Shown: piece by piece, positions 1 to 64,000 of the stretch
Layout: each line of letters opens with the position of its first letter
Position numbering within the stretch: position 1 is the first letter of the stretch
NCBI RefSeq assembly: GCF_007993755.1
Contig: NZ_CP042467.1
Coordinates: forward strand, 2,442,001 to 2,506,000
Direction of reading: 5' to 3'
Length of the DNA stretch: 64,000 nucleotides
DNA from: Microvenator marinus
GTDB taxonomy: Bacteria > Myxococcota_A > Bradymonadia > Bradymonadales > Bradymonadaceae
Program-made: the position numbers and the translations under genes
The notes under the pieces: generated by a model
What the model saw: only the letters and a program-made list of their open reading frames with translations
Databases searched by the model: none
Told to the model about the DNA's origin: nothing

Positions 1-1749
1 GGCTACGATTCTGCCGGGATTGCAATTCAGACAAGCGAAGGCATTCGGGTGGCACGTGCCGAGGGCAAGCTCTCAAACCTGGATAAGGTTTGGCGAAACG
101 AACCCTTCGACGGCACCATTGGCATTGGACATACACGTTGGGCCACGCACGGGAGCCCCGTGGAGCGCAACGCGCACCCACATCGAGCCGGGCGCGTGGT
201 TCTCGCGCATAACGGAATCATCGAGAATTATTCGGCACTCAAAGAAGAGCTCATCAAGGCGGGCTGCGAGTTTCGAAGCGCTACAGACACAGAAGTGGTG
301 GCGCACCTGATCAATCAGGCGCTCGAGGAAGTGGGCGACCTTCACCAGGCCACCCAACGCGCGTTGGGACAAATCGAGGGTTCATACGCTCTCGTAGTCA
401 TGGACACCGAGGACCACGAGACTCTGGTCGTCGCACGCAATGCCTCACCTATGGTGCTTGGCCGCTCAGGCGGTGCGGCGTTCGCTGCGTCGGATATCCC
501 AGCGGTCTTGGAGCACACGCGCGATTTCATCTTCCTCGAAGACGGTGATACAGCGGTGATTCGGCGGGCTGAGACTCGAATTTTTGACGCGAGCGGCGAA
601 GAAGTTAAACGCGACGTCAAACACATCAACTGGGACCCCATTTCGGCCGAAAAACAGGGCTACAAACACTTCATGCTCAAAGAGATCTTTGAGCAACCAG
701 CCCGCATCGTAGACACCCTGCGTGGAAGAATTCTTCTGGACCGAGCCGACGTGGACCTGAGCGAAGTCGAGCTTGACGCCGAGTGGTTGGCGCAAGTTCA
801 AAAACTCACTCTGATTGCGTGCGGGACGTCTTATTACGCAGCCCTTGTCGGCAAGTACATGATCGAGTCCATCGCGCGCGTACCGGTCGAGGTGGACCTC
901 GCGAGCGAGTTCCGATACCGAACTCCTATCGTCACCGAAAACACGCTCTGCGTGGCGATTAGCCAGTCTGGCGAGACAGCAGATACCCTTGCAGCGATGA
1001 AGTTGGCGCGCGGACTTGGCGCAAAGGGCTTGGCCATTTGCAATGTGATCGAGTCCACCATGGCTCGTGAAACCGACGGCGTGCTCTACACGCATGCCGG
1101 CCCAGAGATCGGCGTCGCATCAACCAAGGCGTTTACCACGCAGCTTGCGGCATTGGGCCTTTTGGCCGTGTGGTTGGGACGCCGCCGTGGCACGCTCGAT
1201 GCCGAGCAGGCCGCGGTGCATCTTGACGCCCTAAGAACCGTTCCAACGGCCATGGAAGAGATTCTAACCGACCTCGAGCCCTACGCTGAGATTGCGCGTG
1301 AGTTTGGCCAAGCGCACTCTTTCCTCTACTTGGGCCGCGGTATTCTCTACCCCATCGCCTTGGAGGGTGCGCTCAAGCTCAAAGAAATCAGCTATATTCA
1401 TGCTGAGGGCTACGCTGCCGGCGAGATGAAGCACGGGCCAATCGCGCTGATCGACGAAGAGATGCCGGTCGTGGTTCTGGCTCCGCGAAATGGGGTTTAC
1501 GACAAGACCTTGAGCAATCTCGAAGAGGTTAAGGCGCGCGAAGGAAAGATCATTGCCATCGGTGCCGACGACGACAACGAACTGCGACGACTCGCCGATA
1601 TTTTCATTCCAATGCCGGAAGTCGCCGAAGTCATCCAACCCCTGGTTGCGTCAGTAGCGGTGCAGCTCATCGCCTACTATATCGCGGACTTCAAGGGCAC
1701 TGACGTAGACCAGCCCCGAAATCTGGCGAAGAGCGTCACCGTTGAGTGA
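1..1749 (+). CDS. glmS: Glutamine--fructose-6-phosphate aminotransferase (isomerizing), 5' truncated
   Basis: This enzyme makes glucosamine-6-phosphate from fructose-6-phosphate and glutamine, the first step toward UDP-GlcNAc for peptidoglycan and LPS. The reading frame is open from base 1 and begins at the GYDSAGIA motif. About 26 N-terminal residues, including the nucleophilic Cys1 of the glutaminase domain, therefore lie outside the window. The 582 visible codons show HTRWATHG of the class II glutaminase domain, two SIS sugar-isomerase domains (SQSGETADT and ASTKAFTTQLA), AEGYAAGEMKHGPIALID, and the conserved C-terminal end LAKSVTVE. Total length would be near the usual 609 aa. The TGA stop directly abuts the stop of the convergent downstream gene, with no terminator between them. 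Its 5' leader, where a glmS ribozyme could sit, is not visible. Confidence 0.97.
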   Translation, partial: GYDSAGIAIQTSEGIRVARAEGKLSNLDKVWRNEPFDGTIGIGHTRWATHGSPVERNAHPHRAGRVVLAHNGIIENYSALKEELIKAGCEFRSATDTEVVAHLINQALEEVGDLHQATQRALGQIEGSYALVVMDTEDHETLVVARNASPMVLGRSGGAAFAASDIPAVLEHTRDFIFLEDGDTAVIRRAETRIFDASGEEVKRDVKHINWDPISAEKQGYKHFMLKEIFEQPARIVDTLRGRILLDRADVDLSEVELDAEWLAQVQKLTLIACGTSYYAALVGKYMIESIARVPVEVDLASEFRYRTPIVTENTLCVAISQSGETADTLAAMKLARGLGAKGLAICNVIESTMARETDGVLYTHAGPEIGVASTKAFTTQLAALGLLAVWLGRRRGTLDAEQAAVHLDALRTVPTAMEEILTDLEPYAEIAREFGQAHSFLYLGRGILYPIALEGALKLKEISYIHAEGYAAGEMKHGPIALIDEEMPVVVLAPRNGVYDKTLSNLEEVKAREGKIIAIGADDDNELRRLADIFIPMPEVAEVIQPLVASVAVQLIAYYIADFKGTDVDQPRNLAKSVTVE

Positions 1750-2727
1750 TTACCAGCCGAGCACGTAGGCAAAGATAAGTGGCGCCACAATCGTGGCGTC
1801 CGACTCGATCACATATTTTGGGGTGTCGATTCCAAGCTTACCCCAGGTGATCTTCTCGTTGGGAACTGCGCCCGAATACGAGCCGTAACTCGTGGTCGAA
1901 TCGCTAATCTGGCAGAAATAGCCCCAGAGCGGCACGGAATCACGCTGCAGGTCTTGGTGCAACATGGGCACGACGCAGATCGGGAAATCGCCTGCGATAC
2001 CGCCACCAATCTGGAAGAACCCCATGGAAGAGTCCTTGGTGACCTCGGTGTACCACTGCGCGAGCTCCACCATATACTCGATGCCGGAGCGCACCGTGTG
2101 CACGTTCTTGACGTCTCCTTCAATCACGTGGGCCGCAAAGATATTGCCCATCGTGGAGTCTTCCCAACCCGGTACAAAGATGGGCAAGTCCTTTTGCATG
2201 GCAGCGTAGAGCCACGAGTTCTCCACTGGAATCTGGTAGTATTCTTCGAGCTTTCCAGACTTTAGGAGCTTGTACATGAACTCGTGCGGGAAGAAGCTCT
2301 GACCTGCCTTATCGGCCGCCACCCATTCTTCGAGAACCGCCTTCTCAAGGCGGCGCATGGCCTCGTGCTCAGGGATACAGGTATCCGTGACGCGGTTCAT
2401 ATGGCGTTCGAGCAGGGCCACTTCGTCCTCTGGCGTCAGGTCTCTGTAGTTCGGGATTCGTTCGTAGAACTCATGCGCCACAAGATTGAAGACATCTTCC
2501 TCAAGGTTGGCGCCGGTACACACGATGGCGTGGACCTTATCTTGGCGAATCATCTCGGCCAATGAGAGCCCGAGCTCAGCCGTGCTCATGGCACCGGCGA
2601 GCGTCACAAGCATCTTGTTGCCGGCGTCGAGGTGAGCGGCATATCCGTGCGCCGCGTCCTTAAGGCCTGCGGCGTTAAAGTGGCGGTAATGGTGGTCGAT
2701 AAAATTCGAGATTGGGCCTTTGGGCAT
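1750..2727 (-). CDS. Deoxyhypusine synthase-family protein
   Basis: This NAD- and spermidine-dependent aminobutyl transferase family makes deoxyhypusine on eIF5A in eukaryotes and archaea. Bacterial members are often assigned to polyamine (homospermidine-type) chemistry. The 325-aa product is typical in length. It carries the NAD-binding AMSTAELG region near the N-terminus and a C-terminal TWGKL segment whose Lys aligns with the catalytic Lys of human DHS (SWGKI). I chose ATG 2727 because it has AAGGA five bases upstream and begins MPKGPISNF, as family members do. An in-frame ATG at 2751 would add eight residues but has no visible ribosome site. The gene converges on glmS with abutting stop codons. 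Substrate is uncertain because bacteria lack eIF5A. Confidence 0.85.
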   Translation of the reverse strand: MPKGPISNFIDHHYRHFNAAGLKDAAHGYAAHLDAGNKMLVTLAGAMSTAELGLSLAEMIRQDKVHAIVCTGANLEEDVFNLVAHEFYERIPNYRDLTPEDEVALLERHMNRVTDTCIPEHEAMRRLEKAVLEEWVAADKAGQSFFPHEFMYKLLKSGKLEEYYQIPVENSWLYAAMQKDLPIFVPGWEDSTMGNIFAAHVIEGDVKNVHTVRSGIEYMVELAQWYTEVTKDSSMGFFQIGGGIAGDFPICVVPMLHQDLQRDSVPLWGYFCQISDSTTSYGSYSGAVPNEKITWGKLGIDTPKYVIESDATIVAPLIFAYVLGW

Positions 2728-2815
2728 GTCTTTCCTTGTGCGTGTACTCATGGAATCCGTCCGCGTGAATGTATACGCGGGCTCTCCTCCCTTGTAAACG
2801 CGGGCTCAGGAACGA

Positions 2816-4300
2816 CTAGGCGATCATTCCAGGGATCTCGCCGCCACGCGGCTGATTGTGTCCCTCACCACCTTTGTGGCCAAAATCCTCCACGGGCTGC
2901 CCGGCTGCCTCGCCAACGCCCACAGCGTTGATGATGGTGTTGAAGAGCTGGTTATGGGGCACCCAGTTGTCGGAGTCGCGGTTACCCGTATCGCGGGCAT
3001 CAATATAATGGCCGGTACGCAGATACCCGCCAGCACTGCCCGCCAGCACGTACGGAATATTGCGATAACCATGCCCCACGCCATTGGCCAGGTCGTTGGT
3101 CCACATGGCCACACAATCGTCCAAGAGCGTGCCGGAGTCCGTGGTGTACCCGCTCAGTTGGTCCAACAAGTACTTGAACCATTGCGCGTGAAGCCGGTCG
3201 ATCTGGTAGTGCAGGTTTGCCGCGTTCTCGATCGACGGTGCAGAACCTGAAGCCCCGTCGCCTTGGATACGGTGCGAAATCCAGTGAAACGGATATTCCG
3301 GGCCATTGATGTTGTACGTCGTTTGGTCGTTTCCGTTGCCAATCTGCAAGGTCACAGCGCGCTTGAGATCACACGCAAAAGCGAGCGCAATCACGTCCAT
3401 GAACATTTTGGTGATCTCCTCAACCTCCGCGGGGTCGCGATGCAGCTCCATATTATGCGCGTTCTCCAGGGTCGCCCATTGCTGCTCAGGCAGGTGGCAC
3501 GCCAACATACGGACTTCCAAGTCTCGGATGGAGTCTTGATGGAGCTGCAAACGGTTGATGTCCGCCTGGCTCATTCCCGGGCGGCGGCGCAAGTCCTGAA
3601 GTTGCTCGCGCAAGAGGTCGTTCACACTCTTTCGCTTCATCGCGATCTGGTTTTCCAGATACTCGTTCCCCTGATCAGAAGGCGATCCAAAGAGCGAGAG
3701 ATAAACATCCCACGGACTTCTCTGAGCCGCGCGAAGCCGACCATTTGTCTCGCCAGGCGCGGGTTCTCGGTACGAGAGCACCTCGTCCAGATAGCTCGAG
3801 GAGCGGCCAGACGCCAGGGTAAGGGGCTCGGGATCGCCAGGCACCAACATGCGCTGGATATAGTTATCCAATGACTCACCGGTGGCCAAAGAGCGATTGC
3901 CCGAAGGCGTGGCCGATGGAGGCGTTGCGGTCAAACACTGATTGCCGCCGCCAGAGTGCCCGCACCCATTGCCTGGGAAGGAGAACTTGGTGCCATCCAC
4001 AATCAGGAGCTTGTCATAATAGTCCGCGAGCTCGCCGGTTGAACGGAGGTCGCCCGCATTATCAAGGCGCTGCATCATCTCACGCGTCAGCTGACCGCGC
4101 TCCATGGGCCAGAATTTTTCGGGCTCGGAGCCGGCGGCCTGCGCTACACCGTTGCCCGAACGCATGGCCACAAAGAACTTGGGCTTGACCATGTCTTGCG
4201 CCATGGCTCGCTTGGCTTCAAAGAGGTCCAGAAAAGGCAGGGCCATGGTTACGCCAAAGGCGCCCTTGAGGAAGTTTCTACGGTGCATGACTCTTTTCAT
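2816..4300 (-). CDS. DUF1552 (HXXSHH family) Tat-exported protein
   Basis: This 494-aa protein has a twin-arginine signal peptide (HRRNFLKG at residues 6-13, then a hydrophobic stretch ending near AMAQ) and is probably exported folded. The body matches the DUF1552 family found next to DUF1592-type proteins in Planctomycetes and Myxococcota; its biochemical role is unknown. The family-naming HXXSHH motif reads HWISHR here, so its final His is Arg. The ATG has a strong GGAGGT site and overlaps the stop of the upstream DUF1592 gene by four bases (4297-4300), which implies translational coupling and a joint function at the cell surface or periplasm. Confidence 0.9.
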   Translation of the reverse strand: MKRVMHRRNFLKGAFGVTMALPFLDLFEAKRAMAQDMVKPKFFVAMRSGNGVAQAAGSEPEKFWPMERGQLTREMMQRLDNAGDLRSTGELADYYDKLLIVDGTKFSFPGNGCGHSGGGNQCLTATPPSATPSGNRSLATGESLDNYIQRMLVPGDPEPLTLASGRSSSYLDEVLSYREPAPGETNGRLRAAQRSPWDVYLSLFGSPSDQGNEYLENQIAMKRKSVNDLLREQLQDLRRRPGMSQADINRLQLHQDSIRDLEVRMLACHLPEQQWATLENAHNMELHRDPAEVEEITKMFMDVIALAFACDLKRAVTLQIGNGNDQTTYNINGPEYPFHWISHRIQGDGASGSAPSIENAANLHYQIDRLHAQWFKYLLDQLSGYTTDSGTLLDDCVAMWTNDLANGVGHGYRNIPYVLAGSAGGYLRTGHYIDARDTGNRDSDNWVPHNQLFNTIINAVGVGEAAGQPVEDFGHKGGEGHNQPRGGEIPGMIA

Positions 4301-5991
4301 TGCTGACCTCCGTCGCGCTTAAGGAAGACGTCGTTGACGACCAATCCAGCGATGAGTTCTTTGATGGCGAGATTACTTGCGTGCGAGGCCTGCGCAACGC
4401 GCGCAATCAACGGTTTATCCCCGGCGAGCGGGAGGCGCCCGTGAAGGTACTCGAACCAATGTTCGGCGTAGCACTCGTGGGCCTGCGGGCTCTCGGCGAC
4501 TTGCTCGATAAAGTCCAAAGGACCCTCAAATGAGTTCAGCTCCTGATCAAACGGCAATGTTCCCGACGCATCCACGGGATACTCGCCTTCCTGAGTGCGC
4601 CACTGACCGAGCGCGTCGTAATTTTCAAATGCGTAGCCTGCCGGATTGATCATAGGTGTGTGGCAGGCACCACCGCATTCGCCGGTCGCGTTCTCGATAC
4701 GCTCTCGGTTTGTATTTCCCTGGACACCGTCTGGAATTGAGAAGTTATCAGGGGGCAGCGGAATCACGTTGCAGAGCACCTTCTTGTTGACGAAAACTCC
4801 GCGATGGATGGGGTTTGGGTCGTACTGGGTGGCATTCATGGCCAGGAAGCCTGCGCGCGTCAGGATTCCCGCGCGTTGTGATTCGTCGAGCGAAGCCTGC
4901 CCAAAGGGCTCGGAAGGCGGGTTGATACCGTAAATCCCGGCCACCTCGTCATCCGCAAACACTGTGCGCGAGAGCATCAAATCGCGATAGGTACCGTCCG
5001 ACCCAATCGTATGCGTCAGGAATAGCTCCATCTCGGTCCGTAAGACTTGTGGCGTAGTCTCGGAAAAATTAGGAAAGAGCGACGCTTCTTTTTCCATCTC
5101 GGAGAAGTGCGCAAAATCGAAGAGTTGAGCGTGAAAATCGAGGACTACATCGAGCGCACGTGGATCGTCCAACATCCGGTCGACCTGCGTACGAACACCC
5201 TCAGCACTATCGAGCGCTCCAGCCTCAGCTGCGTCCAAGAGGGCTTGATCTGGCGTGGTGTTCCAGAGCGCAAACGCCAACCGGGTCGCACGCTCGTAGC
5301 CGTTGAGATTAGTGATTCCCGCACCACCAGACCCTTCGATCCGGTAAACAAAATGCGGGGATTGAAGAAAGCCGCGTAACGCAAGCTCCACACGATCCTC
5401 CCACGTGGCGTTATCTGAGGACTCCACGGCTGTGTCCATGAGGGCCACCATTAGGTCTACCTCCGCCGTGCTGAGTGGGCGGCGCCAGGCCTTGAGCCCA
5501 AAGTCCTCAACGAACACACGTGAGCGCTCGTTCAGATCGTCCGGCAAATTTGACGGCATGATTCGCGCCAGGGCCGCGGGGTCATTGACGACCTGCTCCG
5601 CGAGTTGTTCTGCGGCGGCGCGGTAATTATCCCAGAGCACGGGTTCCACGCTGAGCTCGTCCACCATACGGTCGAACGAGCCGGTCCCCCGGGTGTCCTT
5701 GATAAAGGCGTCCGAGAGCCCAGACGTGAACTCGAGCTGAAGAAGGTCTTTGGTGGCCCGCTCCCACTGCGTATGAGTGAGCCTTGACGCCATGGGAGTA
5801 GCCGCAGGTACGGGTGTCTCGCATGCGGCGCCCTGGCAAGGAAGCTCCGGGAAAGGATCGATCTGCGTGTTGTTTGGGTCCACCACCGTGTTCGGTGGTG
5901 GCGAGTCAGCCGCCAAATTGAGCTCGCCCTTACAAGCAGCGCCGCTCACGAGCAGCACAAGGGCTGCCGTGCACATGCCAGAAAATTTCAC
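4297..5991 (-). CDS. DUF1592/DUF1588/DUF1585-domain secreted protein with haem-like motif
   Basis: A 564-aa exported protein of the planctomycete-type DUF1592 group, partner of the downstream DUF1552 gene. GTG 5991 was chosen over an upstream in-frame start because AAGGAG lies six bases before it and translation then begins with a clean hydrophobic signal ending in GAAC, a lipoprotein-like site. The order is: short Pro/Asn linker, PSD-type N-terminal region, DUF1592, DUF1588 (RGVFVNKKVLCNVIPLPP), then a CGGACH motif followed by NPAGYAFENYD, and the C-terminal DUF1585-like segment. Relatives usually have CxxCH here; this copy has three residues between the cysteines. That may still bind haem c or may indicate a different role. 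The stop overlaps the next gene's start. Confidence 0.88.
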   Translation of the reverse strand: MKFSGMCTAALVLLVSGAACKGELNLAADSPPPNTVVDPNNTQIDPFPELPCQGAACETPVPAATPMASRLTHTQWERATKDLLQLEFTSGLSDAFIKDTRGTGSFDRMVDELSVEPVLWDNYRAAAEQLAEQVVNDPAALARIMPSNLPDDLNERSRVFVEDFGLKAWRRPLSTAEVDLMVALMDTAVESSDNATWEDRVELALRGFLQSPHFVYRIEGSGGAGITNLNGYERATRLAFALWNTTPDQALLDAAEAGALDSAEGVRTQVDRMLDDPRALDVVLDFHAQLFDFAHFSEMEKEASLFPNFSETTPQVLRTEMELFLTHTIGSDGTYRDLMLSRTVFADDEVAGIYGINPPSEPFGQASLDESQRAGILTRAGFLAMNATQYDPNPIHRGVFVNKKVLCNVIPLPPDNFSIPDGVQGNTNRERIENATGECGGACHTPMINPAGYAFENYDALGQWRTQEGEYPVDASGTLPFDQELNSFEGPLDFIEQVAESPQAHECYAEHWFEYLHGRLPLAGDKPLIARVAQASHASNLAIKELIAGLVVNDVFLKRDGGQQ

Positions 5992-6635
5992 GTGTTGCTC
6001 CTTCTTAGGTCCACGCGGTTCTCTCCGCGTGACTTGCTCGTCCATCGTAAGCAACATCCTACCGAATTCTGCGGAGATATCCAATCGAGGACCACCTCCA
6101 CTAAAATCACCCTGAGCATAAAAATGAAAAAAATCCTCAACACTTCTCCAAATCGTCCGAAAAAGAATTGAAGAAGGAGTTTTGTTTGGAGGATTTATGG
6201 AAGCAAAGAAGCAGATTTTTCACAATCAACACGAAAAGTGGTGCCTCAACGTAGCGCTACCATTTTGTGGCAAAGTGATTCGACATCGTGCATTTCGGCA
6301 GTATTTGGTGGTCGATGCACAGATTCGACTGGATCGTCCTTTGGAAATCTGGGCAGATCTGAGCCCGTATCTTGTCTCGAGAAACACGTTTATCGAGCAT
6401 TTCTCAAACTCCGTAAGCTTGGCGTGCTTTGCGTCGTCCCAGGAGAAGATTTTTCACGCCCATGGGTCCCAGTGGACTATGGGTGAAAGGACCTCTAGAC
6501 TTTGGCACAACCTTTCTGGTTGTAACCTCACGATTACCTTCGGGTCCGCGCTACGACTGGCTCAGAATGAGCACTCGGGTTCCGAAGAACACATCAGAGT
6601 ATGAAAGAGCAACGGCTTTGATAAGGAGCGAGAAA
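5992..6635. other. Low-GC stretch without a convincing gene
   Basis: About 640 bases separate the DUF1592 start from the small coiled-coil gene. The first 190 bases form an A-rich divergent intergenic region with an AAGGAG at 6174-6179 and a GGAGGA at 6188-6193. The rest contains overlapping ORFs in two plus-strand frames (6197-6604 and 6238-6486). Neither resembles a family I know, and their codon use differs from the neighbouring housekeeping genes. I saw no terminal repeats, tRNA or recognisable transposase. The most plausible readings are a small orphan gene or a decayed one. Confidence 0.5.
6197..6604 (+). CDS. Doubtful orphan ORF
   Basis: This ORF encodes 135 residues from ATG 6197, three bases after GGAGGA, which is closer than usual; a TTG at 6182 near AAGGAG is an alternative start. 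The predicted protein is His/Cys/Trp-containing, has no signal peptide or membrane segment, and matches no family I recognise. A second ORF in another frame (6238-6486) covers the same DNA and ends in a protein-like stretch, KLRKLGVLCVVPGEDF. It is therefore unclear which frame, if any, is coding, and a frameshifted remnant is possible. Confidence 0.25.
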   Translation: MEAKKQIFHNQHEKWCLNVALPFCGKVIRHRAFRQYLVVDAQIRLDRPLEIWADLSPYLVSRNTFIEHFSNSVSLACFASSQEKIFHAHGSQWTMGERTSRLWHNLSGCNLTITFGSALRLAQNEHSGSEEHIRV

Positions 6636-6878
6636 ATGGATAGAATGACACAGAAGAGTGTGAGTGAGAGTGTTATGGAACTGATGATAAACGGCAAGAC
6701 GCCTTTCGATTTGCAAGACGACTTGGACAAAATGAGAGACGAGCTCGCCAAGGCTACTCGGGTCACTGACGAACTGAAGATGCGAGCCGAAGAGGAGAAG
6801 AGGCGAGCCGAAGAACGCGTCAACAAACTGGAGATGGAAGTCGAAGAACTCAGGCGCCAGCTCGCTGAGAAGAAGTAG
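6636..6878 (+). CDS. Small coiled-coil protein, unknown function
   Basis: An 80-aa hydrophilic protein. ATG 6636 is preceded by AAGGAG with eight-base spacing. The frame stays open far upstream, but that part lacks a start with a ribosome site. Residues 1-25 (SVSESVMELMINGKTPF) could form a short amphipathic helix. From about residue 28 to the end the sequence is charged heptad-type helix rich in Glu, Lys and Arg, a probable coiled coil that could dimerise or act as a partner-binding tail. No signal peptide or membrane segment is present. It converges with the downstream hydrolase gene with only five bases between stops. Function cannot be named from sequence. Confidence 0.6.
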   Translation: MDRMTQKSVSESVMELMINGKTPFDLQDDLDKMRDELAKATRVTDELKMRAEEEKRRAEERVNKLEMEVEELRRQLAEKK

Positions 6879-6883
6879 CCCGA

Positions 6884-7723
6884 CTAGAGATTGTCGCGGA
6901 AGAAGGCGAGCGTCTTGGCCCATGCATCCTCGGCCTCGGCCTTGGAGTAATTGTTGCCGGAGGGATTGGCAAATGCGTGGTCCACGCCAGGGTAGATGAT
7001 GATTTCGGCGTTTTTGCCAAGGTCTACAAGCGCGGACTCAAACGATTTCACGCCTTCCACCGGAATACCTTTGTCTTCGGCCGCGAAGATGCCCAGAACA
7101 GGCATGTTGAGTTTCTCAAGCGCGACAGGATCGTCGATCACGCGGCCGTAGTAGATGACGGTGGCGTCGATTTTATCGGGTGACATGATGGACGCGTTGA
7201 GCGACCACATCCCTCCAAAACACCAGCCCATGATTCCGACCTTGGTCTTGCCCTGTCCTTCGAGGAACGCAAAAGCCTGCTTGAGGTTGTCCTCGAGCAA
7301 CTCCTTGTTCTGCATGGATGCCTGCATCAATTTGGTGGCATCTTCTGGTGTGGTCGCAGACTCACCCGTATAGAGGTCCACCGCGAGCGTCACGTAGCCT
7401 TCGGCAGCGAGTTGGTCCGCCATGTTCTTGATGTTGTCGTTGAGGCCCCACCACTCGTGGATCATGATCACAGCAGGCTCATCACCGGTGGCGTTGGCGG
7501 GCATGGCCATATGACCTTTGACCTCAACCCCGTTGATGGTGGCGTAAACAACTTCTTTGGTGGTCACCTCATTGAGAGGCTGCTTTTGGGATTCATTGGC
7601 GTCAGCCGTGTCCTCCGAATGCTCTTTCGCCATCGCATCTACGTACTCGTCTTCGGTCTGAGTCTTTGACGTACTCGAGCACGCCACACTGAGCATCAAC
7701 GCCGCAATCAACATGATTTTCAT
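6884..7723 (-). CDS. Dienelactone hydrolase-family lipoprotein
   Basis: A 279-aa alpha/beta hydrolase exported as a lipoprotein. The start is ATG 7723, preceded by GGAG five bases upstream. The signal peptide ends in the lipobox LSVAC (Cys15) and is followed by an acidic linker of about 40 residues. The catalytic domain shows the HEWWGLN oxyanion region, the nucleophile elbow GWCFGG with Cys rather than Ser as in dienelactone hydrolases, the acid in AAEDKG, and the His in GVDHAF. Dienelactone hydrolases open cyclic lactones, but many members act on other esters. Here an envelope esterase is likely and the substrate is unknown. It is transcribed from its own promoter region, with no operon partner visible. 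Confidence 0.9.
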   Translation of the reverse strand: MKIMLIAALMLSVACSSTSKTQTEDEYVDAMAKEHSEDTADANESQKQPLNEVTTKEVVYATINGVEVKGHMAMPANATGDEPAVIMIHEWWGLNDNIKNMADQLAAEGYVTLAVDLYTGESATTPEDATKLMQASMQNKELLEDNLKQAFAFLEGQGKTKVGIMGWCFGGMWSLNASIMSPDKIDATVIYYGRVIDDPVALEKLNMPVLGIFAAEDKGIPVEGVKSFESALVDLGKNAEIIIYPGVDHAFANPSGNNYSKAEAEDAWAKTLAFFRDNL

Positions 7724-7814
7724 AAGTTCTCCATTTGTGGATTAGAAAGTTACTGCCGTGTGGAGATGCTCGAAGGCATGAAAAAGGTTCTGATGAGCGC
7801 GAGCTCCTACCTTT

Positions 7815-8435
7815 TCATTCTAGATTCCCACACTCAAAAGCGGGCCCAATCTCATACACTTTGTTAGGCAACGAGAATCTCGCGTTCAATGGACCAAATG
7901 GATTTGCCTCGTCTTCCGCGAATTGAATCTCGAGGTCAATCGCCTCCACCTCAAGAGGTTGCGATAAATCCGTCACTACCACGTTGACGGTGCCTTTCGC
8001 GGTGGTCGCCGACACACCTGCACTTGTCTCTACAAGAATTTGAGAATCACATAAGGTAGCTGACAAGCGAACTTCTGAAGTTTTGTAAGTTAGGTCATCG
8101 TCGATTTCATATGATGAACTTTCAGTATTTTGGTCAAGCACAACCCTGATGCAGGCGGGAGGTGAACTGGACTCGGCGAAGATGACAATCGGCCCCAAAG
8201 CGTAGTCAATCAAGCAACTGTCTACTAGGTCCCATTCGTCTTTCTCGACGGGCCCTTCTTGATCTGGTCCGACGTCAACCTCGGGGGCCAAATCATTCTC
8301 TCCAGAATCAGTTGCATCGCCCATTTCGACAGTCATATCCATTTCTGACGCTGGCGGTGGGTCGTCTTCCGAACAGCCATAAGAGAGCGTTGCCACTAAC
8401 ACGAACACACTAAGGACTCTGGCTTGATTAATCAT
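7815..8435 (-). CDS. Putative lipoprotein, last gene of a three-lipoprotein operon
   Basis: A 206-aa protein that I do not recognise. The ATG at 8435 follows GGAGAGTTTT. The signal peptide ends in LSYGC, a lipobox-like site, followed by a Pro/Asp/Glu-rich linker to about residue 65. The remaining 140 residues look beta-rich and contain four cysteines that could pair. The first eight bases overlap the end of the upstream lipoprotein gene, so the two are probably co-translated. GC content is lower than in the flanking core genes. A cell-surface role is inferred only from the lipoprotein signal and the operon context. Confidence 0.7.
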   Translation of the reverse strand: MINQARVLSVFVLVATLSYGCSEDDPPPASEMDMTVEMGDATDSGENDLAPEVDVGPDQEGPVEKDEWDLVDSCLIDYALGPIVIFAESSSPPACIRVVLDQNTESSSYEIDDDLTYKTSEVRLSATLCDSQILVETSAGVSATTAKGTVNVVVTDLSQPLEVEAIDLEIQFAEDEANPFGPLNARFSLPNKVYEIGPAFECGNLE

Positions 8436-9123
8436 AAAACTCTCCGTTAAACTTAACCGTCCCTGTGACCTCTACCTTTGAAAGAAACTCAAGAAACTCT
8501 TCTTCAGTCACTCTTTCGGCAAAGATTTCAAGGTCCCCTTCGACTCGTTTAAGACTTGCGAATCCATCCAAACTTCTCAGATTAGGGACACTGCTGACAC
8601 GAAGTCCTCCGACGGACCCAAGAACTGGGAACGTAATCTCTTCAGCAGGTAGACTATTCAGGTCCAGCCTGCCCTCTACAGACCTCAACCTCGAGAATGA
8701 GATGGTTGTTGGCATGTGCGGAATTTCTTGCAAGAACAACGTACGACCTATCGCCTCGATACTTAACAATCCATCGAATTCTTTGAGGTTAAAAGCGCGG
8801 CTGATAGCCAGATCCTGTCGAATCTCTCGAACTTCGGAGAGTTCCTGAACGCTCTCTTGAAAGAAGTTCACCAATGACAAACTGCCTAAGATTACCTCAC
8901 ATCCTTGCGCGTTTTGAAGCTGGTCGGCTCGCCAAATCTCATCGGGATTCCCACATTCAACCAGATCGACCTCCGCGTCTTCGACCTGATCGGGGAAGCT
9001 CATATCTCCATCCGCACCTTCGATTGGAAGATTGTCAACCTCTTGATGCATGCAGCCGCCAAGAACACTGCCTAAGAAAACAGCCATGAAGAATAGCACT
9101 TGTGGTTCGAATCGTGTTTTCAT
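8428..9123 (-). CDS. Lipoprotein with receptor-L/leucine-rich-like repeats
   Basis: A 231-aa lipoprotein: hydrophobic signal, lipobox LGGC, and a short Asp/Glu linker. From about residue 65, repeated segments of the kind LxGxLxLxxLxxLxxL resemble the beta-helical Receptor L-domain or LRR folds used for binding surface ligands (for example VGGLRVSSVPNLRSLDGF). The start ATG at 9123 overlaps the stop of the upstream gene by four bases (ATGA), and its own end overlaps the next gene by eight bases. The middle position makes its expression depend on translation of the repeat-controlled gene upstream. The fold assignment is inference from hydrophobic periodicity, not a family match I can name precisely. 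Confidence 0.7.
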   Translation of the reverse strand: MKTRFEPQVLFFMAVFLGSVLGGCMHQEVDNLPIEGADGDMSFPDQVEDAEVDLVECGNPDEIWRADQLQNAQGCEVILGSLSLVNFFQESVQELSEVREIRQDLAISRAFNLKEFDGLLSIEAIGRTLFLQEIPHMPTTISFSRLRSVEGRLDLNSLPAEEITFPVLGSVGGLRVSSVPNLRSLDGFASLKRVEGDLEIFAERVTEEEFLEFLSKVEVTGTVKFNGEFYD

Positions 9124-11412
9124 TGATTTATCGGCTCCGCACTGCCCGGGTTGACTATGTACTCAATTCCCTCATCCGATACACACTCCACCCCGAGTTC
9201 TTGGACTAGAGTGATGGTTTCGCCTTCTTCGAGTTGCCTCGACAATAAGATCATACTTTCACCGCCATCGCCGATCTCATCCCCGTTCGAATCGTAGACC
9301 CGGATAGATGCCCCAGGAACAGCGTTGGAAACGATGACATAGTCTTGGCCTGCAATCAAAGTTGCAACCTCAAGGGTGTTCAATTCTTCACATGACTTTG
9401 TAACAATTGCCTGAGTCGTGGGACTAAAGACACAAAGTTCTTGAGTCACCGCCAGTTCGTCGCCCGGAAGAAAAGGCCTCCCGAATGCAGTCACGAAATC
9501 CCAACGATGTGTGGTATGGGTTGGCCACGAAAAAATCTGGTCAATCGCTCCGACGCTTGTTTCATCTATGTGCACGGTGGCCCCTTCAACTACCGACGAA
9601 AACTGAAATAGTTCCTGGGTTTCGTAAACCTCCGCTGGGTCCACGGCAACCGCTCTCAGAGGGCTCGGTGCAGCAAGAGCAAAGATTGGGGCCGACGGCT
9701 CACTTTCGTCCTGGCACATCTCTTGATAGACTTCTATCTGGTCACCGATACTAAAGGGGCCGTCCCCAAGCGCGACGGTGTACCCGCCCGATCGGCCACC
9801 ATTGAAACGCGGTGTACCTGAGTTCGTAACTACCATCAGGTTGGCTCCAGGCACATGTTTAACGGCTATCTGATAAGCACACTCATGCGTTTTTTGGGGC
9901 TCTATCGTGGGTGCTGGTAGACCATTTGGGTAATCATCCAGATAGTGACGCACTTCAACAACGTTTGAATTGAGAGACGTGACACCTCCAAATGTTTGCG
10001 TGGCCCACACCACCTGACCAGATTGTAGCGGAGGAACAACGAAATCTTGGGAATCTGGGTCACGAATCACCCCAGATGCAACTGGTACTCCGTCCACGAA
10101 GACATTTACCGATGAGTTCAATCTAGCGCCCCTGACGCCGACTGTTTCTGCGCACTCATAAAGTGGGGCGATGACGATTGGAGGAGAAAGAAATTGCAAA
10201 TTTGACGGTGGGTCCTGCACAACGTTACCCGAACTTGGGGGATTCGCGCATAGCTGCTCCAGAAACTCTATATGAGTTGTGTAGATCGACGGGTCACCGG
10301 CGGGAGGCATGGTGTTTTGAATCGCCCCAGCGAGCACGACGCCGCAGTAGCCAGGCAAGTCCGTCGACAAGAGAGGGAACCTACCACCCGCTGCTCCGTG
10401 GCAACTCTCGCAACTCCCACCCGAGGTTGCAGGCGGAAATGACGCAAGAGGACCTGGATTTTTTACCCAGCTTTGGGGAACGATAGGTTCTGGCCAACTA
10501 TTGGAAAACAGGGATTGGGAGTTCGCTTTGAGGTCAATAAACGCTGGCTCTTGGGGATGAACAACAAATGGGTTGGCTCCGGCATGACAATCGGTACACA
10601 TCCCGCCCGAAGGGTTGAGTTCTAGATCAGCCCCTCCAATAAAATTGTCAATCGGGTAGCCCGACAGGGTTCGAGTAGGCGTCCATGGGGTGTAACCAGG
10701 ATGTGTTGTCGGATTGTCAAAGTAGCAGACCTTGCTTGTCTGCCTTCCGAGGCAGGTAACACTAAAGAGGACTGCCTCATCATTGTTGTTCCACCTTGGC
10801 AATGCCACACAAATACCATCTGGGTCTGAGTCTTCCCAACTCCAAAGTTCGGCACTCAAATTTGGGAGAACAAACTCGCTCTGAATTGCTCCATGATTTG
10901 TCCAATCATCAGACAAAACTCTATTGGGAACTGGCACACCGTTAGCAATACATTCCTGAATGTAGTCCTCACCGGTGAGGTTTGTGGAGAGAGCTTGACG
11001 AGATATTCTGTGACTTTCGGAAAACGGTGTATCTGCCGCGGCCAGAAAGACACCTCGACTGATCATCTTGTCGAGGGCGACGCCGGGTTCCTTCTGATCT
11101 TCTGCGAGGTGCAACAGTGTATCTAAGGTCTCAAAATTTTTCCTTAGGTCTCCCGCGTGAGTTTCTGTATTTCTTCCCAACCTAGTGGACCATTTCTCAA
11201 TCAAGCTTCGTTGAGTGGCCAACGCTACTTCCATGTCAACATCGACTGATCGTGTTTTGCTGTTGAAGAACTGACCATGCCCCATCCCGGCAACCACCTC
11301 CGCAACCCGGGTTGTTGGTTCCGTAGACTTATCTTCAGAGCATGCGCTCATGAACAAGAAGATCAGATAGAGAGAGAGAGAGAGAGAGAAGAGATTTCCA
11401 CCTAGTTTTCAT
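9120..11412 (-). CDS. Cytochrome c-like surface lipoprotein, out of frame at an (AG)10 tract
   Basis: The long frame (9120-11357, 745 codons) lacks a ribosome site at its first start-like codons (TTG 11357, ATG 11351). A good ATG at 11412, five bases after GGAGGG and downstream of a strong promoter, opens a signal peptide but is out of frame by one base because of the CT/AG dinucleotide tract. As written it stops after 25 codons. Eleven or eight repeat units would restore a perfect lipoprotein signal ending FMSAC. The mature protein has two CxxCH haem motifs (CTDCH and CESCH, about residues 254 and 316 of the long frame), an MPPAG segment that could supply a Met ligand, and a long C-terminal region of beta-rich, Ig-like repeats. 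The gene is probably phase-variable; a sequencing slip is the main alternative. Confidence 0.75.
11369..11388. repeat. (AG)10 dinucleotide tract within signal-peptide codons
   Basis: Ten uninterrupted AG units, followed by A and a second short AGAGA run at 11390-11394. On the minus strand the tract encodes alternating Leu/Ser in the hydrophobic core of the lipoprotein signal. Because the unit is two bases, slipped-strand changes move the downstream gene through all three frames. The present length is the out-of-frame state for ATG 11412. Confidence 0.95.
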
Positions 11413-11435
11413 TTTAACCCTCCAATGGGTTGTCC

Positions 11436-11448
11436 CCACACCGTGTGG
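11436..11448. promoter_or_regulatory. Inverted repeat, possible operator
   Basis: A 13-base inverted repeat (CCACAC, one spacer base, GTGTGG) lies just downstream of the predicted minus-strand promoter and upstream of the ribosome site of the lipoprotein operon. The position suits a repressor site. No regulator gene is adjacent, so the role is inferred from placement alone. Confidence 0.35.
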
Positions 11449-11462
11449 CGATGATTTAATAA

Positions 11463-11491
11463 ACGATAAAGACTAGCTCCAATCATGTCAA
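11463..11491 (-). promoter_or_regulatory. Sigma-70-like promoter of the lipoprotein operon
   Basis: Minus strand: a perfect -35 box TTGACA (11491-11486), a 17-base spacer, and a -10 box TATCGT (11468-11463). Transcription would begin near 11456, giving a leader of about 45 bases before ATG 11412 with its GGAGGG site at 11423-11418. This placement supports ATG 11412, not the internal TTG/ATG, as the real start. Confidence 0.6.
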
Positions 11492-11651
11492 CGACTTGAC
11501 GCACTTTTTTCGCAGAGTGATCGATCTGTAGAGATCTCCGGTGCCTTAGAACGGGTCGGGGTTTGAGGCGCGAAAAAAGTTTAGATCCAAGTTTGGGGGT
11601 GCCTCGTATCCATATCATCGACAACGGATGAACTCGAAAAAGGAGATGATG

Positions 11652-13304
11652 ATGAAACGGCACCTTACGGCATTGATGATTTTGGCACTCGCGGGATGCT
11701 CCGCAGACGAAAAGTATATGGAGGCTGGCGAGCCTGTCTCCGAAGCAAGGCTCGATGAGGCGCCCACGGCAAGTGCGGCCCCTGTTGAGGAAGCAGAGTA
11801 CTCCGGGCAAGCCGTGTCTGCGTCTCCTCAAGAAGGCTTGGCACAGGCCGAGCCGATGCCTGTGGCCAGAAAGGCTGATGCCAAGCCAAAATCGATGTTC
11901 TATTCCTTTGATGACTCGTTGGTAGATGGTGAGATGGCGCAGCCCCCGGCTGGGCCGACGACCACCGGATTTACCGACTACGGCGTAAATCCAAACACCA
12001 AGACGGTGGAAGACAGGTTCTCGACCTTTGCCATCGATGTGGACACGGCGAGCTATACGCTGGCACGCCGAAGCATCAACGATGGCTACAAGCCGACTCC
12101 AAGCGGGGTTCGCGTGGAGGAGTTCGTGAACTTCTTCAAGTACGATTATCCCTCGCCGGATAACGGCGCATTCGGCGTACACATGGAAGGTGCGCCAAGC
12201 CCGTTCTCAACTGAGAAAGACACGTATGTGGTTCGCGTGGGCGTGCAGGGAAAGCATGTGACTATGGAAGACCGCAAGCCGGTACACCTGGTCTTCCTGG
12301 TTGACGTGTCAGGAAGCATGAATCGCCCCGACAAACTCGGGCTCGCCAAGGAGTCATTGGCCCTTTTGACCAACAATCTTCGTAGCGAGGACACGGTAGC
12401 CATTGCGACTTACGCTTCGGGCGTCAAGAAGGTTCTGCCTCCAACGAGTGTGAGTCAGAGATCCAAGATTCTGGCCTCGCTCGATGGCCTTCAAGCCGGC
12501 GGCGGCACCGGCATGTCTAACGGCATGGAGCTCGCCTACGAAATGGCCATGCAGACTCATAAATCCGGGCACGTAAGCCGCGTGATCGTGGTTTCCGACG
12601 GCGACGCAAACATCGGCCCTATGAGCCACGAGCAGATCCTCAGCCGGATTCAGCACTACGTGGACGAAGGCATCACGCTCTCGACCATCGGCTTTGGTAT
12701 GGGCAACTACAAAGACACGATGATGGAGCAGCTGGCCAACAAAGGTAATGGTAACAACTTCTATATCGACGGCATGAAGGAGGCGAAGCGCATTTTCCAA
12801 GAGCAACTTGAAGGTACCCTTCAGGTGATCGCCAAAGACGTCAAGATTCAGGTGGAGTTTGAGCCTGAGACCGTGCCTGAGTTCCGGCTCATCGGTTATG
12901 AAAACCGCAAGCTCGCACACGAGGATTTCCGCCGCGATGAGGTGGATGCAGGCGAGATCGGTGCGGGTCATACGGTAACTGCCCTCTACGAGATCAAATT
13001 GAACCGCAAAGCTGGCGGAAAGCTCGCAACAGTGCGCGTCCGACACAAGCAGCCAGAAGGCTACAAAGCTGAAGAGCAGGCGTTTGAGCTCTACTCACGC
13101 GATCTTCGCACGCGGGTTGGCGATGCTTCACGCGATTTTCAGTTCGCCGTGGCTGTGGCCGGATTTGCTGAGATTCTGCGCGAGTCGCCCTACGCCAAGA
13201 ATTTGAGCCTCGCTCTTGTGGAGGAAATCGCGAGCCCGAATGTTGGAAATCGCGAAGACCGTAAAGAATTTATGGCTCTCTTGAAAAAGATGAAACGCCT
13301 CTGA
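11652..13304 (+). CDS. VWA-domain lipoprotein (YfbK-like)
   Basis: A 550-aa lipoprotein of the family with a von Willebrand factor N-terminal region, a VWA domain and a DUF3520-type C-terminus, as in E. coli YfbK. I start at ATG 11652, six bases after AAGGAG (11640-11645); earlier in-frame ATGs at 11628, 11646 and 11649 are upstream of or too close to that site. The signal ends LALAGC. A Pro/Ala/Glu linker follows to about residue 100. The VWA domain shows the full MIDAS set: DVSGS, a Thr in the GGTGMSNG loop, and SDGDAN, so metal-dependent ligand binding is likely. Two hairpins after the stop suggest a monocistronic unit. Its partner is unknown. Confidence 0.9.
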   Translation: MKRHLTALMILALAGCSADEKYMEAGEPVSEARLDEAPTASAAPVEEAEYSGQAVSASPQEGLAQAEPMPVARKADAKPKSMFYSFDDSLVDGEMAQPPAGPTTTGFTDYGVNPNTKTVEDRFSTFAIDVDTASYTLARRSINDGYKPTPSGVRVEEFVNFFKYDYPSPDNGAFGVHMEGAPSPFSTEKDTYVVRVGVQGKHVTMEDRKPVHLVFLVDVSGSMNRPDKLGLAKESLALLTNNLRSEDTVAIATYASGVKKVLPPTSVSQRSKILASLDGLQAGGGTGMSNGMELAYEMAMQTHKSGHVSRVIVVSDGDANIGPMSHEQILSRIQHYVDEGITLSTIGFGMGNYKDTMMEQLANKGNGNNFYIDGMKEAKRIFQEQLEGTLQVIAKDVKIQVEFEPETVPEFRLIGYENRKLAHEDFRRDEVDAGEIGAGHTVTALYEIKLNRKAGGKLATVRVRHKQPEGYKAEEQAFELYSRDLRTRVGDASRDFQFAVAVAGFAEILRESPYAKNLSLALVEEIASPNVGNREDRKEFMALLKKMKRL

Positions 13305-13348
13305 AATTTTCGCACCTCGGTATGGACAACCGCATCCTAGTGCATGAG

Positions 13349-13377
13349 ATCGCGGATTCCCCTCCCTGATCCGCGAT
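13349..13377 (+). terminator. Hairpin after the VWA gene
   Basis: A perfect nine-base-pair stem, ATCGCGGAT/ATCCGCGAT, with an 11-base loop, 45 bases after the stop. There is no long T run, so termination may be factor-assisted. Confidence 0.5.
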
Positions 13378-13383
13378 TGACGG

Positions 13384-13424
13384 AGCCTCGGCTTTCCCTC
13401 CAAGGAGTCGAGGCTTCGGCTTTT
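13384..13424 (+). terminator. Second hairpin with T-rich tail
   Basis: A stem of AGCCTCG (13384-13390) with CGAGGCT (13409-13415), followed within a few bases by a TTTT tract. This is the better candidate for an intrinsic terminator between the VWA gene and the pseudokinase. Confidence 0.5.
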
Positions 13425-13499
13425 CTTGGTGCTTGGCGACACCGAGCGCTCGCACTACAATGCCGGGAGGACGACGACCGTAGAATTTGGAGTGACTAG

Positions 13500-16316
13500 A
13501 TGGATGACGCCAAAGACCTGCTCGACCCCCATGTACTCGCGGAGGCTGGCCTTGAAGGTTGGCAGGAATCGACCGCGATGCACGCATCGTTGAACGCGGT
13601 ACGTGCCGGGGACCTTGTGCACGGGCGCTATCAGGTGAAATCGGTCCTCGGTGCCGAGCGATATAAGGTGGTGCATCTTGGGACTGAGCAGCTTTTTGAG
13701 CTGCGGCGAATCCCTACGCTCTTGGAAAACTCGCGGGCGTGGCGGCGCCTCGAGATCGTGACCAGTGCGGCGAGCGTCGTGGCCAACGAGAACCTGGGGT
13801 TCGTGGCGGATTTTGATGTTTGCATGACCTTTGGTGGATTCGTGGTGGGCGAGTGGGTGGAAGGTGAGCTCTTGACGGCGATATTGAAGGATAAGCGCCA
13901 GCTGGAGCTCGAAGAAGTCCTGGCGTTTGTGCTCGAGATCGGCCATGCGCTTGGTACCTTGCACGACCTCGGGCTTGGGCACGGACTTCTAAACACCGAC
14001 GATATCATTCGAGATTCAGAAGGGCATTGGCGCCTCTTGATGCCCGGGGCACCGCCCGCTCAAATGAATATCGGCAAGGCTCCGGAGCTCCAGAACTTCT
14101 ACGCCGCGTCGCCGTTGAGCGACCAGTTCGGATTCGCGTACATCACATGGTCACTCTTGGTGGGAGCGGCCCCGGACATTCCGCCCGCGTTTGGTCCGAG
14201 TGATTTGCGTGCAGACGTCCCGGAAGGACTTGACGAGGCCATCCTCAAAGCACTTTCAAGCCGGCCTGACAACCGCTGGAGAAGCATGGATGAGCTTCAA
14301 GAGCGCGTACAGTTTGAGGTTGGCGAGTGGCGAAAACCAGTCATCGACTCGTTCGATGCTAGCGAGGCGAGTCGCCTCTTGAAGATGCATCCAGACACGA
14401 CCTCCCACCCAAAGAGTTTTGATCGGGAAGCCTCAGAAGTTCGCTCTGCGGTAGTACGTTTTCATGTTGAAAAAGAAGGACCTCCTGAGATTAATTTTAC
14501 GTTTAATAAGCTCGGCAGACTACGGCGCGAGTACAGAAGAAACATCGTTACGGGGTCAATATTTATACCCACCCCCAACAAAGCTCAAGTAGGTGACGAA
14601 ATCCAGGTCACACTTCACTACCAACCCACCAGCCAAGAAGTTAAATTGCGCGGGAAGGTCAAGGCGGTGGAGGTCGGTGATGAGACGAAACCACCAGGGC
14701 TTGGGGTCGTGCTCGAGAAGAACTCCCACCAGATGGCCATGCGCTTTGTGCGCGACATCGATCCGTTTTCGTCGCTGACAGCTGAGGCAGTGATTGAGCC
14801 GCGTACTGACTTCAGCTTGGAAGCTAAACTCAGCGGTACGGAGGCCTTTGTGCTTGGCCGAATCGCCCATCCGATGAGCCTTGGGCAGGTACGTGGACTC
14901 TTTGCCGGGATGCCCTTCGATGTGGACGAAATCGTTTTGAGCCTTGTGGAGGCGGGGTTCTTGAACATCCGGGACTCCGGCGATGCGATGGAGAAACGAG
15001 AGCACACCGGCCGGATTTCAAAACGTGTGACGACCATCAAATATCAAGAGATTGCGATGGCGAAGCTCAATCAGGAAGACGTAGACGAGATCGTCGAGCG
15101 AGTGATCGACTACCAGCGCGCGGGTAATTTCCGAGCGGCGTCGGAGCTACTTGAGTCTACGCTTCGAAGTCACGAGGATCATCGCCTTTTCTACCATCTG
15201 GCTACGATCGAAGGGCGATTCCATCGCGCGTTTGCGAGAGCACTGCAGCATATTGAGCGCGCCCTAGAGTTGGCGCCCGGTACCGTAGAGTATATTGGGC
15301 TTCAGAAATGGCTGAACTCGGTTACCGAGCGCAAAGGGTTTCCTTCGATTTACCGGGCCACCGTTAAGGACGCGCGGTTCTTCTTCGTATGGAATTTTGA
15401 CGACCAGATTTGGATTGACGTCCAACGCCCGGACATTTCAAAGAGACGCCTCGTTCGCATTGACGCAAAAGAGGCCGATATCAAAGAGACGCGAAAAATC
15501 GCCGAAGCCATCGCAGCCGAAGTGACCCTGATCCCGAGCAAAACCGGACCAGTGCCGCGCTATTACTCAGGGCCAAAACCCTTGCGCTGGACCACAAACG
15601 CACGCTTCATGTTGACCGAGAAGAACGAAGAGGGGCAGGCCGGACTCTTCTTGGCAAAAGCCGGATTTCGGCAGCCTCAACGCGTGGACTCTGACGATTC
15701 CGAGTTTGTTCGTGCGGCGCTCGCACCCGATTCAAGCGGTGCGGTCGCGTGGATTAGTACGGGCAAAAAGGCGAGCCTTTGGTTGACCGAGTACGAAGGT
15801 CGCTCGCGTAAGTCGATTGACCTCGACTCTTTGGCCTTTGTGACGTGGACGCAGGACTCGAGCACCGCGGTGGTTGTGGAGGAGCTGAGTGGTCAAGTAG
15901 TTGCGGTTGACCGGCAGAATCTGGCCATGTTCAAGCTCGGCAAAGTTGCGCCGCACGTTCATCAGTTTGCGGCAGACGGAGAGCATAAGACCGGTGTGAG
16001 TGCGTCGCGAGACGCAAACGGCTACCTTTTGACGTGGTTTGACCTTGAGACTGGAAGTCACCTCGCCACGCAGCATATCCGAGAGACGCCTCAGAACTTG
16101 CTCGTGCGTGGTGACGGGTTCGTTTGTATTCGGACGAAGAAGGAGGTTCTCCTGCTGAATCTCAAGTCCGGCCTTAGTCTGACCTTGGAGCATGAGGTAG
16201 GACCTGAGGTGTTTGAGCTTGGCAATTGGCTTCTAGGCACGCCACTTTTTATGATTCCGAGTGCGCCTCAAACGTTGGAAATCTTCAAGATTGAGCCTGC
16301 CCTCCTTCAAGAATAG
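13500..16316 (+). CDS. Pseudokinase with PilZ-like, winged-helix-like, TPR-like and beta-propeller-like regions
   Basis: A 938-aa cytoplasmic protein with no signal or membrane segment. Residues about 40-280 have the outline of a Ser/Thr kinase but lack catalytic residues. The loop expected to read HRDLKPxN reads HGLLNTDD, the DFG position reads MPG, and no VAIK-type Lys is apparent. Next comes a PilZ-like segment (RREYRRN, then VTGSIFI; about 335-440), a PATAN/DUF4388-like winged-helix segment (GTEAFVLGRI...), a short TPR-like helical region (about 515-600), and a C-terminal 320 residues with repeated strand pairs such as SSGAVAWIS that suggest a WD/TolB-like propeller. The middle regions are clearly paralogous to the kinase at 32634-34514. 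It probably acts as a scaffold or sensor. No operon partner is coupled to it. Confidence 0.8.
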   Translation: MDDAKDLLDPHVLAEAGLEGWQESTAMHASLNAVRAGDLVHGRYQVKSVLGAERYKVVHLGTEQLFELRRIPTLLENSRAWRRLEIVTSAASVVANENLGFVADFDVCMTFGGFVVGEWVEGELLTAILKDKRQLELEEVLAFVLEIGHALGTLHDLGLGHGLLNTDDIIRDSEGHWRLLMPGAPPAQMNIGKAPELQNFYAASPLSDQFGFAYITWSLLVGAAPDIPPAFGPSDLRADVPEGLDEAILKALSSRPDNRWRSMDELQERVQFEVGEWRKPVIDSFDASEASRLLKMHPDTTSHPKSFDREASEVRSAVVRFHVEKEGPPEINFTFNKLGRLRREYRRNIVTGSIFIPTPNKAQVGDEIQVTLHYQPTSQEVKLRGKVKAVEVGDETKPPGLGVVLEKNSHQMAMRFVRDIDPFSSLTAEAVIEPRTDFSLEAKLSGTEAFVLGRIAHPMSLGQVRGLFAGMPFDVDEIVLSLVEAGFLNIRDSGDAMEKREHTGRISKRVTTIKYQEIAMAKLNQEDVDEIVERVIDYQRAGNFRAASELLESTLRSHEDHRLFYHLATIEGRFHRAFARALQHIERALELAPGTVEYIGLQKWLNSVTERKGFPSIYRATVKDARFFFVWNFDDQIWIDVQRPDISKRRLVRIDAKEADIKETRKIAEAIAAEVTLIPSKTGPVPRYYSGPKPLRWTTNARFMLTEKNEEGQAGLFLAKAGFRQPQRVDSDDSEFVRAALAPDSSGAVAWISTGKKASLWLTEYEGRSRKSIDLDSLAFVTWTQDSSTAVVVEELSGQVVAVDRQNLAMFKLGKVAPHVHQFAADGEHKTGVSASRDANGYLLTWFDLETGSHLATQHIRETPQNLLVRGDGFVCIRTKKEVLLLNLKSGLSLTLEHEVGPEVFELGNWLLGTPLFMIPSAPQTLEIFKIEPALLQE

Positions 16317-16385
16317 ACGCATGTGTCTTGAATAAAAACCGATTCTTGGGCTACACCACGGGCTTCCTATTCTCAGGTAGAGTCT

Positions 16386-17327
16386 ATGCCCGGTATCGGA
16401 ATCATCACGAACCCTCACAGCCGCCGCAATCGCCGGTATCCCGAGCAGATGCGTCGGCTCGCCTACGTTCTTGGCGAGAACGACTCGTACGAGCTCACCA
16501 ATAAGGTGGATGACGTCAAGAAGGTAGCTCAGCGCTTCAAAGATTTAGATATCGATATTCTGGCGCTAAACGGCGGCGACGGCACAAATCACGTCACGCT
16601 TTCGTCATTCATCGAGGTTTATGGAGAAGAACCACTGCCAAAGATTACGTTTTTGCGCGGCGGCACGATGAACACTATCTCCGAGGGGATTGGCATTAAG
16701 GGTACCCCTAGCCGACTCCTGGCCAATCTGGTGGAGAAATACTACACGCAGCAAGATTTTGAGACCACCGAGCGCGACATGCTCAAAATTACCGATGAAA
16801 CCGGCACGCGCTACGGGTTTATCTTCGGGAACGGTCTGGTGTCTAATTTCCTTGAGGCGTACTACGGGACCGGGCACCCCTCCCCCTCTACAGCCGCTTC
16901 GCTATTGGTTCAGACCGTGGCGAGCATTCCGTTTGGAGGGGCGCTCGCGAAACAAATCGTCAAGCCGTTCAGGGCTCAGTTGACCTTTGAGGACGAGAAG
17001 TGGGAGCCGCAAGATTTCACCACGGTTTTGGCCTCGACTGTGGACCAGATTGGGCTTGGATTCAGGCCGTTTATTCGGTGCGAAGAGCGGCCACACACCT
17101 ACCACCTCTTGGCGTTTACGGCGGGCCCCAAGGAGCTCAGCGCGGAGCTTCCGAGGATCAGACTTGGGCTTCCGATTCCCGAAGAGAAGGCAAAATCGGT
17201 GGTCACGGACTACACCTTCTTCACCAGTGACGAGCCGATTGTGTATACGATTGACGGAGATATGCACACGGCACAGGAGGGCGTTAAACTCGAGTGTGGC
17301 CCTCGTGTTGAGGTGATTCTACGATGA
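16386..17327 (+). CDS. Diacylglycerol kinase-family lipid kinase
   Basis: A 313-aa soluble protein of the DGK catalytic/LCB5 family, which phosphorylates diacylglycerol, sphingoid bases or related lipids with ATP. The signature NGGDGT lies at about residues 61-66, with the FLRGGTMN segment near residue 90 completing the nucleotide site. The C-terminal beta domain ends in an IDGD motif also typical of the family. It begins at ATG 16386 near an AGGTAGAG sequence. It heads a four-gene operon: its stop overlaps the start of the OleC-like ligase by four bases. The context suggests that the lipid it phosphorylates belongs to the same pathway as the ligase and hydratase downstream. Confidence 0.88.
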   Translation: MPGIGIITNPHSRRNRRYPEQMRRLAYVLGENDSYELTNKVDDVKKVAQRFKDLDIDILALNGGDGTNHVTLSSFIEVYGEEPLPKITFLRGGTMNTISEGIGIKGTPSRLLANLVEKYYTQQDFETTERDMLKITDETGTRYGFIFGNGLVSNFLEAYYGTGHPSPSTAASLLVQTVASIPFGGALAKQIVKPFRAQLTFEDEKWEPQDFTTVLASTVDQIGLGFRPFIRCEERPHTYHLLAFTAGPKELSAELPRIRLGLPIPEEKAKSVVTDYTFFTSDEPIVYTIDGDMHTAQEGVKLECGPRVEVILR

Positions 17328-19057
17328 AAGTCACCGACTTGACCTGCTCGCCGATTGGCCAGGCTCGAGGCCCCTGGGAGGACGCTGAGACGCCCCAGCG
17401 CTTCAATATTGCGTCCTATCTTCCAGCACGCGCCGCTGAGAGGCCTTTTCAGCAAGCGGTGGTCATGCCTCAAGGGCGCGATGCCCTTGGTAAACGGCTC
17501 TACTCCCATTTGACCTTTGCCCAGCTCGACCGGCTTTGTGATGCGTATGCCCATGGGCTTGTGCAAGAGGGCTTTTCGAAGGGAGAGCGGACTTTGCTCA
17601 TGGTGTCGCAGGGTTTGGAGTTGATCGCCCTGACCTACGCACTTTTCAAAATTGGCGCGGTACCTATCCTGATTGACCCCGGCATGGGGCGTGCCGGCTT
17701 CTTGGCCTGTATTGAACGGGCCCAACCCACGGCCATGCTAGGTATTCCTAGAGCATTTGTGGCGAAGACGCTCTTTGGCAAGAGCTTTAAGACGGTTCGG
17801 AAATCAGCCACTACAAAGTCTGTGTTTTTCTCAAGTGCCCCCGAGCTCAATAAGATTGCAAAGTTCTCGGCAGGACCGTTTGAGATGGCGGATACAGACC
17901 GTGAAGACTTGGCGGCGATTCTTTTCACGTCGGGATCTACGGGCCCGGCCAAGGGTGTACAGTACACGCATGGTATTTTCGACGCCCAGACACGGGCTAT
18001 TCAAGAAATGTACGCCATTCAGCCCGGAGAGGTTGCGGTTCCTGGGTTCCCACTTTTTGCGCTTTTTTCCACGGCCATGGGCATGACCTGTGTGGTTCCA
18101 GATATGGACCCGAGTTCTCCAGCCAGTGTGCATCCGCCGAATATCGTGGAGGCCATCCACGATTTTGGGGCGAGCATGGCGTTTGGGTCACCGGCAATTT
18201 GGAACGCTGTGGGTGCGTATTGTAAGGCTGAGGGCATCAGCTTTCCGAGCATGACGCGCCTTTTGACGTTTGGTGCCCCAATCAGTCCGAACCTGATGGA
18301 AACCTGCCAGGCGATTTTGCCCAACGGCGAAATCCACACGCCTTATGGTGCGACAGAGGGCCTGCCGGTGGCTTCCATCGGCAGCAGACGTGTTCTAGAG
18401 GAAACGGCTGAGAAGAGCCGAATCGGCCAAGGCATTTGTGTTGGGAAAGCCGCTCCAAATGTGGAGATCCGCATTATCGAGATCTCGGACGAGCCCCTAG
18501 AAACGTGGGCCGGTGTCAAGGAGTTGGAGGTCGGCAAGATTGGCGAGATTTGTGTTTCCGGTCCGCAGATTACTAGACGATACGACCAACGAGACGATGC
18601 GACGCTCGCCTCTAAAATCCTCGACCCAACGCGTGGCGAAGGTGGTTTCTGGCACCGCATGGGGGATGTCGGATATCTGGACGAGGCAGGAGACCTATGG
18701 TTTTGCGGTCGAAAGGCTCATCGCGTGGAGAGCGCTGAGGGCGTGATGCACTCGGTGCCAGTAGAGGCCGTGTTTGAGGTCCACCCGAAGGTTTTCAGAA
18801 CCGCGCTGGTGGGAATTGGCGAGCGTGGTACGCAAGAGCCTGTGCTCGTGGTCGAGTGTTTACCAGGCGAGGCACCAAAATCGGCAGCTGAAACCACCGA
18901 ATTGTCGGAAGAATTGCTGCAGATTGGGCAGAAGTTTGAGCACACACGCAGCGTTATGCGGATACGCTTTCACCCCGCATTCCCTGTAGATAAGCGCCAC
19001 AACGCGAAGATTCACCGCGAGGAGCTCGCCGAGTGGGTCATACACAAGAAGGAATGA
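17324..19057 (+). CDS. OleC-like AMP-dependent synthetase/ligase
   Basis: A 577-aa adenylating enzyme. The ATP-binding loop LFTSGSTGPAKG, the TPYGATEG motif, HRMGDVGYLDEAGDLWFCGR and a C-terminal Lys in NAKIHREEL are all present, so it should be active. The N-terminal FNIA start, the ALFKIGAVPILIDPG segment and VVPDMDPSSPA closely recall OleC. OleC is the beta-lactone-forming ligase of bacterial long-chain olefin biosynthesis, where it acts on beta-hydroxy acids from head-to-head condensation. No OleA thiolase, OleB hydrolase or OleD reductase is in the window, so olefin formation cannot be assumed; a plain acyl-CoA or acyl-ACP ligase role is possible. ATG 17324 follows GAGGTGA and overlaps the lipid kinase stop. 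Confidence 0.85.
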   Translation: MKVTDLTCSPIGQARGPWEDAETPQRFNIASYLPARAAERPFQQAVVMPQGRDALGKRLYSHLTFAQLDRLCDAYAHGLVQEGFSKGERTLLMVSQGLELIALTYALFKIGAVPILIDPGMGRAGFLACIERAQPTAMLGIPRAFVAKTLFGKSFKTVRKSATTKSVFFSSAPELNKIAKFSAGPFEMADTDREDLAAILFTSGSTGPAKGVQYTHGIFDAQTRAIQEMYAIQPGEVAVPGFPLFALFSTAMGMTCVVPDMDPSSPASVHPPNIVEAIHDFGASMAFGSPAIWNAVGAYCKAEGISFPSMTRLLTFGAPISPNLMETCQAILPNGEIHTPYGATEGLPVASIGSRRVLEETAEKSRIGQGICVGKAAPNVEIRIIEISDEPLETWAGVKELEVGKIGEICVSGPQITRRYDQRDDATLASKILDPTRGEGGFWHRMGDVGYLDEAGDLWFCGRKAHRVESAEGVMHSVPVEAVFEVHPKVFRTALVGIGERGTQEPVLVVECLPGEAPKSAAETTELSEELLQIGQKFEHTRSVMRIRFHPAFPVDKRHNAKIHREELAEWVIHKKE

Positions 19058-19059
19058 AT

Positions 19060-20856
19060 ATGGGAAATCAGAAGCCCATCGAAGTAGTGGAAATTGAAGC
19101 TCCTCCAGTTGAGGCGCGTGTTCGCCGCGATGCAAAGTTCGCCGGACCCGACGAGAAAAAGGGGCGGTATTCTTTGCCAAAGTCACTGGATTCAGGGACG
19201 CCGGTTGGCTACCGGACTCGCATCTCATTGGACAGTGAAGAGGCCGAAGAAGCTGTGAGGCTCTTGAGTCTTGAGCGGCCTATATCCTTTGTCAAAGGGG
19301 CTCAGGTCCCGAGCGAACGGGAGATTTTTGAAGAGGTGTCACTCGGGATTTTGACCGCGCGCCAGTCTACCAACTATCGCGGCCACAAAGAGACGTTGTT
19401 GGGGCCCGAGGACACGGCCAAGCTCACGAGTATCTTGAACGAGTTGCAAGGGCTAGAAACGGTGCCAAACCCGCACGCAACGCACGCACATGTGGTCCTT
19501 GCGCGCCCTTATCGCACTCCGTTTACCTTTCTTCTGACCTTCATCGGCCACAAGCCTGTGGTGAGTCTCGCGACGGTCGGTGTGCGCGGGCTGAAGAAGC
19601 GGTTTCAGTACATCGACGACATTCCGACGATTGGGTATCTGCAGCATCTGCACATTGGGATTCTGGCCGATGCGATGGAACGCGCGAGCGTGATCGCCAC
19701 CTCTGGACGGTGTATGAGCCAGGTCTTTATGCGACCGTTTGCGGGGGACTGGCCGCAGAAAAATCGCGAACTCATCGCCCAAATAGAGGCTCTGGTTGGA
19801 TTGAGTACTGCCGAGCGATCGTTGGGATGGCGCGTGGCGATCGTTGGACTCACGGGCGAAGTACCTCAGGAAAACCGCCCGGAAATTCGGCACGAAACGT
19901 ACCGGAAGCTCGGCGCAAATATGATGGCGTTCAGGAGTGAGCGCATTCAGCCTGGTGTGAATCAGGAAGAGAAGGCGCCGCCTCAGTATCACCAGCGCCA
20001 GGACATGGATGTGCCCGACGAGCTGACGGTGATGTGTGGGCGCGCGGCGTATAATGCGTTTGCGCACTGGACGGGTTGCGATCGCGAATGCTCCAAGGAC
20101 CTCTTGTTATTGGAGCGGATTGACGTTTTAACGCCTAATGGAAAGCAGCGGCTGCGCGAGGTTCGTGACCAGCTTGGCCAGGTCACCGACCGCGTGATCA
20201 AGAATATCCCTCTCTGGGCTGACCTTCCTACGGGCAAGGCGCTGACTCGGAATGCGGCACGCGGGCGCAAAGCTTTTGCGCTGGCTGGACAACGCATCTA
20301 CATCGGTGGACTGGATAGGAAAGAGATCGAGCGCAAGCATATCGACTGGAAGCTTGCGGTGCGCGCGTTTGGTGCGTCTGCGGCGCGGAGCGCGCTCGTG
20401 GCCGAGATCATGGGCTGTGTGAATCTGCCTGATGATTGCGACCTTTTGGCAGGAATTTGCCTTATGGCGGGTCCAGTAAACCAAAACGATATCGGCAAAG
20501 AGTTTTACGGCCATAAAGACCTGTTGCACTCCGCTTACCCTGACAAGGAGCCAACCTCGTTATTGGTGTGGACGCTCAAGGCCAAGACGATCGCTGACCC
20601 AATTGGTAACGAGGAACAGCTTCTGGACCCGAGGCGAAAGGGTGCGCTGGTAGACCTGCGCGCGGCTCCGCACGAGGTTGTTGAATACCGAAAGGACGGG
20701 GAGTTTAAGAAGTTTAGGTTCCGCGACGGACGCTCGAATTCCGAGCGTGCCTTCGCGGATTTGGATAATTTTGTGCGCGACCCAAATGGCAAGGAGATTC
20801 GCGGCAATCGCGGTTCGAACTGGCCAGAAGAATGGGCGAAGGAGACTTTATGGTAG
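19060..20856 (+). CDS. Unrecognised 598-aa protein of the lipid operon
   Basis: I do not recognise this protein. It is long, soluble and rich in charged residues, with no signal peptide, no membrane helix and no common nucleotide- or CoA-binding motif. There are several cysteines, including a CDREC pair in the middle and a CVNLPDDC segment. ATG 19060 is six bases after AAGGA; ATG 19054, which overlaps the upstream stop as ATGA, is an alternative. Its 3' end overlaps the MaoC gene by seven bases. Its place between an OleC-like ligase and an enoyl hydratase suggests an enzyme or carrier-interacting protein of the same lipid pathway. It is the most obvious unknown in the operon. Confidence 0.85.
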   Translation: MGNQKPIEVVEIEAPPVEARVRRDAKFAGPDEKKGRYSLPKSLDSGTPVGYRTRISLDSEEAEEAVRLLSLERPISFVKGAQVPSEREIFEEVSLGILTARQSTNYRGHKETLLGPEDTAKLTSILNELQGLETVPNPHATHAHVVLARPYRTPFTFLLTFIGHKPVVSLATVGVRGLKKRFQYIDDIPTIGYLQHLHIGILADAMERASVIATSGRCMSQVFMRPFAGDWPQKNRELIAQIEALVGLSTAERSLGWRVAIVGLTGEVPQENRPEIRHETYRKLGANMMAFRSERIQPGVNQEEKAPPQYHQRQDMDVPDELTVMCGRAAYNAFAHWTGCDRECSKDLLLLERIDVLTPNGKQRLREVRDQLGQVTDRVIKNIPLWADLPTGKALTRNAARGRKAFALAGQRIYIGGLDRKEIERKHIDWKLAVRAFGASAARSALVAEIMGCVNLPDDCDLLAGICLMAGPVNQNDIGKEFYGHKDLLHSAYPDKEPTSLLVWTLKAKTIADPIGNEEQLLDPRRKGALVDLRAAPHEVVEYRKDGEFKKFRFRDGRSNSERAFADLDNFVRDPNGKEIRGNRGSNWPEEWAKETLW

Positions 20857-21725
20857 AGCTCGAGTTCGATGAAATGCCGTCTCTGATGGGGGCTTATGCC
20901 CGCGTGCTAAAACCGGTCAAAAAGACCTTCAACCCGAGCAAGTCAATTCCACGCTTCGAGGCGAGGATTTCTGGTCTTCGAGTGGATCAGAAGAACCTGG
21001 ACCTCTTTGGACGTGTGTGTGGCGTGCCCTTGAATGGACGAGGGCTGCCGCCGACCTACCCTCACGTGATGGCGGGTGCGCTACATGCTCAGATTGTGAC
21101 TCATCCAGAGTTTCCTCTTGGTGCGCTCGGGCTTGTGCACGTGCGAAACCAAATTCGATATCTGAGCGAAATGCCAGTGGATGGCGCGTGGGATGTGGTG
21201 GTGAGCGTTGAGGGGCATCGCGAAGTTGGTGCCGGGATTGAGTTCGATATCCTGACGGATTTTAGCGCCGATGGTGAGCGTGTTTGGGAACAAACGACGA
21301 CCGCCATCTACCGAATTACCGAAAAGAAGGAGAACTCCAAATCAAAGGCCAAGCCCCATGAATCTGGCGCGTTTAAGGCCCTGAAGCGAAGCGCTACGTG
21401 GCAAGTTCGAGAGGACGCAGGCCGACAATACGCGCGCGTATCGGGAGACTATAACCCGATTCACCTGCAAGCCTTGGCTGCGCGTGCGTTCGGTTTTAAG
21501 CGAGCTATCGCGACAGGGATGTGGAGTGTGGCTCGGGCGGCAGCCGAGCTTGACGAAGACCTTCCACAAGCGCCATTTACACTTAACGTCGCGTTTAAGC
21601 GCCCGATTTACCTTCCCTCACGTGTAGTTTTTTCGAGCTGGGAGGAGCGAGGCGAAACCAAGTTTATGGTGGAGTCTTTGGACGGGCGAACACTGCATCT
21701 CGAAGGCAGTGTATCTCAACCCTAA
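20850..21725 (+). CDS. MaoC-type double-hotdog (R)-enoyl hydratase
   Basis: A 291-aa protein with two tandem hotdog halves. The C-terminal half carries a complete hydratase 2 signature, YARVSGDYNPIHL, in which the Asp and His are the catalytic pair. The N-terminal half has lost that motif, as in eukaryotic-type double-hotdog hydratases. It would hydrate trans-2-enoyl thioesters to (R)-3-hydroxyacyl thioesters or do the reverse. A beta-hydroxy acyl group is the type of substrate an OleC-like ligase uses, which links it to the ligase two genes upstream. ATG 20850 was chosen because GAAGGAG lies five bases upstream; an in-frame ATG at 20832 precedes that site. A hairpin follows the stop. Confidence 0.88.
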   Translation: MVELEFDEMPSLMGAYARVLKPVKKTFNPSKSIPRFEARISGLRVDQKNLDLFGRVCGVPLNGRGLPPTYPHVMAGALHAQIVTHPEFPLGALGLVHVRNQIRYLSEMPVDGAWDVVVSVEGHREVGAGIEFDILTDFSADGERVWEQTTTAIYRITEKKENSKSKAKPHESGAFKALKRSATWQVREDAGRQYARVSGDYNPIHLQALAARAFGFKRAIATGMWSVARAAAELDEDLPQAPFTLNVAFKRPIYLPSRVVFSSWEERGETKFMVESLDGRTLHLEGSVSQP

Positions 21726-21763
21726 AACCGTCAAAATTATGATAATGTAACGGTTTTTTGACG
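21724..21763 (+). terminator. Operon-end hairpin with two alternative stems
   Basis: AAAACCGT (21724-21731) pairs with ACGGTTTT (21750-21757) and is followed by TT, forming a terminator-like hairpin at the end of the lipid operon. CGTCAAAA (21729-21736) can instead pair with TTTTGACG (21756-21763). The two stems share bases and cannot form together. Confidence 0.6.
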
Positions 21764-21825
21764 CTAAAATATTCTTAATGACAAAACACTTTGGGGCCTC
21801 TATGAACATATCAAACCATGTTTAG

Positions 21826-21859
21826 AAGGAGCTCCTTGTATTCTCAAATGTCTGAGAAT
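21826..21859. promoter_or_regulatory. Two inverted repeats in the leader of the EGF-repeat gene
   Basis: A perfect 12-base palindrome, AAGGAGCTCCTT (21826-21837), is followed three bases later by ATTCTCA/TGAGAAT with a six-base loop (21840-21859). They lie 25-58 bases upstream of ATG 21884. They could be operators or leader structures; I see no clear promoter boxes to decide. Confidence 0.35.
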
Positions 21860-21883
21860 TTCGTGAGTATTTAGGGCGTCGAG

Positions 21884-24800
21884 ATGCACAAGTTTGTTTT
21901 ATCCGTAATCTTATTGGGTCTCTTTCCGCTGGCGGCAGAGGCTCAGACTTTTCCTGTTTTCCCAACCGACATCAATGATTGGGAGCCCGTCGTGCGAAAC
22001 TCGGATCCCGTCGGCGATGTCTTGGGTGATGGTACCGGAAGGCGCGACCTCGTGGGCGATTTTTCCAGACCAGTTGCCTATATGGCATCGGATGCCAACT
22101 TCATGTACGGCCGAATTCGCCTCAACGTGGACCCACGTCAGGGTGCAGGGCTTGCACCTTTTTCATGGGGGTTCCTCGTGGACACCGACGGCAACTACGC
22201 GGCCTATGAATTCATGATCATGGTGGACGGCATCAGCAACCCCAACAACGTGCTGCTTCAGGCCAATACCACCAAGAGCATTACTGGTGACCCAGGTGAT
22301 GCGGCGGAGCTGACCGTATGGTCCGGACTCTTCTCCAACTTCGGACAGGTGGTCAAAGCCTGCGACCAGATTGTGGAAGGAAATTGTTTTGAATCGAACG
22401 ATGACTTCTATTTGGACTTTGCGATACCGTGGGTTGAGTTGGCAAAGACTCCTGTAAACTTCTTACCTGGAAATGAGTTCGCGGTCGTCGCTGCATCGGG
22501 CAACTCGAACAACACATTGAGCAATGATTATGCGGGCATCGGCACCTCTTTGACAGACCTGATTTCTGACGAAATCTGCACGGATAGCGACTTTGACGGT
22601 ATCAGCGATTGCGACGAGGACCTCGACGGTGATGGCGATCCGGCGAACGACGACACGGATTGCGATGGCACGCCAAACTACCTCGATGCAGACGATGATA
22701 ATGACGGTACCGACACTATCCTCGAGGACACGAATGGGAATGGAGATTGGTTTGACGATGATGCGGACGCGGATGGCGTTCCCGACTTTTTAGACAATGA
22801 CGACCTCAATCCATTTGTCGCAGTTTCAACTCCTGCCGATGGAGACCTCGTCAATACGGCAGTGACTCAAGTCGAGGGCCTGAGCGACCCAGATGCTGAG
22901 GTATCCGTGAGCATTGACGGGGGCACGCCTGTGGTGACCACTGCCGATGCATCAGGCAATTGGACGGCAGTATTGACCTCAAGCATCGCTGACGGTCTGC
23001 ACTCAATCAATGTGGTTTCTACGTCGTGTCAGGTCAGCGCCGGCACCACGACCACATTCACTCAAGACACCACGCCCCCTGCACTCGCCATACTGACTCC
23101 CACCGATGGCACAGTGACCGAGAGTGCTGACGTTCTTGTCTCCGGCACTGCTGAAGTCGGTAGCACCTTGACCGTGAGTGTTGATGGGCAGGCTCCTCAA
23201 GCCGTGACGGTTGGTACGGATGGAACCTGGACCTTGCAGCTCACTGGCCTCGCTCTCGGAGGACACACGGTCCTTGCTGTGGCTGAGGATGCTGCCGGAA
23301 ACACCTCAACTGAGCTCATTGGCTTCACGGTGAATGTCGATGAATGTGCAGACCCTGCAGACAACGACTGCTCGAGCAATGCGGCGTGCATTGATACCCC
23401 AACATCCTTTACGTGTGAGTGCCTCCCAGGATTCGAAGGGGACGGCGTTACCTGTACAGATATCGACGAGTGTGCACTTGGTACCGACACCTGTTCGGAC
23501 GACGCTACATGCACGGACACGGAAGGTAGTTTTGAGTGTGCGTGCTTGCCTGGATTCGTAGGCGACGGCTTTACCTGTACCGACATCGACGAATGTGCGC
23601 TCGGGACCGACACATGCGCGGACGACGCCACATGCACCGACACCGACGGAAGTTTTGAGTGCTCGTGTTTGCCTGGCTACCAAGGCGATGGCTTTACCTG
23701 TACCGATATCGACGAATGTGCGCTCGGGACCGACACATGCGCGGATGACGCCACCTGCACCGACACCGACGGAAGTTTTGAATGTGCGTGCTTGCCCGGG
23801 TACGAGGGTGATGGCTTTACCTGTACCGATATTGACGAGTGCGCCACCGGCGCGGACAACTGCTCGGCGGACGCCACATGCACCGATACGGACGGAAGTT
23901 TTGAGTGCGCGTGCTTGCCCGGGTACGAGGGCGACGGCGTGACCTGCACCGATATCGACGAGTGTGCGCTCGGGACCGATACATGCGCGGATGACGCCAC
24001 ATGCACCGACACCGATGGAAGTTTTGAGTGCGCATGTTTGCCTGGCTACCAAGGTGATGGCTTTACCTGTACCGATATTGACGAGTGCGCCACTGGCGCG
24101 GACAACTGCTCGGCGGACGCCACATGCACCGATACAGACGGAAGTTTTGAGTGCGCGTGCTTGCCTGGGTACGAGGGCGACGGCGTGACGTGCACCGATA
24201 TCGACGAATGCCAGTTGAACACGGACGATTGTGCAGGAAACACCTTTTGTTCAAACCTCCCAGGCACCTTCACCTGTGAAGATTGCCCGAGCGGCTTTGA
24301 GTCCATCAATGGTGTCTGCGAGGATATTGACGAATGTCTTGAGGGAACCGACACGTGTGATGATCTGACGCAATGTACGAATACGACCGGTGGGTTTGAG
24401 TGTAGCGCATGTCCTGATGGCTATACCGACGTCAACGGCGACGGGACTCAGTGTGACGATATCGATGAGTGTCTCGGCAATCCTTGCGATGATGTGACGA
24501 CATGCACCAACTCTGCGGGTAGTTTCTCGTGCACGGCATGCCCACCAGGCTACGCCGATGTCAACGGAGACGGGACGGTCTGCGAAGACATCAACGAGTG
24601 CCTTGAACTCACCGACGATTGCGACGAGCTGGCCGTGTGCGTCAACGAAACCGGCGGATTTACATGCGAGACTTGCCCAACGGGTTACGAAGACGTCAAC
24701 GGTGATGGCACCGAGTGCGTCAATATCGACGAGTGTACTCTTGGCACTGATAACTGCGATGAGAACGCGAGTTGTACAGATGTTCCGGGAAGCTTCGCAT

Positions 24801-25495
24801 GTGAGTGTTTAACGGGCTACGAGGGTGACGGTGTGTCTTGTGAGAGACTCGATGGCCCAATCATCCTGGTTCCGGCTGAAGGTGAGGTCGTGGCGACGAA
24901 ACGGCCCACGATTTCGGGAACTGGTGAGCCCGACACGACGATCGACCTGAGTATCGACGGAAACGACCCTGTTGAGGTGGAGGTTGATGCCGAGGGCAAC
25001 TGGACTTACACACCTGATTTCGACCTTGCAGAAGGAGACCACAGTGTCGAGGTCACCGACGGAATCGATGAGAACTCGGTGGAATTCACCGTGGACACTC
25101 GCGGACCGGTGGTTGAAGTCATTACTCCGGCGGATGGGCGAGAATACTCGACTCCTCCGGATGAAATCACGGGTGAAGGGGAGCCTGGCGCCGAGATCAT
25201 CATCGTGGTTGACGGCGAAGAGATTGGAACTACGGAGGTGGATGAGGATGGAAACTGGTCGTTCCCCCTACCCGACCTTGAGCCAGGCGGTCATACCATC
25301 GTGGTCACAGGACGAGATGATGCTGGAAACGAAACGGAGGTGACCACAACCTTTGACGTGGTCGAACCTGTGGTCGAGCCAGAACTACTCTTCGTGGTTG
25401 AGGGTGGAGGTTGCTCAGTGGGCGCCGAAGGCGGCCTGTCGATATGGACCATGTTCCTGCTCTTTGCGGTCTTCCGCCGGCGCCGCCCCTTGTAG
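21884..25495 (+). CDS. Giant EGF-repeat, Ca-binding surface protein with MYXO-CTERM-like tail
   Basis: A 1203-aa exported protein. Its regions in order are: signal peptide ending near AEA (residue 20); a beta-rich N-domain to about 220; a thrombospondin type 3-like stretch rich in Asp (DSDFDGISDCDED, DADDDNDG) to about 305; two Bap-like Ig domains (to about 485); twelve EGF-like domains (about 485-985); two more Ig domains; and a tail GGGCS, hydrophobic helix, RRRR. That tail matches the MYXO-CTERM pattern, in which the Cys is processed and lipidated for outer-surface display. Most EGF units begin DIDEC and contain CTDTDGSFEC, the calcium-binding and hydroxylation-type consensus. Adhesion or cell-cell contact is the likely role. 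It is preceded by inverted repeats and followed by a GC-rich hairpin. Confidence 0.9.
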   Translation: MHKFVLSVILLGLFPLAAEAQTFPVFPTDINDWEPVVRNSDPVGDVLGDGTGRRDLVGDFSRPVAYMASDANFMYGRIRLNVDPRQGAGLAPFSWGFLVDTDGNYAAYEFMIMVDGISNPNNVLLQANTTKSITGDPGDAAELTVWSGLFSNFGQVVKACDQIVEGNCFESNDDFYLDFAIPWVELAKTPVNFLPGNEFAVVAASGNSNNTLSNDYAGIGTSLTDLISDEICTDSDFDGISDCDEDLDGDGDPANDDTDCDGTPNYLDADDDNDGTDTILEDTNGNGDWFDDDADADGVPDFLDNDDLNPFVAVSTPADGDLVNTAVTQVEGLSDPDAEVSVSIDGGTPVVTTADASGNWTAVLTSSIADGLHSINVVSTSCQVSAGTTTTFTQDTTPPALAILTPTDGTVTESADVLVSGTAEVGSTLTVSVDGQAPQAVTVGTDGTWTLQLTGLALGGHTVLAVAEDAAGNTSTELIGFTVNVDECADPADNDCSSNAACIDTPTSFTCECLPGFEGDGVTCTDIDECALGTDTCSDDATCTDTEGSFECACLPGFVGDGFTCTDIDECALGTDTCADDATCTDTDGSFECSCLPGYQGDGFTCTDIDECALGTDTCADDATCTDTDGSFECACLPGYEGDGFTCTDIDECATGADNCSADATCTDTDGSFECACLPGYEGDGVTCTDIDECALGTDTCADDATCTDTDGSFECACLPGYQGDGFTCTDIDECATGADNCSADATCTDTDGSFECACLPGYEGDGVTCTDIDECQLNTDDCAGNTFCSNLPGTFTCEDCPSGFESINGVCEDIDECLEGTDTCDDLTQCTNTTGGFECSACPDGYTDVNGDGTQCDDIDECLGNPCDDVTTCTNSAGSFSCTACPPGYADVNGDGTVCEDINECLELTDDCDELAVCVNETGGFTCETCPTGYEDVNGDGTECVNIDECTLGTDNCDENASCTDVPGSFACECLTGYEGDGVSCERLDGPIILVPAEGEVVATKRPTISGTGEPDTTIDLSIDGNDPVEVEVDAEGNWTYTPDFDLAEGDHSVEVTDGIDENSVEFTVDTRGPVVEVITPADGREYSTPPDEITGEGEPGAEIIIVVDGEEIGTTEVDEDGNWSFPLPDLEPGGHTIVVTGRDDAGNETEVTTTFDVVEPVVEPELLFVVEGGGCSVGAEGGLSIWTMFLLFAVFRRRRPL
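23459..24196 (+). repeat. Six tandem 123-bp EGF units
   Basis: Six consecutive units of exactly 123 bp (41 codons) begin at 23459, 23582, 23705, 23828, 23951 and 24074. They are nearly identical in protein and highly similar in DNA, including frequent identical codons. Units 5 and 7 share ATGADNCSAD, while units 2-4 and 6 share ALGTDTC, so a two-unit block appears to have been duplicated. Diverged EGF units flank the array. Confidence 0.92.
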
Positions 25496-25498
25496 ACT

Positions 25499-25519
25499 CA
25501 CGCGGACGGAGCCCGCGTG
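25499..25519. terminator. GC-rich hairpin between convergent genes
   Basis: CACGCGG and CCGCGTG form a seven-base-pair stem with a seven-base loop four bases after the EGF gene stop and ten bases before the end of the convergent permease gene. It could serve both strands; the T tract is weak. Confidence 0.45.
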
Positions 25520-25528
25520 TAAATCCTT

Positions 25529-26674
25529 CTATCCTCGAAGCAATTCGCCCGCAGGGCGAATCGACGCGATGTGTTCCGACATGGCCTTGAAGACGGCCAT
25601 GATCGGAACCGCGAGAAAGAGGCCGATTGGCCCCCACAACCACCCCCAAAACACACAGGCGAGGAGCACGGCGAGGCTGTTGAGTTTGAGGTGACGCCCG
25701 AGCACGATTGGGGTCACGAAATTGCCCTCAATGCCCGTCATGGCTCCATAAGCGAGCATTACCCAAAGGACCATCCACCAGTCCCCATACTGCATATAGG
25801 TGGCGACGATCGGAAAGACGGTACCCGCGATGGGCCCGACATAAGGGACGAAGTTGAAGATGCCCGCAAGGGCCCCCAACAAGAGCGCATACTTCAAACC
25901 GAACGCTGAATAGACCAGCCACGCTACGCCTGCCAATGCCAGGTTTGTGACGAATCGATTGAAGAGGTAGCGCTGCACGTCCTCGTTGACGTTCTGCATA
26001 ATCTCCAACATCAGGCGGCGCTTTCGAAGCGTGGTGCCCATGATGTTAATCATTTTGGTCTTGAGGACGGGCCCCTCAAGGAGCACAAAAAAGAGCACGA
26101 AAATACAGAGCAGGAATTGCCCCGTGAACTCCAAGACCGAGGTGATCCCGCCGAAGACGTAGCCAGTCACGGAGGACCACCACGCGGTGTTGCCTTCGTC
26201 CAAGAGCACTCGGATTTGCTCTTCGGTATCTGGTGTGAAGTCTTCAACTGCCCCATCTTGCGGCCTTATGGGGTCTATGAGGCCTTCGAGCTGTATTTGC
26301 CATTCAGCGATGACCGCGCGAGCATGGCTTACCGTGTCCGCGATTTGCGGCTCGTACATCGGAATCTCGCTCAGGAATGCCACGATTTCGTACGACATCA
26401 AGATCCCAAGCACACCTAAGAGCGCGATAAAGAGCAAGACCACGATCGTCACCGATAGAGGCCTTGGGAGCGCAATTGGGGTGCCGGGGATGCGGTGCGA
26501 AACAAGCTTCACCAGCGGCCCCAGCACGTAGGCCAGAAAGATGGCCAGCATGGAGGGGATAAATATGGAGCGCAAAAGGTACAGCGAGGCTGTTGTCGCA
26601 ATAATCGCCAGAGCGATTTGCGCTGTGCCAGTCGCAGTCCAGTTGATGCCTTCGTTTTTGACTTCTTCACTCAC
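25529..26674 (-). CDS. AI-2E/PerM-family transporter
   Basis: A polytopic inner-membrane protein of about 381 aa from GTG 26674. It has the family pattern: N-terminal membrane pair, a central soluble segment (about 100-170), and a C-terminal membrane block with the conserved PYVGPIAG and the GNFVTPIVLGR segment near the end. Family members export small molecules such as AI-2 or act as Na/H antiporters (UPF0118); the substrate here is unknown. The start is uncertain: the frame is open to 26758, but MSEEV-type starts are more usual and no clear ribosome site is seen at either position. It is divergent from the large TIG lipoprotein gene and separated from it by about 200 bases. Confidence 0.87.
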   Translation of the reverse strand: MSEEVKNEGINWTATGTAQIALAIIATTASLYLLRSIFIPSMLAIFLAYVLGPLVKLVSHRIPGTPIALPRPLSVTIVVLLFIALLGVLGILMSYEIVAFLSEIPMYEPQIADTVSHARAVIAEWQIQLEGLIDPIRPQDGAVEDFTPDTEEQIRVLLDEGNTAWWSSVTGYVFGGITSVLEFTGQFLLCIFVLFFVLLEGPVLKTKMINIMGTTLRKRRLMLEIMQNVNEDVQRYLFNRFVTNLALAGVAWLVYSAFGLKYALLLGALAGIFNFVPYVGPIAGTVFPIVATYMQYGDWWMVLWVMLAYGAMTGIEGNFVTPIVLGRHLKLNSLAVLLACVFWGWLWGPIGLFLAVPIMAVFKAMSEHIASIRPAGELLRG

Positions 26675-26871
26675 GCCACAACGATCGCTCAAAATCCAGA
26701 ATAAGCCAGAAAATCGGGCGAGGGCTTTCAAGTGTATTCTTACCGAACACGAAAACACCGGTTCGTATTCAGCTTGTACACAGAATCACGAGCCGTAGGC
26801 ATTGAGATGCGCTGTCCAGAGGCCTACCTTCAGTCACAACAAGTGTATTCAACAAATGAGTAGGACTGACT

Positions 26872-29800
26872 ATGAACCACAGAATTTGGCGCGCCGCGCT
26901 TCTGATGCTGGTTGCAGGGTGTTCCAACGAGATTTCGGGGCCATCGCCACAGATCTCGGACACGAACCCCCTTACACCATCATTCGTGTGTAACGAGCAG
27001 ATCGAGACGTGGGTACGCGTTGAGGGGAGCGACTTTAGCCCCTTGGTACTCGACGCACTCAACGATCCCTCGGCAGAAAACCCAACGGTGACCTTGACTC
27101 GGACCAAGTCGATTGAAGGACAAGGCGCCGAGGAACAAACGCTGGTATTGGACAATAGCGAGACCACTCAGGTTCGTTGGTTCAACAACGAAGAGCTGCA
27201 GGTTTTGCTCGGCCCTGAAACCGGTCTAAGTCCAGGCGTTTGGAACGTGACGGTGCAGAATAGCAACGGCAATTCTGCCCAGTCCGAAGATACTCTAGGT
27301 GTTCTTCCAAGACCCAGCATCTCGGCCCTTGAGCCGAGCTACACCTGTCTCGCCCAAGGTGGACGGGAGCTCGTAGTCGTCGGGGATCACTTCCTCGTCC
27401 AAGGAGAAACGCCCGCCACGGTTGAGATCGGCGACAAGACGTACACCCCGAGCGCCGCTGACGAATGCCGCGACCTGCACCCCGTATTCGGCGGAGCCCA
27501 GGTATGCCAGCGCCTGACCATCACGCTCGCCGAGGCGGATTTTGAGCCAGGCTTGCACGATGTCCGAGTCCAAAACGCAGATCCAGCTGCTTGCGAGAGT
27601 GTGGTTGAGGACGATGAGTCTAGACTAACGGTCGTGCCCGAGCCCACGCTCGAGGCGATCATCGAAGACCTCACATGCGTGGCGCAAGGTGAGCGAAGCT
27701 TCGTGGCTCAGGGATTGAACTTCATTCAGGCCGAAGACGCGCCGAGCGTTGAAATCAACGGTCAAGTCTACGCGACAACAACGTCCGGATGCGAAGAAGT
27801 CACGACTTTTGGTGGCTCTTTCCAACGTTGTACCGAAGCCGCGTTCACGATTCCCGCGGCGGACCTGCCAGCGGGCGCATTTGATGTAATCCTGACGAAC
27901 CCAACGCCAGCTGGTTGCTCCACAACCGAGCCCGTGCAACTCACAGTCGTAGCCCCGCCGAGCATCGCCTCGGTGGAGCCAGGGGTGCTCTGCTCCGAAC
28001 AACTCGAAAACACCATCACAATAACCGGCGAGGGCTTTGTCACGTACGACGGCACGGCGCCACAAGTACGGATCGCGGGCGAGACCTTTGACTCTACTGC
28101 TTCAGATTGCTCGGCGATCTCCACGGTGGTCAATGGCAGTGCCGAGACCTGCACCACGCTGAGTGTTGTAGTACCCGCAGAAACGCTTGAACCAGGCGCA
28201 CTGGACGTGGTGGTCATCAATCCCGACCCCGCCGGTTGCGAGTCGGAGAGCGAGGTCGAAGTCAATTTCATCGCCCCTCCGAGCGTAACCGAAGTGGTGC
28301 GCGATTTCATCTGTGTTGAGACGACTGCAGCAGTGTTCAGAGTGGTCGGCGAGGGATTCCTGGTGTTTGAAGGAACTGCCCCCACGGTGACTGTTGACGG
28401 TGTTGCGGCGGCGAATATCGACGCGCAAAACTGTGTGGCTATCGAGGGTGTAGCAAACGCTGAGCTCTGCGACACCTTGGTGCTCGACCTCGCGCTCGGT
28501 GCGGTGGAGCCGGGAGTTCACGACGTCGTCGTGGCCAACCCAGCACCCGCTGCCTGTGTATCCACGGAGCCCGCGACCATGGAGGCCTACCCTGCTCCAA
28601 CGGTGACGGCGGTGACGCCGGAGCTTTTCTGTACGGATGCTGGTGCAACCACACTGACAGTGACGGGTACGAACTTCTACGTGGTCGACGGCGAGAACCC
28701 TGCAGTATCTGTGGGTGCAACGCTGATTCCAGCCACTGCGACCGCCGCCACGTGTACGGACACGAATCGAACAGGCCTACAATCGTGTACGGAACTTACG
28801 GTAGATGTTCCGCAAGGATTCGTGACGCCTTCGGGTGTGACAGAAATCAGTGTTTACAACCCAGCGCCGGTGGCTTGCGGCGCGTCCATCAGCCAGGAAA
28901 CGCTCGTGGCAGGCCCACCAAACGTGGATTCCCTGATGCCGATGGCTGTTTGCGCTGGCGAGCAATTTGACGGCATGGTCACGGCTCAAGGTTCAGCGTT
29001 TTTGGTCATCGACGGCAACTCGCCGAGCGTCATGATCGAGGGTCAAAGCGTGGCGAGCACGCCTTCGGATTGCACCCCTGTAGACCACCCAACCCTTAGT
29101 ATCACGACCTGTAACGAGCTTGCTTTTGTGGTTCCCGTGGCGTTCCGAAGCTCAGACGTAGACATCAGCATCTCCAACCCAGCGCCGTCCGATTGCGGAC
29201 AACGCGACGTCACCCTGGTCCTTGCGCCGACGCCTGAAATTGCGTCGGTAACGCCGCTCAGGCTTTGCGACGCAGGTGGAACCATCCAGATCGACGGTCA
29301 GAATTTCGCCGCGGATATGCAGGTCACGCTCGGTACCGAGATGGCAACAACCGTCACGGTCAACGCCACAGGCACAAGCGCCACGGCTGTGTTTGATCAG
29401 ACAGCCGAGGGCACCTACAGCCTCACGGTCGTCAATCCCGGAACGAGCTGCTCGGCGACTCATATTGAGGACGTTAGGGTTGTCACAGGACCGCGCGCGT
29501 TCTACGTGGACCCGCCAGTCCTCTACGATGGCATCTCAACTCAAGTCACGATCTACCTGACCGGTTTGTTCGGTGGAACGCTGACGGGAGCGTCCCTTGT
29601 GGATTCTCAAGGTACCGAGATCCCGCTCACCGGTCTGACGTTTGACCCTCAACGCCCGAACGTCGCACAAGCTGTTGTTCCAGCGGATACACTCCCTGAG
29701 ATGGTGACATCTGAAACTTACGGAGTAATCCTCACAGACGACGTCTCGTGTAGCGAAACCAGTCCCGGCCTCGTCACCATTACGGACGAACTCACCGTGG

Positions 29801-31782
29801 CAGTCGAGGCGGTCGACCCACCGTTTGGTTGGACCTCGGCCAACACGGACGTGACCATTACCTCGCCTGAGCCCCCTGCGGCTGGTCAAACAAATTTTGC
29901 CGCCACGCCACGCGTCTATCTGAACCCAAGCAACGCTCAGGCGGGCGATATCGCCACAGAAGTAAGGGCGGTCCAATACTTAAGCCCAACGGAGCTCAAC
30001 GGAATCGTGCCACAAGGCCTGCCAGTGGCTACTTATGACGTGATCGTCATCAATCCAGACGGCAGTGTCGGCCTGCTCGCAGGTGGATTTGACGTGACCA
30101 CTGAGCCACCTCCAACGGTGTCGACAGTGAGCCCCGGATCTTGGGAGACCAACGCAACAAACTGGCTCTTCACAGTGGACGGCGAGAACTTCCGAACTCC
30201 AACGATCGAGCTCACATGCCTCTCGGGCAATACGGCTTTGATCACCGTAAACGCATTTACATCGACCACGATCGACGCCTCAGTGGACACTGGGACGCTG
30301 ACCCACCTCGATGTGTGTGTGATTCGAGTCACGAATACGGACGACGGAACCTATGTGGATTATGCGCCGATCACGGTCACAAACCCTGCCGGAAACTTCG
30401 TGTCGTTCGAGAACGGAACCACCATGCAAACTGCCCGCCGCGCACCAGCGCTCGGGGCGGCTCCTGTGACCGCATCCGCTCGGTATATCTACACCGTGGG
30501 CGGGGATGATGGCACGAGTGCCGGTGCCCTTACTAGCGTTGAGGCCAGCGGCCTCGATCGATTCGGGCGTCCCGGCGACTGGTTCGAGCTTGGTCAGGCA
30601 CTGGGTAGTGCCCGAACCCTTTCTCAGGTCGCACGCGTCGGCGATTTCCTTTACCTCGTTGCAGGTCACGACGGCACTGCCGCGACAGGAAGTGTTCTCA
30701 GGGCACATGTGCTGAACCCTCTAGACACCACTGAGATCTCAAACGTGGAGTTTGATATCCGCGAGAACCTGATGGGCGGCATGGCACCAGGAGTTTATTA
30801 TTATCGCGTGGCTCCTGTGATGCCGACCACCGACCCAGCCAACCCCGGTGGCGAAATGCTCGCGTCTGAGCGTCAGCCGGTCAGGATTCCGTTCCAGGGC
30901 ATCGACCTACTCATCGCGTGGACTCCCTACCCAGGCGCGAGCGAGTACCGCGTCTACCGCTCTCCAGCTCCCGATGCGCCTGCGGGCGAAGAGGAGCTCT
31001 TGGTGACCTTGCCAGCAACGAGCACGAGCTATATCGACAACTACTCGCAAGCCACGACGCCCGAATCTCCGCTGCCACTCGGTTCTCTTGGTCAATGGCA
31101 TGACGCGGGTGTCTCATTGGGCACGGCGCGTTATAGCCACGGCTTGACGGTCGCGGTGGACCCGGCAGACGCCAATCTGCGTCATATCTACGCTGTCGGC
31201 GGCACGGATGGCGCCGGAGCTCAACTGAGCTCGGTCGAGCGGGTCTCGGTGACCATCAACGGCCCCAAAGACCAGACACTGGCCACGGGTCAGGTCACAG
31301 CCGCGCTTGGTACGGCCAGAACCGAACTCACGGCGTTGACGGCCAACACTGAGGTTGCGTCGAATATCACGAGCTCCGCCAACTACGTTTTTGCGCTCGG
31401 CGGAAAGACCGGCGCAAACTCGTTCTCGAGAGCCACAGAATGGGCGGAAGTTCAGGCTGGAGGAGACCTCCTATCGTTCACTGGCACTTCACAAAACCAG
31501 CGCAGTCGTTCGGGTTATGCTGCGGCTTTGGCCAACAATAACTTCGTGACAGCATGTGGCCAAAATGGAAGTCCAAGCAACTCGGCAGACAAGATGCCTA
31601 TCTCTGAGACTTCGCCTCCGAACACCGAAAACCCCTCCGCCTTGGGAGCCACAGGCAACCTGGCAAATCGCTACCTTCCCGGTGCGGTGTCCTTTGGAGG
31701 TGTGCTCTACGTGGCAGGCGGTGAAACCGCGTCACCGGCATCAGATACTGTGGACTATTCAACCCTTGGAGGCACTCCATGA
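26872..31782 (+). CDS. Giant lipoprotein with IPT/TIG-like repeats and kelch-like C-terminus
   Basis: A 1636-aa lipoprotein: MNHRIWRAALLMLVAGC, then Ser/Asn. From about residue 30 to 1170 at least ten repeats of some 95-110 residues follow a TIG-like pattern. Each opens with a segment such as PSIxSVEP or PxVTAVTP, contains G-x-x-F near its centre, and ends with VxNPxPAxC. Two cysteines per repeat suggest disulphides. The last 400 residues contain segments such as YIYTVGGDDG, FLYLVAGHDG, HIYAVGGTDG and YVFALGGKTG typical of kelch-type propeller blades, with a fibronectin-like insert. It is probably a surface adhesin. The stop overlaps the next gene's ATG (31779-31782), so it is translationally coupled to an outer-membrane protein. 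Confidence 0.88.
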   Translation: MNHRIWRAALLMLVAGCSNEISGPSPQISDTNPLTPSFVCNEQIETWVRVEGSDFSPLVLDALNDPSAENPTVTLTRTKSIEGQGAEEQTLVLDNSETTQVRWFNNEELQVLLGPETGLSPGVWNVTVQNSNGNSAQSEDTLGVLPRPSISALEPSYTCLAQGGRELVVVGDHFLVQGETPATVEIGDKTYTPSAADECRDLHPVFGGAQVCQRLTITLAEADFEPGLHDVRVQNADPAACESVVEDDESRLTVVPEPTLEAIIEDLTCVAQGERSFVAQGLNFIQAEDAPSVEINGQVYATTTSGCEEVTTFGGSFQRCTEAAFTIPAADLPAGAFDVILTNPTPAGCSTTEPVQLTVVAPPSIASVEPGVLCSEQLENTITITGEGFVTYDGTAPQVRIAGETFDSTASDCSAISTVVNGSAETCTTLSVVVPAETLEPGALDVVVINPDPAGCESESEVEVNFIAPPSVTEVVRDFICVETTAAVFRVVGEGFLVFEGTAPTVTVDGVAAANIDAQNCVAIEGVANAELCDTLVLDLALGAVEPGVHDVVVANPAPAACVSTEPATMEAYPAPTVTAVTPELFCTDAGATTLTVTGTNFYVVDGENPAVSVGATLIPATATAATCTDTNRTGLQSCTELTVDVPQGFVTPSGVTEISVYNPAPVACGASISQETLVAGPPNVDSLMPMAVCAGEQFDGMVTAQGSAFLVIDGNSPSVMIEGQSVASTPSDCTPVDHPTLSITTCNELAFVVPVAFRSSDVDISISNPAPSDCGQRDVTLVLAPTPEIASVTPLRLCDAGGTIQIDGQNFAADMQVTLGTEMATTVTVNATGTSATAVFDQTAEGTYSLTVVNPGTSCSATHIEDVRVVTGPRAFYVDPPVLYDGISTQVTIYLTGLFGGTLTGASLVDSQGTEIPLTGLTFDPQRPNVAQAVVPADTLPEMVTSETYGVILTDDVSCSETSPGLVTITDELTVAVEAVDPPFGWTSANTDVTITSPEPPAAGQTNFAATPRVYLNPSNAQAGDIATEVRAVQYLSPTELNGIVPQGLPVATYDVIVINPDGSVGLLAGGFDVTTEPPPTVSTVSPGSWETNATNWLFTVDGENFRTPTIELTCLSGNTALITVNAFTSTTIDASVDTGTLTHLDVCVIRVTNTDDGTYVDYAPITVTNPAGNFVSFENGTTMQTARRAPALGAAPVTASARYIYTVGGDDGTSAGALTSVEASGLDRFGRPGDWFELGQALGSARTLSQVARVGDFLYLVAGHDGTAATGSVLRAHVLNPLDTTEISNVEFDIRENLMGGMAPGVYYYRVAPVMPTTDPANPGGEMLASERQPVRIPFQGIDLLIAWTPYPGASEYRVYRSPAPDAPAGEEELLVTLPATSTSYIDNYSQATTPESPLPLGSLGQWHDAGVSLGTARYSHGLTVAVDPADANLRHIYAVGGTDGAGAQLSSVERVSVTINGPKDQTLATGQVTAALGTARTELTALTANTEVASNITSSANYVFALGGKTGANSFSRATEWAEVQAGGDLLSFTGTSQNQRSRSGYAAALANNNFVTACGQNGSPSNSADKMPISETSPPNTENPSALGATGNLANRYLPGAVSFGGVLYVAGGETASPASDTVDYSTLGGTP

Positions 31783-32516
31783 GATACTTCGTTTTGACCT
31801 TGATACTTGGGTTGCCTGGCATTCTATTTGCTCAAGAGGCTGAGCCCGCGTCGGCACCAGCTGAGGCACCAGCGGAAGCTACTCCGGTCGCTCCTCCTGG
31901 ACCCGCCGTCGTGCAAAGCGTGGAGCCTGCCGCGACGTCGGAGTCTTCGGACGTGAGTTTTACTCTGGCGCCCCACGTCGGCGTGCTCGTCCCGCAGCTC
32001 TTCTCCGAGCTCGAATCTTGGCCCATTTTTGGTCTGGAATTCGGCTACATCCTCCCATTTGACGTGGGCTCCATGGAGCGTCCGTTGGCGATTACGCTTG
32101 ACGGTATGTACTCGCAGCCTGAGTCATCCGGCAGCGCATTTGAGCCGACCCTTGGCGAGGAAGGCCAGGACTTTGATTGGGAACTCACGCAACGTATGGT
32201 CATCGTGGAACTGGCTGCGCAGTGGCGATTCATGCCGGCAGCGCAGGGTTTGAGCGTCTACGGACTCATCGGACCACGGCTCTATTTGCTCGAATCCGTG
32301 GTAACTGCATCATCCGAAGGCAGTGATTTTGGCGAAAACGCCGAAACTCAGACTCATGTGGGAATGGTCGCGGGTGGCGGAGTTGAGTATCCGCTTGGAC
32401 CGGGCTCGCTCTTCGGCGCGCTGGAGTTTGGCTGGAGCGACCTCAACACCCGCGTAACCGGGGACTCCAACACCGGTACCCTGGTCGTAGATCTCGGCTA
32501 TCGCTTCATGTTCTAG
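31779..32516 (+). CDS. Outer-membrane beta-barrel protein
   Basis: A 245-aa protein with a Sec signal ending FAQ near residue 19, then a Pro/Ala/Glu linker of about 40 residues, then a beta-barrel-like domain of alternating hydrophobic strands (for example LSVYGLIGPRLYL and GLEFGYIL). It ends in YRFMF, whose C-terminal Phe is typical of BAM-inserted barrels. The ATG has GGAGG six bases upstream and overlaps the stop of the giant TIG lipoprotein by four bases. The pair may form a surface complex in which the barrel anchors or displays the large protein; this is inference from coupling. A strong terminator follows. Confidence 0.82.
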   Translation: MRYFVLTLILGLPGILFAQEAEPASAPAEAPAEATPVAPPGPAVVQSVEPAATSESSDVSFTLAPHVGVLVPQLFSELESWPIFGLEFGYILPFDVGSMERPLAITLDGMYSQPESSGSAFEPTLGEEGQDFDWELTQRMVIVELAAQWRFMPAAQGLSVYGLIGPRLYLLESVVTASSEGSDFGENAETQTHVGMVAGGGVEYPLGPGSLFGALEFGWSDLNTRVTGDSNTGTLVVDLGYRFMF

Positions 32517-32544
32517 TCCCACCAATAATTGCCAGGGAAATCAG

Positions 32545-32575
32545 GAAGCGCCGCCATTGGTGGCGCTTCTCTTTT
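32545..32575 (+). terminator. Intrinsic terminator of the TIG/OMP operon
   Basis: An eleven-base-pair stem (GAAGCGCCGCC with GGTGGCGCTTC, one G-T pair) with a three-base ATT loop, followed by TCTTTT. It is the clearest intrinsic terminator in the window. Confidence 0.85.
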
Positions 32576-32633
32576 AGTACGTGCTAGGCATAAAAGAGCC
32601 GTGCTGGTAGAGTGTTTGTATGAGGGAGTGTGC

Positions 32634-34514
32634 GTGACTGACGACCTAATGTTCGAGTACGGCGACACGGAATACGATGATTTTTCGTTCGCTACCGAAG
32701 CCCAACCACAAGCGGGCCTGCCTGAGAAAGGCTCCGTTGTAGACGGGCGCTACCGCGTAAAACGTCGGATTGGCGAAGGCGGATTTGGCTGGGTGTTCGA
32801 AGTTGAGCACACCATGCTCGGGCAAAGTTTTGCCATGAAAATCCTTCACACTCGACTCGCCCAAGACCAAGACTGGCACGTGAGATTCCGCCAGGAGGCA
32901 CGAGCCACAAGCCTCATCGGTCACGAGAACATCGTCTTCGTGACGGATTTCGGTGCCTGCCCAACGTATGGCTACTACTTCGTCATGGAGTATCTGGACG
33001 GTCAGTCCTTAGCCGATTTTTTGGAGCGCCACCGTCAGCTAGACCTTCAGAGTGTGGTGCGGTTTTCGCTGGCAGCCTCAAGTGCATTGTCGGCGGTCCA
33101 CGACCTTGGCATCGTGCACTCCGACCTGAAACCCGCGAACGTCATGCGAATCGAGCGGCCAGGCCGTGACGTCGTCTGGAAGTTCTTGGATTTCGGGACG
33201 TCGAATCTCGTAGTCAATAGCATCGAGTCTGAGAGCGTTTTTGGAACGCCCGCTTACATGCCTCCGGAACAGGCGGCCGGAATTGAGGTGGACCATCGAG
33301 CAGACCAATTCGCGCTCGGTTGCATCATCTACGAAATGCTGACCGGCGAAATTCCGTTTCCCACGGAACGGTGGTCGGACGCTTTTGCCGAAAAGCGCAG
33401 AAAACAAGGCTGGACGCCGATTTCTAACTACCGCAAAGACATCCCTCCTGGCGTTGAAGACGTCATCAAACGCGCCTTGGCCCTCAAACGTGTTGAGCGG
33501 TTCGAGAGTGTTTCCGAGTTCATCTCCGAATTCTGCTCTGCGGCGGGCCAGAAGGTCACGCCCGTGGGTGACCCGCTCGATTTGAGGGTTGGAGCTCAAC
33601 GCGGGTTTGAACGCTCGATGACCGCACCAAAAGTCTCGATTCCTAATGATGCTGCCGAATCCATGGTCGTGCTCCTCCAAGAGGATGACTCCACGGACGA
33701 GCTCGCGAGCCTCATGCCTCGCATCGACATCGTCTTTAATAGTGTGGATAGATTGCGGCGCGAGTATCGTAGAAACCTTGTAGGGGGAGGCATTTACGTA
33801 CCATCCGACTCGCTTCCTCCACTAGGCACTCCGGTTTTGGTGAACATGACCTTACTTCCCAAGGGGCTCAACGTGGAGCTCGAGGGCCGCGTGGTCTCAC
33901 ATAACCTACAAGAACGGGCGCTCCCTGTAGGTTTCGGCGTGGCGTTGGAGAAGAAGGCCGAAGTGAAGCTTCAGGACTTCCTCAATAAGTCGCAGATCGC
34001 ACCGAGGTTTGAGCCGAACGTTCTGGTCTCAAGCGTCCGTGAACCGAGTGCTGGAGATAATCTCAGCGCTGGAGAGGCATTTCTCTTGACGCGCCTTCCA
34101 GACCCTATGCGCGTAGGTCAGATTCGCCAGATGTTGGCGGGTCTTCCATACGAAGTGGACGAATTGATTGCGGAGCTCTCACAGCGGGGCTTCGTGCTCC
34201 TTGAGAACGTGGACCGCACGTCCATTAAAGTAGAGGCCATCAAGCGTGCGCCTTCCAAAGATCGCAAAGAAGAAGTCAAACAGATCCTGGAGCTCGCGGA
34301 TTATTTTGAGCGCGCGGGCAACTTCCTGGGCGCCATGGACGTGATTCGTCGCGGCGTTGAAGTGGAGTCTGGACGAGTTGACCTTCGTCTCAGACTGGCC
34401 CGATACTACCGCGACTTCCGGGGCAATAAAGAAGCCGCCCGACGCGAGGCCGAAGCGGCTTTGAGAGTTGAACCGGACAATAAGGCGGTTCACACGTTCA
34501 TTGCGGGACTCTGA
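32634..34514 (+). CDS. Ser/Thr protein kinase with PilZ-like, winged-helix-like and TPR-like regions
   Basis: A 626-aa cytoplasmic kinase from GTG 32634, five bases after GAGGGAG. Residues 40-310 form an active-looking kinase: GEGGFG (47-52), AMK with Lys69, HSDLKPAN catalytic loop (HSD instead of HRD), LDFG, and GTPAYMPPEQ. Then follow a PilZ-like segment (RREYRRNLVGGGIYV, in which the usual Ser of the second c-di-GMP motif is Val), a winged-helix-like PATAN/DUF4388-type segment (GEAFLLTRL...), and a C-terminal TPR-like region. The same C-terminal order occurs in the pseudokinase at 13500-16316, so the two are paralogues. Substrates are unknown. It converges with the somatomedin-B gene, the two stops being adjacent. 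Confidence 0.9.
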   Translation: MTDDLMFEYGDTEYDDFSFATEAQPQAGLPEKGSVVDGRYRVKRRIGEGGFGWVFEVEHTMLGQSFAMKILHTRLAQDQDWHVRFRQEARATSLIGHENIVFVTDFGACPTYGYYFVMEYLDGQSLADFLERHRQLDLQSVVRFSLAASSALSAVHDLGIVHSDLKPANVMRIERPGRDVVWKFLDFGTSNLVVNSIESESVFGTPAYMPPEQAAGIEVDHRADQFALGCIIYEMLTGEIPFPTERWSDAFAEKRRKQGWTPISNYRKDIPPGVEDVIKRALALKRVERFESVSEFISEFCSAAGQKVTPVGDPLDLRVGAQRGFERSMTAPKVSIPNDAAESMVVLLQEDDSTDELASLMPRIDIVFNSVDRLRREYRRNLVGGGIYVPSDSLPPLGTPVLVNMTLLPKGLNVELEGRVVSHNLQERALPVGFGVALEKKAEVKLQDFLNKSQIAPRFEPNVLVSSVREPSAGDNLSAGEAFLLTRLPDPMRVGQIRQMLAGLPYEVDELIAELSQRGFVLLENVDRTSIKVEAIKRAPSKDRKEEVKQILELADYFERAGNFLGAMDVIRRGVEVESGRVDLRLRLARYYRDFRGNKEAARREAEAALRVEPDNKAVHTFIAGL

Positions 34515-36260
34515 TTACTCAGCGCAATGCTCTTGGATGTCTGAGCAGCAGTCTCCGTACTCGGCACATGCGGTGTCACACCAGCAAGAGCCGTCCGCGG
34601 ACGAGCCACCACAAGCAGCCTGACAGCTTCCTGCAAACGGATTTTCTGGCTCCACAACCACAAGTCCTGGATCTTCCTCTTCCTCTTGAGACACATTGGC
34701 GATCTTCTTAGTTACCGATGCGTGCAGACCGTGTCCGACATAGTCGAGACCAAGGATGCCTTTGTGCTTACCCTGTGCAACCACGTGGAAGATGCTCGGC
34801 GGTACGAAGTAGCCGGTTCCGGAGTCATCGCGTGGTCCAGTGACCTGACGAGCCTGAGCCATGAGTGGTGCCAGGTTTTGCTGGAACTCTGCATAATCGC
34901 TGTACGAGGTCGAAACCACACCAATAAGAGCTTCGAAAAGCTGGTCGACAGCCTGGCGCCGTGGGTCCTCAGCAGGAATTTGGTCCATAGCCATCGCCTC
35001 CAGGAGGCCCGGCTTCATAGCGCTCAAGAGGTTGCCTTGAACCGGTGCGATCGACTCGCCCATTTGCTCACGAGGTACGTGCGTGCGAAGGAATTGCTCA
35101 ACGATATCAGCCATGGTCATTGGCTTGAAAGCGAGCTTCTGAGCTTCTTCAGCAGCGTTTGGCGCGTACTGAGGAGCTGGCTTGAGGTCTTCCGGTGGAA
35201 GGTTCAGCGCCACAAGTGGAGCCTTGGGATTGTCGTTCATGGTAATGAACGTGTTTGGCTCACCTGCCTGGCTCTTCTCAACTTCAGCCAGGAAGAGTCC
35301 CCATGCTTCTTCGCCGACCAAAGGAATCATGGTCTCTGCGTTGAGTGGGAAGTGCATACCGGCTGACGCTCCGAGGAACGCGAGCTCCGCGCAATAGACC
35401 TGGTTAGCCGGGTCTTGGAAGAACGCAATCGCGTCTTGGTCTCCACCGATAGCGAGAACCATCTGACGCACGTGCTCACGCAATTTCTCAATCGAGTGTG
35501 CAGCCAACGGATCGCCGCCGTTGTAGTCGCCAGGGAAGTTGGAGACGGCATTAAAGCCCATGGTCATCAACAAGATATTGTCGTTGAAAGCCATGACTTG
35601 GTCAGCGTTCAAATACTCAGGATACTTCGGTTTGACGAAGATCATCGAGTAAACTTCGTCGCCGAAGAGACCGTCTTCGTAGGTTTGTGGGTTGTTCAAG
35701 GTGATGGCGCCAGGTTTGCCATCACGAACCACACCGACCACGATTTGGATATGAGTATCCTGAAGCTTGACTTGCTCCTTGATATTCGCCTGAAGGTCCG
35801 CGGGGCTAAGGGTGCGGTACTCAGGACGGTGATGTTTGATGGAGTATCCTACGATACCAGGCCCAAACGCTTGAGCGATGACTTCATCTCCTCGCTCAAT
35901 GATTGCGCCAGTCGCATCCGCCACCTGGTCGGTGTTGGAGTAAGGAATGACGTTGACAGCTTTTCCAAAGAGGTGAGTTGGTGCTGCGAACTGAGCGGCA
36001 CCAAGGTCCACGTGAACCACGAACGCATCCTCAACCTTCTCCATGGTTGGCCCAGGGTAGCGCGCATTGAGGGCCGCGATATCCGCGGTGTACTCCGAGA
36101 TAAACACGTCGCCTGGGCCGTCACATTTGCCTTCGCAAGGTGTTGCCTTGACGCGTGAAAATTCCGAGAGGCCGTTCTCAGTTGCGCTATCACATCCACC
36201 AAATCCAAGGACACCTGCAAGCGCAAGTGCAGCCCAGCTCCATTTCAAATTCATTCTCAT
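34515..36260 (-). CDS. Lipoprotein with C-terminal somatomedin B domain
   Basis: A 581-aa lipoprotein. ATG 36260 follows GGAGG by seven bases; two codons later another ATG is possible. The signal ends GFGGC. A CEGKCDGPGD segment follows, then about 480 residues of mixed alpha/beta sequence that I cannot assign. The last 40 residues form a somatomedin B-like domain with all eight cysteines in order (CxxxC, CxC, DxxC, GDCC, C), a disulphide-knotted module best known from vitronectin and other animal extracellular proteins and occasionally seen in bacteria. An acidic EEEED linker joins it to the body. It probably acts in binding at the outer surface. It is downstream of the dynamin gene with a 67-base gap. 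Confidence 0.85.
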   Translation of the reverse strand: MRMNLKWSWAALALAGVLGFGGCDSATENGLSEFSRVKATPCEGKCDGPGDVFISEYTADIAALNARYPGPTMEKVEDAFVVHVDLGAAQFAAPTHLFGKAVNVIPYSNTDQVADATGAIIERGDEVIAQAFGPGIVGYSIKHHRPEYRTLSPADLQANIKEQVKLQDTHIQIVVGVVRDGKPGAITLNNPQTYEDGLFGDEVYSMIFVKPKYPEYLNADQVMAFNDNILLMTMGFNAVSNFPGDYNGGDPLAAHSIEKLREHVRQMVLAIGGDQDAIAFFQDPANQVYCAELAFLGASAGMHFPLNAETMIPLVGEEAWGLFLAEVEKSQAGEPNTFITMNDNPKAPLVALNLPPEDLKPAPQYAPNAAEEAQKLAFKPMTMADIVEQFLRTHVPREQMGESIAPVQGNLLSAMKPGLLEAMAMDQIPAEDPRRQAVDQLFEALIGVVSTSYSDYAEFQQNLAPLMAQARQVTGPRDDSGTGYFVPPSIFHVVAQGKHKGILGLDYVGHGLHASVTKKIANVSQEEEEDPGLVVVEPENPFAGSCQAACGGSSADGSCWCDTACAEYGDCCSDIQEHCAE

Positions 36261-36327
36261 TCTAGGACCTCCATCCATTTGTGTTGTGGAGCGGGGAACC
36301 TATACAAAAGAAGTTGAAAAATAAAGT

Positions 36328-39156
36328 TTATTCTCGTGATCTTTCAGGAATATTCAGAATGTATTTGGTCTGAAGTTCAATGAGCTCAACGTCTGCACGC
36401 AGGCGGTCTAAGAAGAGTTGGCTTCTGCGGCTCCAGGACTCACCCCACGACTTGGCCTCGTCGTGGAATACCGCACGAACAGGAGGAATCAACTCGCGGA
36501 TACGTGAAGGCCAGAGAGACCGGTCGATCTCCGCGGTCTTGATGAGGTGTTCCCGTCCAGTTGCGCATCTTCCACGCGTCTCGGCTACGATCTGCCCGCG
36601 AATCCGCTGCTCAAGCACCATCCGAGCCTGTCGAGATTCATCAAAAAACCCTTCGATTCGCCGCTGTAATGAACGGGCTTCGTCGATTTCAAGTCCTTCG
36701 AGCGCCACGTCGAGCTGCTGGGCGAGCTGCGTCTCCAAACTTTGGAAAAGCTCGAGCACGCCTAAGTACGCTGGGTTCAGAACATCTTTGACTCGGTCGA
36801 CCACGAGCCGGCCCAGAAACTCGGCATCTTCCTCGTTGAGCTTGAGTTTGGTGATCAGCTGCCCACTTGGACGTAACGTCTCCTCAACCTCCTTCTGGAT
36901 AACGGTGAGTAGAAACTCGACCTTATCGTCCAAGTCTCGCTCGATTGCTGCTTGTTTGGGCTCGACGTCCTTCAACGCATGAGATGTCCAACTCTTGGTT
37001 TTGTCGAGCACTGCCATGGACCTCGAGAGGACATTGATGCGTCGGTCGCGAAACTCGGCGATGAGCTCCATCAGCTCGTTTGATTTTCGGCCAACCTCGA
37101 GGACTTTGAGGCGCCCGGCTCTGGCTACAATTCGCTCCTCTACAAAGGCTCGAAAATCCTCGAACGCTCGGTCTTCTTCGGTCCGAGCACGAAGTGCAGA
37201 AACCGGAAACACGCCCAAGATATCGTCGCCAATATTCTCGGTGACATAGTCCACCAGCTCTTGCACATCGTCCGGATTTTGAAGGCGATCTACCTTGTTG
37301 ATGACCACGACGATCTTCTCGTCCCCGTTCTTTACTCGGTCGATGAGCTCGAATTGCGTCTGACTCAGGACCTGATTGGCGTCCATGACCCAGAGAATTG
37401 CCTCGGCGTTGTTCAGAGCGCGTTCGGCCACAGCCTCGTGGCGCTCCTCAATGGCATTGAACCCTGGCGTGTCCCAATACTCCAAGGCTCTCAGTGATGG
37501 ATGCGGAAATACGAACTCGATCCGTTCAATCTCTTCAGCGTTTTCGCGCATCAACTCGCTGGCCCTTTCGAAGTCACACTCTTCGGCTTTGGTGTCGTGG
37601 TCATCGGTGTAATAGACCCGCGCCGCACGCCTCGGCCCAAACCTCACGACGCCTTGATGCGCTGTGGTCGGGAGCACACCTACGGGCAGGAGATCCTCAC
37701 CTAATAACGCGTTTAGAAGTGTGGACTTTCCTGCGTTGAATTCGCCTACGATCGCGAGTGCAAGAGGGGCATTGAGCTGACTCGTCAAAGCCTGGGCCTG
37801 GGGGATGAATCGTGCCAGACGGCCGTCCAACGAAAGCCATTCGTTGACCTCTTCGAGGAAATGCGCGAGCCCCAGAGGATCTTTGGCACCTGGCAGGTGG
37901 GCCCAATTGTAGCGAAGCTCTTGGAAACAAGCCTCGAGCACTTCGCTGCCTTCGGCGGCATCAGTCGCTTGAAGGCCAAGCGTATTCGCCTCCTGAAGAT
38001 GGACCACAGCGTCTGCAAAATCTCCCTGAGCCTTGAGCAGTTTCCCGAGCTCCAGCAGGGCCTGCGCACGGACTTCAAGCTCCGAAGCCTCGCGCAAAGC
38101 CTCGTCCAAATAGTACCTCGCCGTGCCGAGTTCCTGGCGCGACACATTCCAGCGCGCAATCCACACGAGCGCTTCAGCGCGGCTCTTTGGACTTGAGAGC
38201 GCACGCTGGAAATTGCCACCCGCCATATCAAACGCCCCGAGGCTGAGTTGTGCGCGCCCAAGCCCAATGAGCGCCTCTGCGTTATCGGAGTCCAATTCGA
38301 GTGCGCGTTGTAGGGCCTTTTGTGCGTCTTCAAAGTGCCCAAGCGTCAGGGCAGCCAAACCCCGAATCAAAAACCAAGAAAGTTTGAGTTCGGACTTGTC
38401 TGGATCCCCTTGAAGCAGCTCGATGGCGCGAGCTGGGTCTGCTCTATGTACAAGGCGTGCGAGCCCGAGGCGCGCCACGGGCTCTCCGCCGTCTAGAGCC
38501 GCTTCGTAGCTCTCCTTCGCGCGTTGTATCTGGCCGGTTTCCTCGAAGAGCCAACCGAGAAGCACCTGCCTCTCTTTGGACGGCGCCTGAACCTCGCTTT
38601 GCTCAAGGAGTTCGAGCGCTGCCTTGGAGTCACGAGCGGCCGTCGCACGTACAAGCCCATCGAGGCAACCCCAGTGATTCGGGTGCAATTTATGAGCTCT
38701 CTTGAGTTCACGTTCCGCCTTATCTTTGCGTCCGAGCGTCAAGAGGATTCGCCCCAGAGCCCACGAAATCTCGAATTCGTACTCCTGGTAGTCTTTGAGT
38801 TCGGTGGCGCATCTGAGGTGGTGATGCGCCTCGCGAGTCCGCCCCAATTTCTCCATGGATTCCGCAGCGCGCAGATGAAGGAGCGCCGTCTCTCGAATCT
38901 CAAGGGCCTTTTGGGTGGACTCAAAAGCAGCTAACCACTCGTTTTGAGCGCGTTGGGCGCGGGCCATCAGCGCCCAGGTACGCTGGATATTCGGATGGCG
39001 CTCTGCGATCTTTCGCAAGATCTCCTGAGCTTTGTAAGAATCGCCTGACTCGATATACCGAATAGCGTCTTCGTGTACGCGATTCACATCGTCTGGTATT
39101 CGGACTTCGTCTAGAATATCTCCCACACGCCCAGAAATCTTGTCAAAAATACTCAT
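36328..39156 (-). CDS. TPR-dynamin-like GTPase
   Basis: A 942-aa protein. The first 430 residues are tetratricopeptide-like repeats (for example A-L-x-x-x-P-x-N patterns spaced by 34). A dynamin-family GTPase follows: P-loop GEFNAGKST at about residue 470, DTPGF at about 562, NKVD at about 617. The rest is long amphipathic helix typical of the bundle/stalk of bacterial dynamin-like proteins, which bind and remodel membranes. The TPR fusion would recruit partners or substrates. No transmembrane segment is obvious. The gene starts four bases after the stop of the small sorting-tail gene and probably shares its transcript; the somatomedin-B gene may also be included. Confidence 0.9.
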   Translation of the reverse strand: MSIFDKISGRVGDILDEVRIPDDVNRVHEDAIRYIESGDSYKAQEILRKIAERHPNIQRTWALMARAQRAQNEWLAAFESTQKALEIRETALLHLRAAESMEKLGRTREAHHHLRCATELKDYQEYEFEISWALGRILLTLGRKDKAERELKRAHKLHPNHWGCLDGLVRATAARDSKAALELLEQSEVQAPSKERQVLLGWLFEETGQIQRAKESYEAALDGGEPVARLGLARLVHRADPARAIELLQGDPDKSELKLSWFLIRGLAALTLGHFEDAQKALQRALELDSDNAEALIGLGRAQLSLGAFDMAGGNFQRALSSPKSRAEALVWIARWNVSRQELGTARYYLDEALREASELEVRAQALLELGKLLKAQGDFADAVVHLQEANTLGLQATDAAEGSEVLEACFQELRYNWAHLPGAKDPLGLAHFLEEVNEWLSLDGRLARFIPQAQALTSQLNAPLALAIVGEFNAGKSTLLNALLGEDLLPVGVLPTTAHQGVVRFGPRRAARVYYTDDHDTKAEECDFERASELMRENAEEIERIEFVFPHPSLRALEYWDTPGFNAIEERHEAVAERALNNAEAILWVMDANQVLSQTQFELIDRVKNGDEKIVVVINKVDRLQNPDDVQELVDYVTENIGDDILGVFPVSALRARTEEDRAFEDFRAFVEERIVARAGRLKVLEVGRKSNELMELIAEFRDRRINVLSRSMAVLDKTKSWTSHALKDVEPKQAAIERDLDDKVEFLLTVIQKEVEETLRPSGQLITKLKLNEEDAEFLGRLVVDRVKDVLNPAYLGVLELFQSLETQLAQQLDVALEGLEIDEARSLQRRIEGFFDESRQARMVLEQRIRGQIVAETRGRCATGREHLIKTAEIDRSLWPSRIRELIPPVRAVFHDEAKSWGESWSRRSQLFLDRLRADVELIELQTKYILNIPERSRE

Positions 39157-39159
39157 ATC

Positions 39160-39618
39160 TCAGGCGCGCTTACGACGTCGAAGGAGCCCAACAACTCCCA
39201 GGAGGAAGAGCGAAGCGAAGCCGGTCCCGGACGCACTCGTACACCCGTCTTCCTCCTCATAGTCTTTGGTCACGGTTGATTCGAATTCAACATCGACGAT
39301 CACATCGTCAAGCCCGAGTGTGATAGTAAAAGCCTCCTGAGTCGTTTGGCCCTCGCGAAAGACCTGAATGTTGAGGTTTTCTCCTGGCTGGGCCGTCTCT
39401 TGCCGATAGCCAATCTCTTCTTCGCAGTTGTTCGTGATGATTAGGTCGGCGGTGCCCACGCATTCGCTACCTACGACCTCGAACCCTAGGCACTCTTGTG
39501 CAGGATCAGCCTCGACGGTAAACGAGTCCACACGGATATCTTCGGTGCACCCCGCAAAGGCGGCCTGGGCCACCGTCATCGAAAGTACAGATGCGAAAAA
39601 AACAGCTACAATCTTCAT
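39160..39618 (-). CDS. Small exported protein with MYXO-CTERM-like tail
   Basis: A 152-aa protein starting at ATG 39618, five bases after AGAGAGG. The ORF is open further upstream, but that part is not signal-like. It has a Sec signal ending AFAG near residue 20, a single beta-sandwich-like domain with four cysteines (CTEDI, CLGFEVVGSEC, NNCEEE), and a C-terminal tail of EEEDGC, hydrophobic helix and RRRKR. That tail matches the MYXO-CTERM pattern, in which the Cys is cleaved and lipidated for surface export. The domain resembles short proteins made by Myxococcota, but I cannot name a function. It is first in a probable operon with the TPR-dynamin gene, three bases downstream. Confidence 0.8.
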   Translation of the reverse strand: MKIVAVFFASVLSMTVAQAAFAGCTEDIRVDSFTVEADPAQECLGFEVVGSECVGTADLIITNNCEEEIGYRQETAQPGENLNIQVFREGQTTQEAFTITLGLDDVIVDVEFESTVTKDYEEEDGCTSASGTGFASLFLLGVVGLLRRRKRA

Positions 39619-39775
39619 GTCAACCTCTCTCATCGGTGTGAGTTTTATCCAACCATATTTCAGGTTCATTGGGTATCTGCATGTGGTGTGCCACCAGAAA
39701 CTCAAGACTCTACGGTTCCAATTCCAGATGAGTAGGCTATAAGCTTGAGCCCTTTCTCGTCGAGTGAGAACACGT

Positions 39776-42700
39776 ATGAACCAAGGTTATTATCGTTATC
39801 CAACTGTCTTTGAAGACCGTGTGGTCTTTGTGTCTGACGACGACCTATGGGAAGTGCCTCTGAGTGGTGGGAGAGCCTCCAGGCTAACCTCCGGGATGGG
39901 GGAGATCTCCAGACCCTATTTTTCGCCAGACGGAAAGTGGATAGCGTTTACCTCGGACGAAGAGGGTAACAAAGAAGTCTATGTGATGCCTTCGGACGGC
40001 GGACCGGCGCAGCGCCTGACGTACCTCGGGGTGGAGTCACTCACCGTGGGCTGGACGCCAGAATCAAAGATCGTCTTTATCACGACTCACGCCCAGCCCT
40101 TCGTGCGCCCATTTGTGCTCTTTGAAGTCCCCCTTGATGGAGGTGAGCCACATCAGCTGCCGTGGGGACCCGCGATGGGCATCTCTTACCAAGACGCACC
40201 AGGCAAAGACGGTGTGGTGCTCGCCCGTAATTCCGACGACCTCGCCCGATGGAAGCGCTACAAGGGAGGAACGGCAGGTACATTGTGGATCACCCGAGAT
40301 GGAGATGAGTGGGAACGCCTCTTCCCCGACATCACATCAGGCTTTTGCCGACCAATGTGGATTGGCGAGCGCATCTACTTCATCAGCGATTTCGAAGACC
40401 ACGGAAATATCTACTCTTGTGACCTCTTTGGCCAAGACCTGGTGCGGCACACAGACCACGAAGGGTTCTACGCGCGGTACGCAACATGCCACGCCTCTCA
40501 TATCGTCTACACAGTTGCCGGCGCCTTGTGGACGCTCGATACAGCGACTGGCCAAGAGAGAGAAATCCCGGTCGGCTTTCCATCTCCAAGGACCCAACTC
40601 AAGCGTCGATATATCGACCCGCTCCCCTACGTGAGCGAAGTCACCTTGCATCCCGAAGGTCATTCGATGGCCGTCGTCACACGCGGGAGCGTCTTCAACT
40701 TCGCACATTGGGAAGGTGCGGTGAGGCAGACAGGCCGGGCGAGTGCGGTCGGTTACCGATCCCCGGTATATCTGGATGGTGAGCGGATCCTTGTGGTCTC
40801 TGACGAAGGCGGGGAGGAGCGTTTTGAGATCCATGCGGCTCAGGGCGTCGAAGATCCCAAACCTATCGCGGTCGGCTTTGATATCGGGCGCCCTCTTGAG
40901 TTGGGCCTCAATTCCAAGGGCATCTTAGCCTTCACGAATCATCGCCACGAGATCTGCGTTCTCGATCCTGCCACGGGCGAAGGGCGCGTTCTGGACCGTA
41001 GCGAATACGAGCGTATCGAAGGCTTCTCGTGGTCGAGCGACGGGCGCTATCTGGCCTATAGTGTCCTGACCTCCACCAATACGGCAGTCATTCGTGTGCA
41101 CGACTTTCAAACCGACCAGACTCACGACGTGACAACCGGTGAATTCCGAGACGTGCTGCCGGTTTTCGACCCAGAAGGACGATACCTCTACTTTGTGTCC
41201 CACCGATTTTTTGAGCCGGTCCAGGACCAACTCTTCTTTGAGGTGAGCTTTCCGGCAAGCGCAAAGCCCTGCCTTATCACGCTGCGATCCGACGTGCCCT
41301 CACCTTTCGTTGAGCGTCCTCGCCCATTGGACGGTGACTCAGACGAGGATGAAGACGAGCCAGAAACCGAAAAAACCGGTGATTCGGACGAGGGTGAAAA
41401 CGCCAAAGAAGAAGAAGAAGTGCTCGAAATCGAATTCGAAGGTATTGAGGAACGCGTCGATTCGTTCCCGGTCGCGGTCTCGGACTACGCTCAGATTGAT
41501 GCCACGGATGAGCGCGTGTTCTGGACGAGTTTCGGCATCGAAGGCAGTGGATTTCGGTCGGCGCTTAGCCCGCCAAAGCCGAGCGGCCGAATCGCCTATT
41601 TCAATATCAAAGAGAATGAAGTCAAACCCTTTGCCGTAGAGGTCGATGGCTTCCTGCTTGGGCCAGACCGCAAAACCATGTTGCTCTGGGGCGAAGGCCT
41701 GCGCGTGGTCAGCGCAAGTGCGGCTATGGTGGGTGAAGACGATGAAGACGATATGCCAAGCCGAAAGTCGGGCTGGGTGGACCTCAACCGTATCGGCTTG
41801 ATGGTGGATCCCAAGGCCGAGTGGAAACAAATGCTTCGGGAGTCGTGGCGGCTGATGCGAGACCACTTCTGGGACCCAGACCTTGGAGGCGTAGATTGGA
41901 ACGCCATTTGGGACAGGTATCTTCCACTCCTGGATCGCGTTTCAACTCGCGGCGAATTCAGCGATGTGGTCTGGACGATGCAAGGCGAGCTTGGCACGTC
42001 TCATGCCTATGAACTCGGAGGAGATTATCGCCGCGGAAGTCCAGCGATTCCCGGTTTCCTCGGTGCTGATTTTGAGTGGGATGAGGGCGCTCAAGGCTAC
42101 CGCCTGACTCATATCGCACGCGGGGATGCTTGGAGCCCCGACGGCTCTCCACTCGCCAAGATCGGCATCGATGCGCGAGTTGGGGACGTTGTGATGGGAA
42201 TCAATGGTACTCGGGTCGAACCCAACGTGCCGATTCAGCAATACCTTTTGAACCTCGCGGGCCAGGATGTAGAGCTCGTGCTCGCACGAAAGCCATCTTC
42301 CCAAGACGAAGAACCCGTTGTGCAGGCTATTACCGTAAAGTCTTTGTACAGTGAGAGACCTGCTCGCTACAGAGAATGGGTGATGCGAAACCGCGCTCAG
42401 GTGCATGCCGCCACTGAAGGTCGGGTTGGCTATATTCATATCCCGGATATGTCCCTGATTGGCTTTGCTGAGTTCCATCGCTCGTTCTTACAAGAGGTTC
42501 ACCGCAACGGGCTGATCGTGGATGTTCGCAACAATGCGGGCGGCTACGTGAGCCAGCTGCTCCTCGAAAAATTGGCGAGGCAGAGGTTCGGCTGGGATAT
42601 CAACAGGTGGGGCACTCCAACGCCCTATCCTGCTGAATCCGTGGCAGGGCCTCTGGTGGCATTGACGGACGAACACGCCGGAAGTGACGGCGACATCTTC

Positions 42701-43042
42701 AGCCACACTTTCAAACTGATGAAGCTTGGCCCACTGGTGGGCAAGCGTACGTGGGGCGGCGTTGTGGGCATTTGGCCGCGCCATCCCTTGGCGGACGGAA
42801 GCATCACCACCCAGCCTGAATTCTGTTTCTGGTTCACAGACGTGGGCTACGACGTGGAGAACTACGGGACCACGCCCGACATTGAGGTTGAAATCCCACC
42901 TCACGACTTTCAAGGCAGCCGTGACGCGCAGTTGGAGACGGCGATCAAGGCAGTCCTCGATCTCCCTCCCGCCCCTGAGCTTCCGGATTTCGGGCCAAAG
43001 CCCAATAAGTTCACGCGGCCTCTGCCGCGCAGGAAAGTCTAA
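39776..43042 (+). CDS. Tricorn-like S41 protease
   Basis: An approximately 1088-aa cytoplasmic protease of the tricorn family, which trims peptides released by larger proteases. The N-terminal half forms beta-propeller blades (SPDGKWIAFTSDEEGNKEVY). A PDZ-like region and the C-terminal S41 core follow. The catalytic residues are visible at the positions expected from Thermoplasma tricorn (S745/H746, S965, E1023): GTSHAY with Ser-His near 742, GSDGD with the nucleophile Ser near 969, and an ENYGTTPD Glu near 1028. An acidic insert of about 45 residues (near 525-570, DSDEDEDEP and similar) between propellers is unusual. I use ATG 39776; GTG 39764 is possible, and neither has a strong ribosome site. 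It is divergent from the sorting-tail gene. Confidence 0.88.
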   Translation: MNQGYYRYPTVFEDRVVFVSDDDLWEVPLSGGRASRLTSGMGEISRPYFSPDGKWIAFTSDEEGNKEVYVMPSDGGPAQRLTYLGVESLTVGWTPESKIVFITTHAQPFVRPFVLFEVPLDGGEPHQLPWGPAMGISYQDAPGKDGVVLARNSDDLARWKRYKGGTAGTLWITRDGDEWERLFPDITSGFCRPMWIGERIYFISDFEDHGNIYSCDLFGQDLVRHTDHEGFYARYATCHASHIVYTVAGALWTLDTATGQEREIPVGFPSPRTQLKRRYIDPLPYVSEVTLHPEGHSMAVVTRGSVFNFAHWEGAVRQTGRASAVGYRSPVYLDGERILVVSDEGGEERFEIHAAQGVEDPKPIAVGFDIGRPLELGLNSKGILAFTNHRHEICVLDPATGEGRVLDRSEYERIEGFSWSSDGRYLAYSVLTSTNTAVIRVHDFQTDQTHDVTTGEFRDVLPVFDPEGRYLYFVSHRFFEPVQDQLFFEVSFPASAKPCLITLRSDVPSPFVERPRPLDGDSDEDEDEPETEKTGDSDEGENAKEEEEVLEIEFEGIEERVDSFPVAVSDYAQIDATDERVFWTSFGIEGSGFRSALSPPKPSGRIAYFNIKENEVKPFAVEVDGFLLGPDRKTMLLWGEGLRVVSASAAMVGEDDEDDMPSRKSGWVDLNRIGLMVDPKAEWKQMLRESWRLMRDHFWDPDLGGVDWNAIWDRYLPLLDRVSTRGEFSDVVWTMQGELGTSHAYELGGDYRRGSPAIPGFLGADFEWDEGAQGYRLTHIARGDAWSPDGSPLAKIGIDARVGDVVMGINGTRVEPNVPIQQYLLNLAGQDVELVLARKPSSQDEEPVVQAITVKSLYSERPARYREWVMRNRAQVHAATEGRVGYIHIPDMSLIGFAEFHRSFLQEVHRNGLIVDVRNNAGGYVSQLLLEKLARQRFGWDINRWGTPTPYPAESVAGPLVALTDEHAGSDGDIFSHTFKLMKLGPLVGKRTWGGVVGIWPRHPLADGSITTQPEFCFWFTDVGYDVENYGTTPDIEVEIPPHDFQGSRDAQLETAIKAVLDLPPAPELPDFGPKPNKFTRPLPRRKV

Positions 43043-43055
43043 TTCCCGAAAGCCG

Positions 43056-44462
43056 TCAGAACGGCAATTCGCGAATGATGAAGTAGTTCAGACACATTTC
43101 GTCGAACGTGCCTTCACCCCACGTGATATCGCGTGGCATCTGGCCCGTGGGCTGGTTTCCCGGTGAGTTGTCGTACCAACACTCGAGGTTGATGGTCGTG
43201 CCTGCAATCACCTCCATAGGCTCGTTGTAGAGGTAGACGTTTTGCCAGCCGAAGTCCCATTTTGGGATGTCAACGTAACAGGTGTCTTGGCCACCACGAG
43301 ATCCCGATGCTTTGATGCGAGTTCCAAGCTGGTGCATATGGGGCAGCACTCCGTAGAGCCGCGTTCCGATAGGCAGCTGCACCGACCCTGAAGCATAGCC
43401 ATTGGCCTCGCCCGCTGGCACGTAGAGGTCCGTAACCGGGAACGGGAACATCGAGAGTTTCTCGGCGGGTTCATCTTCGGTCAAATGCAGGTCGATTTGG
43501 GTTCGGTCAGACTGATCGCTATTCAGAGTGTTGTAGTGGATCTGAACCACGATGGTGGAGTTCGCTGGAATTCGGATTCCACGGTCGTTGCCATACTGCA
43601 CGGCTGCGGTTCCCGGGGCCCATGCACCGAGCATACCCTGCACATCGTCTACGCGATTTCCGCCAAAGCACTGCCAACCAGGCGTGGTCGGGTCTTCGTT
43701 TTCGAGCTGCTGAATTCGCCCGGCCTGGTCAGTTCCAACCGCCCAGAAGAGCATATGGTGCACGCTAGCAATATTACCGGGTTTGGTCTCATAAGCCGTG
43801 AGGAAGCGGTCCTCAGAGAAGTTCGTCTCGATGGCAAAGCAGTGATAATCGTCAATCGACTGCCCTGGAGGGCTCGGCAGGTAGTCCGTCCCGATGTCCA
43901 CGACGTAGTCCGGCTCACCCAATTCCACGGCACTATCGACCGCCGGTGGAACGTATTCTGAAGCATCGCCTTCAGGCATGCCGGCATCGGCCCATGCCTC
44001 GAGCTTGGTGAGCTCTTCAGGTGTTACGATCTTAGGGTCTCTGAAGTCGCCGCACTCCTGCGAAGGCGGCCACGGTGGCATCTCGCCAGACTTGACGGCT
44101 GCTACGATCACATTTGCCATGGGGCGCGCAGCGTCAAACGAATCGAGCGCAAACGGCCCGATTCCGCCATCGTAATGGCATTGATTACAGTTGCGCTCCA
44201 GAATCGAACGAACCGCGCCGTGGTAAGTGACCTCGCCGGTGTTGTTGTTGGCGGGGTTATTCGACTGGTTATTCGAACTCGTGTTAATGGAGTCGTTATT
44301 GCTCTGAGTATTATTACTCGAAGCGTTATTGCTTTCTGCGTTGTTCTCTTTATTTTCCGTGTTGTTAGGGTCCGCCCCTGTTTCACCAGGATCTGATTTA
44401 CTATCGTCTCCACACGCTGCCAATACGAGTGCTGCCGCGGCAACCCAAAGGGTAATTTTCAT
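43056..44462 (-). CDS. Cytochrome c-copper type II monooxygenase lipoprotein
   Basis: A 468-aa lipoprotein from ATG 44462, six bases after AGGA. The lipobox LAAC is followed by a 60-residue Asn-rich linker. A haem-binding CNQCH motif then marks a small cytochrome c domain. The C-terminal half is a copper type II, ascorbate-dependent monooxygenase fold like peptidylglycine alpha-hydroxylating monooxygenase (PHM). HHM (cf. His107/108), QIHYN (cf. His172), HMHQLG (cf. His242/244) and EMC (cf. Met314) supply both copper sites. It should hydroxylate a substrate, with the fused cytochrome delivering electrons; the substrate is unknown. The gene converges on the tricorn gene with 13 bases between stops. 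Confidence 0.88.
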   Translation of the reverse strand: MKITLWVAAAALVLAACGDDSKSDPGETGADPNNTENKENNAESNNASSNNTQSNNDSINTSSNNQSNNPANNNTGEVTYHGAVRSILERNCNQCHYDGGIGPFALDSFDAARPMANVIVAAVKSGEMPPWPPSQECGDFRDPKIVTPEELTKLEAWADAGMPEGDASEYVPPAVDSAVELGEPDYVVDIGTDYLPSPPGQSIDDYHCFAIETNFSEDRFLTAYETKPGNIASVHHMLFWAVGTDQAGRIQQLENEDPTTPGWQCFGGNRVDDVQGMLGAWAPGTAAVQYGNDRGIRIPANSTIVVQIHYNTLNSDQSDRTQIDLHLTEDEPAEKLSMFPFPVTDLYVPAGEANGYASGSVQLPIGTRLYGVLPHMHQLGTRIKASGSRGGQDTCYVDIPKWDFGWQNVYLYNEPMEVIAGTTINLECWYDNSPGNQPTGQMPRDITWGEGTFDEMCLNYFIIRELPF

Positions 44463-44543
44463 GATTTTCCTTGTTCGCTCATCACTTGAAGGCCCCCATT
44501 GTAACGATTCATTCAACTTTCTCAATTCTAAGTCACTCAAACT

Positions 44544-45971
44544 ATGAAAATTGCGATGAAAAAGCCGGCGACTATCGGATTACTGCTCGGGCCGGTGGCT
44601 TTTCTTCTGGTCTGGTACCTCCTTCCAGACGCCTACGGTGCCACTCCTTTTGGGAATCAAGGCAAGCTTAGTGCTGCCATCGCGGTATGGATGGCGATTT
44701 GGTGGTTGAGCGAGGCGGTCCCAATCGCCGCCACTGCTCTGCTCCCGCTCGCCGCGTTCCCGGTGCTCGGCGTCGCCAGCATCCAGGAGACGGCCGCACC
44801 TTATGCGAACGACGTGATCTTTCTCTTTTTGGGCGGCTTCGTACTATCCATCGCCATGCAGCGTTGGAATCTGCACAAACGCATCGCTCTTTTTACGCTC
44901 AGGCTTTTCGGGGTCGCTCCGAGGCGCATGGTGCTTGGGTTTATGGTGGTGACCGCTGTCTTGAGCATGTGGGTCTCGAACACGGCCACAGCCGTCATGA
45001 TGATGCCGATTGCACTGAGTGTCTTGGTGATGCTCAAGGCCAGTGAGAACCGCTCCCTCGAGCTCGCGCTACTACTGGGCATAGCCTATGCGGCGAGTAT
45101 TGGTGGCGTGGGCACGATCATCGGAACCCCGCCGAATGTCTTCCTCGTCTCCTACCTAGAGACGTCTCAGGGAATCCAGGTCTCGTTTGTGGAGTGGATG
45201 CTTGTAGGCATCCCGTTCGTGGCGTTGATGCTACCTCTTACGTGGCTTCTTTTGACGCGGGTGCTCTTCAAGGTCTCGTCGGCGCCGATTCCAGGCGCCA
45301 AAGAAGCCATGCAATCAGAGTACGAAGGACTTGGGCGGATGACTCGCGCCGAGCTCAGCGTCATGGTCGTGTTCTTTGGCACGGCCCTGCTCTGGATTTT
45401 CAGACCGCTGCTTGGAGTCGAGGGACTTAGCGACTCGGGCATTGCAGTAGCCTCAGCGCTGGTGCTATTTGCGCTACCCGCCGACAAGGACCGCCGAATC
45501 ATGGACTGGGAGTCGATGATGCAGGTCCCGTGGGGAATTCTTCTTCTCTTCGGCGGTGGGCTGAGCCTTGCACGAGCCATAGAGGTCAATAAAGTCGGCG
45601 AGTTCCTTGGTTATCAGGCCACGCTCTTGGCCGACGTCCCACTCATTGTGCTGATCATCATCATTACGGCATCGGTGGTTTTCCTGACCGAATTGACGAG
45701 CAACACCGCCACTACAGCCACCTTGCTGCCGGTGCTCTCGGGCGTGGCGATAGGAGCCGCAATCGACCCGATGATGCTTTTGGTTCCCACGGCTATTGCG
45801 GCTAGCTGCGCGTTCATGATGCCGGTAGCGACTCCGCCGAACGCCGTGGTCTTTGGAAGTGGACGCGTATCCATTCAGGAGATGTCGAAGGCGGGTGTAT
45901 ATCTCAACTTTGTGGCTATCGCGATGATAGTCTTGGTGGTCTACCTATTAGTACCGAGGGTATTGAGCTGA
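44544..45971 (+). CDS. SLC13/DASS-family sodium:anion symporter
   Basis: A 475-aa polytopic inner-membrane protein of the divalent-anion:Na symporter (SLC13/CitT) family, which imports dicarboxylates, citrate, sulfate or phosphate. The two inverted-repeat SNT signatures, SNTATAVMM in the first half and SNTATTATLLP in the second, form the sodium and substrate sites, so transport activity is likely. The substrate cannot be told from sequence. ATG 44544 has no strong ribosome site; ATG 44556 is an alternative. Its last 31 bases overlap the 3' end of the convergent CRTAC1-like gene, an unusually long tail-to-tail overlap. Confidence 0.9.
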   Translation: MKIAMKKPATIGLLLGPVAFLLVWYLLPDAYGATPFGNQGKLSAAIAVWMAIWWLSEAVPIAATALLPLAAFPVLGVASIQETAAPYANDVIFLFLGGFVLSIAMQRWNLHKRIALFTLRLFGVAPRRMVLGFMVVTAVLSMWVSNTATAVMMMPIALSVLVMLKASENRSLELALLLGIAYAASIGGVGTIIGTPPNVFLVSYLETSQGIQVSFVEWMLVGIPFVALMLPLTWLLLTRVLFKVSSAPIPGAKEAMQSEYEGLGRMTRAELSVMVVFFGTALLWIFRPLLGVEGLSDSGIAVASALVLFALPADKDRRIMDWESMMQVPWGILLLFGGGLSLARAIEVNKVGEFLGYQATLLADVPLIVLIIIITASVVFLTELTSNTATTATLLPVLSGVAIGAAIDPMMLLVPTAIAASCAFMMPVATPPNAVVFGSGRVSIQEMSKAGVYLNFVAIAMIVLVVYLLVPRVLS

Positions 45972-47857
45972 GTACACTCGGCGGGAACCCGCTTGGACAG
46001 GGCTGGCGCATCGTTGCTTGGCCAGTCGACCGTGATATCAACTTCCTTGGCGTCACCCACGCCAAAGTGCAAGGTCAGTTCGTTTTGCAAACCATAATGG
46101 CCGTGACCACCGCCCACCTCTTGGACCATCTTCAAATCACCAGTGTCTACGGTCACCTGCGCGCCGATCGCAGCGCGATTGACTCCCTCGGAACCCTCGA
46201 GCTTCACTTTCACCCAGTTCCTATCCTGCCCAACAGTGTTCTCGAAAATCCTCACGTGGCGCTCGCCCGCCGGATAACAATGGTCGCCTGAAGAACACCG
46301 ATTTGCCGAATGACCAACGATGAGGTCCAGGTCTCCATCGCCATCAAAGTCCGCCACGGCCACGCCATGTGCGCTCTTCATGTCGATACCCAACTCCGGA
46401 GCTAGTTTTTCGAACGTGCCGTCTGGTCTCTGCCAATAGAGATGTGCTCGCGTACCAGGATAGTCCGTAGACGCAATCAGCACGTCATTTCTGCCATCAT
46501 TATCAAAATCGAACACAGCCGCTGTGATATCGCCATCATCCCACGGGACCGACGCGTGGTCCTTCACAAGGCCGAGCTCAGCGCCGCGCCGCGTGAACGT
46601 CCCATCCCCGTTATTGTAGAGCAAATCGCTTGGGTCCGAATTGGCCCCAACATCCCAGTGAACGATCTCCGTGGTCACGAGGTCCAAAAGACCGTCGTTG
46701 TTCAAGTCGGCACAAACCGTGGTGCCGCTATTTCCGCCCAACCTAAACGGCTGGCGGTCGCTTGAATGGTCCCATGGACGATAGCTCGCACACGAGTAGA
46801 TGGGGTCCGGCGCGGTATCACAACCTTCGGCTTCAGGGTTGGCGTCGCAAAAACACCGAGCGCTATGAGATGCCGTCCAATCCTGGTTCTCGTCAAACGC
46901 GTACCCCGAGGAGACGCTCTGGTTCTCATAGACGCGACTATTGCTCCACCAAAGATGGTTCGGGGCACGCCCATACGAGGCCGCCATGAGCTCAGGGCAC
47001 CTGTCTCCCCCTAAGTTGCACGCGGCTGTAGACCAAGCATTCGAGTGCGCACGCCCAAGATTCAGAGCATTCAGCGTCCAATCCTGCGTTGCAACGCCCC
47101 AGCTCAAAGTCTGATCCTCATAGTTATCGCCGTTTCGGACCCAGAGCTGGTCTTGAGCTGGGACTCCGCCCGGCGCGCCCATACCAATCCAGATATCGAG
47201 GTGCCCGTCCAGATCTATATCGGCCAATGAAATCCCGCCGACCACGAAGGGCGTTTGTCCTTGATGAAACGGATAGAGTTCGCCGAGCGCAAAGGTACCG
47301 TCACCCTGATTCATCATGATTTCGATGCCCTCGAACTCCGTCCCGTCGTTGGTGAACCCGGTCACGGCATCCAAGTCCCCGTCGTTATCCATATCACCAA
47401 AAACCGCGACTTCTGCCGGCCGCCCCTCAGGCGGTGTAAATCGCGGGGCGAGTATTCCGGATGCCTGAGTCGTGTCTTCAAACCCAGAGCCGGTATTGCG
47501 CAGAAGCCATGCCCTTCTGTTTTCGCCAAAATCATCACGTCCTGAGCGCCGAACGAAGATATCAGGACGCCCATCCGAGTCATAATCGGCCACTGAAATC
47601 CTAGAACCCACGGCTTGGATGCCTTTGAGTCCCCATTCTTCGGATACATCGCGAAACACAGCCGTCCCGCCGGGCTGCCAGGGCTCAGTTGGTCCACATT
47701 CTACGCCAAGGTCTGGGCCCGAATCCGCGCCCGCGTCTTCGCAATCCAAACACGCATCTGAGCCAGCATCCATGCCCTCAGGTGGCGGTCCGTCCTTCTC
47801 GCTATCCGAACACGCCCACAAGCCAAGTCCTAATGCCAACACGAAAAATTTCTTCAC
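45941..47857 (-). CDS. CRTAC1/ASPIC-UnbV-type FG-GAP lipoprotein
   Basis: A 638-aa protein from GTG 47857, seven bases after GGAG. The signal ends LWAC; a Gly/Asp linker with four cysteines follows. The body is a seven-bladed FG-GAP/VCBS propeller (DYDSDGRPDIF, DMDNDGDLDAV, DIDLDGHLDIW, DFDNDGRNDVL, DFDGDGDLDLI), each blade loop with a calcium-binding DxDxDG pattern. The C-terminus has an ASPIC/UnbV domain (GAQVTVDTGD...VDWP). Family members such as CRTAC1 are secreted and bind extracellular matrix. The start overlaps the upstream lipoprotein stop by four bases (GTGA), and the 3' end overlaps the convergent SLC13 gene. Confidence 0.87.
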   Translation of the reverse strand: MKKFFVLALGLGLWACSDSEKDGPPPEGMDAGSDACLDCEDAGADSGPDLGVECGPTEPWQPGGTAVFRDVSEEWGLKGIQAVGSRISVADYDSDGRPDIFVRRSGRDDFGENRRAWLLRNTGSGFEDTTQASGILAPRFTPPEGRPAEVAVFGDMDNDGDLDAVTGFTNDGTEFEGIEIMMNQGDGTFALGELYPFHQGQTPFVVGGISLADIDLDGHLDIWIGMGAPGGVPAQDQLWVRNGDNYEDQTLSWGVATQDWTLNALNLGRAHSNAWSTAACNLGGDRCPELMAASYGRAPNHLWWSNSRVYENQSVSSGYAFDENQDWTASHSARCFCDANPEAEGCDTAPDPIYSCASYRPWDHSSDRQPFRLGGNSGTTVCADLNNDGLLDLVTTEIVHWDVGANSDPSDLLYNNGDGTFTRRGAELGLVKDHASVPWDDGDITAAVFDFDNDGRNDVLIASTDYPGTRAHLYWQRPDGTFEKLAPELGIDMKSAHGVAVADFDGDGDLDLIVGHSANRCSSGDHCYPAGERHVRIFENTVGQDRNWVKVKLEGSEGVNRAAIGAQVTVDTGDLKMVQEVGGGHGHYGLQNELTLHFGVGDAKEVDITVDWPSNDAPALSKRVPAECTQLNTLGTNR

Positions 47858-48234
47858 TTTTTCTCTCCGACTTTGGACTTGAGCTCTTTGATACATCGCT
47901 CAAGGGTATGGTCCATATTCGTGACCCATTCGGCGGGGACCGCACCGGGCGGGACTTCGCGCACACACTCGGCCTCTGCCTTCCAAACGCGCACTCTGAG
48001 AGGTCCAGGCACAACGCCCGCCTCAAAGCTAAAGTCCGAATGGCGGTCTCTCGCAGCTGATACAGACGCCTCAAAACTCCCCATCGCTTCAAGCTCTTCG
48101 GAGTTTGGTGCCTCGGCGGCCTTTGGTGCCGTCGTTGCGGGTGCCTGCGCTTGCTCGACCTTTGGCTTAGAGTCACAACCCCAGCCAACGAGCATCAGGA
48201 CCCCGGAAATGAGCAGGAAACGCCTAAGATTCAT
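47854..48234 (-). CDS. Small putative lipoprotein
   Basis: A 126-aa lipoprotein: MNLRRFLLISGVLMLVGWGC, then Asp and a Pro/Ala/Thr linker to about residue 45. The remaining 80 residues, with two cysteines (AECVRE and RCIKEL), do not resemble a family I know. The ATG overlaps the upstream FG-GAP/PglI-like gene stop and its TGA overlaps the next GTG, so all three genes of this operon are probably translated together. A minor envelope partner of the two propeller proteins is the most likely role, by context only. Confidence 0.75.
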   Translation of the reverse strand: MNLRRFLLISGVLMLVGWGCDSKPKVEQAQAPATTAPKAAEAPNSEELEAMGSFEASVSAARDRHSDFSFEAGVVPGPLRVRVWKAEAECVREVPPGAVPAEWVTNMDHTLERCIKELKSKVGEKK

Positions 48235-49325
48235 TTATCAGCGAAGGTGTAGAACATGCGAATGTTCAGTTTACCACCCGCTTCTGACGCTGGATATTTG
48301 CCTTTCTTAAGAACGCCGATAGCACATTTCGCAACGCCTTGGTCGGCGAGTCCGGAGTGCAGAAGGCTGACGTCCTCGACTTTGGATTTGGCACCGACTT
48401 TTACTTCGAGAAGCACGTCTCCCTGGCCTGCAAATTGGTTCTTCCGAACCTGACTTGCGTAGCAGTTGGCGAGCTTGTCGTTCAGGTCTGTGACCACTTT
48501 CTGGGCAGCCTCGTTATCCTCGAAACCATTGGCCATCACACTCTTCAAGTCAGCCACGGGAACGCGTTTGTACTTTTTAGTGTTGGTGGAGAATTTCTTC
48601 GGCTCACCCTCTTTTCCGCTCACAACGATCTCTTTTTTGGAAACGGAGATTGTCTCTTCGGTGCCGTCGCCATCGAGGTCCTTTTTGAGCAAGGTGCCTT
48701 CCTCGGTAGATTCTACGGGCGTGGTCTTTGTGTAAACCGTCTCTTCGATTTCGGAAGTATCCGTGGATTCGGCCAGGACTTGACCTTGAGCACCGTCGAA
48801 TCGGGTGAACTTATTCTTGCCGAGTTGACACTCGATATCCGCTTTAAGGTCGCCATTGATATCCGCAGCCTTACACGCTCCAAGCCGAGTATTCATGCGA
48901 GCTTTCCAGATCAACTGGCCGTCATGCGTGTAAATGGTCAGGTCATTGCCGTTTAGGCACATCAGGTCTTGTTTATTATCGGCCGCAAAATCTTGGACGA
49001 TCACTTGGTCACAACCTTTATCGAGGTACCACATCGGGTCCGCGTCGTGATTCAACACGAAGGTCGGCTTACCCGCTCCGACTACGTTGGGCTTTCCGTC
49101 CCCGTCAATATCGGTCATCAGGAGGTCAAAATCGGCCTTCTTGGAGGCGTTCCAGGAGAAAACTCGGTAGACGCTGGCATCTTTTCCCAAGAAGACTACG
49201 CCCGATCCATCGTGAACCATCACGGGAGCGGCCTTGCTCGGAAGGTCGTAAACAGTCTGGGCTGACACGCTGCTCGCGCCGACCATCATCAAACACACGC
49301 TTGCCAAAGTAATCATTTGTTTCAT
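48231..49325 (-). CDS. Periplasmic protein with FG-GAP-like repeats and AgmX/PglI-like C-terminus
   Basis: A 364-aa exported protein: Sec signal ending VSAQ near residue 23, then FG-GAP/VCBS-like loops with DIDGDGKPN and DLDGDGTEE calcium sites, and a C-terminal region (about 265-364) whose G-x-V-L-L-E-V-K-V start, ...VAKCAIGVL and KYP resemble the AgmX/PglI C-terminal (TonB-like) domain common in Myxococcota gliding and export proteins. It is first in a three-gene operon with a small lipoprotein and a CRTAC1-like propeller, coupled by four-base overlaps (48231-48234). A Ca-stabilised envelope complex is inferred. The gene is divergent from rmlD with about 150 bases between. Confidence 0.82.
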   Translation of the reverse strand: MKQMITLASVCLMMVGASSVSAQTVYDLPSKAAPVMVHDGSGVVFLGKDASVYRVFSWNASKKADFDLLMTDIDGDGKPNVVGAGKPTFVLNHDADPMWYLDKGCDQVIVQDFAADNKQDLMCLNGNDLTIYTHDGQLIWKARMNTRLGACKAADINGDLKADIECQLGKNKFTRFDGAQGQVLAESTDTSEIEETVYTKTTPVESTEEGTLLKKDLDGDGTEETISVSKKEIVVSGKEGEPKKFSTNTKKYKRVPVADLKSVMANGFEDNEAAQKVVTDLNDKLANCYASQVRKNQFAGQGDVLLEVKVGAKSKVEDVSLLHSGLADQGVAKCAIGVLKKGKYPASEAGGKLNIRMFYTFADK

Positions 49326-49475
49326 CGTATTTCTCCACTGTGACGCATCACGGACAAGATTCGCCGCGAAGGCTAGGCAAATGCGCTCAAAGCGTCAACT
49401 ATTCCCGTCGAGGTGAATTTGCGGTATGACCGGCTCGTGTTTTCCAAGGGACACGTGTACACCCGGAGCGGTTCA

Positions 49476-50309
49476 ATGAAGATTCTGGTTTTTGGCGCAA
49501 ACGGACAGCTCGGCAGCGAGCTCGTCAGAGAAGGCTCGGCACGCGGATTGACGCGAGAAGACGTGGATGTTCGAGACTTGAAGGCAGTCAAAAAAGCCAT
49601 CGAGCAATACCATCCCGATGTCGTGTTCAACGCGACCGCTTATAACGCCGTAGACAAGGCAGAGAGCGATAAAGACGAGGCCTTGCTGGTCAACGGAATC
49701 GTGCCCGGAAAAATGGCCGCAATATGTGCTGCCAAGAACATCCCGTTTGTTCACTACTCAACCGACTATGTCTTCGGTGACTCCCACGCGAAGCCTATTT
49801 CTGAGCTCGAGACCCCGGACCCTCTCTCGGTCTATGGGCGCTCTAAACTTTTTGGTGAGAATGCCGTACTCAGGGCGCACCCCGGCGCACTCGTCATCAG
49901 AACCACGGGCATCTACTCGCCAGGCGGCCAAAACTTCGTCAATACGATGCAGCGACTCGGCAAGGAACGAGGTTCCTTAAGGGTGGTTTCCGACCAATTC
50001 GTAGCCCCTACCTCTGCGTCAACCCTTGCCAAGATCTCGCTGAGACTCGCCGAGCTTGGAGAAGATGGGATCTTTCACGTCGTGTCGCAAAGCGGCACGT
50101 CTTGGTACGAGTTCGCACAGGCCATCTTTGAGTTGAGCGAGCTCGACGTGGAGCTGCAACCCGTGAAGGCAACCGAATGGGGCGCTCCCGCGCGCCGCCC
50201 GAGATACTCAGTTCTAGACACCGCGAGGCTTAGACTCTTGGGACTCGATGAGTCGATTGGTTCGTGGCGAGCAGAACTAGAGCGGTTTTTTGTTGAGTCC
50301 GGGGAGTAG
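49476..50309 (+). CDS. rfbD: dTDP-4-dehydrorhamnose reductase
   Basis: A 277-aa extended SDR that reduces dTDP-4-keto-L-rhamnose to dTDP-L-rhamnose, the sugar donor for LPS O-antigen and surface glycans. The ATG at 49476 has GGAG seven bases upstream; the longer ORF begins in non-coding-like sequence. The NAD(P) loop GANGQLG is at residues 7-13, followed by the STDYVFGD catalytic segment and YGRSK with the Tyr and Lys. The other dTDP-rhamnose genes (rfbA, rfbB, rfbC) are not in the window, so the pathway is completed elsewhere. Its TAG stop lies one base before the GTG start of the MscS gene, so the two may be co-transcribed. Confidence 0.92.
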   Translation: MKILVFGANGQLGSELVREGSARGLTREDVDVRDLKAVKKAIEQYHPDVVFNATAYNAVDKAESDKDEALLVNGIVPGKMAAICAAKNIPFVHYSTDYVFGDSHAKPISELETPDPLSVYGRSKLFGENAVLRAHPGALVIRTTGIYSPGGQNFVNTMQRLGKERGSLRVVSDQFVAPTSASTLAKISLRLAELGEDGIFHVVSQSGTSWYEFAQAIFELSELDVELQPVKATEWGAPARRPRYSVLDTARLRLLGLDESIGSWRAELERFFVESGE

Positions 50310-50310
50310 C

Positions 50311-51582
50311 GTGAATCGCAAGATATCGGCATTGGCTTTTGTCTTAAGCCTATTTTTCAGCCTTTGGCCATGCACAACGGAGAAGGCGTACGCACAGACC
50401 AGCGCGGATAGTGTTGAAGTCTCGGCTGAAGACCTGGCGGTTCAGAAACGACTCAACGCGATTTTCAAACGCATCGACTCCCTCAAAGGCATTCGTGCTG
50501 AAGTTGCTTCGGGCGTTGTGATGCTCACCGGCGTCGCGAACGAGACTTCCCACGTAGAAGAGGCCCAAGAACTCGCCCAGAAAATGGACGGGGTGATCTG
50601 GGTTGATGCTGATGTAGAAGTTCAAATCGACGTCGTCAAACGCGTAGCTCCAGCTTGGGAGAAAACCATCGAACTCGGCAGCGCGCTCACCCAGCGCCTG
50701 CCCTTGATCGCGATCGGCCTCGTGGTCTTAGTGGTCTTTTGGTTTTTAGCTGGATTTATTGGCCGGAGGTTTCCGCTGCGAGGTTTATCGGATAAGCCCC
50801 TCGCCGCCGAATTTTCGCGCAACGGAATCAAGGCCTTCATCATCCTCATTGGTCTATCAATCACGCTGGAAATCTGGGGCATCGCCTCGTTAGTGGCTGC
50901 ATTTGTGGGCACGGCCGGAATCGTAAGCATCGGCATCGGTTTTGCGTTTAAGGACGTGGTGGAAAACTACCTCGGTGGAGTGCTTCTGGGACTGCGACAG
51001 CCGTTCTACAAGGACGACCACGTTGATATCGCTGGGTTTGAGGGCCGTGTCATACGTCTAACCAGTCGGGAAACCATCCTCATGACCTTGGACGGCAACC
51101 ACCTCACCATTCCGAACGCTATGGTGTTTAAGTCGGTGCTTTACAATTTCTCTCGAAATCCGCTGAGAAGGTTTGATTTCACCTTCGGCGTGGCGCCAGA
51201 CTCCGAGTTCCGAAAGATCATTCCGCTGGGTCTCGAGACTCTGAGGAAAACGGAAGGAGTCCTGCAAGAACCGCCACCGCTGGTGCGGATTGAGAGCGTT
51301 GGAGACTACACGCTCAACATCGTTTTCAATGCGTGGGTCGACCAGAAGGAGAATGATTTTGTGGCTGTGAAGAGCGAGGCTATTCGCAGGGTGAATCGCG
51401 CTTTCCTAGCCGCTGGAATCGACATGCCTGAGCCGATGAGACGTATCACCATCGTAGACAGCGAGAAGCCAGCAACCCAAGTGGATGAGCTCGAGGTTTC
51501 CGAAGAGCCCATGATCGATACGTCTGTCGATCGTTCCCTCGATAAGCAAATTGACGCGGCTGACAATTCCGGAATCCAATAA
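50311..51582 (+). CDS. BON-domain MscS-type mechanosensitive channel
   Basis: A 423-aa inner-membrane channel from GTG 50311, after GGGGAG that overlaps the end of rfbD. A signal-like N-terminus (ending AYAQ, about residue 30) leads to a periplasmic BON domain (residues 50-100, SGVVMLTGVANE) that may bind phospholipid or peptidoglycan. Three membrane helices follow (about 130-150, 170-200, 205-230). The MscS pore/beta core has GIGFAFKDVVENYLGG, QPFYKDDHV and IPNAMVF. The C-terminus after about 395 is a polar tail. It opens under membrane tension to release solutes in osmotic downshock. BON fusions to MscS are known. A short hairpin-like repeat (GAATCC/GGATTC) overlaps the stop. Confidence 0.92.
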   Translation: MNRKISALAFVLSLFFSLWPCTTEKAYAQTSADSVEVSAEDLAVQKRLNAIFKRIDSLKGIRAEVASGVVMLTGVANETSHVEEAQELAQKMDGVIWVDADVEVQIDVVKRVAPAWEKTIELGSALTQRLPLIAIGLVVLVVFWFLAGFIGRRFPLRGLSDKPLAAEFSRNGIKAFIILIGLSITLEIWGIASLVAAFVGTAGIVSIGIGFAFKDVVENYLGGVLLGLRQPFYKDDHVDIAGFEGRVIRLTSRETILMTLDGNHLTIPNAMVFKSVLYNFSRNPLRRFDFTFGVAPDSEFRKIIPLGLETLRKTEGVLQEPPPLVRIESVGDYTLNIVFNAWVDQKENDFVAVKSEAIRRVNRAFLAAGIDMPEPMRRITIVDSEKPATQVDELEVSEEPMIDTSVDRSLDKQIDAADNSGIQ

Positions 51583-51683
51583 CCGGATTCTATTGAATTC
51601 TCGACCACGGGTGGTGTATCGGACCTAGTGATACTACATCCCGAGGCGCGGTTTCAGCCGTCTCTAACCAAGCCCAGGTCTCT

Positions 51684-52649
51684 ATGCTCATTGAGTTTCT
51701 AATCTTTATTGGTGGACTCACAATACTCTATTTCGGTGCGGAATGGATGGTGGAAGGCAGCTCCTCTATGGCGCTTAGATTCGGAATTACGCCGATTATC
51801 GTGGGTTGCACGGTTGTCGCTTTCGGAACGAGCATGCCGGAGTTGGTGGTCTCGCTAGCCGCGGTCATCACTGAGAGCGACGATATTTCCATCGGAAATA
51901 TCATCGGGTCGAATATCGCAAATCTCGCGCTAATCCTTGGGACTGCGGCGCTGATCCGTCCAATCGAGGTTCACTCGGACGTCATCAAGCGCGAGTTCCC
52001 GGTCATGATCGCGGCGTCCATTCTCTTTTGCGTCTTGGCGATGGACTCCGAGATCTCAAGATTTGACGGCTTTATCCTGGTAGCCTGCATGGTGGGATAC
52101 CTCGGCTTCATGCTCAGTCTTGCGCGTAAGTCCATGAAAGCCAGTGCGGCCGAAAAAGCAGAAGACCCGCTCATTGAGGTGGAAGTAGACCCAAACGAAT
52201 CCACCAACGCAAAAGACCTAGTGAAGGTGATTGGCGGAATCCTCGGATTGACATTCGGCGCGCATTTTATGGTTCAAGCGGCCACTACTATCGCATCTTC
52301 CCTAGGCGTGCCTCAGCTAGTCATCGGGATTTCGATTGTAGCGCTCGGGACGAGCCTCCCCGAACTTGCCACGAGCGTTGTGGCGGCAGCAAAGGACGAA
52401 TCCGATATCTCGGTTGGAAACGTCATCGGCTCCAATATTTTCAACATCTTGAGTGTAATCGGCATCGTAGGGTCTATCGCCGCCATGAGCGTGGGGCGAG
52501 ACGCCGTGGACTTCGACCTCTGGATCATGCTCGCTATTGCCATGTTAGCCTGGCCAATCATGTGGGCACGTAAACGGATTTCTCGTTTCGAAGGCGCAAT
52601 CATGGTATTGGTCTACCTAAGCTATAATGTGTGGATATATCTGAGGTAG
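51684..52649 (+). CDS. Calcium/sodium antiporter (CaCA family, YrbG-like)
   Basis: A 321-aa inner-membrane antiporter with two inverted repeats. The first has GTSMPELVVS and GNIIGSN; the second has GTSLPELATS and GNVIGSN. The two glutamates of the PEL segments bind the exchanged ions. Family members such as YrbG exchange Ca for Na or H; ion specificity cannot be told here. A cytoplasmic acidic loop (about residues 155-185) links the halves and may sense Ca. The gene starts with a weak AGG site. It is followed within six bases by a small Cys-rich lipoprotein gene, so the two may be cotranscribed. Confidence 0.93.
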   Translation: MLIEFLIFIGGLTILYFGAEWMVEGSSSMALRFGITPIIVGCTVVAFGTSMPELVVSLAAVITESDDISIGNIIGSNIANLALILGTAALIRPIEVHSDVIKREFPVMIAASILFCVLAMDSEISRFDGFILVACMVGYLGFMLSLARKSMKASAAEKAEDPLIEVEVDPNESTNAKDLVKVIGGILGLTFGAHFMVQAATTIASSLGVPQLVIGISIVALGTSLPELATSVVAAAKDESDISVGNVIGSNIFNILSVIGIVGSIAAMSVGRDAVDFDLWIMLAIAMLAWPIMWARKRISRFEGAIMVLVYLSYNVWIYLR

Positions 52650-52654
52650 CAAAG

Positions 52655-53215
52655 ATGCGGGTTCTCCTGGTCGCGGTAGTCTTTTTGAGCGGTTGTGAAC
52701 TCTTTTACAATACCGACAACGTCCGTTTCATTCCTGGGACCGACACGCCAGACATGAGCGCGCAGGATATGGCCCAAGATGCCGGCACAGATATGGCCGA
52801 GCAGGATATGCCAGACCAAGAAGCAGATGCGCCTCAAGACATGCAGGACATGCCTTCAGAGGACCAGGGACCGGACTTGGATCCAGTGGTTACCTGTGAG
52901 GTCGGAGGCCAAATCCTTGGCGAATGCGACCCTATTGAACAGAACTGTGAGGGGGGTGAGTCATGCATTCAATTCTTCTCGCCAGTCGAGATGACCCTCA
53001 TCAATAATTGTGGCGACGGCTCAACTTACCTCGTTCCTGAAGGCCAAGCATGCGAAGCGAACAGCCGCTGTCAACCGGGGCTGCTCTGCCGCGATACCTG
53101 CAGGCGTATGTGTGACCGATTCACCGGACGGGGATGTGAGCCCGGCGAATCATGTGTCACGTTCGAGAACACCTACGGTTTCGGCTTTTGCGCCGATTCA
53201 TGCGATTTTGAATGA
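52655..53215 (+). CDS. Cys-rich lipoprotein with Asp/Met/Gln linker
   Basis: A 186-aa lipoprotein from ATG 52655, preceded by GAGGT. The signal peptide ends LSGC near residue 14. A linker of about 50 residues is built of repeated DM, QDM and DMPD units, an acidic and Met-rich low-complexity stretch. The C-terminal 110 residues contain many cysteines (for example CEVGG, CDPIEQNC, CRDTC, CDFE) and no known family match; the spacing suggests a disulphide-rich binding domain. It lies directly upstream of a second, similar lipoprotein gene, which it probably resembles in function. Confidence 0.78.
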   Translation: MRVLLVAVVFLSGCELFYNTDNVRFIPGTDTPDMSAQDMAQDAGTDMAEQDMPDQEADAPQDMQDMPSEDQGPDLDPVVTCEVGGQILGECDPIEQNCEGGESCIQFFSPVEMTLINNCGDGSTYLVPEGQACEANSRCQPGLLCRDTCRRMCDRFTGRGCEPGESCVTFENTYGFGFCADSCDFE

Positions 53216-53225
53216 GGGGTTGTCC

Positions 53226-54197
53226 ATGAAACGCATCATCTTGTGTCTAGCTCTACTCTCCGGTGGCTGCGTGTTCTCCCAAGAACTCAGCGAGCTACCC
53301 GAATTCGTACCCGCGCCAGACATGAGCGAGGACCTCAAACAAGACACTGACGGCACTGAAGTGGACATGGACACGCCCGACGCCACTACATGCCCTGACA
53401 CACCGTGTTCAAACGGCTTTGAATGTGTTGGGGGTGAGTGCGTTTGCCCTGAGGGCTCAAACGTGTGTGCTGGAAACTGCGCACCAGAATCCGAGCTCAG
53501 ATGCGGTGAATCCTGCACCGCCTGCCCAACCGCCGAAGGTGGAACAGCCCTCTGTGAAGAGGGTACCTGCTTCTTGGAATGCCCCAGCGGAGAGACCGTC
53601 TACCAAGGAGTTTGCTTACCTACCGGCGGGTCTTGCGAGCTCAACACAGTGCTTGATGGTGGCAACCGTTGCGACCCGGTCCTTCAGGATTGCGGCGTGT
53701 TTCAGTTTTGTGATGTCACTCAACGGCAAACGCCGGTGGAATGTACGAATGACGGAGAATGCGATCCTGGCCAGGTCTGTGACTCCCTTCGCGACGATCT
53801 ACCTTTGTCATGCGTTCGAATGTTTACACAATGCACTCAGAGATTTGTACGCCCTCCGAACTGCTCAACCATCAACAACCCTTGCCCCAACGGTCTGATG
53901 TGCATGAATGACGGGCTTTGCGGCCCTTGTCAGGGCGACCAGCAATGCCGAAGTGGCGAGTCGTGTGTGGATGGTATCTGCCGCGGTGTCCTAGTTCCCC
54001 ATATTGGCGAAGGCGAAGCGTGTGACTCAGCTTCTGCAAACGATAGGTGCCGCGAGGGATTCGCCTGTCACGAAGGAACGTGCAAACGCGTGTGCATGGT
54101 AGAAGCTGGGGTTGGATGCGAGACGGGAGACGCTTGCAAGCCGTTTCAGGCAAGTCAAGGAATCGGAATCTGCGTGCCTCAAAATCAGTGCGACTAG
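53226..54197 (+). CDS. Cys-rich lipoprotein, tandem to the previous gene
   Basis: A 323-aa lipoprotein: MKRIILCLALLSGGC, then an Asp-rich linker. The start ATG 53226 has GAGGGG six bases upstream; the longer ORF from 53010 overlaps the preceding gene and is a shadow. The mature part has over thirty cysteines in short modules such as CPDTPC, CVGGEC, CGESCTACP and CRSGESC, resembling EGF-like or DicKkopf-like knots found in Myxococcota lipoproteins. Several modules end GICV or GFCA as in the preceding gene, so the two share a domain. It overlaps the convergent BASS gene by four bases. Confidence 0.8.
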   Translation: MKRIILCLALLSGGCVFSQELSELPEFVPAPDMSEDLKQDTDGTEVDMDTPDATTCPDTPCSNGFECVGGECVCPEGSNVCAGNCAPESELRCGESCTACPTAEGGTALCEEGTCFLECPSGETVYQGVCLPTGGSCELNTVLDGGNRCDPVLQDCGVFQFCDVTQRQTPVECTNDGECDPGQVCDSLRDDLPLSCVRMFTQCTQRFVRPPNCSTINNPCPNGLMCMNDGLCGPCQGDQQCRSGESCVDGICRGVLVPHIGEGEACDSASANDRCREGFACHEGTCKRVCMVEAGVGCETGDACKPFQASQGIGICVPQNQCD

Positions 54198-55096
54198 TTC
54201 ACGCGTTCCGGATGAACACGGCGCCAGTAGCCCGATAGACTCAGGCCCGCAATGAGGTGCCAAACTCCCCACCATGCCGCGATGATGGCCATGCCGCCAA
54301 GTCCCTGGAAGAACGTGAAGATGAGCACGAGCGCGAGCCCCGAGTTCTGAATGCCAGTTTCAATCGTGAGCGCGCGCCGATCCTCGCTGCTCAACTTCCC
54401 AACACGAGCAACGATGAAGCCGGTGAGGAGCGCCACGGCATTATGCACGAAAACCAACACGAAAATCATGCCGATAAATCGCTTGAAAAACTCCCAGTTC
54501 GCAAGCAAAGCCAACACGATGAAGAGTGCAAAGACACCCAGAGACCCATGCCTGAAATAGGGCACGATGCGGTCCGCAAGCTCCGGCTTCTTGTGGCGTA
54601 GTGTCATTCCTAGCGCGAGCGGGAGTGCCAGAAGTAGGAATAGGACCAGCCCTAATTCGAGGACATTAAGTTCCACCTCTCGGAGCAAGCGCGCAGTCGG
54701 CGGATAGAGTCCCGCCCAGAAGCCAAAATTAAACGGCGTTGTAAAGACCGCAACGGACGTCACGAGTGTGGTCATCGAGATTGATAGTCCCGTATTTCCT
54801 CGCGCAAAATGCGTGAAGAAATTCGACATATTTCCGCCTGGGCACGCGGCCACAAGGATCATACCTAAAGCCACACTTGGCTGAGGCTCGATTACAAGCA
54901 CCAGCCCCCAGGTCAGCGCGGGCAAAAGGACGAGCTGTGAGAGCAAGCCAAGCGCCACGCTCTTCGGCTCGGATATCACACGTTTGAAGTCGTCGACCCT
55001 TAAGTCCAGGGCAACGCCAAACATCACCACCGCCAGAATCACGTTCAAAACGATCAAACTCGCGGGGTTAAAATTGAGGACGACCTCATCGATCAT
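54194..55096 (-). CDS. Bile acid:sodium symporter (BASS)-family transporter
   Basis: A 300-aa membrane protein with about ten hydrophobic helices. ACPGGNMSNFF (residues 96-106) and ETGIQNSGLAL (near 250) are the two crossover motifs that form the Na and substrate site in ASBT-type transporters. Bacterial members carry pantoate, organic acids or other anions; bile acid itself is unlikely as a natural substrate here. The gene ends by overlapping the convergent Cys-rich lipoprotein gene by four bases. It starts four bases after the stop of the acetyltransferase gene, which suggests co-transcription. No strong ribosome site is visible before ATG 55096. Confidence 0.9.
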   Translation of the reverse strand: MIDEVVLNFNPASLIVLNVILAVVMFGVALDLRVDDFKRVISEPKSVALGLLSQLVLLPALTWGLVLVIEPQPSVALGMILVAACPGGNMSNFFTHFARGNTGLSISMTTLVTSVAVFTTPFNFGFWAGLYPPTARLLREVELNVLELGLVLFLLLALPLALGMTLRHKKPELADRIVPYFRHGSLGVFALFIVLALLANWEFFKRFIGMIFVLVFVHNAVALLTGFIVARVGKLSSEDRRALTIETGIQNSGLALVLIFTFFQGLGGMAIIAAWWGVWHLIAGLSLSGYWRRVHPERVN

Positions 55097-55100
55097 GTGC

Positions 55101-56078
55101 TTATCGCCAGATCCAAAGGGTGAAGGTGGAAAGACGCGACTCTGCCCAGCGCGCCTTATACTCGAGCTCCGAGCCTAAATCGTAACTCAGAACACCTTCT
55201 TCGGCGAGCGCCTCTATGATTTTGTATTGTAGGACGTTTCCGAGTGAAACGGACTGGAAATCGGTGTCAAAAGATAGCTGTAGTCCACGATACGTCGTGC
55301 CCAAGAGCCCGCCGAATACAAACCCCAAATCTCTTGCTCCCTGCTTCGCAAAAAGCACCCTCAGGGCCCCTCGCCGAGCGAGGCGTGGCAACATGATCCG
55401 ATAGAAAAGGTTCATGCCCGAATCGAGAATTCCACTCCCAACTTGCCCCTTCCAAGATCGCTCTTCGATAGCCACGATGCGGTCGTAGACCGCCTCGACC
55501 TCTTCGGGTCTGGAGGCAAAAACACGCTCAAACTCGATGCTCTCTTCACCACATTTTTTGAGCGCCTGGCGCAGATTAGTCCGAAATTTCGAGCTACGAC
55601 GCCCTAGAAACCCGTCTGAGCCGTCCTCAAGGCTCGCCACAAAGCGTTTGGTCTCGTGGCCAAGTCCAATGCGATGTTCGCCGCCAAAATGCCTCAGAAT
55701 TGGCCTCATCCAGTTCTGGGTCTGTGGAATCCCACTCAGATAGAGTACGTCCCAGTCTACGTGCCGGCTCGCAAGCTCCGCCGAAAACTCTTTGATCAGC
55801 GCGCCGGGATCGGAGCCTACAAAAGGACATGCCAAACACCACGATGCCTCGAGGGGCTGGAAATACCGACCGATTCGTGGGTTGAATCCGCGCGCAAGCG
55901 TGACAAAGCCATGCTCTCCCTCGCAGAGATAGAGCGGATGATCGGGGATGAACGCCTCGTAGGCCGGGATAATCCAGTCGAGGCTTGAACAAAACGCATC
56001 GATGCCCGGCGTTGCTTGAAGTGCCTCGAAATGCGCGTCGGCGCGGTTTCGAAGGGTATATGAGGTCAAAAGCTCCAT
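55101..56078 (-). CDS. GNAT-family acetyltransferase (Acetyltransf_6 / BioF2-like)
   Basis: A protein of about 325 aa of the FemAB-related GNAT group (Acetyltransf_6), with a SSKFRTNLRQALKKC segment that matches the family's conserved SxxxRxxLRxxxK. It probably transfers an acyl or aminoacyl group to a peptidoglycan, lipid or amino substrate. ATG 56078 is used; a GTG at 56099 in the same frame is an equal alternative because neither has a clear ribosome site. A C-terminal YDLGSELEYKARW segment ends the catalytic fold. It is the first gene of a pair with the BASS transporter. Confidence 0.8.
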   Translation of the reverse strand: MELLTSYTLRNRADAHFEALQATPGIDAFCSSLDWIIPAYEAFIPDHPLYLCEGEHGFVTLARGFNPRIGRYFQPLEASWCLACPFVGSDPGALIKEFSAELASRHVDWDVLYLSGIPQTQNWMRPILRHFGGEHRIGLGHETKRFVASLEDGSDGFLGRRSSKFRTNLRQALKKCGEESIEFERVFASRPEEVEAVYDRIVAIEERSWKGQVGSGILDSGMNLFYRIMLPRLARRGALRVLFAKQGARDLGFVFGGLLGTTYRGLQLSFDTDFQSVSLGNVLQYKIIEALAEEGVLSYDLGSELEYKARWAESRLSTFTLWIWR

Positions 56079-56157
56079 ACAATCCAGCTCGGAGTCCACT
56101 GCACTTTAGCCCAGACCTCGACTTGTAAGAAGGGTTGAAGAGTGCAAGAAGGTCTAC

Positions 56158-56673
56158 ATGTGGATTTTCGGATATGGATCACTGATATGGAAGACGGGAT
56201 TTGCTTACGAAGCGCGTGTCCCGGGCTATATCCGCGGGTTTTCTCGCCGGTTCTGGCAGGGCTCGCCCGACCACCGCGGCACACCTGAGAATCCCGGGAG
56301 GGTTGTGACCCTAATTCCGGACTCGGACGCCATCACCTGGGGCGTGGCCTACCTCCTTGGTGCCGAGTCCGCGGAGAAAATTCTCGAGGGGCTCGATCTT
56401 CGAGAAGCAGGCGGCTACTCGCGGCACAACTCCACGGTGTGGAATCGGGACGGCGAGGTCATCGCCGAGGCATTGGTCTATTGGGCAACACCCGACAACC
56501 CACATTTCATCGGCCCGAGCAGCTATGACGCCATGGCCACCCATATCTTGAACTCGCACGGTCCTAGCGGCCCAAATATCGACTATTTACTCAATCTTCA
56601 TCAGGCTTTAGACGAGCTTAATGTCGAAGACGAACATATCAACGCACTCGTAGCAGCGGCCAAAAAAACATGA
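56158..56673 (+). CDS. Gamma-glutamylcyclotransferase (ChaC-like)
   Basis: A 171-aa cyclotransferase that cleaves gamma-glutamyl peptides such as glutathione to 5-oxoproline. The N-terminal FGYGSLIW loop binds the gamma-glutamyl group, and the Glu in REAGGY is the catalytic acid. The size fits the ChaC-like subfamily. Its TGA stop overlaps the ATG of the next small gene by four bases, and it heads an operon with a membrane peptide, a Nudix hydrolase, a GNAT protein and a roadblock-like protein. Glutathione breakdown or detoxification is likely. Confidence 0.9.
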   Translation: MWIFGYGSLIWKTGFAYEARVPGYIRGFSRRFWQGSPDHRGTPENPGRVVTLIPDSDAITWGVAYLLGAESAEKILEGLDLREAGGYSRHNSTVWNRDGEVIAEALVYWATPDNPHFIGPSSYDAMATHILNSHGPSGPNIDYLLNLHQALDELNVEDEHINALVAAAKKT

Positions 56674-56840
56674 ACTACATTGCACTTAGCATCGCTGTCC
56701 TACTCTATCTGGTGGTTGTCGCCATCCTCTGGGCGGTCTCCAAGGCCGTCATCGACCAAGTACCAAGGAAACCAAGCTTGGAAGAGGTCAAGAGAAAGGA
56801 GATCGAGTCGAAAAGCCCCACGAAGGTCCTTACGGAATGA
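56670..56840 (+). CDS. 56-aa single-span membrane protein
   Basis: A short gene between the ChaC-like and Nudix genes. ATG 56670 overlaps the ChaC stop by four bases (ATGA), and its own TGA (56838-56840) overlaps the Nudix ATG 56837 in the same way. Residues 1-28 form one hydrophobic helix (LLYLVVVAILWAV); the last 28 are charged and Lys/Glu-rich (VKRKEIESKSP). The double overlap argues that it is real and translated in step with its neighbours. I do not recognise a family. It could tether or modulate one of the two enzymes at the membrane. Confidence 0.75.
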   Translation: MNYIALSIAVLLYLVVVAILWAVSKAVIDQVPRKPSLEEVKRKEIESKSPTKVLTE

Positions 56841-57517
56841 AGGTTCGAGATGCCGCTACCATGCTTGTTTTGCGGGAGAGCCCGACCCAAGTCTATATGG
56901 TCAAGCGGCACTCAAAGAGCGCCTTTCTGGCCAACGCGTGGGTCTATCCGGGTGGCGCTCTTGACCCATCCGACTTTGACCCTCAACTCCAAGAGCGTGT
57001 GGATATTAGCGGCGAAGAGGCCAGTGAGACCCTCAAAATCTCCGATCCGAACCATGCGCTTGCGTTCTTCTTAGCGGCCATTCGCGAGACTTTTGAAGAA
57101 GCTGGGCTCCTCTTGGCGACTCGAGATGGGCAACGTGTTGAGCACTTGGGTGTGGAGTTTCAAGAGTATCGTTCTGGCATGCAACGTGCCGAGCATGGCT
57201 TACTCACCCTCGCCGAAGCCTTTGACCTCGAGTTTCCGGTGTCCAAAATGAGATACCTGGACCACTGGATAACTCCGGAATATGCGCCGAGGCGCTTCGA
57301 CACCCGGTTCTTTGTGGTGGAGGCGCCAAAGCACGATGCCGTCCACGACGAGCTCGAAACGGTTGATGGCGTTTGGATAAGCCCCGAAGAGGCGTTGCGA
57401 CGCGGCCGAAGCGGCGAGTGGTTCATCGCACCGCCTACCGAAAGCACTCTGGAAAAACTACTAAGTACGAGCGAGCCGCGTCAGAAGAGAGAGCCCTCCT
57501 CTACAATTGCCGAATGA
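56837..57517 (+). CDS. Nudix hydrolase
   Basis: A 226-aa pyrophosphatase of the Nudix family. The box is visible as RETFEEAGLLL with the GX5EX7 part just upstream; the Glu pair binds the divalent metal. The N-terminal half (VYPGGALDP) matches the Nudix subgroup with long N-terminal extensions acting on NDP-sugars, CoA or diadenosine compounds; the substrate cannot be told. It is third in the ChaC operon and coupled by ATGA to the 56-aa gene. Confidence 0.88.
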   Translation: MKVRDAATMLVLRESPTQVYMVKRHSKSAFLANAWVYPGGALDPSDFDPQLQERVDISGEEASETLKISDPNHALAFFLAAIRETFEEAGLLLATRDGQRVEHLGVEFQEYRSGMQRAEHGLLTLAEAFDLEFPVSKMRYLDHWITPEYAPRRFDTRFFVVEAPKHDAVHDELETVDGVWISPEEALRRGRSGEWFIAPPTESTLEKLLSTSEPRQKREPSSTIAE

Positions 57518-57562
57518 GCGAAGACGCGTTAAGGTTAGAGCATAAAAGGGAGAAGGCTCTTC

Positions 57563-58351
57563 ATGGCTGTAGAACTACTTAATGACAGGGACGAGTTACG
57601 CGATTTTCTGGTCAAAGATCGCCTCGCAAACGCGTACCTTTTGGGAAACCTTGACCCGTCGTATTTCCAGTTCTGCAAGTGGTACGGCCTCAGAAATTCA
57701 AGCTCCGAGCTCGAAAGCCTGGCGCTGGTCTACACAGGCCTGAGCCTTCCCGTGGTCTTCATCGTTGGCCCTGAGGCGCGATTTGAAGACATGATTCGCG
57801 AGTGCCGCCCCGTGTTGCCAGACAGGTTCCATTTCCACGTGCAAGAAGACCAAATGCACGCAGTGAAAGGAATTTTCGAGCCCACGACGTATCAAAAGAT
57901 GCATCGAATGGGTCTTGAGAGAAGCCACTACAAGCCATCGCGAGAAGCCTTCGCGCCGGTTCAGGTCGAAAGGCTAGGCCACCGCGACACCCTCGCTATC
58001 ATGGACCTCTACCAGCACTACCCCGACAACTTCTTTGAGCCCTATCAGCTCGAGACGGGCTACTATTTTGGTGTGCGAGATGAGGACCTTGGCCTGGCGA
58101 GCATCGCAGGCATTCACGTGTTCAGCGCGGAGCACGATGTCGCCGTAATCGGTAACTTCGTGACACACCCAGAGCGGCGCGGCCGCGGCCTTGCCTCGGC
58201 TTGTACCGCGAAACTTCTGGACTCCCTTTTTGAGCGGATTTCTTTCGTGGCGCTCAACGTGCAAGAGGGCAACGCGCCGGCGGTTAAGATGTACTCGAAC
58301 TTCGGGTTCGAGAAGAATAACGAGTTCTATGAAGGTCGAATCAGCAACTGA
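57563..58351 (+). CDS. GNAT-family N-acetyltransferase
   Basis: A 262-aa acetyltransferase with a typical C-terminal GNAT fold: VTHPERRGRGLASACTAKLL is the motif A acetyl-CoA loop (R-x-x-G-x-G), and VALNVQEGNAPAVKMYSNFGF is motif B. The N-terminal 130 residues form an extra domain as in two-domain GNAT proteins. The acceptor is unknown. It begins 45 bases after the Nudix stop near a GAAGG site and is followed 47 bases later by the roadblock-like gene, probably on one transcript. Confidence 0.88.
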   Translation: MAVELLNDRDELRDFLVKDRLANAYLLGNLDPSYFQFCKWYGLRNSSSELESLALVYTGLSLPVVFIVGPEARFEDMIRECRPVLPDRFHFHVQEDQMHAVKGIFEPTTYQKMHRMGLERSHYKPSREAFAPVQVERLGHRDTLAIMDLYQHYPDNFFEPYQLETGYYFGVRDEDLGLASIAGIHVFSAEHDVAVIGNFVTHPERRGRGLASACTAKLLDSLFERISFVALNVQEGNAPAVKMYSNFGFEKNNEFYEGRISN

Positions 58352-58398
58352 TCCATCCTTTGTAACCCCTTTTTGAACCACGAATTTGGAGCGCGAAT

Positions 58399-58722
58399 AT
58401 GTCCATCAAGGTGTCTACCCATGAGCTGCTTTTAGACACACTCATGGAAAACCCGAACCTCAAGGCGGCCCTGGTACTCGACGACCGCGGCTACATCATC
58501 GCCAAACGCGGAAAGGCACATTGTGTCAAAGGCGAAGAGGATGACGACGCAACCTTGATCACGGTCAAAAAAGGCGGTCTCGAGTCAGTCTACCTAGTCG
58601 AAATCAAAGGTGAGTTTTTGGTGACGATCTTTGACGAACGCTTGAACTTCGAGCGCATCAAAACAAACGTTGACGCCACTCTCGAGAAGTTTGAACTCGC
58701 GCCGCCACCAAACGAAGGTTAG
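58399..58722 (+). CDS. Roadblock/LC7-like small protein
   Basis: A 107-aa protein from ATG 58399, with GGAG eight bases upstream. The pattern ALVLDDRGYIIAKRG, then SVYLVEIKGEFLVTIF and a C-terminal helix, fits the roadblock/LC7 fold. In Myxococcota this fold includes MglB, the GTPase-activating partner of MglA in polarity and motility. No Ras-like MglA gene is next to it, so its partner is unknown; the Nudix and GNAT genes upstream are probably only co-transcribed. Its last four bases overlap the convergent large lipoprotein gene. Confidence 0.7.
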   Translation: MSIKVSTHELLLDTLMENPNLKAALVLDDRGYIIAKRGKAHCVKGEEDDDATLITVKKGGLESVYLVEIKGEFLVTIFDERLNFERIKTNVDATLEKFELAPPPNEG

Positions 58723-61589
58723 TTCGCTTCGCGCGCCACTTTCACTCGGGCTCTGATGCCCTCGTGATTTCCTTCCCCTTCAAACTCCAACGATAGCCCG
58801 AGCGCCCTAAGAGACGTCACTAGTTCCGTCAATGGAGAGCCGTTGACCGGCACTTTGGGCCAAACAATTCGTTGAGGCGAGCCGTAGATCGAATGTGAGG
58901 CCCCGAACTTTCCGTGGTCGTAGGTTCCGCCGTGGAAATGCGCAGGCTCAAGTCCCAAGAACGCAAGGCTCGCCTCACGCAAAACCTCAGGATCGGCGCC
59001 CTTGAGTTGTGGCTGACCACGCATCAAGTCCTCGTGCAAAAAGAGCGAGCTCCATGCGCTTCGTCGGCTCTCCAACTCGAGCACGCTCAAGAAGGCGAGT
59101 TTCAAGAACTCGTTCTCAAACTGACCGTTGAATGCGGCCTGGGCGGGTTCTCGACCCAAATCATCACCCACCACTTTGACGGGATGTTTGCCGCTTAGAA
59201 GGCGGTCGATCTGAATATGAAGTGTGGTCTCCTCAAAGGAAATCACCCAGATATCGCCCACGGTTGCATAGTAGAGGGCCACGGGAACACCAGTCGCTGA
59301 CTGGCCTGATTGCGAAGTCCCAACGCGCACCACCGGGATTTCGTTGTAGGGTTCCACTTGGCCCCAGTCGATAAGGCCCGGCGCCGAATCGTCCGCCATA
59401 GTTTTTAGAGAAGCCAAAATCCCGCCAAACACTGCCGTGTTCTTGAGATGCACCATCAAATAGAGCGGAAGCCGACTCAAGACCCCCGAGAGCTCGGCTG
59501 GAAGCTCGTTCTGCATTCGCTTCGCGTCGGCTTGATGGACCATGGTCGCGGCATCGAGAATCCCGCTGCGCTCCATGGCACCAATGGACACCCAATCACC
59601 AAGCCATCCGAGGCCAAATTTTTGTCCCATAAATGAGCGCCCAACACTCTCCAACTCTTGGCGCAATCGCGCGTTCTCACCGATCGCGCCCACCCAGGCG
59701 AACCCGGACTCACCCACGGGAACGACCCTCGCATTACCCACAAAATCTCTGAGCTCGTTGTAGTCCGAGGCATCGATGATCGGCAGCATACGTGCGTCGA
59801 GATTAATGCTTGCGCCCTCGCGATTGATGCGCACACCAATCGGATCGATCACACCTCGCCAATATTGTTGGTAGGTCGTAGCGAACCTCTCGTAGGCCTG
59901 TTTCTCGTCCAAGGTAACCTTGTCGAGGCTCAAGTCCCTCAGCGGGACCATCAGCCGTGGGCGGCCCCACGCAGAACGAGGTCCTCGCTCGTCCACGCTG
60001 ATTTTTTGACCATTCGTATGCACCAAATCTTCGGGCATTAGATGTCCCGCCTTGACCACTTCGTCGGTAGTTTTGGCCGCCACTCCCTCAAACCAACCGT
60101 GCATCAAGAAGCCACTTTGAACGGCTTGTAGCTCGCTCAAAGCCTCAACTCTTCGGCCCGCCAAAATCTTCGTGCGCGGGGAAATCGCGTTCATCACAAA
60201 CGCGTCCGAGATAAAGATAAAGCCGTCTTCGGCCTCTTTGCTAAACGGATAACGCGCTCGCATGTATTTGAAGTCGCCGGATTGCGCCAAGGTCGGTGCC
60301 TTCCCGTCAATCGCGGCCAGAATGTGACGTATAGCTCCGCGACTATTCGAGATAATCACGAGCTCACCTACATCCACGCGATTCTGCTCGATATCGCCAT
60401 CGGGCGTGAAAATCCTGCGGATGACGTGGTCGCCCTCCTTAAACCGCGCCTCGTCCATATCCGGCCGGCGCGCCTTGGCCTTCGCTTCGAACGCACTCAG
60501 GGCAGCGTCTAATGCGGGCTTCTGGCGGACCTTGAACATCAATGACACATCAGTTCCTTCGCGCAAGAATGGATCTCCAACAAGTAGCGCTACGCCGTCC
60601 GTAGCCACATGCCCAAGGGCCTCAGAGAGCCCCGTGCGTTCAACCACAAGCTGGCGCTCGTAGGCCTGCACAAAGTGCGAGTTACCCCCGCGCTCTTCCA
60701 TCGCCTGACTCAACGGGGTCACCCACTCGTCGAGCTCACGCGCAAGCCCCACAAAATCCCTCAGGTCGTGGAAATGCAGGTAAGCCATATCGACCGGCAC
60801 ATATTGCGCCATTTCCTCAAGCGCGGGCTTGGTCTCAAGCTCAGCTATCATCTGGTCCCAAGGGTGAGCCGGGAGCTCGAGCGCCTGAACATCCTTAAGA
60901 GCCACAGTAGCCTTGTCCTCGCGCCTTAACTGCAAACCACGGTCAAACTGCAGCGCCTCGCGAACCGAAGTCACACCCGAATAAAGCTCCATCACACGCC
61001 CGAAGTCCGTGAGAGTCCGTCCCGGAGTCGGTGGCGTACCGGCCTTTTGGCCAGCACGCGCCACCGCGAACGAACGCATCGGCGTGCTGGTATAGTAGGT
61101 TTCAAGCGCGGCCCAAAACTCCGTAACTAGAGAGTCCCCAGTCTTAGTGGCATCACTCGCATCTACGCTGACCTCTGCAGTGGACGCTGGCATCGCGTTG
61201 TAAATGCTCAGGTGCGGCGGGGAAGTGTAGTGAAGCGTAAACTGCTCAGGCACATCACCCACAAATCGCACCATCGCGCCCTTGGGCACAACGAACGCCA
61301 CGCCATGGTTCTTGGCCTCAACACTTAGTTCTCCCTGATTAAAGGGAATCTCTGAGACCACAGACACATAACAATGGGTCTTGGTGCAGTAGGAGGCCTC
61401 GGCCTTCGCGCTACCGGTCTGGACTTCGCCCTCAGCCATCATTTCCTGGCTCTGAAGCTGAGGCCCAATATCTTCGTAGACGGGTGCAGCAGGTTCTGTG
61501 ACCAGCGCTTCTGGCTGAGGTGCAGGCTTTTGAGGCGAGGAACAGGCCACGAGGGCCAGCACAAGAAGGTTCAGAATTTTCGGTTTCAT
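58719..61589 (-). CDS. Large putative lipoprotein, unknown function
   Basis: A 956-aa lipoprotein: signal ending LALVAC, then Ser/Pro/Glu linker to about residue 60. The mature protein is mixed alpha/beta with a CTKTHCYVSV segment near residue 70 and no catalytic motif I know. Two long regions contain repeated domain-like segments (for example FVGLARELDEW and FVGNARVVPV), which might be an internal duplication as in DUF3352-like proteins. It lies directly after the TonB-dependent receptor gene with no gap, so the two are almost certainly co-expressed; it might help the receptor in uptake. It converges with and overlaps the roadblock-like gene by four bases. Confidence 0.75.
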   Translation of the reverse strand: MKPKILNLLVLALVACSSPQKPAPQPEALVTEPAAPVYEDIGPQLQSQEMMAEGEVQTGSAKAEASYCTKTHCYVSVVSEIPFNQGELSVEAKNHGVAFVVPKGAMVRFVGDVPEQFTLHYTSPPHLSIYNAMPASTAEVSVDASDATKTGDSLVTEFWAALETYYTSTPMRSFAVARAGQKAGTPPTPGRTLTDFGRVMELYSGVTSVREALQFDRGLQLRREDKATVALKDVQALELPAHPWDQMIAELETKPALEEMAQYVPVDMAYLHFHDLRDFVGLARELDEWVTPLSQAMEERGGNSHFVQAYERQLVVERTGLSEALGHVATDGVALLVGDPFLREGTDVSLMFKVRQKPALDAALSAFEAKAKARRPDMDEARFKEGDHVIRRIFTPDGDIEQNRVDVGELVIISNSRGAIRHILAAIDGKAPTLAQSGDFKYMRARYPFSKEAEDGFIFISDAFVMNAISPRTKILAGRRVEALSELQAVQSGFLMHGWFEGVAAKTTDEVVKAGHLMPEDLVHTNGQKISVDERGPRSAWGRPRLMVPLRDLSLDKVTLDEKQAYERFATTYQQYWRGVIDPIGVRINREGASINLDARMLPIIDASDYNELRDFVGNARVVPVGESGFAWVGAIGENARLRQELESVGRSFMGQKFGLGWLGDWVSIGAMERSGILDAATMVHQADAKRMQNELPAELSGVLSRLPLYLMVHLKNTAVFGGILASLKTMADDSAPGLIDWGQVEPYNEIPVVRVGTSQSGQSATGVPVALYYATVGDIWVISFEETTLHIQIDRLLSGKHPVKVVGDDLGREPAQAAFNGQFENEFLKLAFLSVLELESRRSAWSSLFLHEDLMRGQPQLKGADPEVLREASLAFLGLEPAHFHGGTYDHGKFGASHSIYGSPQRIVWPKVPVNGSPLTELVTSLRALGLSLEFEGEGNHEGIRARVKVAREAN

Positions 61590-64000
61590 CTAGTACTCGA
61601 GGCTCAAGTTGGCCATGAAAGAACGCCCCTGTTGAGGCATGGTTCGGGAAACGAACGGGTCGACGGGCAGATAAAGGGTCCAATCGAATAGGTTGTAGAC
61701 ACCAAACGCGTATTTGACGCCGTATTCCTCAATTCTCCCGGTCATCACCATATCGGCAATCACGGCCCAATCGGTGGTGGTATCCGCGTCCAAGAGGATG
61801 CGGCGAGGAGTCTCCAAAGTAAGGCGTGACGCGAGGTAGAGACGGTTGGTAATCGCAGGAACCACCGCCTTGAGCGAGCCGTAGCCACGCGGCGCATTCG
61901 GAACGCGGGTTCCGTCTGTATCAGAAGATGCTGGCGGCTCGAGGAATTGAGCGTCCAACACGCCGGCCGTAGCCGCGAACATCCACCCGCGCCTGAAATC
62001 ACGACGAATCTCCAGATCAAAACCAAGGATCCGCTGATCTTCCTCGATATTTCCGAAGTAGACGCGACCCTCATCATCATTGGGGACCGGCAGGGTTCCG
62101 ATGAAGTTCTGGCCGAGCAGGCCGTGCGCCGAGGCCAGCAACGTCCACTGATCGTCGATAGCCCATGAATACTCGACCTCAGCCTGATAGAAGGTCTCAG
62201 GGGTCAGAGTCCCGCAACACGCAGATGGGAGAGTCGTGAACGATCCGTCGGTATAAAACAGCTCGTACACACTCGGGGCACGGAACGCTCGGCCGCCCAT
62301 GACCTTGACGTTATGACCGTTAGAAGGCTTTAGAATCAGCGCAAGTCGCGGGTTGACCGACGAGAAGCTCTCGCCCTCGGAGCGGTCCCAAACGTCCATA
62401 CGTGCACCAGCGGAAATCCGTGCCCACTCAGCGAGTTTCCAGTCTACGAGGCCATAGAATGCGTAGACGTTGTAGGTTGGGTTTACATCCAAAAGGTCAG
62501 TGCGAGCGCGGTCAAACTCCGTTTGATAGACCTCCATCTTGGTCAGCGGATTGAAGGTCAACTCGGATCCCAGCGACAAACGCAGGGTCTCAATCGGCCG
62601 CCAGCTAAGGCGCGCCTCGCCGCCAACCGCCAAGCCCTCGTAGACCTCAACATACGGTTGCAGGAACTCTTCACCCGATGGCCCCTCACCCTCGTAGAGA
62701 TAGTCGAGGTCGAAAAGAGTGAGATTTGCCCGACCGCGCGCCAAAATCTCCAAGTCCTTGGCGATCTCGGTCTGAAGCCGAAGCTCCGCCATCATATTCT
62801 GGTCGATGTAACGATTTCGAGGGTCGTTGAACACGGTGTCGAATGAACCCGTTGGAATGGCAATATCTCGGTGCGAATAATGCCACTGCGCGCTCAGCGG
62901 TCCTACCCACGCGCGGCCAGAAGTCGAGACCGCATCAAAGGCGTCAATGCCCTCAGCGACATTTCCCTCCGTAGTCCCGTCCCCGTCTAAATCAAAGAAA
63001 AGCTCACCATCTCTGCCTTCGGAGCGTGCCGCAGAGACTGAACCGCGGACACCTGCGCTCGCGTCATCGTTGCGCAACACGAAGCCTGCTCTGCCACGTC
63101 CTACGCCGGCATCAAAGGTTCCAAAACTCGCTTGCAAGGCGGTCGGCTCTTCTTTGGCGTGCGGCACGAGGTTGACCACGCCCGAAACAGCACCCGTACC
63201 GTAGATCACCGAACCCGGACCACGAATGACCTCGATGGACTGAACCTCTCCGAGATCCACACGACCGTCATAACCAATGAACGCCTGATAGAGGATATTA
63301 TCGTTGAGGATCGCGCCATCCGAGAGCAAAAGCAGACGATTGTTCATATCGTTCGGCTGACCGAGGCCTCGGATAGAAACCATGCCGTAAATCGAGTCAT
63401 TGGCCAGCGACACACCGCGCGTTCCGCGCAGCGCCTCGTAAATCGTGGGATATTGGAAAGCCTCGATCTCCTGAGCGCTGATCACGCTAATCGAAGCAGG
63501 TGCGTCCTCAATCGCCTCAACATTACGCGATGCCGCTGCAACTTCTCTGAGCGGAATCATCTCAATCATGTCCAGATTGAGCTGCTCTCCCTGTTTGACC
63601 TCGATCTCCATGGTCACCGGCTTGAAACCGCGCCGAGTTACGCGGAGCTGATGTTTTCCAGCAGGAAGGTTCGGAATCACAGCAGGCGTAAAGCCCCGAA
63701 GCTTCCCGTCGATCTCAATGCTCGCCTCTGTTTCGTCCGCCGTCACCAGAACCGATCCCATCGGAATAGGAAGTGCCACGTCCACTGAGTACGCCTCACC
63801 TTCTTCCACGATGAGCTGGCGCGACTGCGTAGCGCGCCCTTCCATAGAGAAAATCAGGGTGCGCATGCCAACAATGAGGTCAGTGTCACACGGGACCCTA
63901 CAGATCGGCTCGGAATTCTCGGAATCCACTCGAATATCTGCCGGATCTCCCTTAAAACTCACGCGTCCAGTGATCGGCTCGAGCTTCAGGTTCACGTCCT
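61590..64000 (-). CDS. PEGA-domain TonB-dependent receptor, N-terminus outside window
   Basis: An outer-membrane receptor of at least 803 aa, open past the window end: its frame reads on to base 64000 without a signal peptide, so a leader lies upstream. The visible N-terminus has two PEGA-like repeats (DADIRVDSENSEP and SIEIDGKLRGFTPAVIPNLPAG regions), used in periplasmic binding. A plug domain follows (VISAQEIEAFQYPTIYEAL, VSIRGLG, IEVIRGPGSVIYGTGAVSGVVNLV), then a 22-strand barrel ending LSLEY. Such receptors import siderophores, cobalamin, sugars or nickel using TonB energy. Its stop directly abuts the start of the large lipoprotein. Confidence 0.88.
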   Translation of the reverse strand, partial: DVNLKLEPITGRVSFKGDPADIRVDSENSEPICRVPCDTDLIVGMRTLIFSMEGRATQSRQLIVEEGEAYSVDVALPIPMGSVLVTADETEASIEIDGKLRGFTPAVIPNLPAGKHQLRVTRRGFKPVTMEIEVKQGEQLNLDMIEMIPLREVAAASRNVEAIEDAPASISVISAQEIEAFQYPTIYEALRGTRGVSLANDSIYGMVSIRGLGQPNDMNNRLLLLSDGAILNDNILYQAFIGYDGRVDLGEVQSIEVIRGPGSVIYGTGAVSGVVNLVPHAKEEPTALQASFGTFDAGVGRGRAGFVLRNDDASAGVRGSVSAARSEGRDGELFFDLDGDGTTEGNVAEGIDAFDAVSTSGRAWVGPLSAQWHYSHRDIAIPTGSFDTVFNDPRNRYIDQNMMAELRLQTEIAKDLEILARGRANLTLFDLDYLYEGEGPSGEEFLQPYVEVYEGLAVGGEARLSWRPIETLRLSLGSELTFNPLTKMEVYQTEFDRARTDLLDVNPTYNVYAFYGLVDWKLAEWARISAGARMDVWDRSEGESFSSVNPRLALILKPSNGHNVKVMGGRAFRAPSVYELFYTDGSFTTLPSACCGTLTPETFYQAEVEYSWAIDDQWTLLASAHGLLGQNFIGTLPVPNDDEGRVYFGNIEEDQRILGFDLEIRRDFRRGWMFAATAGVLDAQFLEPPASSDTDGTRVPNAPRGYGSLKAVVPAITNRLYLASRLTLETPRRILLDADTTTDWAVIADMVMTGRIEEYGVKYAFGVYNLFDWTLYLPVDPFVSRTMPQQGRSFMANLSLEY

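Follow-up and report, generated by a model that had tools for sequence, protein, structure and literature searches.

The stretch of DNA analysed, called the window throughout, comprises 64,000 nucleotides of the Microvenator marinus genome (NZ_CP042467.1, positions 2,442,001 to 2,506,000), and the locus described here consists of three overlapping lipoprotein genes on its minus strand (Table 1). The first of them begins behind a promoter-like site that is the sole one of its type in the region, with 0.3 expected from shuffled sequences. From ATG 11412 the leader reads MKTRWKSLLSLSLSLSDLLVHERML and then meets the TGA at 11337-11335. In the full-locus reading it starts as MKTRWKSLLSLSLS..., with the (CT)10 tract inside it, at 11388-11369; on the plus strand the pure repeat is (AG)10, 11369-11388, to which Tandem Repeats Finder adds an imperfect extension, 11365-11394. 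The body frame enters as ...LYLIFLFMSACSEDKS, which corresponds to a signal-peptide core and lipobox without a usable start, continues through ...LYLIFLFMSACSEDKSTEP... and remains open down to its stop at 9120, giving 745 codons when counted from TTG 11357. On the 5' side of the tract the same frame is closed by the TGA within ATGAAAA, with no ATG, GTG or TTG ahead of the tract. At 10 CT units the ATG-started leader is out of frame with the intact 745-codon body, and the two are joined if the unit number is 2 modulo 3 (8, 11), which excludes 10. The body frame is identified both by its openness and by homology. This anatomy and the off phase are directly shown. The third gene is likely to be the end of the operon.

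Table 1. Coordinates of the features of the locus within the window.
Feature	Position	Strand	Basis or remark
Promoter-like TTGACA-17-TATCGT	11463..11491	minus	10/12 consensus matches; putative, no functional data
Ribosome-binding site GGAGGG	11418..11423	minus	sequence; GGAGG 6 nt 5' of ATG
Leader frame, present phase	11335..11412	minus	ATG 11412-11410, 25 codons, TGA 11337-11335
(CT)10 sense tract, Ser-Leu repeats of signal-peptide core	11369..11388	minus	proposed slip site
Body frame, lipobox FMSAC and mature protein with two CXXCH	9120..11357	minus	no internal stop
Second gene, lipoprotein with receptor-L / leucine-rich domain	8428..9123	minus	ATGA overlap with first gene; Pfam PF01030, E 6e-7
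Third gene, lipoprotein of unknown family	7815..8435	minus	overlaps second gene; no Pfam match

A preliminary description of the locus, made from sequence alone, had placed GGAGGG at 11423-11418, the start at ATG 11412 and a TGA after 25 codons, and these positions were confirmed on the minus strand. Its further claims that the CT/AG tract encodes the signal-peptide core, that the 745-codon frame lacks a good start, and that the gain of one unit or the loss of two would fuse leader and body (11 or 8 units) also held.

The window tract protein matched no Pfam family, and the one NCBIfam CXXCH model that it hit scored below the cut-off; in the absence of a match to any curated cytochrome family we call it cytochrome-like only. 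The Cys and His residues of both CXXCH motifs are invariant between this protein and two distant homologues, both found in a metagenome bin of Myxococcaceae. Haem attachment to CXXCH is an extracytoplasmic reaction, which makes the export signal important for this protein; the FMSAC lipobox lies in the body frame, and a location on the outer face is inferred. PDB sequence searches with the window protein and with the product of a tract gene in another genome of the family, G010, returned no relative, a PHROGs search gave no match, and a structure prediction from a three-row alignment was uninformative (mean pLDDT 34). A MACPF-like identity for the G010 protein, suggested by one motif, was rejected as it had no Pfam support. 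In L014, L015 and G005 the window-gene homologues are likewise followed by a gene of the receptor-L/leucine-rich lipoprotein kind, and the tract gene of G010, although unrelated, also has a receptor-L lipoprotein gene on its 3' side. The nearest homologue, L157 (G005:C632), has no such tract and exhibits an in-frame stop in the leader and frameshifts in the body.

Two other features of the window were observed. Positions 4297-6084 encode a lipoprotein-like protein with Pfam PSD2/PSD3/PSD4/PSD5/PSCyt3 domains (DUF1585, 1587, 1592, 1595, 1588), and 23434-24211 hold about 6 copies of a 123-base tandem unit, the consensus of which seems to encode DIDEC-type EGF-like repeats.

No (CT)≥6 array other than the window tract exists in the 5,847,748-base genome, which is a single contig and 97.5% complete, and no pure CA, CT, GA or GT run of at least 7 units was found elsewhere in it. 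Under a first-order Markov model derived from the window, about 1 array of at least 6 units and 2.5e-5 arrays of at least 10 units are expected per genome by chance. The rarity of the tract is thereby shown.

Comparison within the family and the phylum showed that the architecture recurs. Arrays of (CT/AG)≥8 were present at five places in four of 21 genomes of the same family, all five at the 5' ends of lipoprotein genes, in contrast with two 8-unit arrays in the class member G055, which do not lie at such ends. In the window genome (G000), in G010 (12 units) and at both G016 tracts (10 and 8 units) the lipoprotein signal peptide contains CT in the sense direction, each time out of frame with the start; in G015 the contig ends within the AG tract, directly 5' of the lipoprotein signal peptide ALRVPVFLIATVTFCFSGC, and the frame state is undetermined. 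The window tract protein found no match in G010, and in G016 one weak partial match on a contig without tract. As the tract proteins are not all related, it is the architecture that is recurrent, rather than being inherited with one gene.

The phylum scan covered 379 Myxococcota genomes, for CT only and at a threshold of (CT)≥9, and yielded 30 loci in 24 genomes. Eight of the 30 (in G000, G010, G016, G080, G151, G115, G300 and G146) encode a lipoprotein or secreted protein whose signal peptide holds the tract in the sense direction. For the baseline, in a small sample not selected for CT tracts and with simple rule-based signal-peptide calls, 1.35% of CT runs of 2 units and 2.5% of those of 3 units fell in signal peptides, which make up 0.74% of the sequence; within the limits of this sample, Leu/Ser-rich signal-peptide cores somewhat raise the chance of CT runs there. 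To judge frame state, the start with its ribosome site was compared with the open body frame and its codon periodicity. With the 8-unit tract of G016 added, the nine independent tracts of at least 8 units, from at least five families, comprise seven out of frame and two in frame (G300, G146), a 7:2 ratio that is close to the 6:3 expected under free switching, as compared with 0:9 if the genes must be on. Behind most of the nine tracts the body frame shows codon periodicity as in a real gene.

Several tracts of the scan were not counted, namely those of L163 and L175, upstream of the start codon, and that of L177, inside an ABC-transporter gene. The (CT)9 tracts of L163 and L175 lie in the untranslated region shortly 5' of the start codon and could possibly be switches of another type. 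In G280 and G329 (L171, L176, L184, L186-L188) several very long CT/AG arrays are on contigs that look eukaryotic and are therefore probably contamination of those genome bins. Contigs of L049 (G015:C24), L195 (G151:C17) and L168 (G147:C150) end in or near long CT/AG tracts, as though the assembly had been interrupted by the repeat or by variation in its length.

Relatives of the other tract genes provide natural in-frame and out-of-frame pairs. Of the homologues of the G115 gene in family f14, the two in G140 each have (CT)8 and are in frame (MGRRVRVKLTLSLSLAVVGLW... and MAGRVRVKLTLSLSLAVVGLW...), and G115 has (CT)9, out of frame, with flanks similar to those of the G140 copies. G151 possesses an in-frame copy with an interrupted, shorter tract (C1) and a near-identical copy with (CT)10 that is out of frame (C17), and three paralogous leaders of G016, closely similar in their flanks, have 4, 8 and 10 units. 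The repeat is not always CT. A paralogue of the G010 gene, L065 (G010:C24), carries (CCTT)10 at the same place in its lipoprotein signal peptide, out of frame, and relatives in G011 and G012 have G8, G9 and G11 at the same place in the leader. Between the orthologous leaders of G011 and G012 the difference is G8 versus G9 with flanks otherwise aligned, both leaders being out of frame, and their bodies gave a dN of 0.071 and a dS of 0.51 (dN/dS 0.14). The body is thus under purifying selection between two out-of-frame orthologues of the same bacterial family. Poly-G was rejected as a general marker: runs of at least 9 G number 32-74 in each of the genomes G010-G012, and most of the G010 runs that were sampled are at ordinary places. 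Because such runs are common in the GC-rich relatives, the poly-G cases carry little weight alone, and only the three in homologous leaders were retained. In L051 (G018:C596) a homologue of the G016 gene is preceded by a run of 16 C, where a promoter-type switch is possible.

The preliminary description had recognised the layout of a contingency (phase-variation) locus, and the comparative evidence supports this, with length variation of this gene in a population still undemonstrated. It had further held the layout to be unusual in Myxococcota, which failed in part, as the layout recurs across the phylum more than was supposed. Its suggestion to count the repeat units in related genomes was followed for relatives of the other tract genes, where both unit number and frame state differ.

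The window tract is likely to be a simple-sequence contingency locus driven by slipped-strand mispairing, with the reservation that no reads, second strain or paralogue were available in which variation of this tract could be seen. DNA polymerase would slip on the CT repeat and shift the copy number by one or more units, so that the lipoprotein body would gain or lose a reading frame shared with the start codon and signal peptide. Of every three length classes, one would encode a signal peptide whose Ser-Leu core varies in length, leading to export and lipidation of a haem-protein-like envelope lipoprotein; the other two classes would run into a stop within about 30 codons, and the deposited genome shows an off state. 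As the second gene overlaps the first by ATGA, the off state should also reduce translation of the downstream leucine-rich lipoprotein. Slippage itself, switching and its rate, the surface location and the coupling to the second gene are all inferred, and so are any benefit and any part in cell-surface variation directed against phage, predators or prey partners. Bradymonadales are believed to kill their prey through contact (PMC7460792), and varied surface proteins could therefore matter for prey, phage or predators.

We considered a sequencing or assembly slip, in which the true unit number is in frame and the gene is always on. Dinucleotide runs are error-prone and some assemblies end in or near the tracts (G015:C24, G151:C17), which speaks for this explanation. 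Against it, independent slips would be needed at most of the nine tracts in separate assemblies, the G140/G115 and G151 copies have both states with shared flanks and, if the source is strain V1718, as we infer, the assembly used PacBio and Illumina data (PMC7460792). We regard this explanation as very unlikely. The same holds for recent inactivation, that is, a tract that drifted out of frame once in a gene now decaying. The deposited state is off, and a stop and frameshifts disrupt the G005 homologue; however, the window body has 745 codons without other lesion, open codon-periodic bodies stand behind most out-of-frame tracts, and purifying selection acts between out-of-frame orthologues. 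With nine tracts, intact bodies, both states, and pairs one unit apart in relatives, a single sequencing slip or decay is hard to accept.

Recoding, in which the present form would be expressed through a -2 ribosomal shift or RNA-polymerase slippage without any DNA switch, finds some support in the CU repeat, which, as inferred from its sequence, would re-pair perfectly after a two-base shift. However, the in-frame genes of G300, G146 and G140 keep the same tract type and need no recoding, relatives have poly-G or CCTT at the same place, and to our knowledge recoding of this type has not been described on CU repeats, so we judge it very improbable as well. A start inside the body with an irrelevant leader is all but excluded: TTG 11357 and ATG 11349 are both in frame, but neither has a ribosome site, and the product, MFMSAC or MSAC without charged start and hydrophobic core, would by inference leave the CXXCH protein in the cytoplasm, which makes little sense because haem attachment to CXXCH needs export.

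The contingency locus remains the preferred reading, and it admits a bolder form that might equally well prove right or wrong: Myxococcota, the predatory Bradymonadales included, would carry dispersed, randomly switched envelope lipoproteins, with the switch repeatedly built into the signal peptide from any repeat (CT, G, CCTT). Each population would then be a mix of surface types, perhaps to hedge against phage or to deal with different prey. Nearly all known repeat-driven phase variation comes from host-dwelling bacteria; if our reading is true, such variation in envelope genes of free-living, partly predatory Myxococcota can be under selection by phage, predators or prey, and the loci described here are available for testing this. 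Annotation will probably show such switch genes as truncated or as lacking a signal peptide. The literature searched, with incomplete coverage, contained no report of repeat-driven switching in Myxococcota; the sole phase variation from this phylum was that of Myxococcus xanthus (title cited in PMC8538405), which is not known to have a repeat-tract basis.

Among known systems, the tetranucleotide and pentanucleotide contingency genes of Haemophilus influenzae and Neisseria, both host-adapted pathogens, follow the same slippage logic; this type is matched by the (CCTT)10 leader of G010:C24, and its unit is unlike the CT of the window. The Neisseria genes pilC1/pilC2 are switched by slipped-strand mispairing at a poly-G homopolymer in the signal-peptide coding region (described in PMC13190605) and resemble the poly-G leaders of G011 and G012, but differ from the window locus in having poly-G and not CT and in encoding a pilus-associated adhesin and not a CXXCH lipoprotein. 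In Helicobacter pylori oipA the copy number of a CT repeat in the signal-peptide region sets the on or off state (PMC6327388). That gene encodes an outer-membrane protein of a gastric pathogen from another phylum, with five to nine repeat units, and no homology is claimed, but the switching proposed for the window locus resembles it in acting through CT units within the signal peptide.
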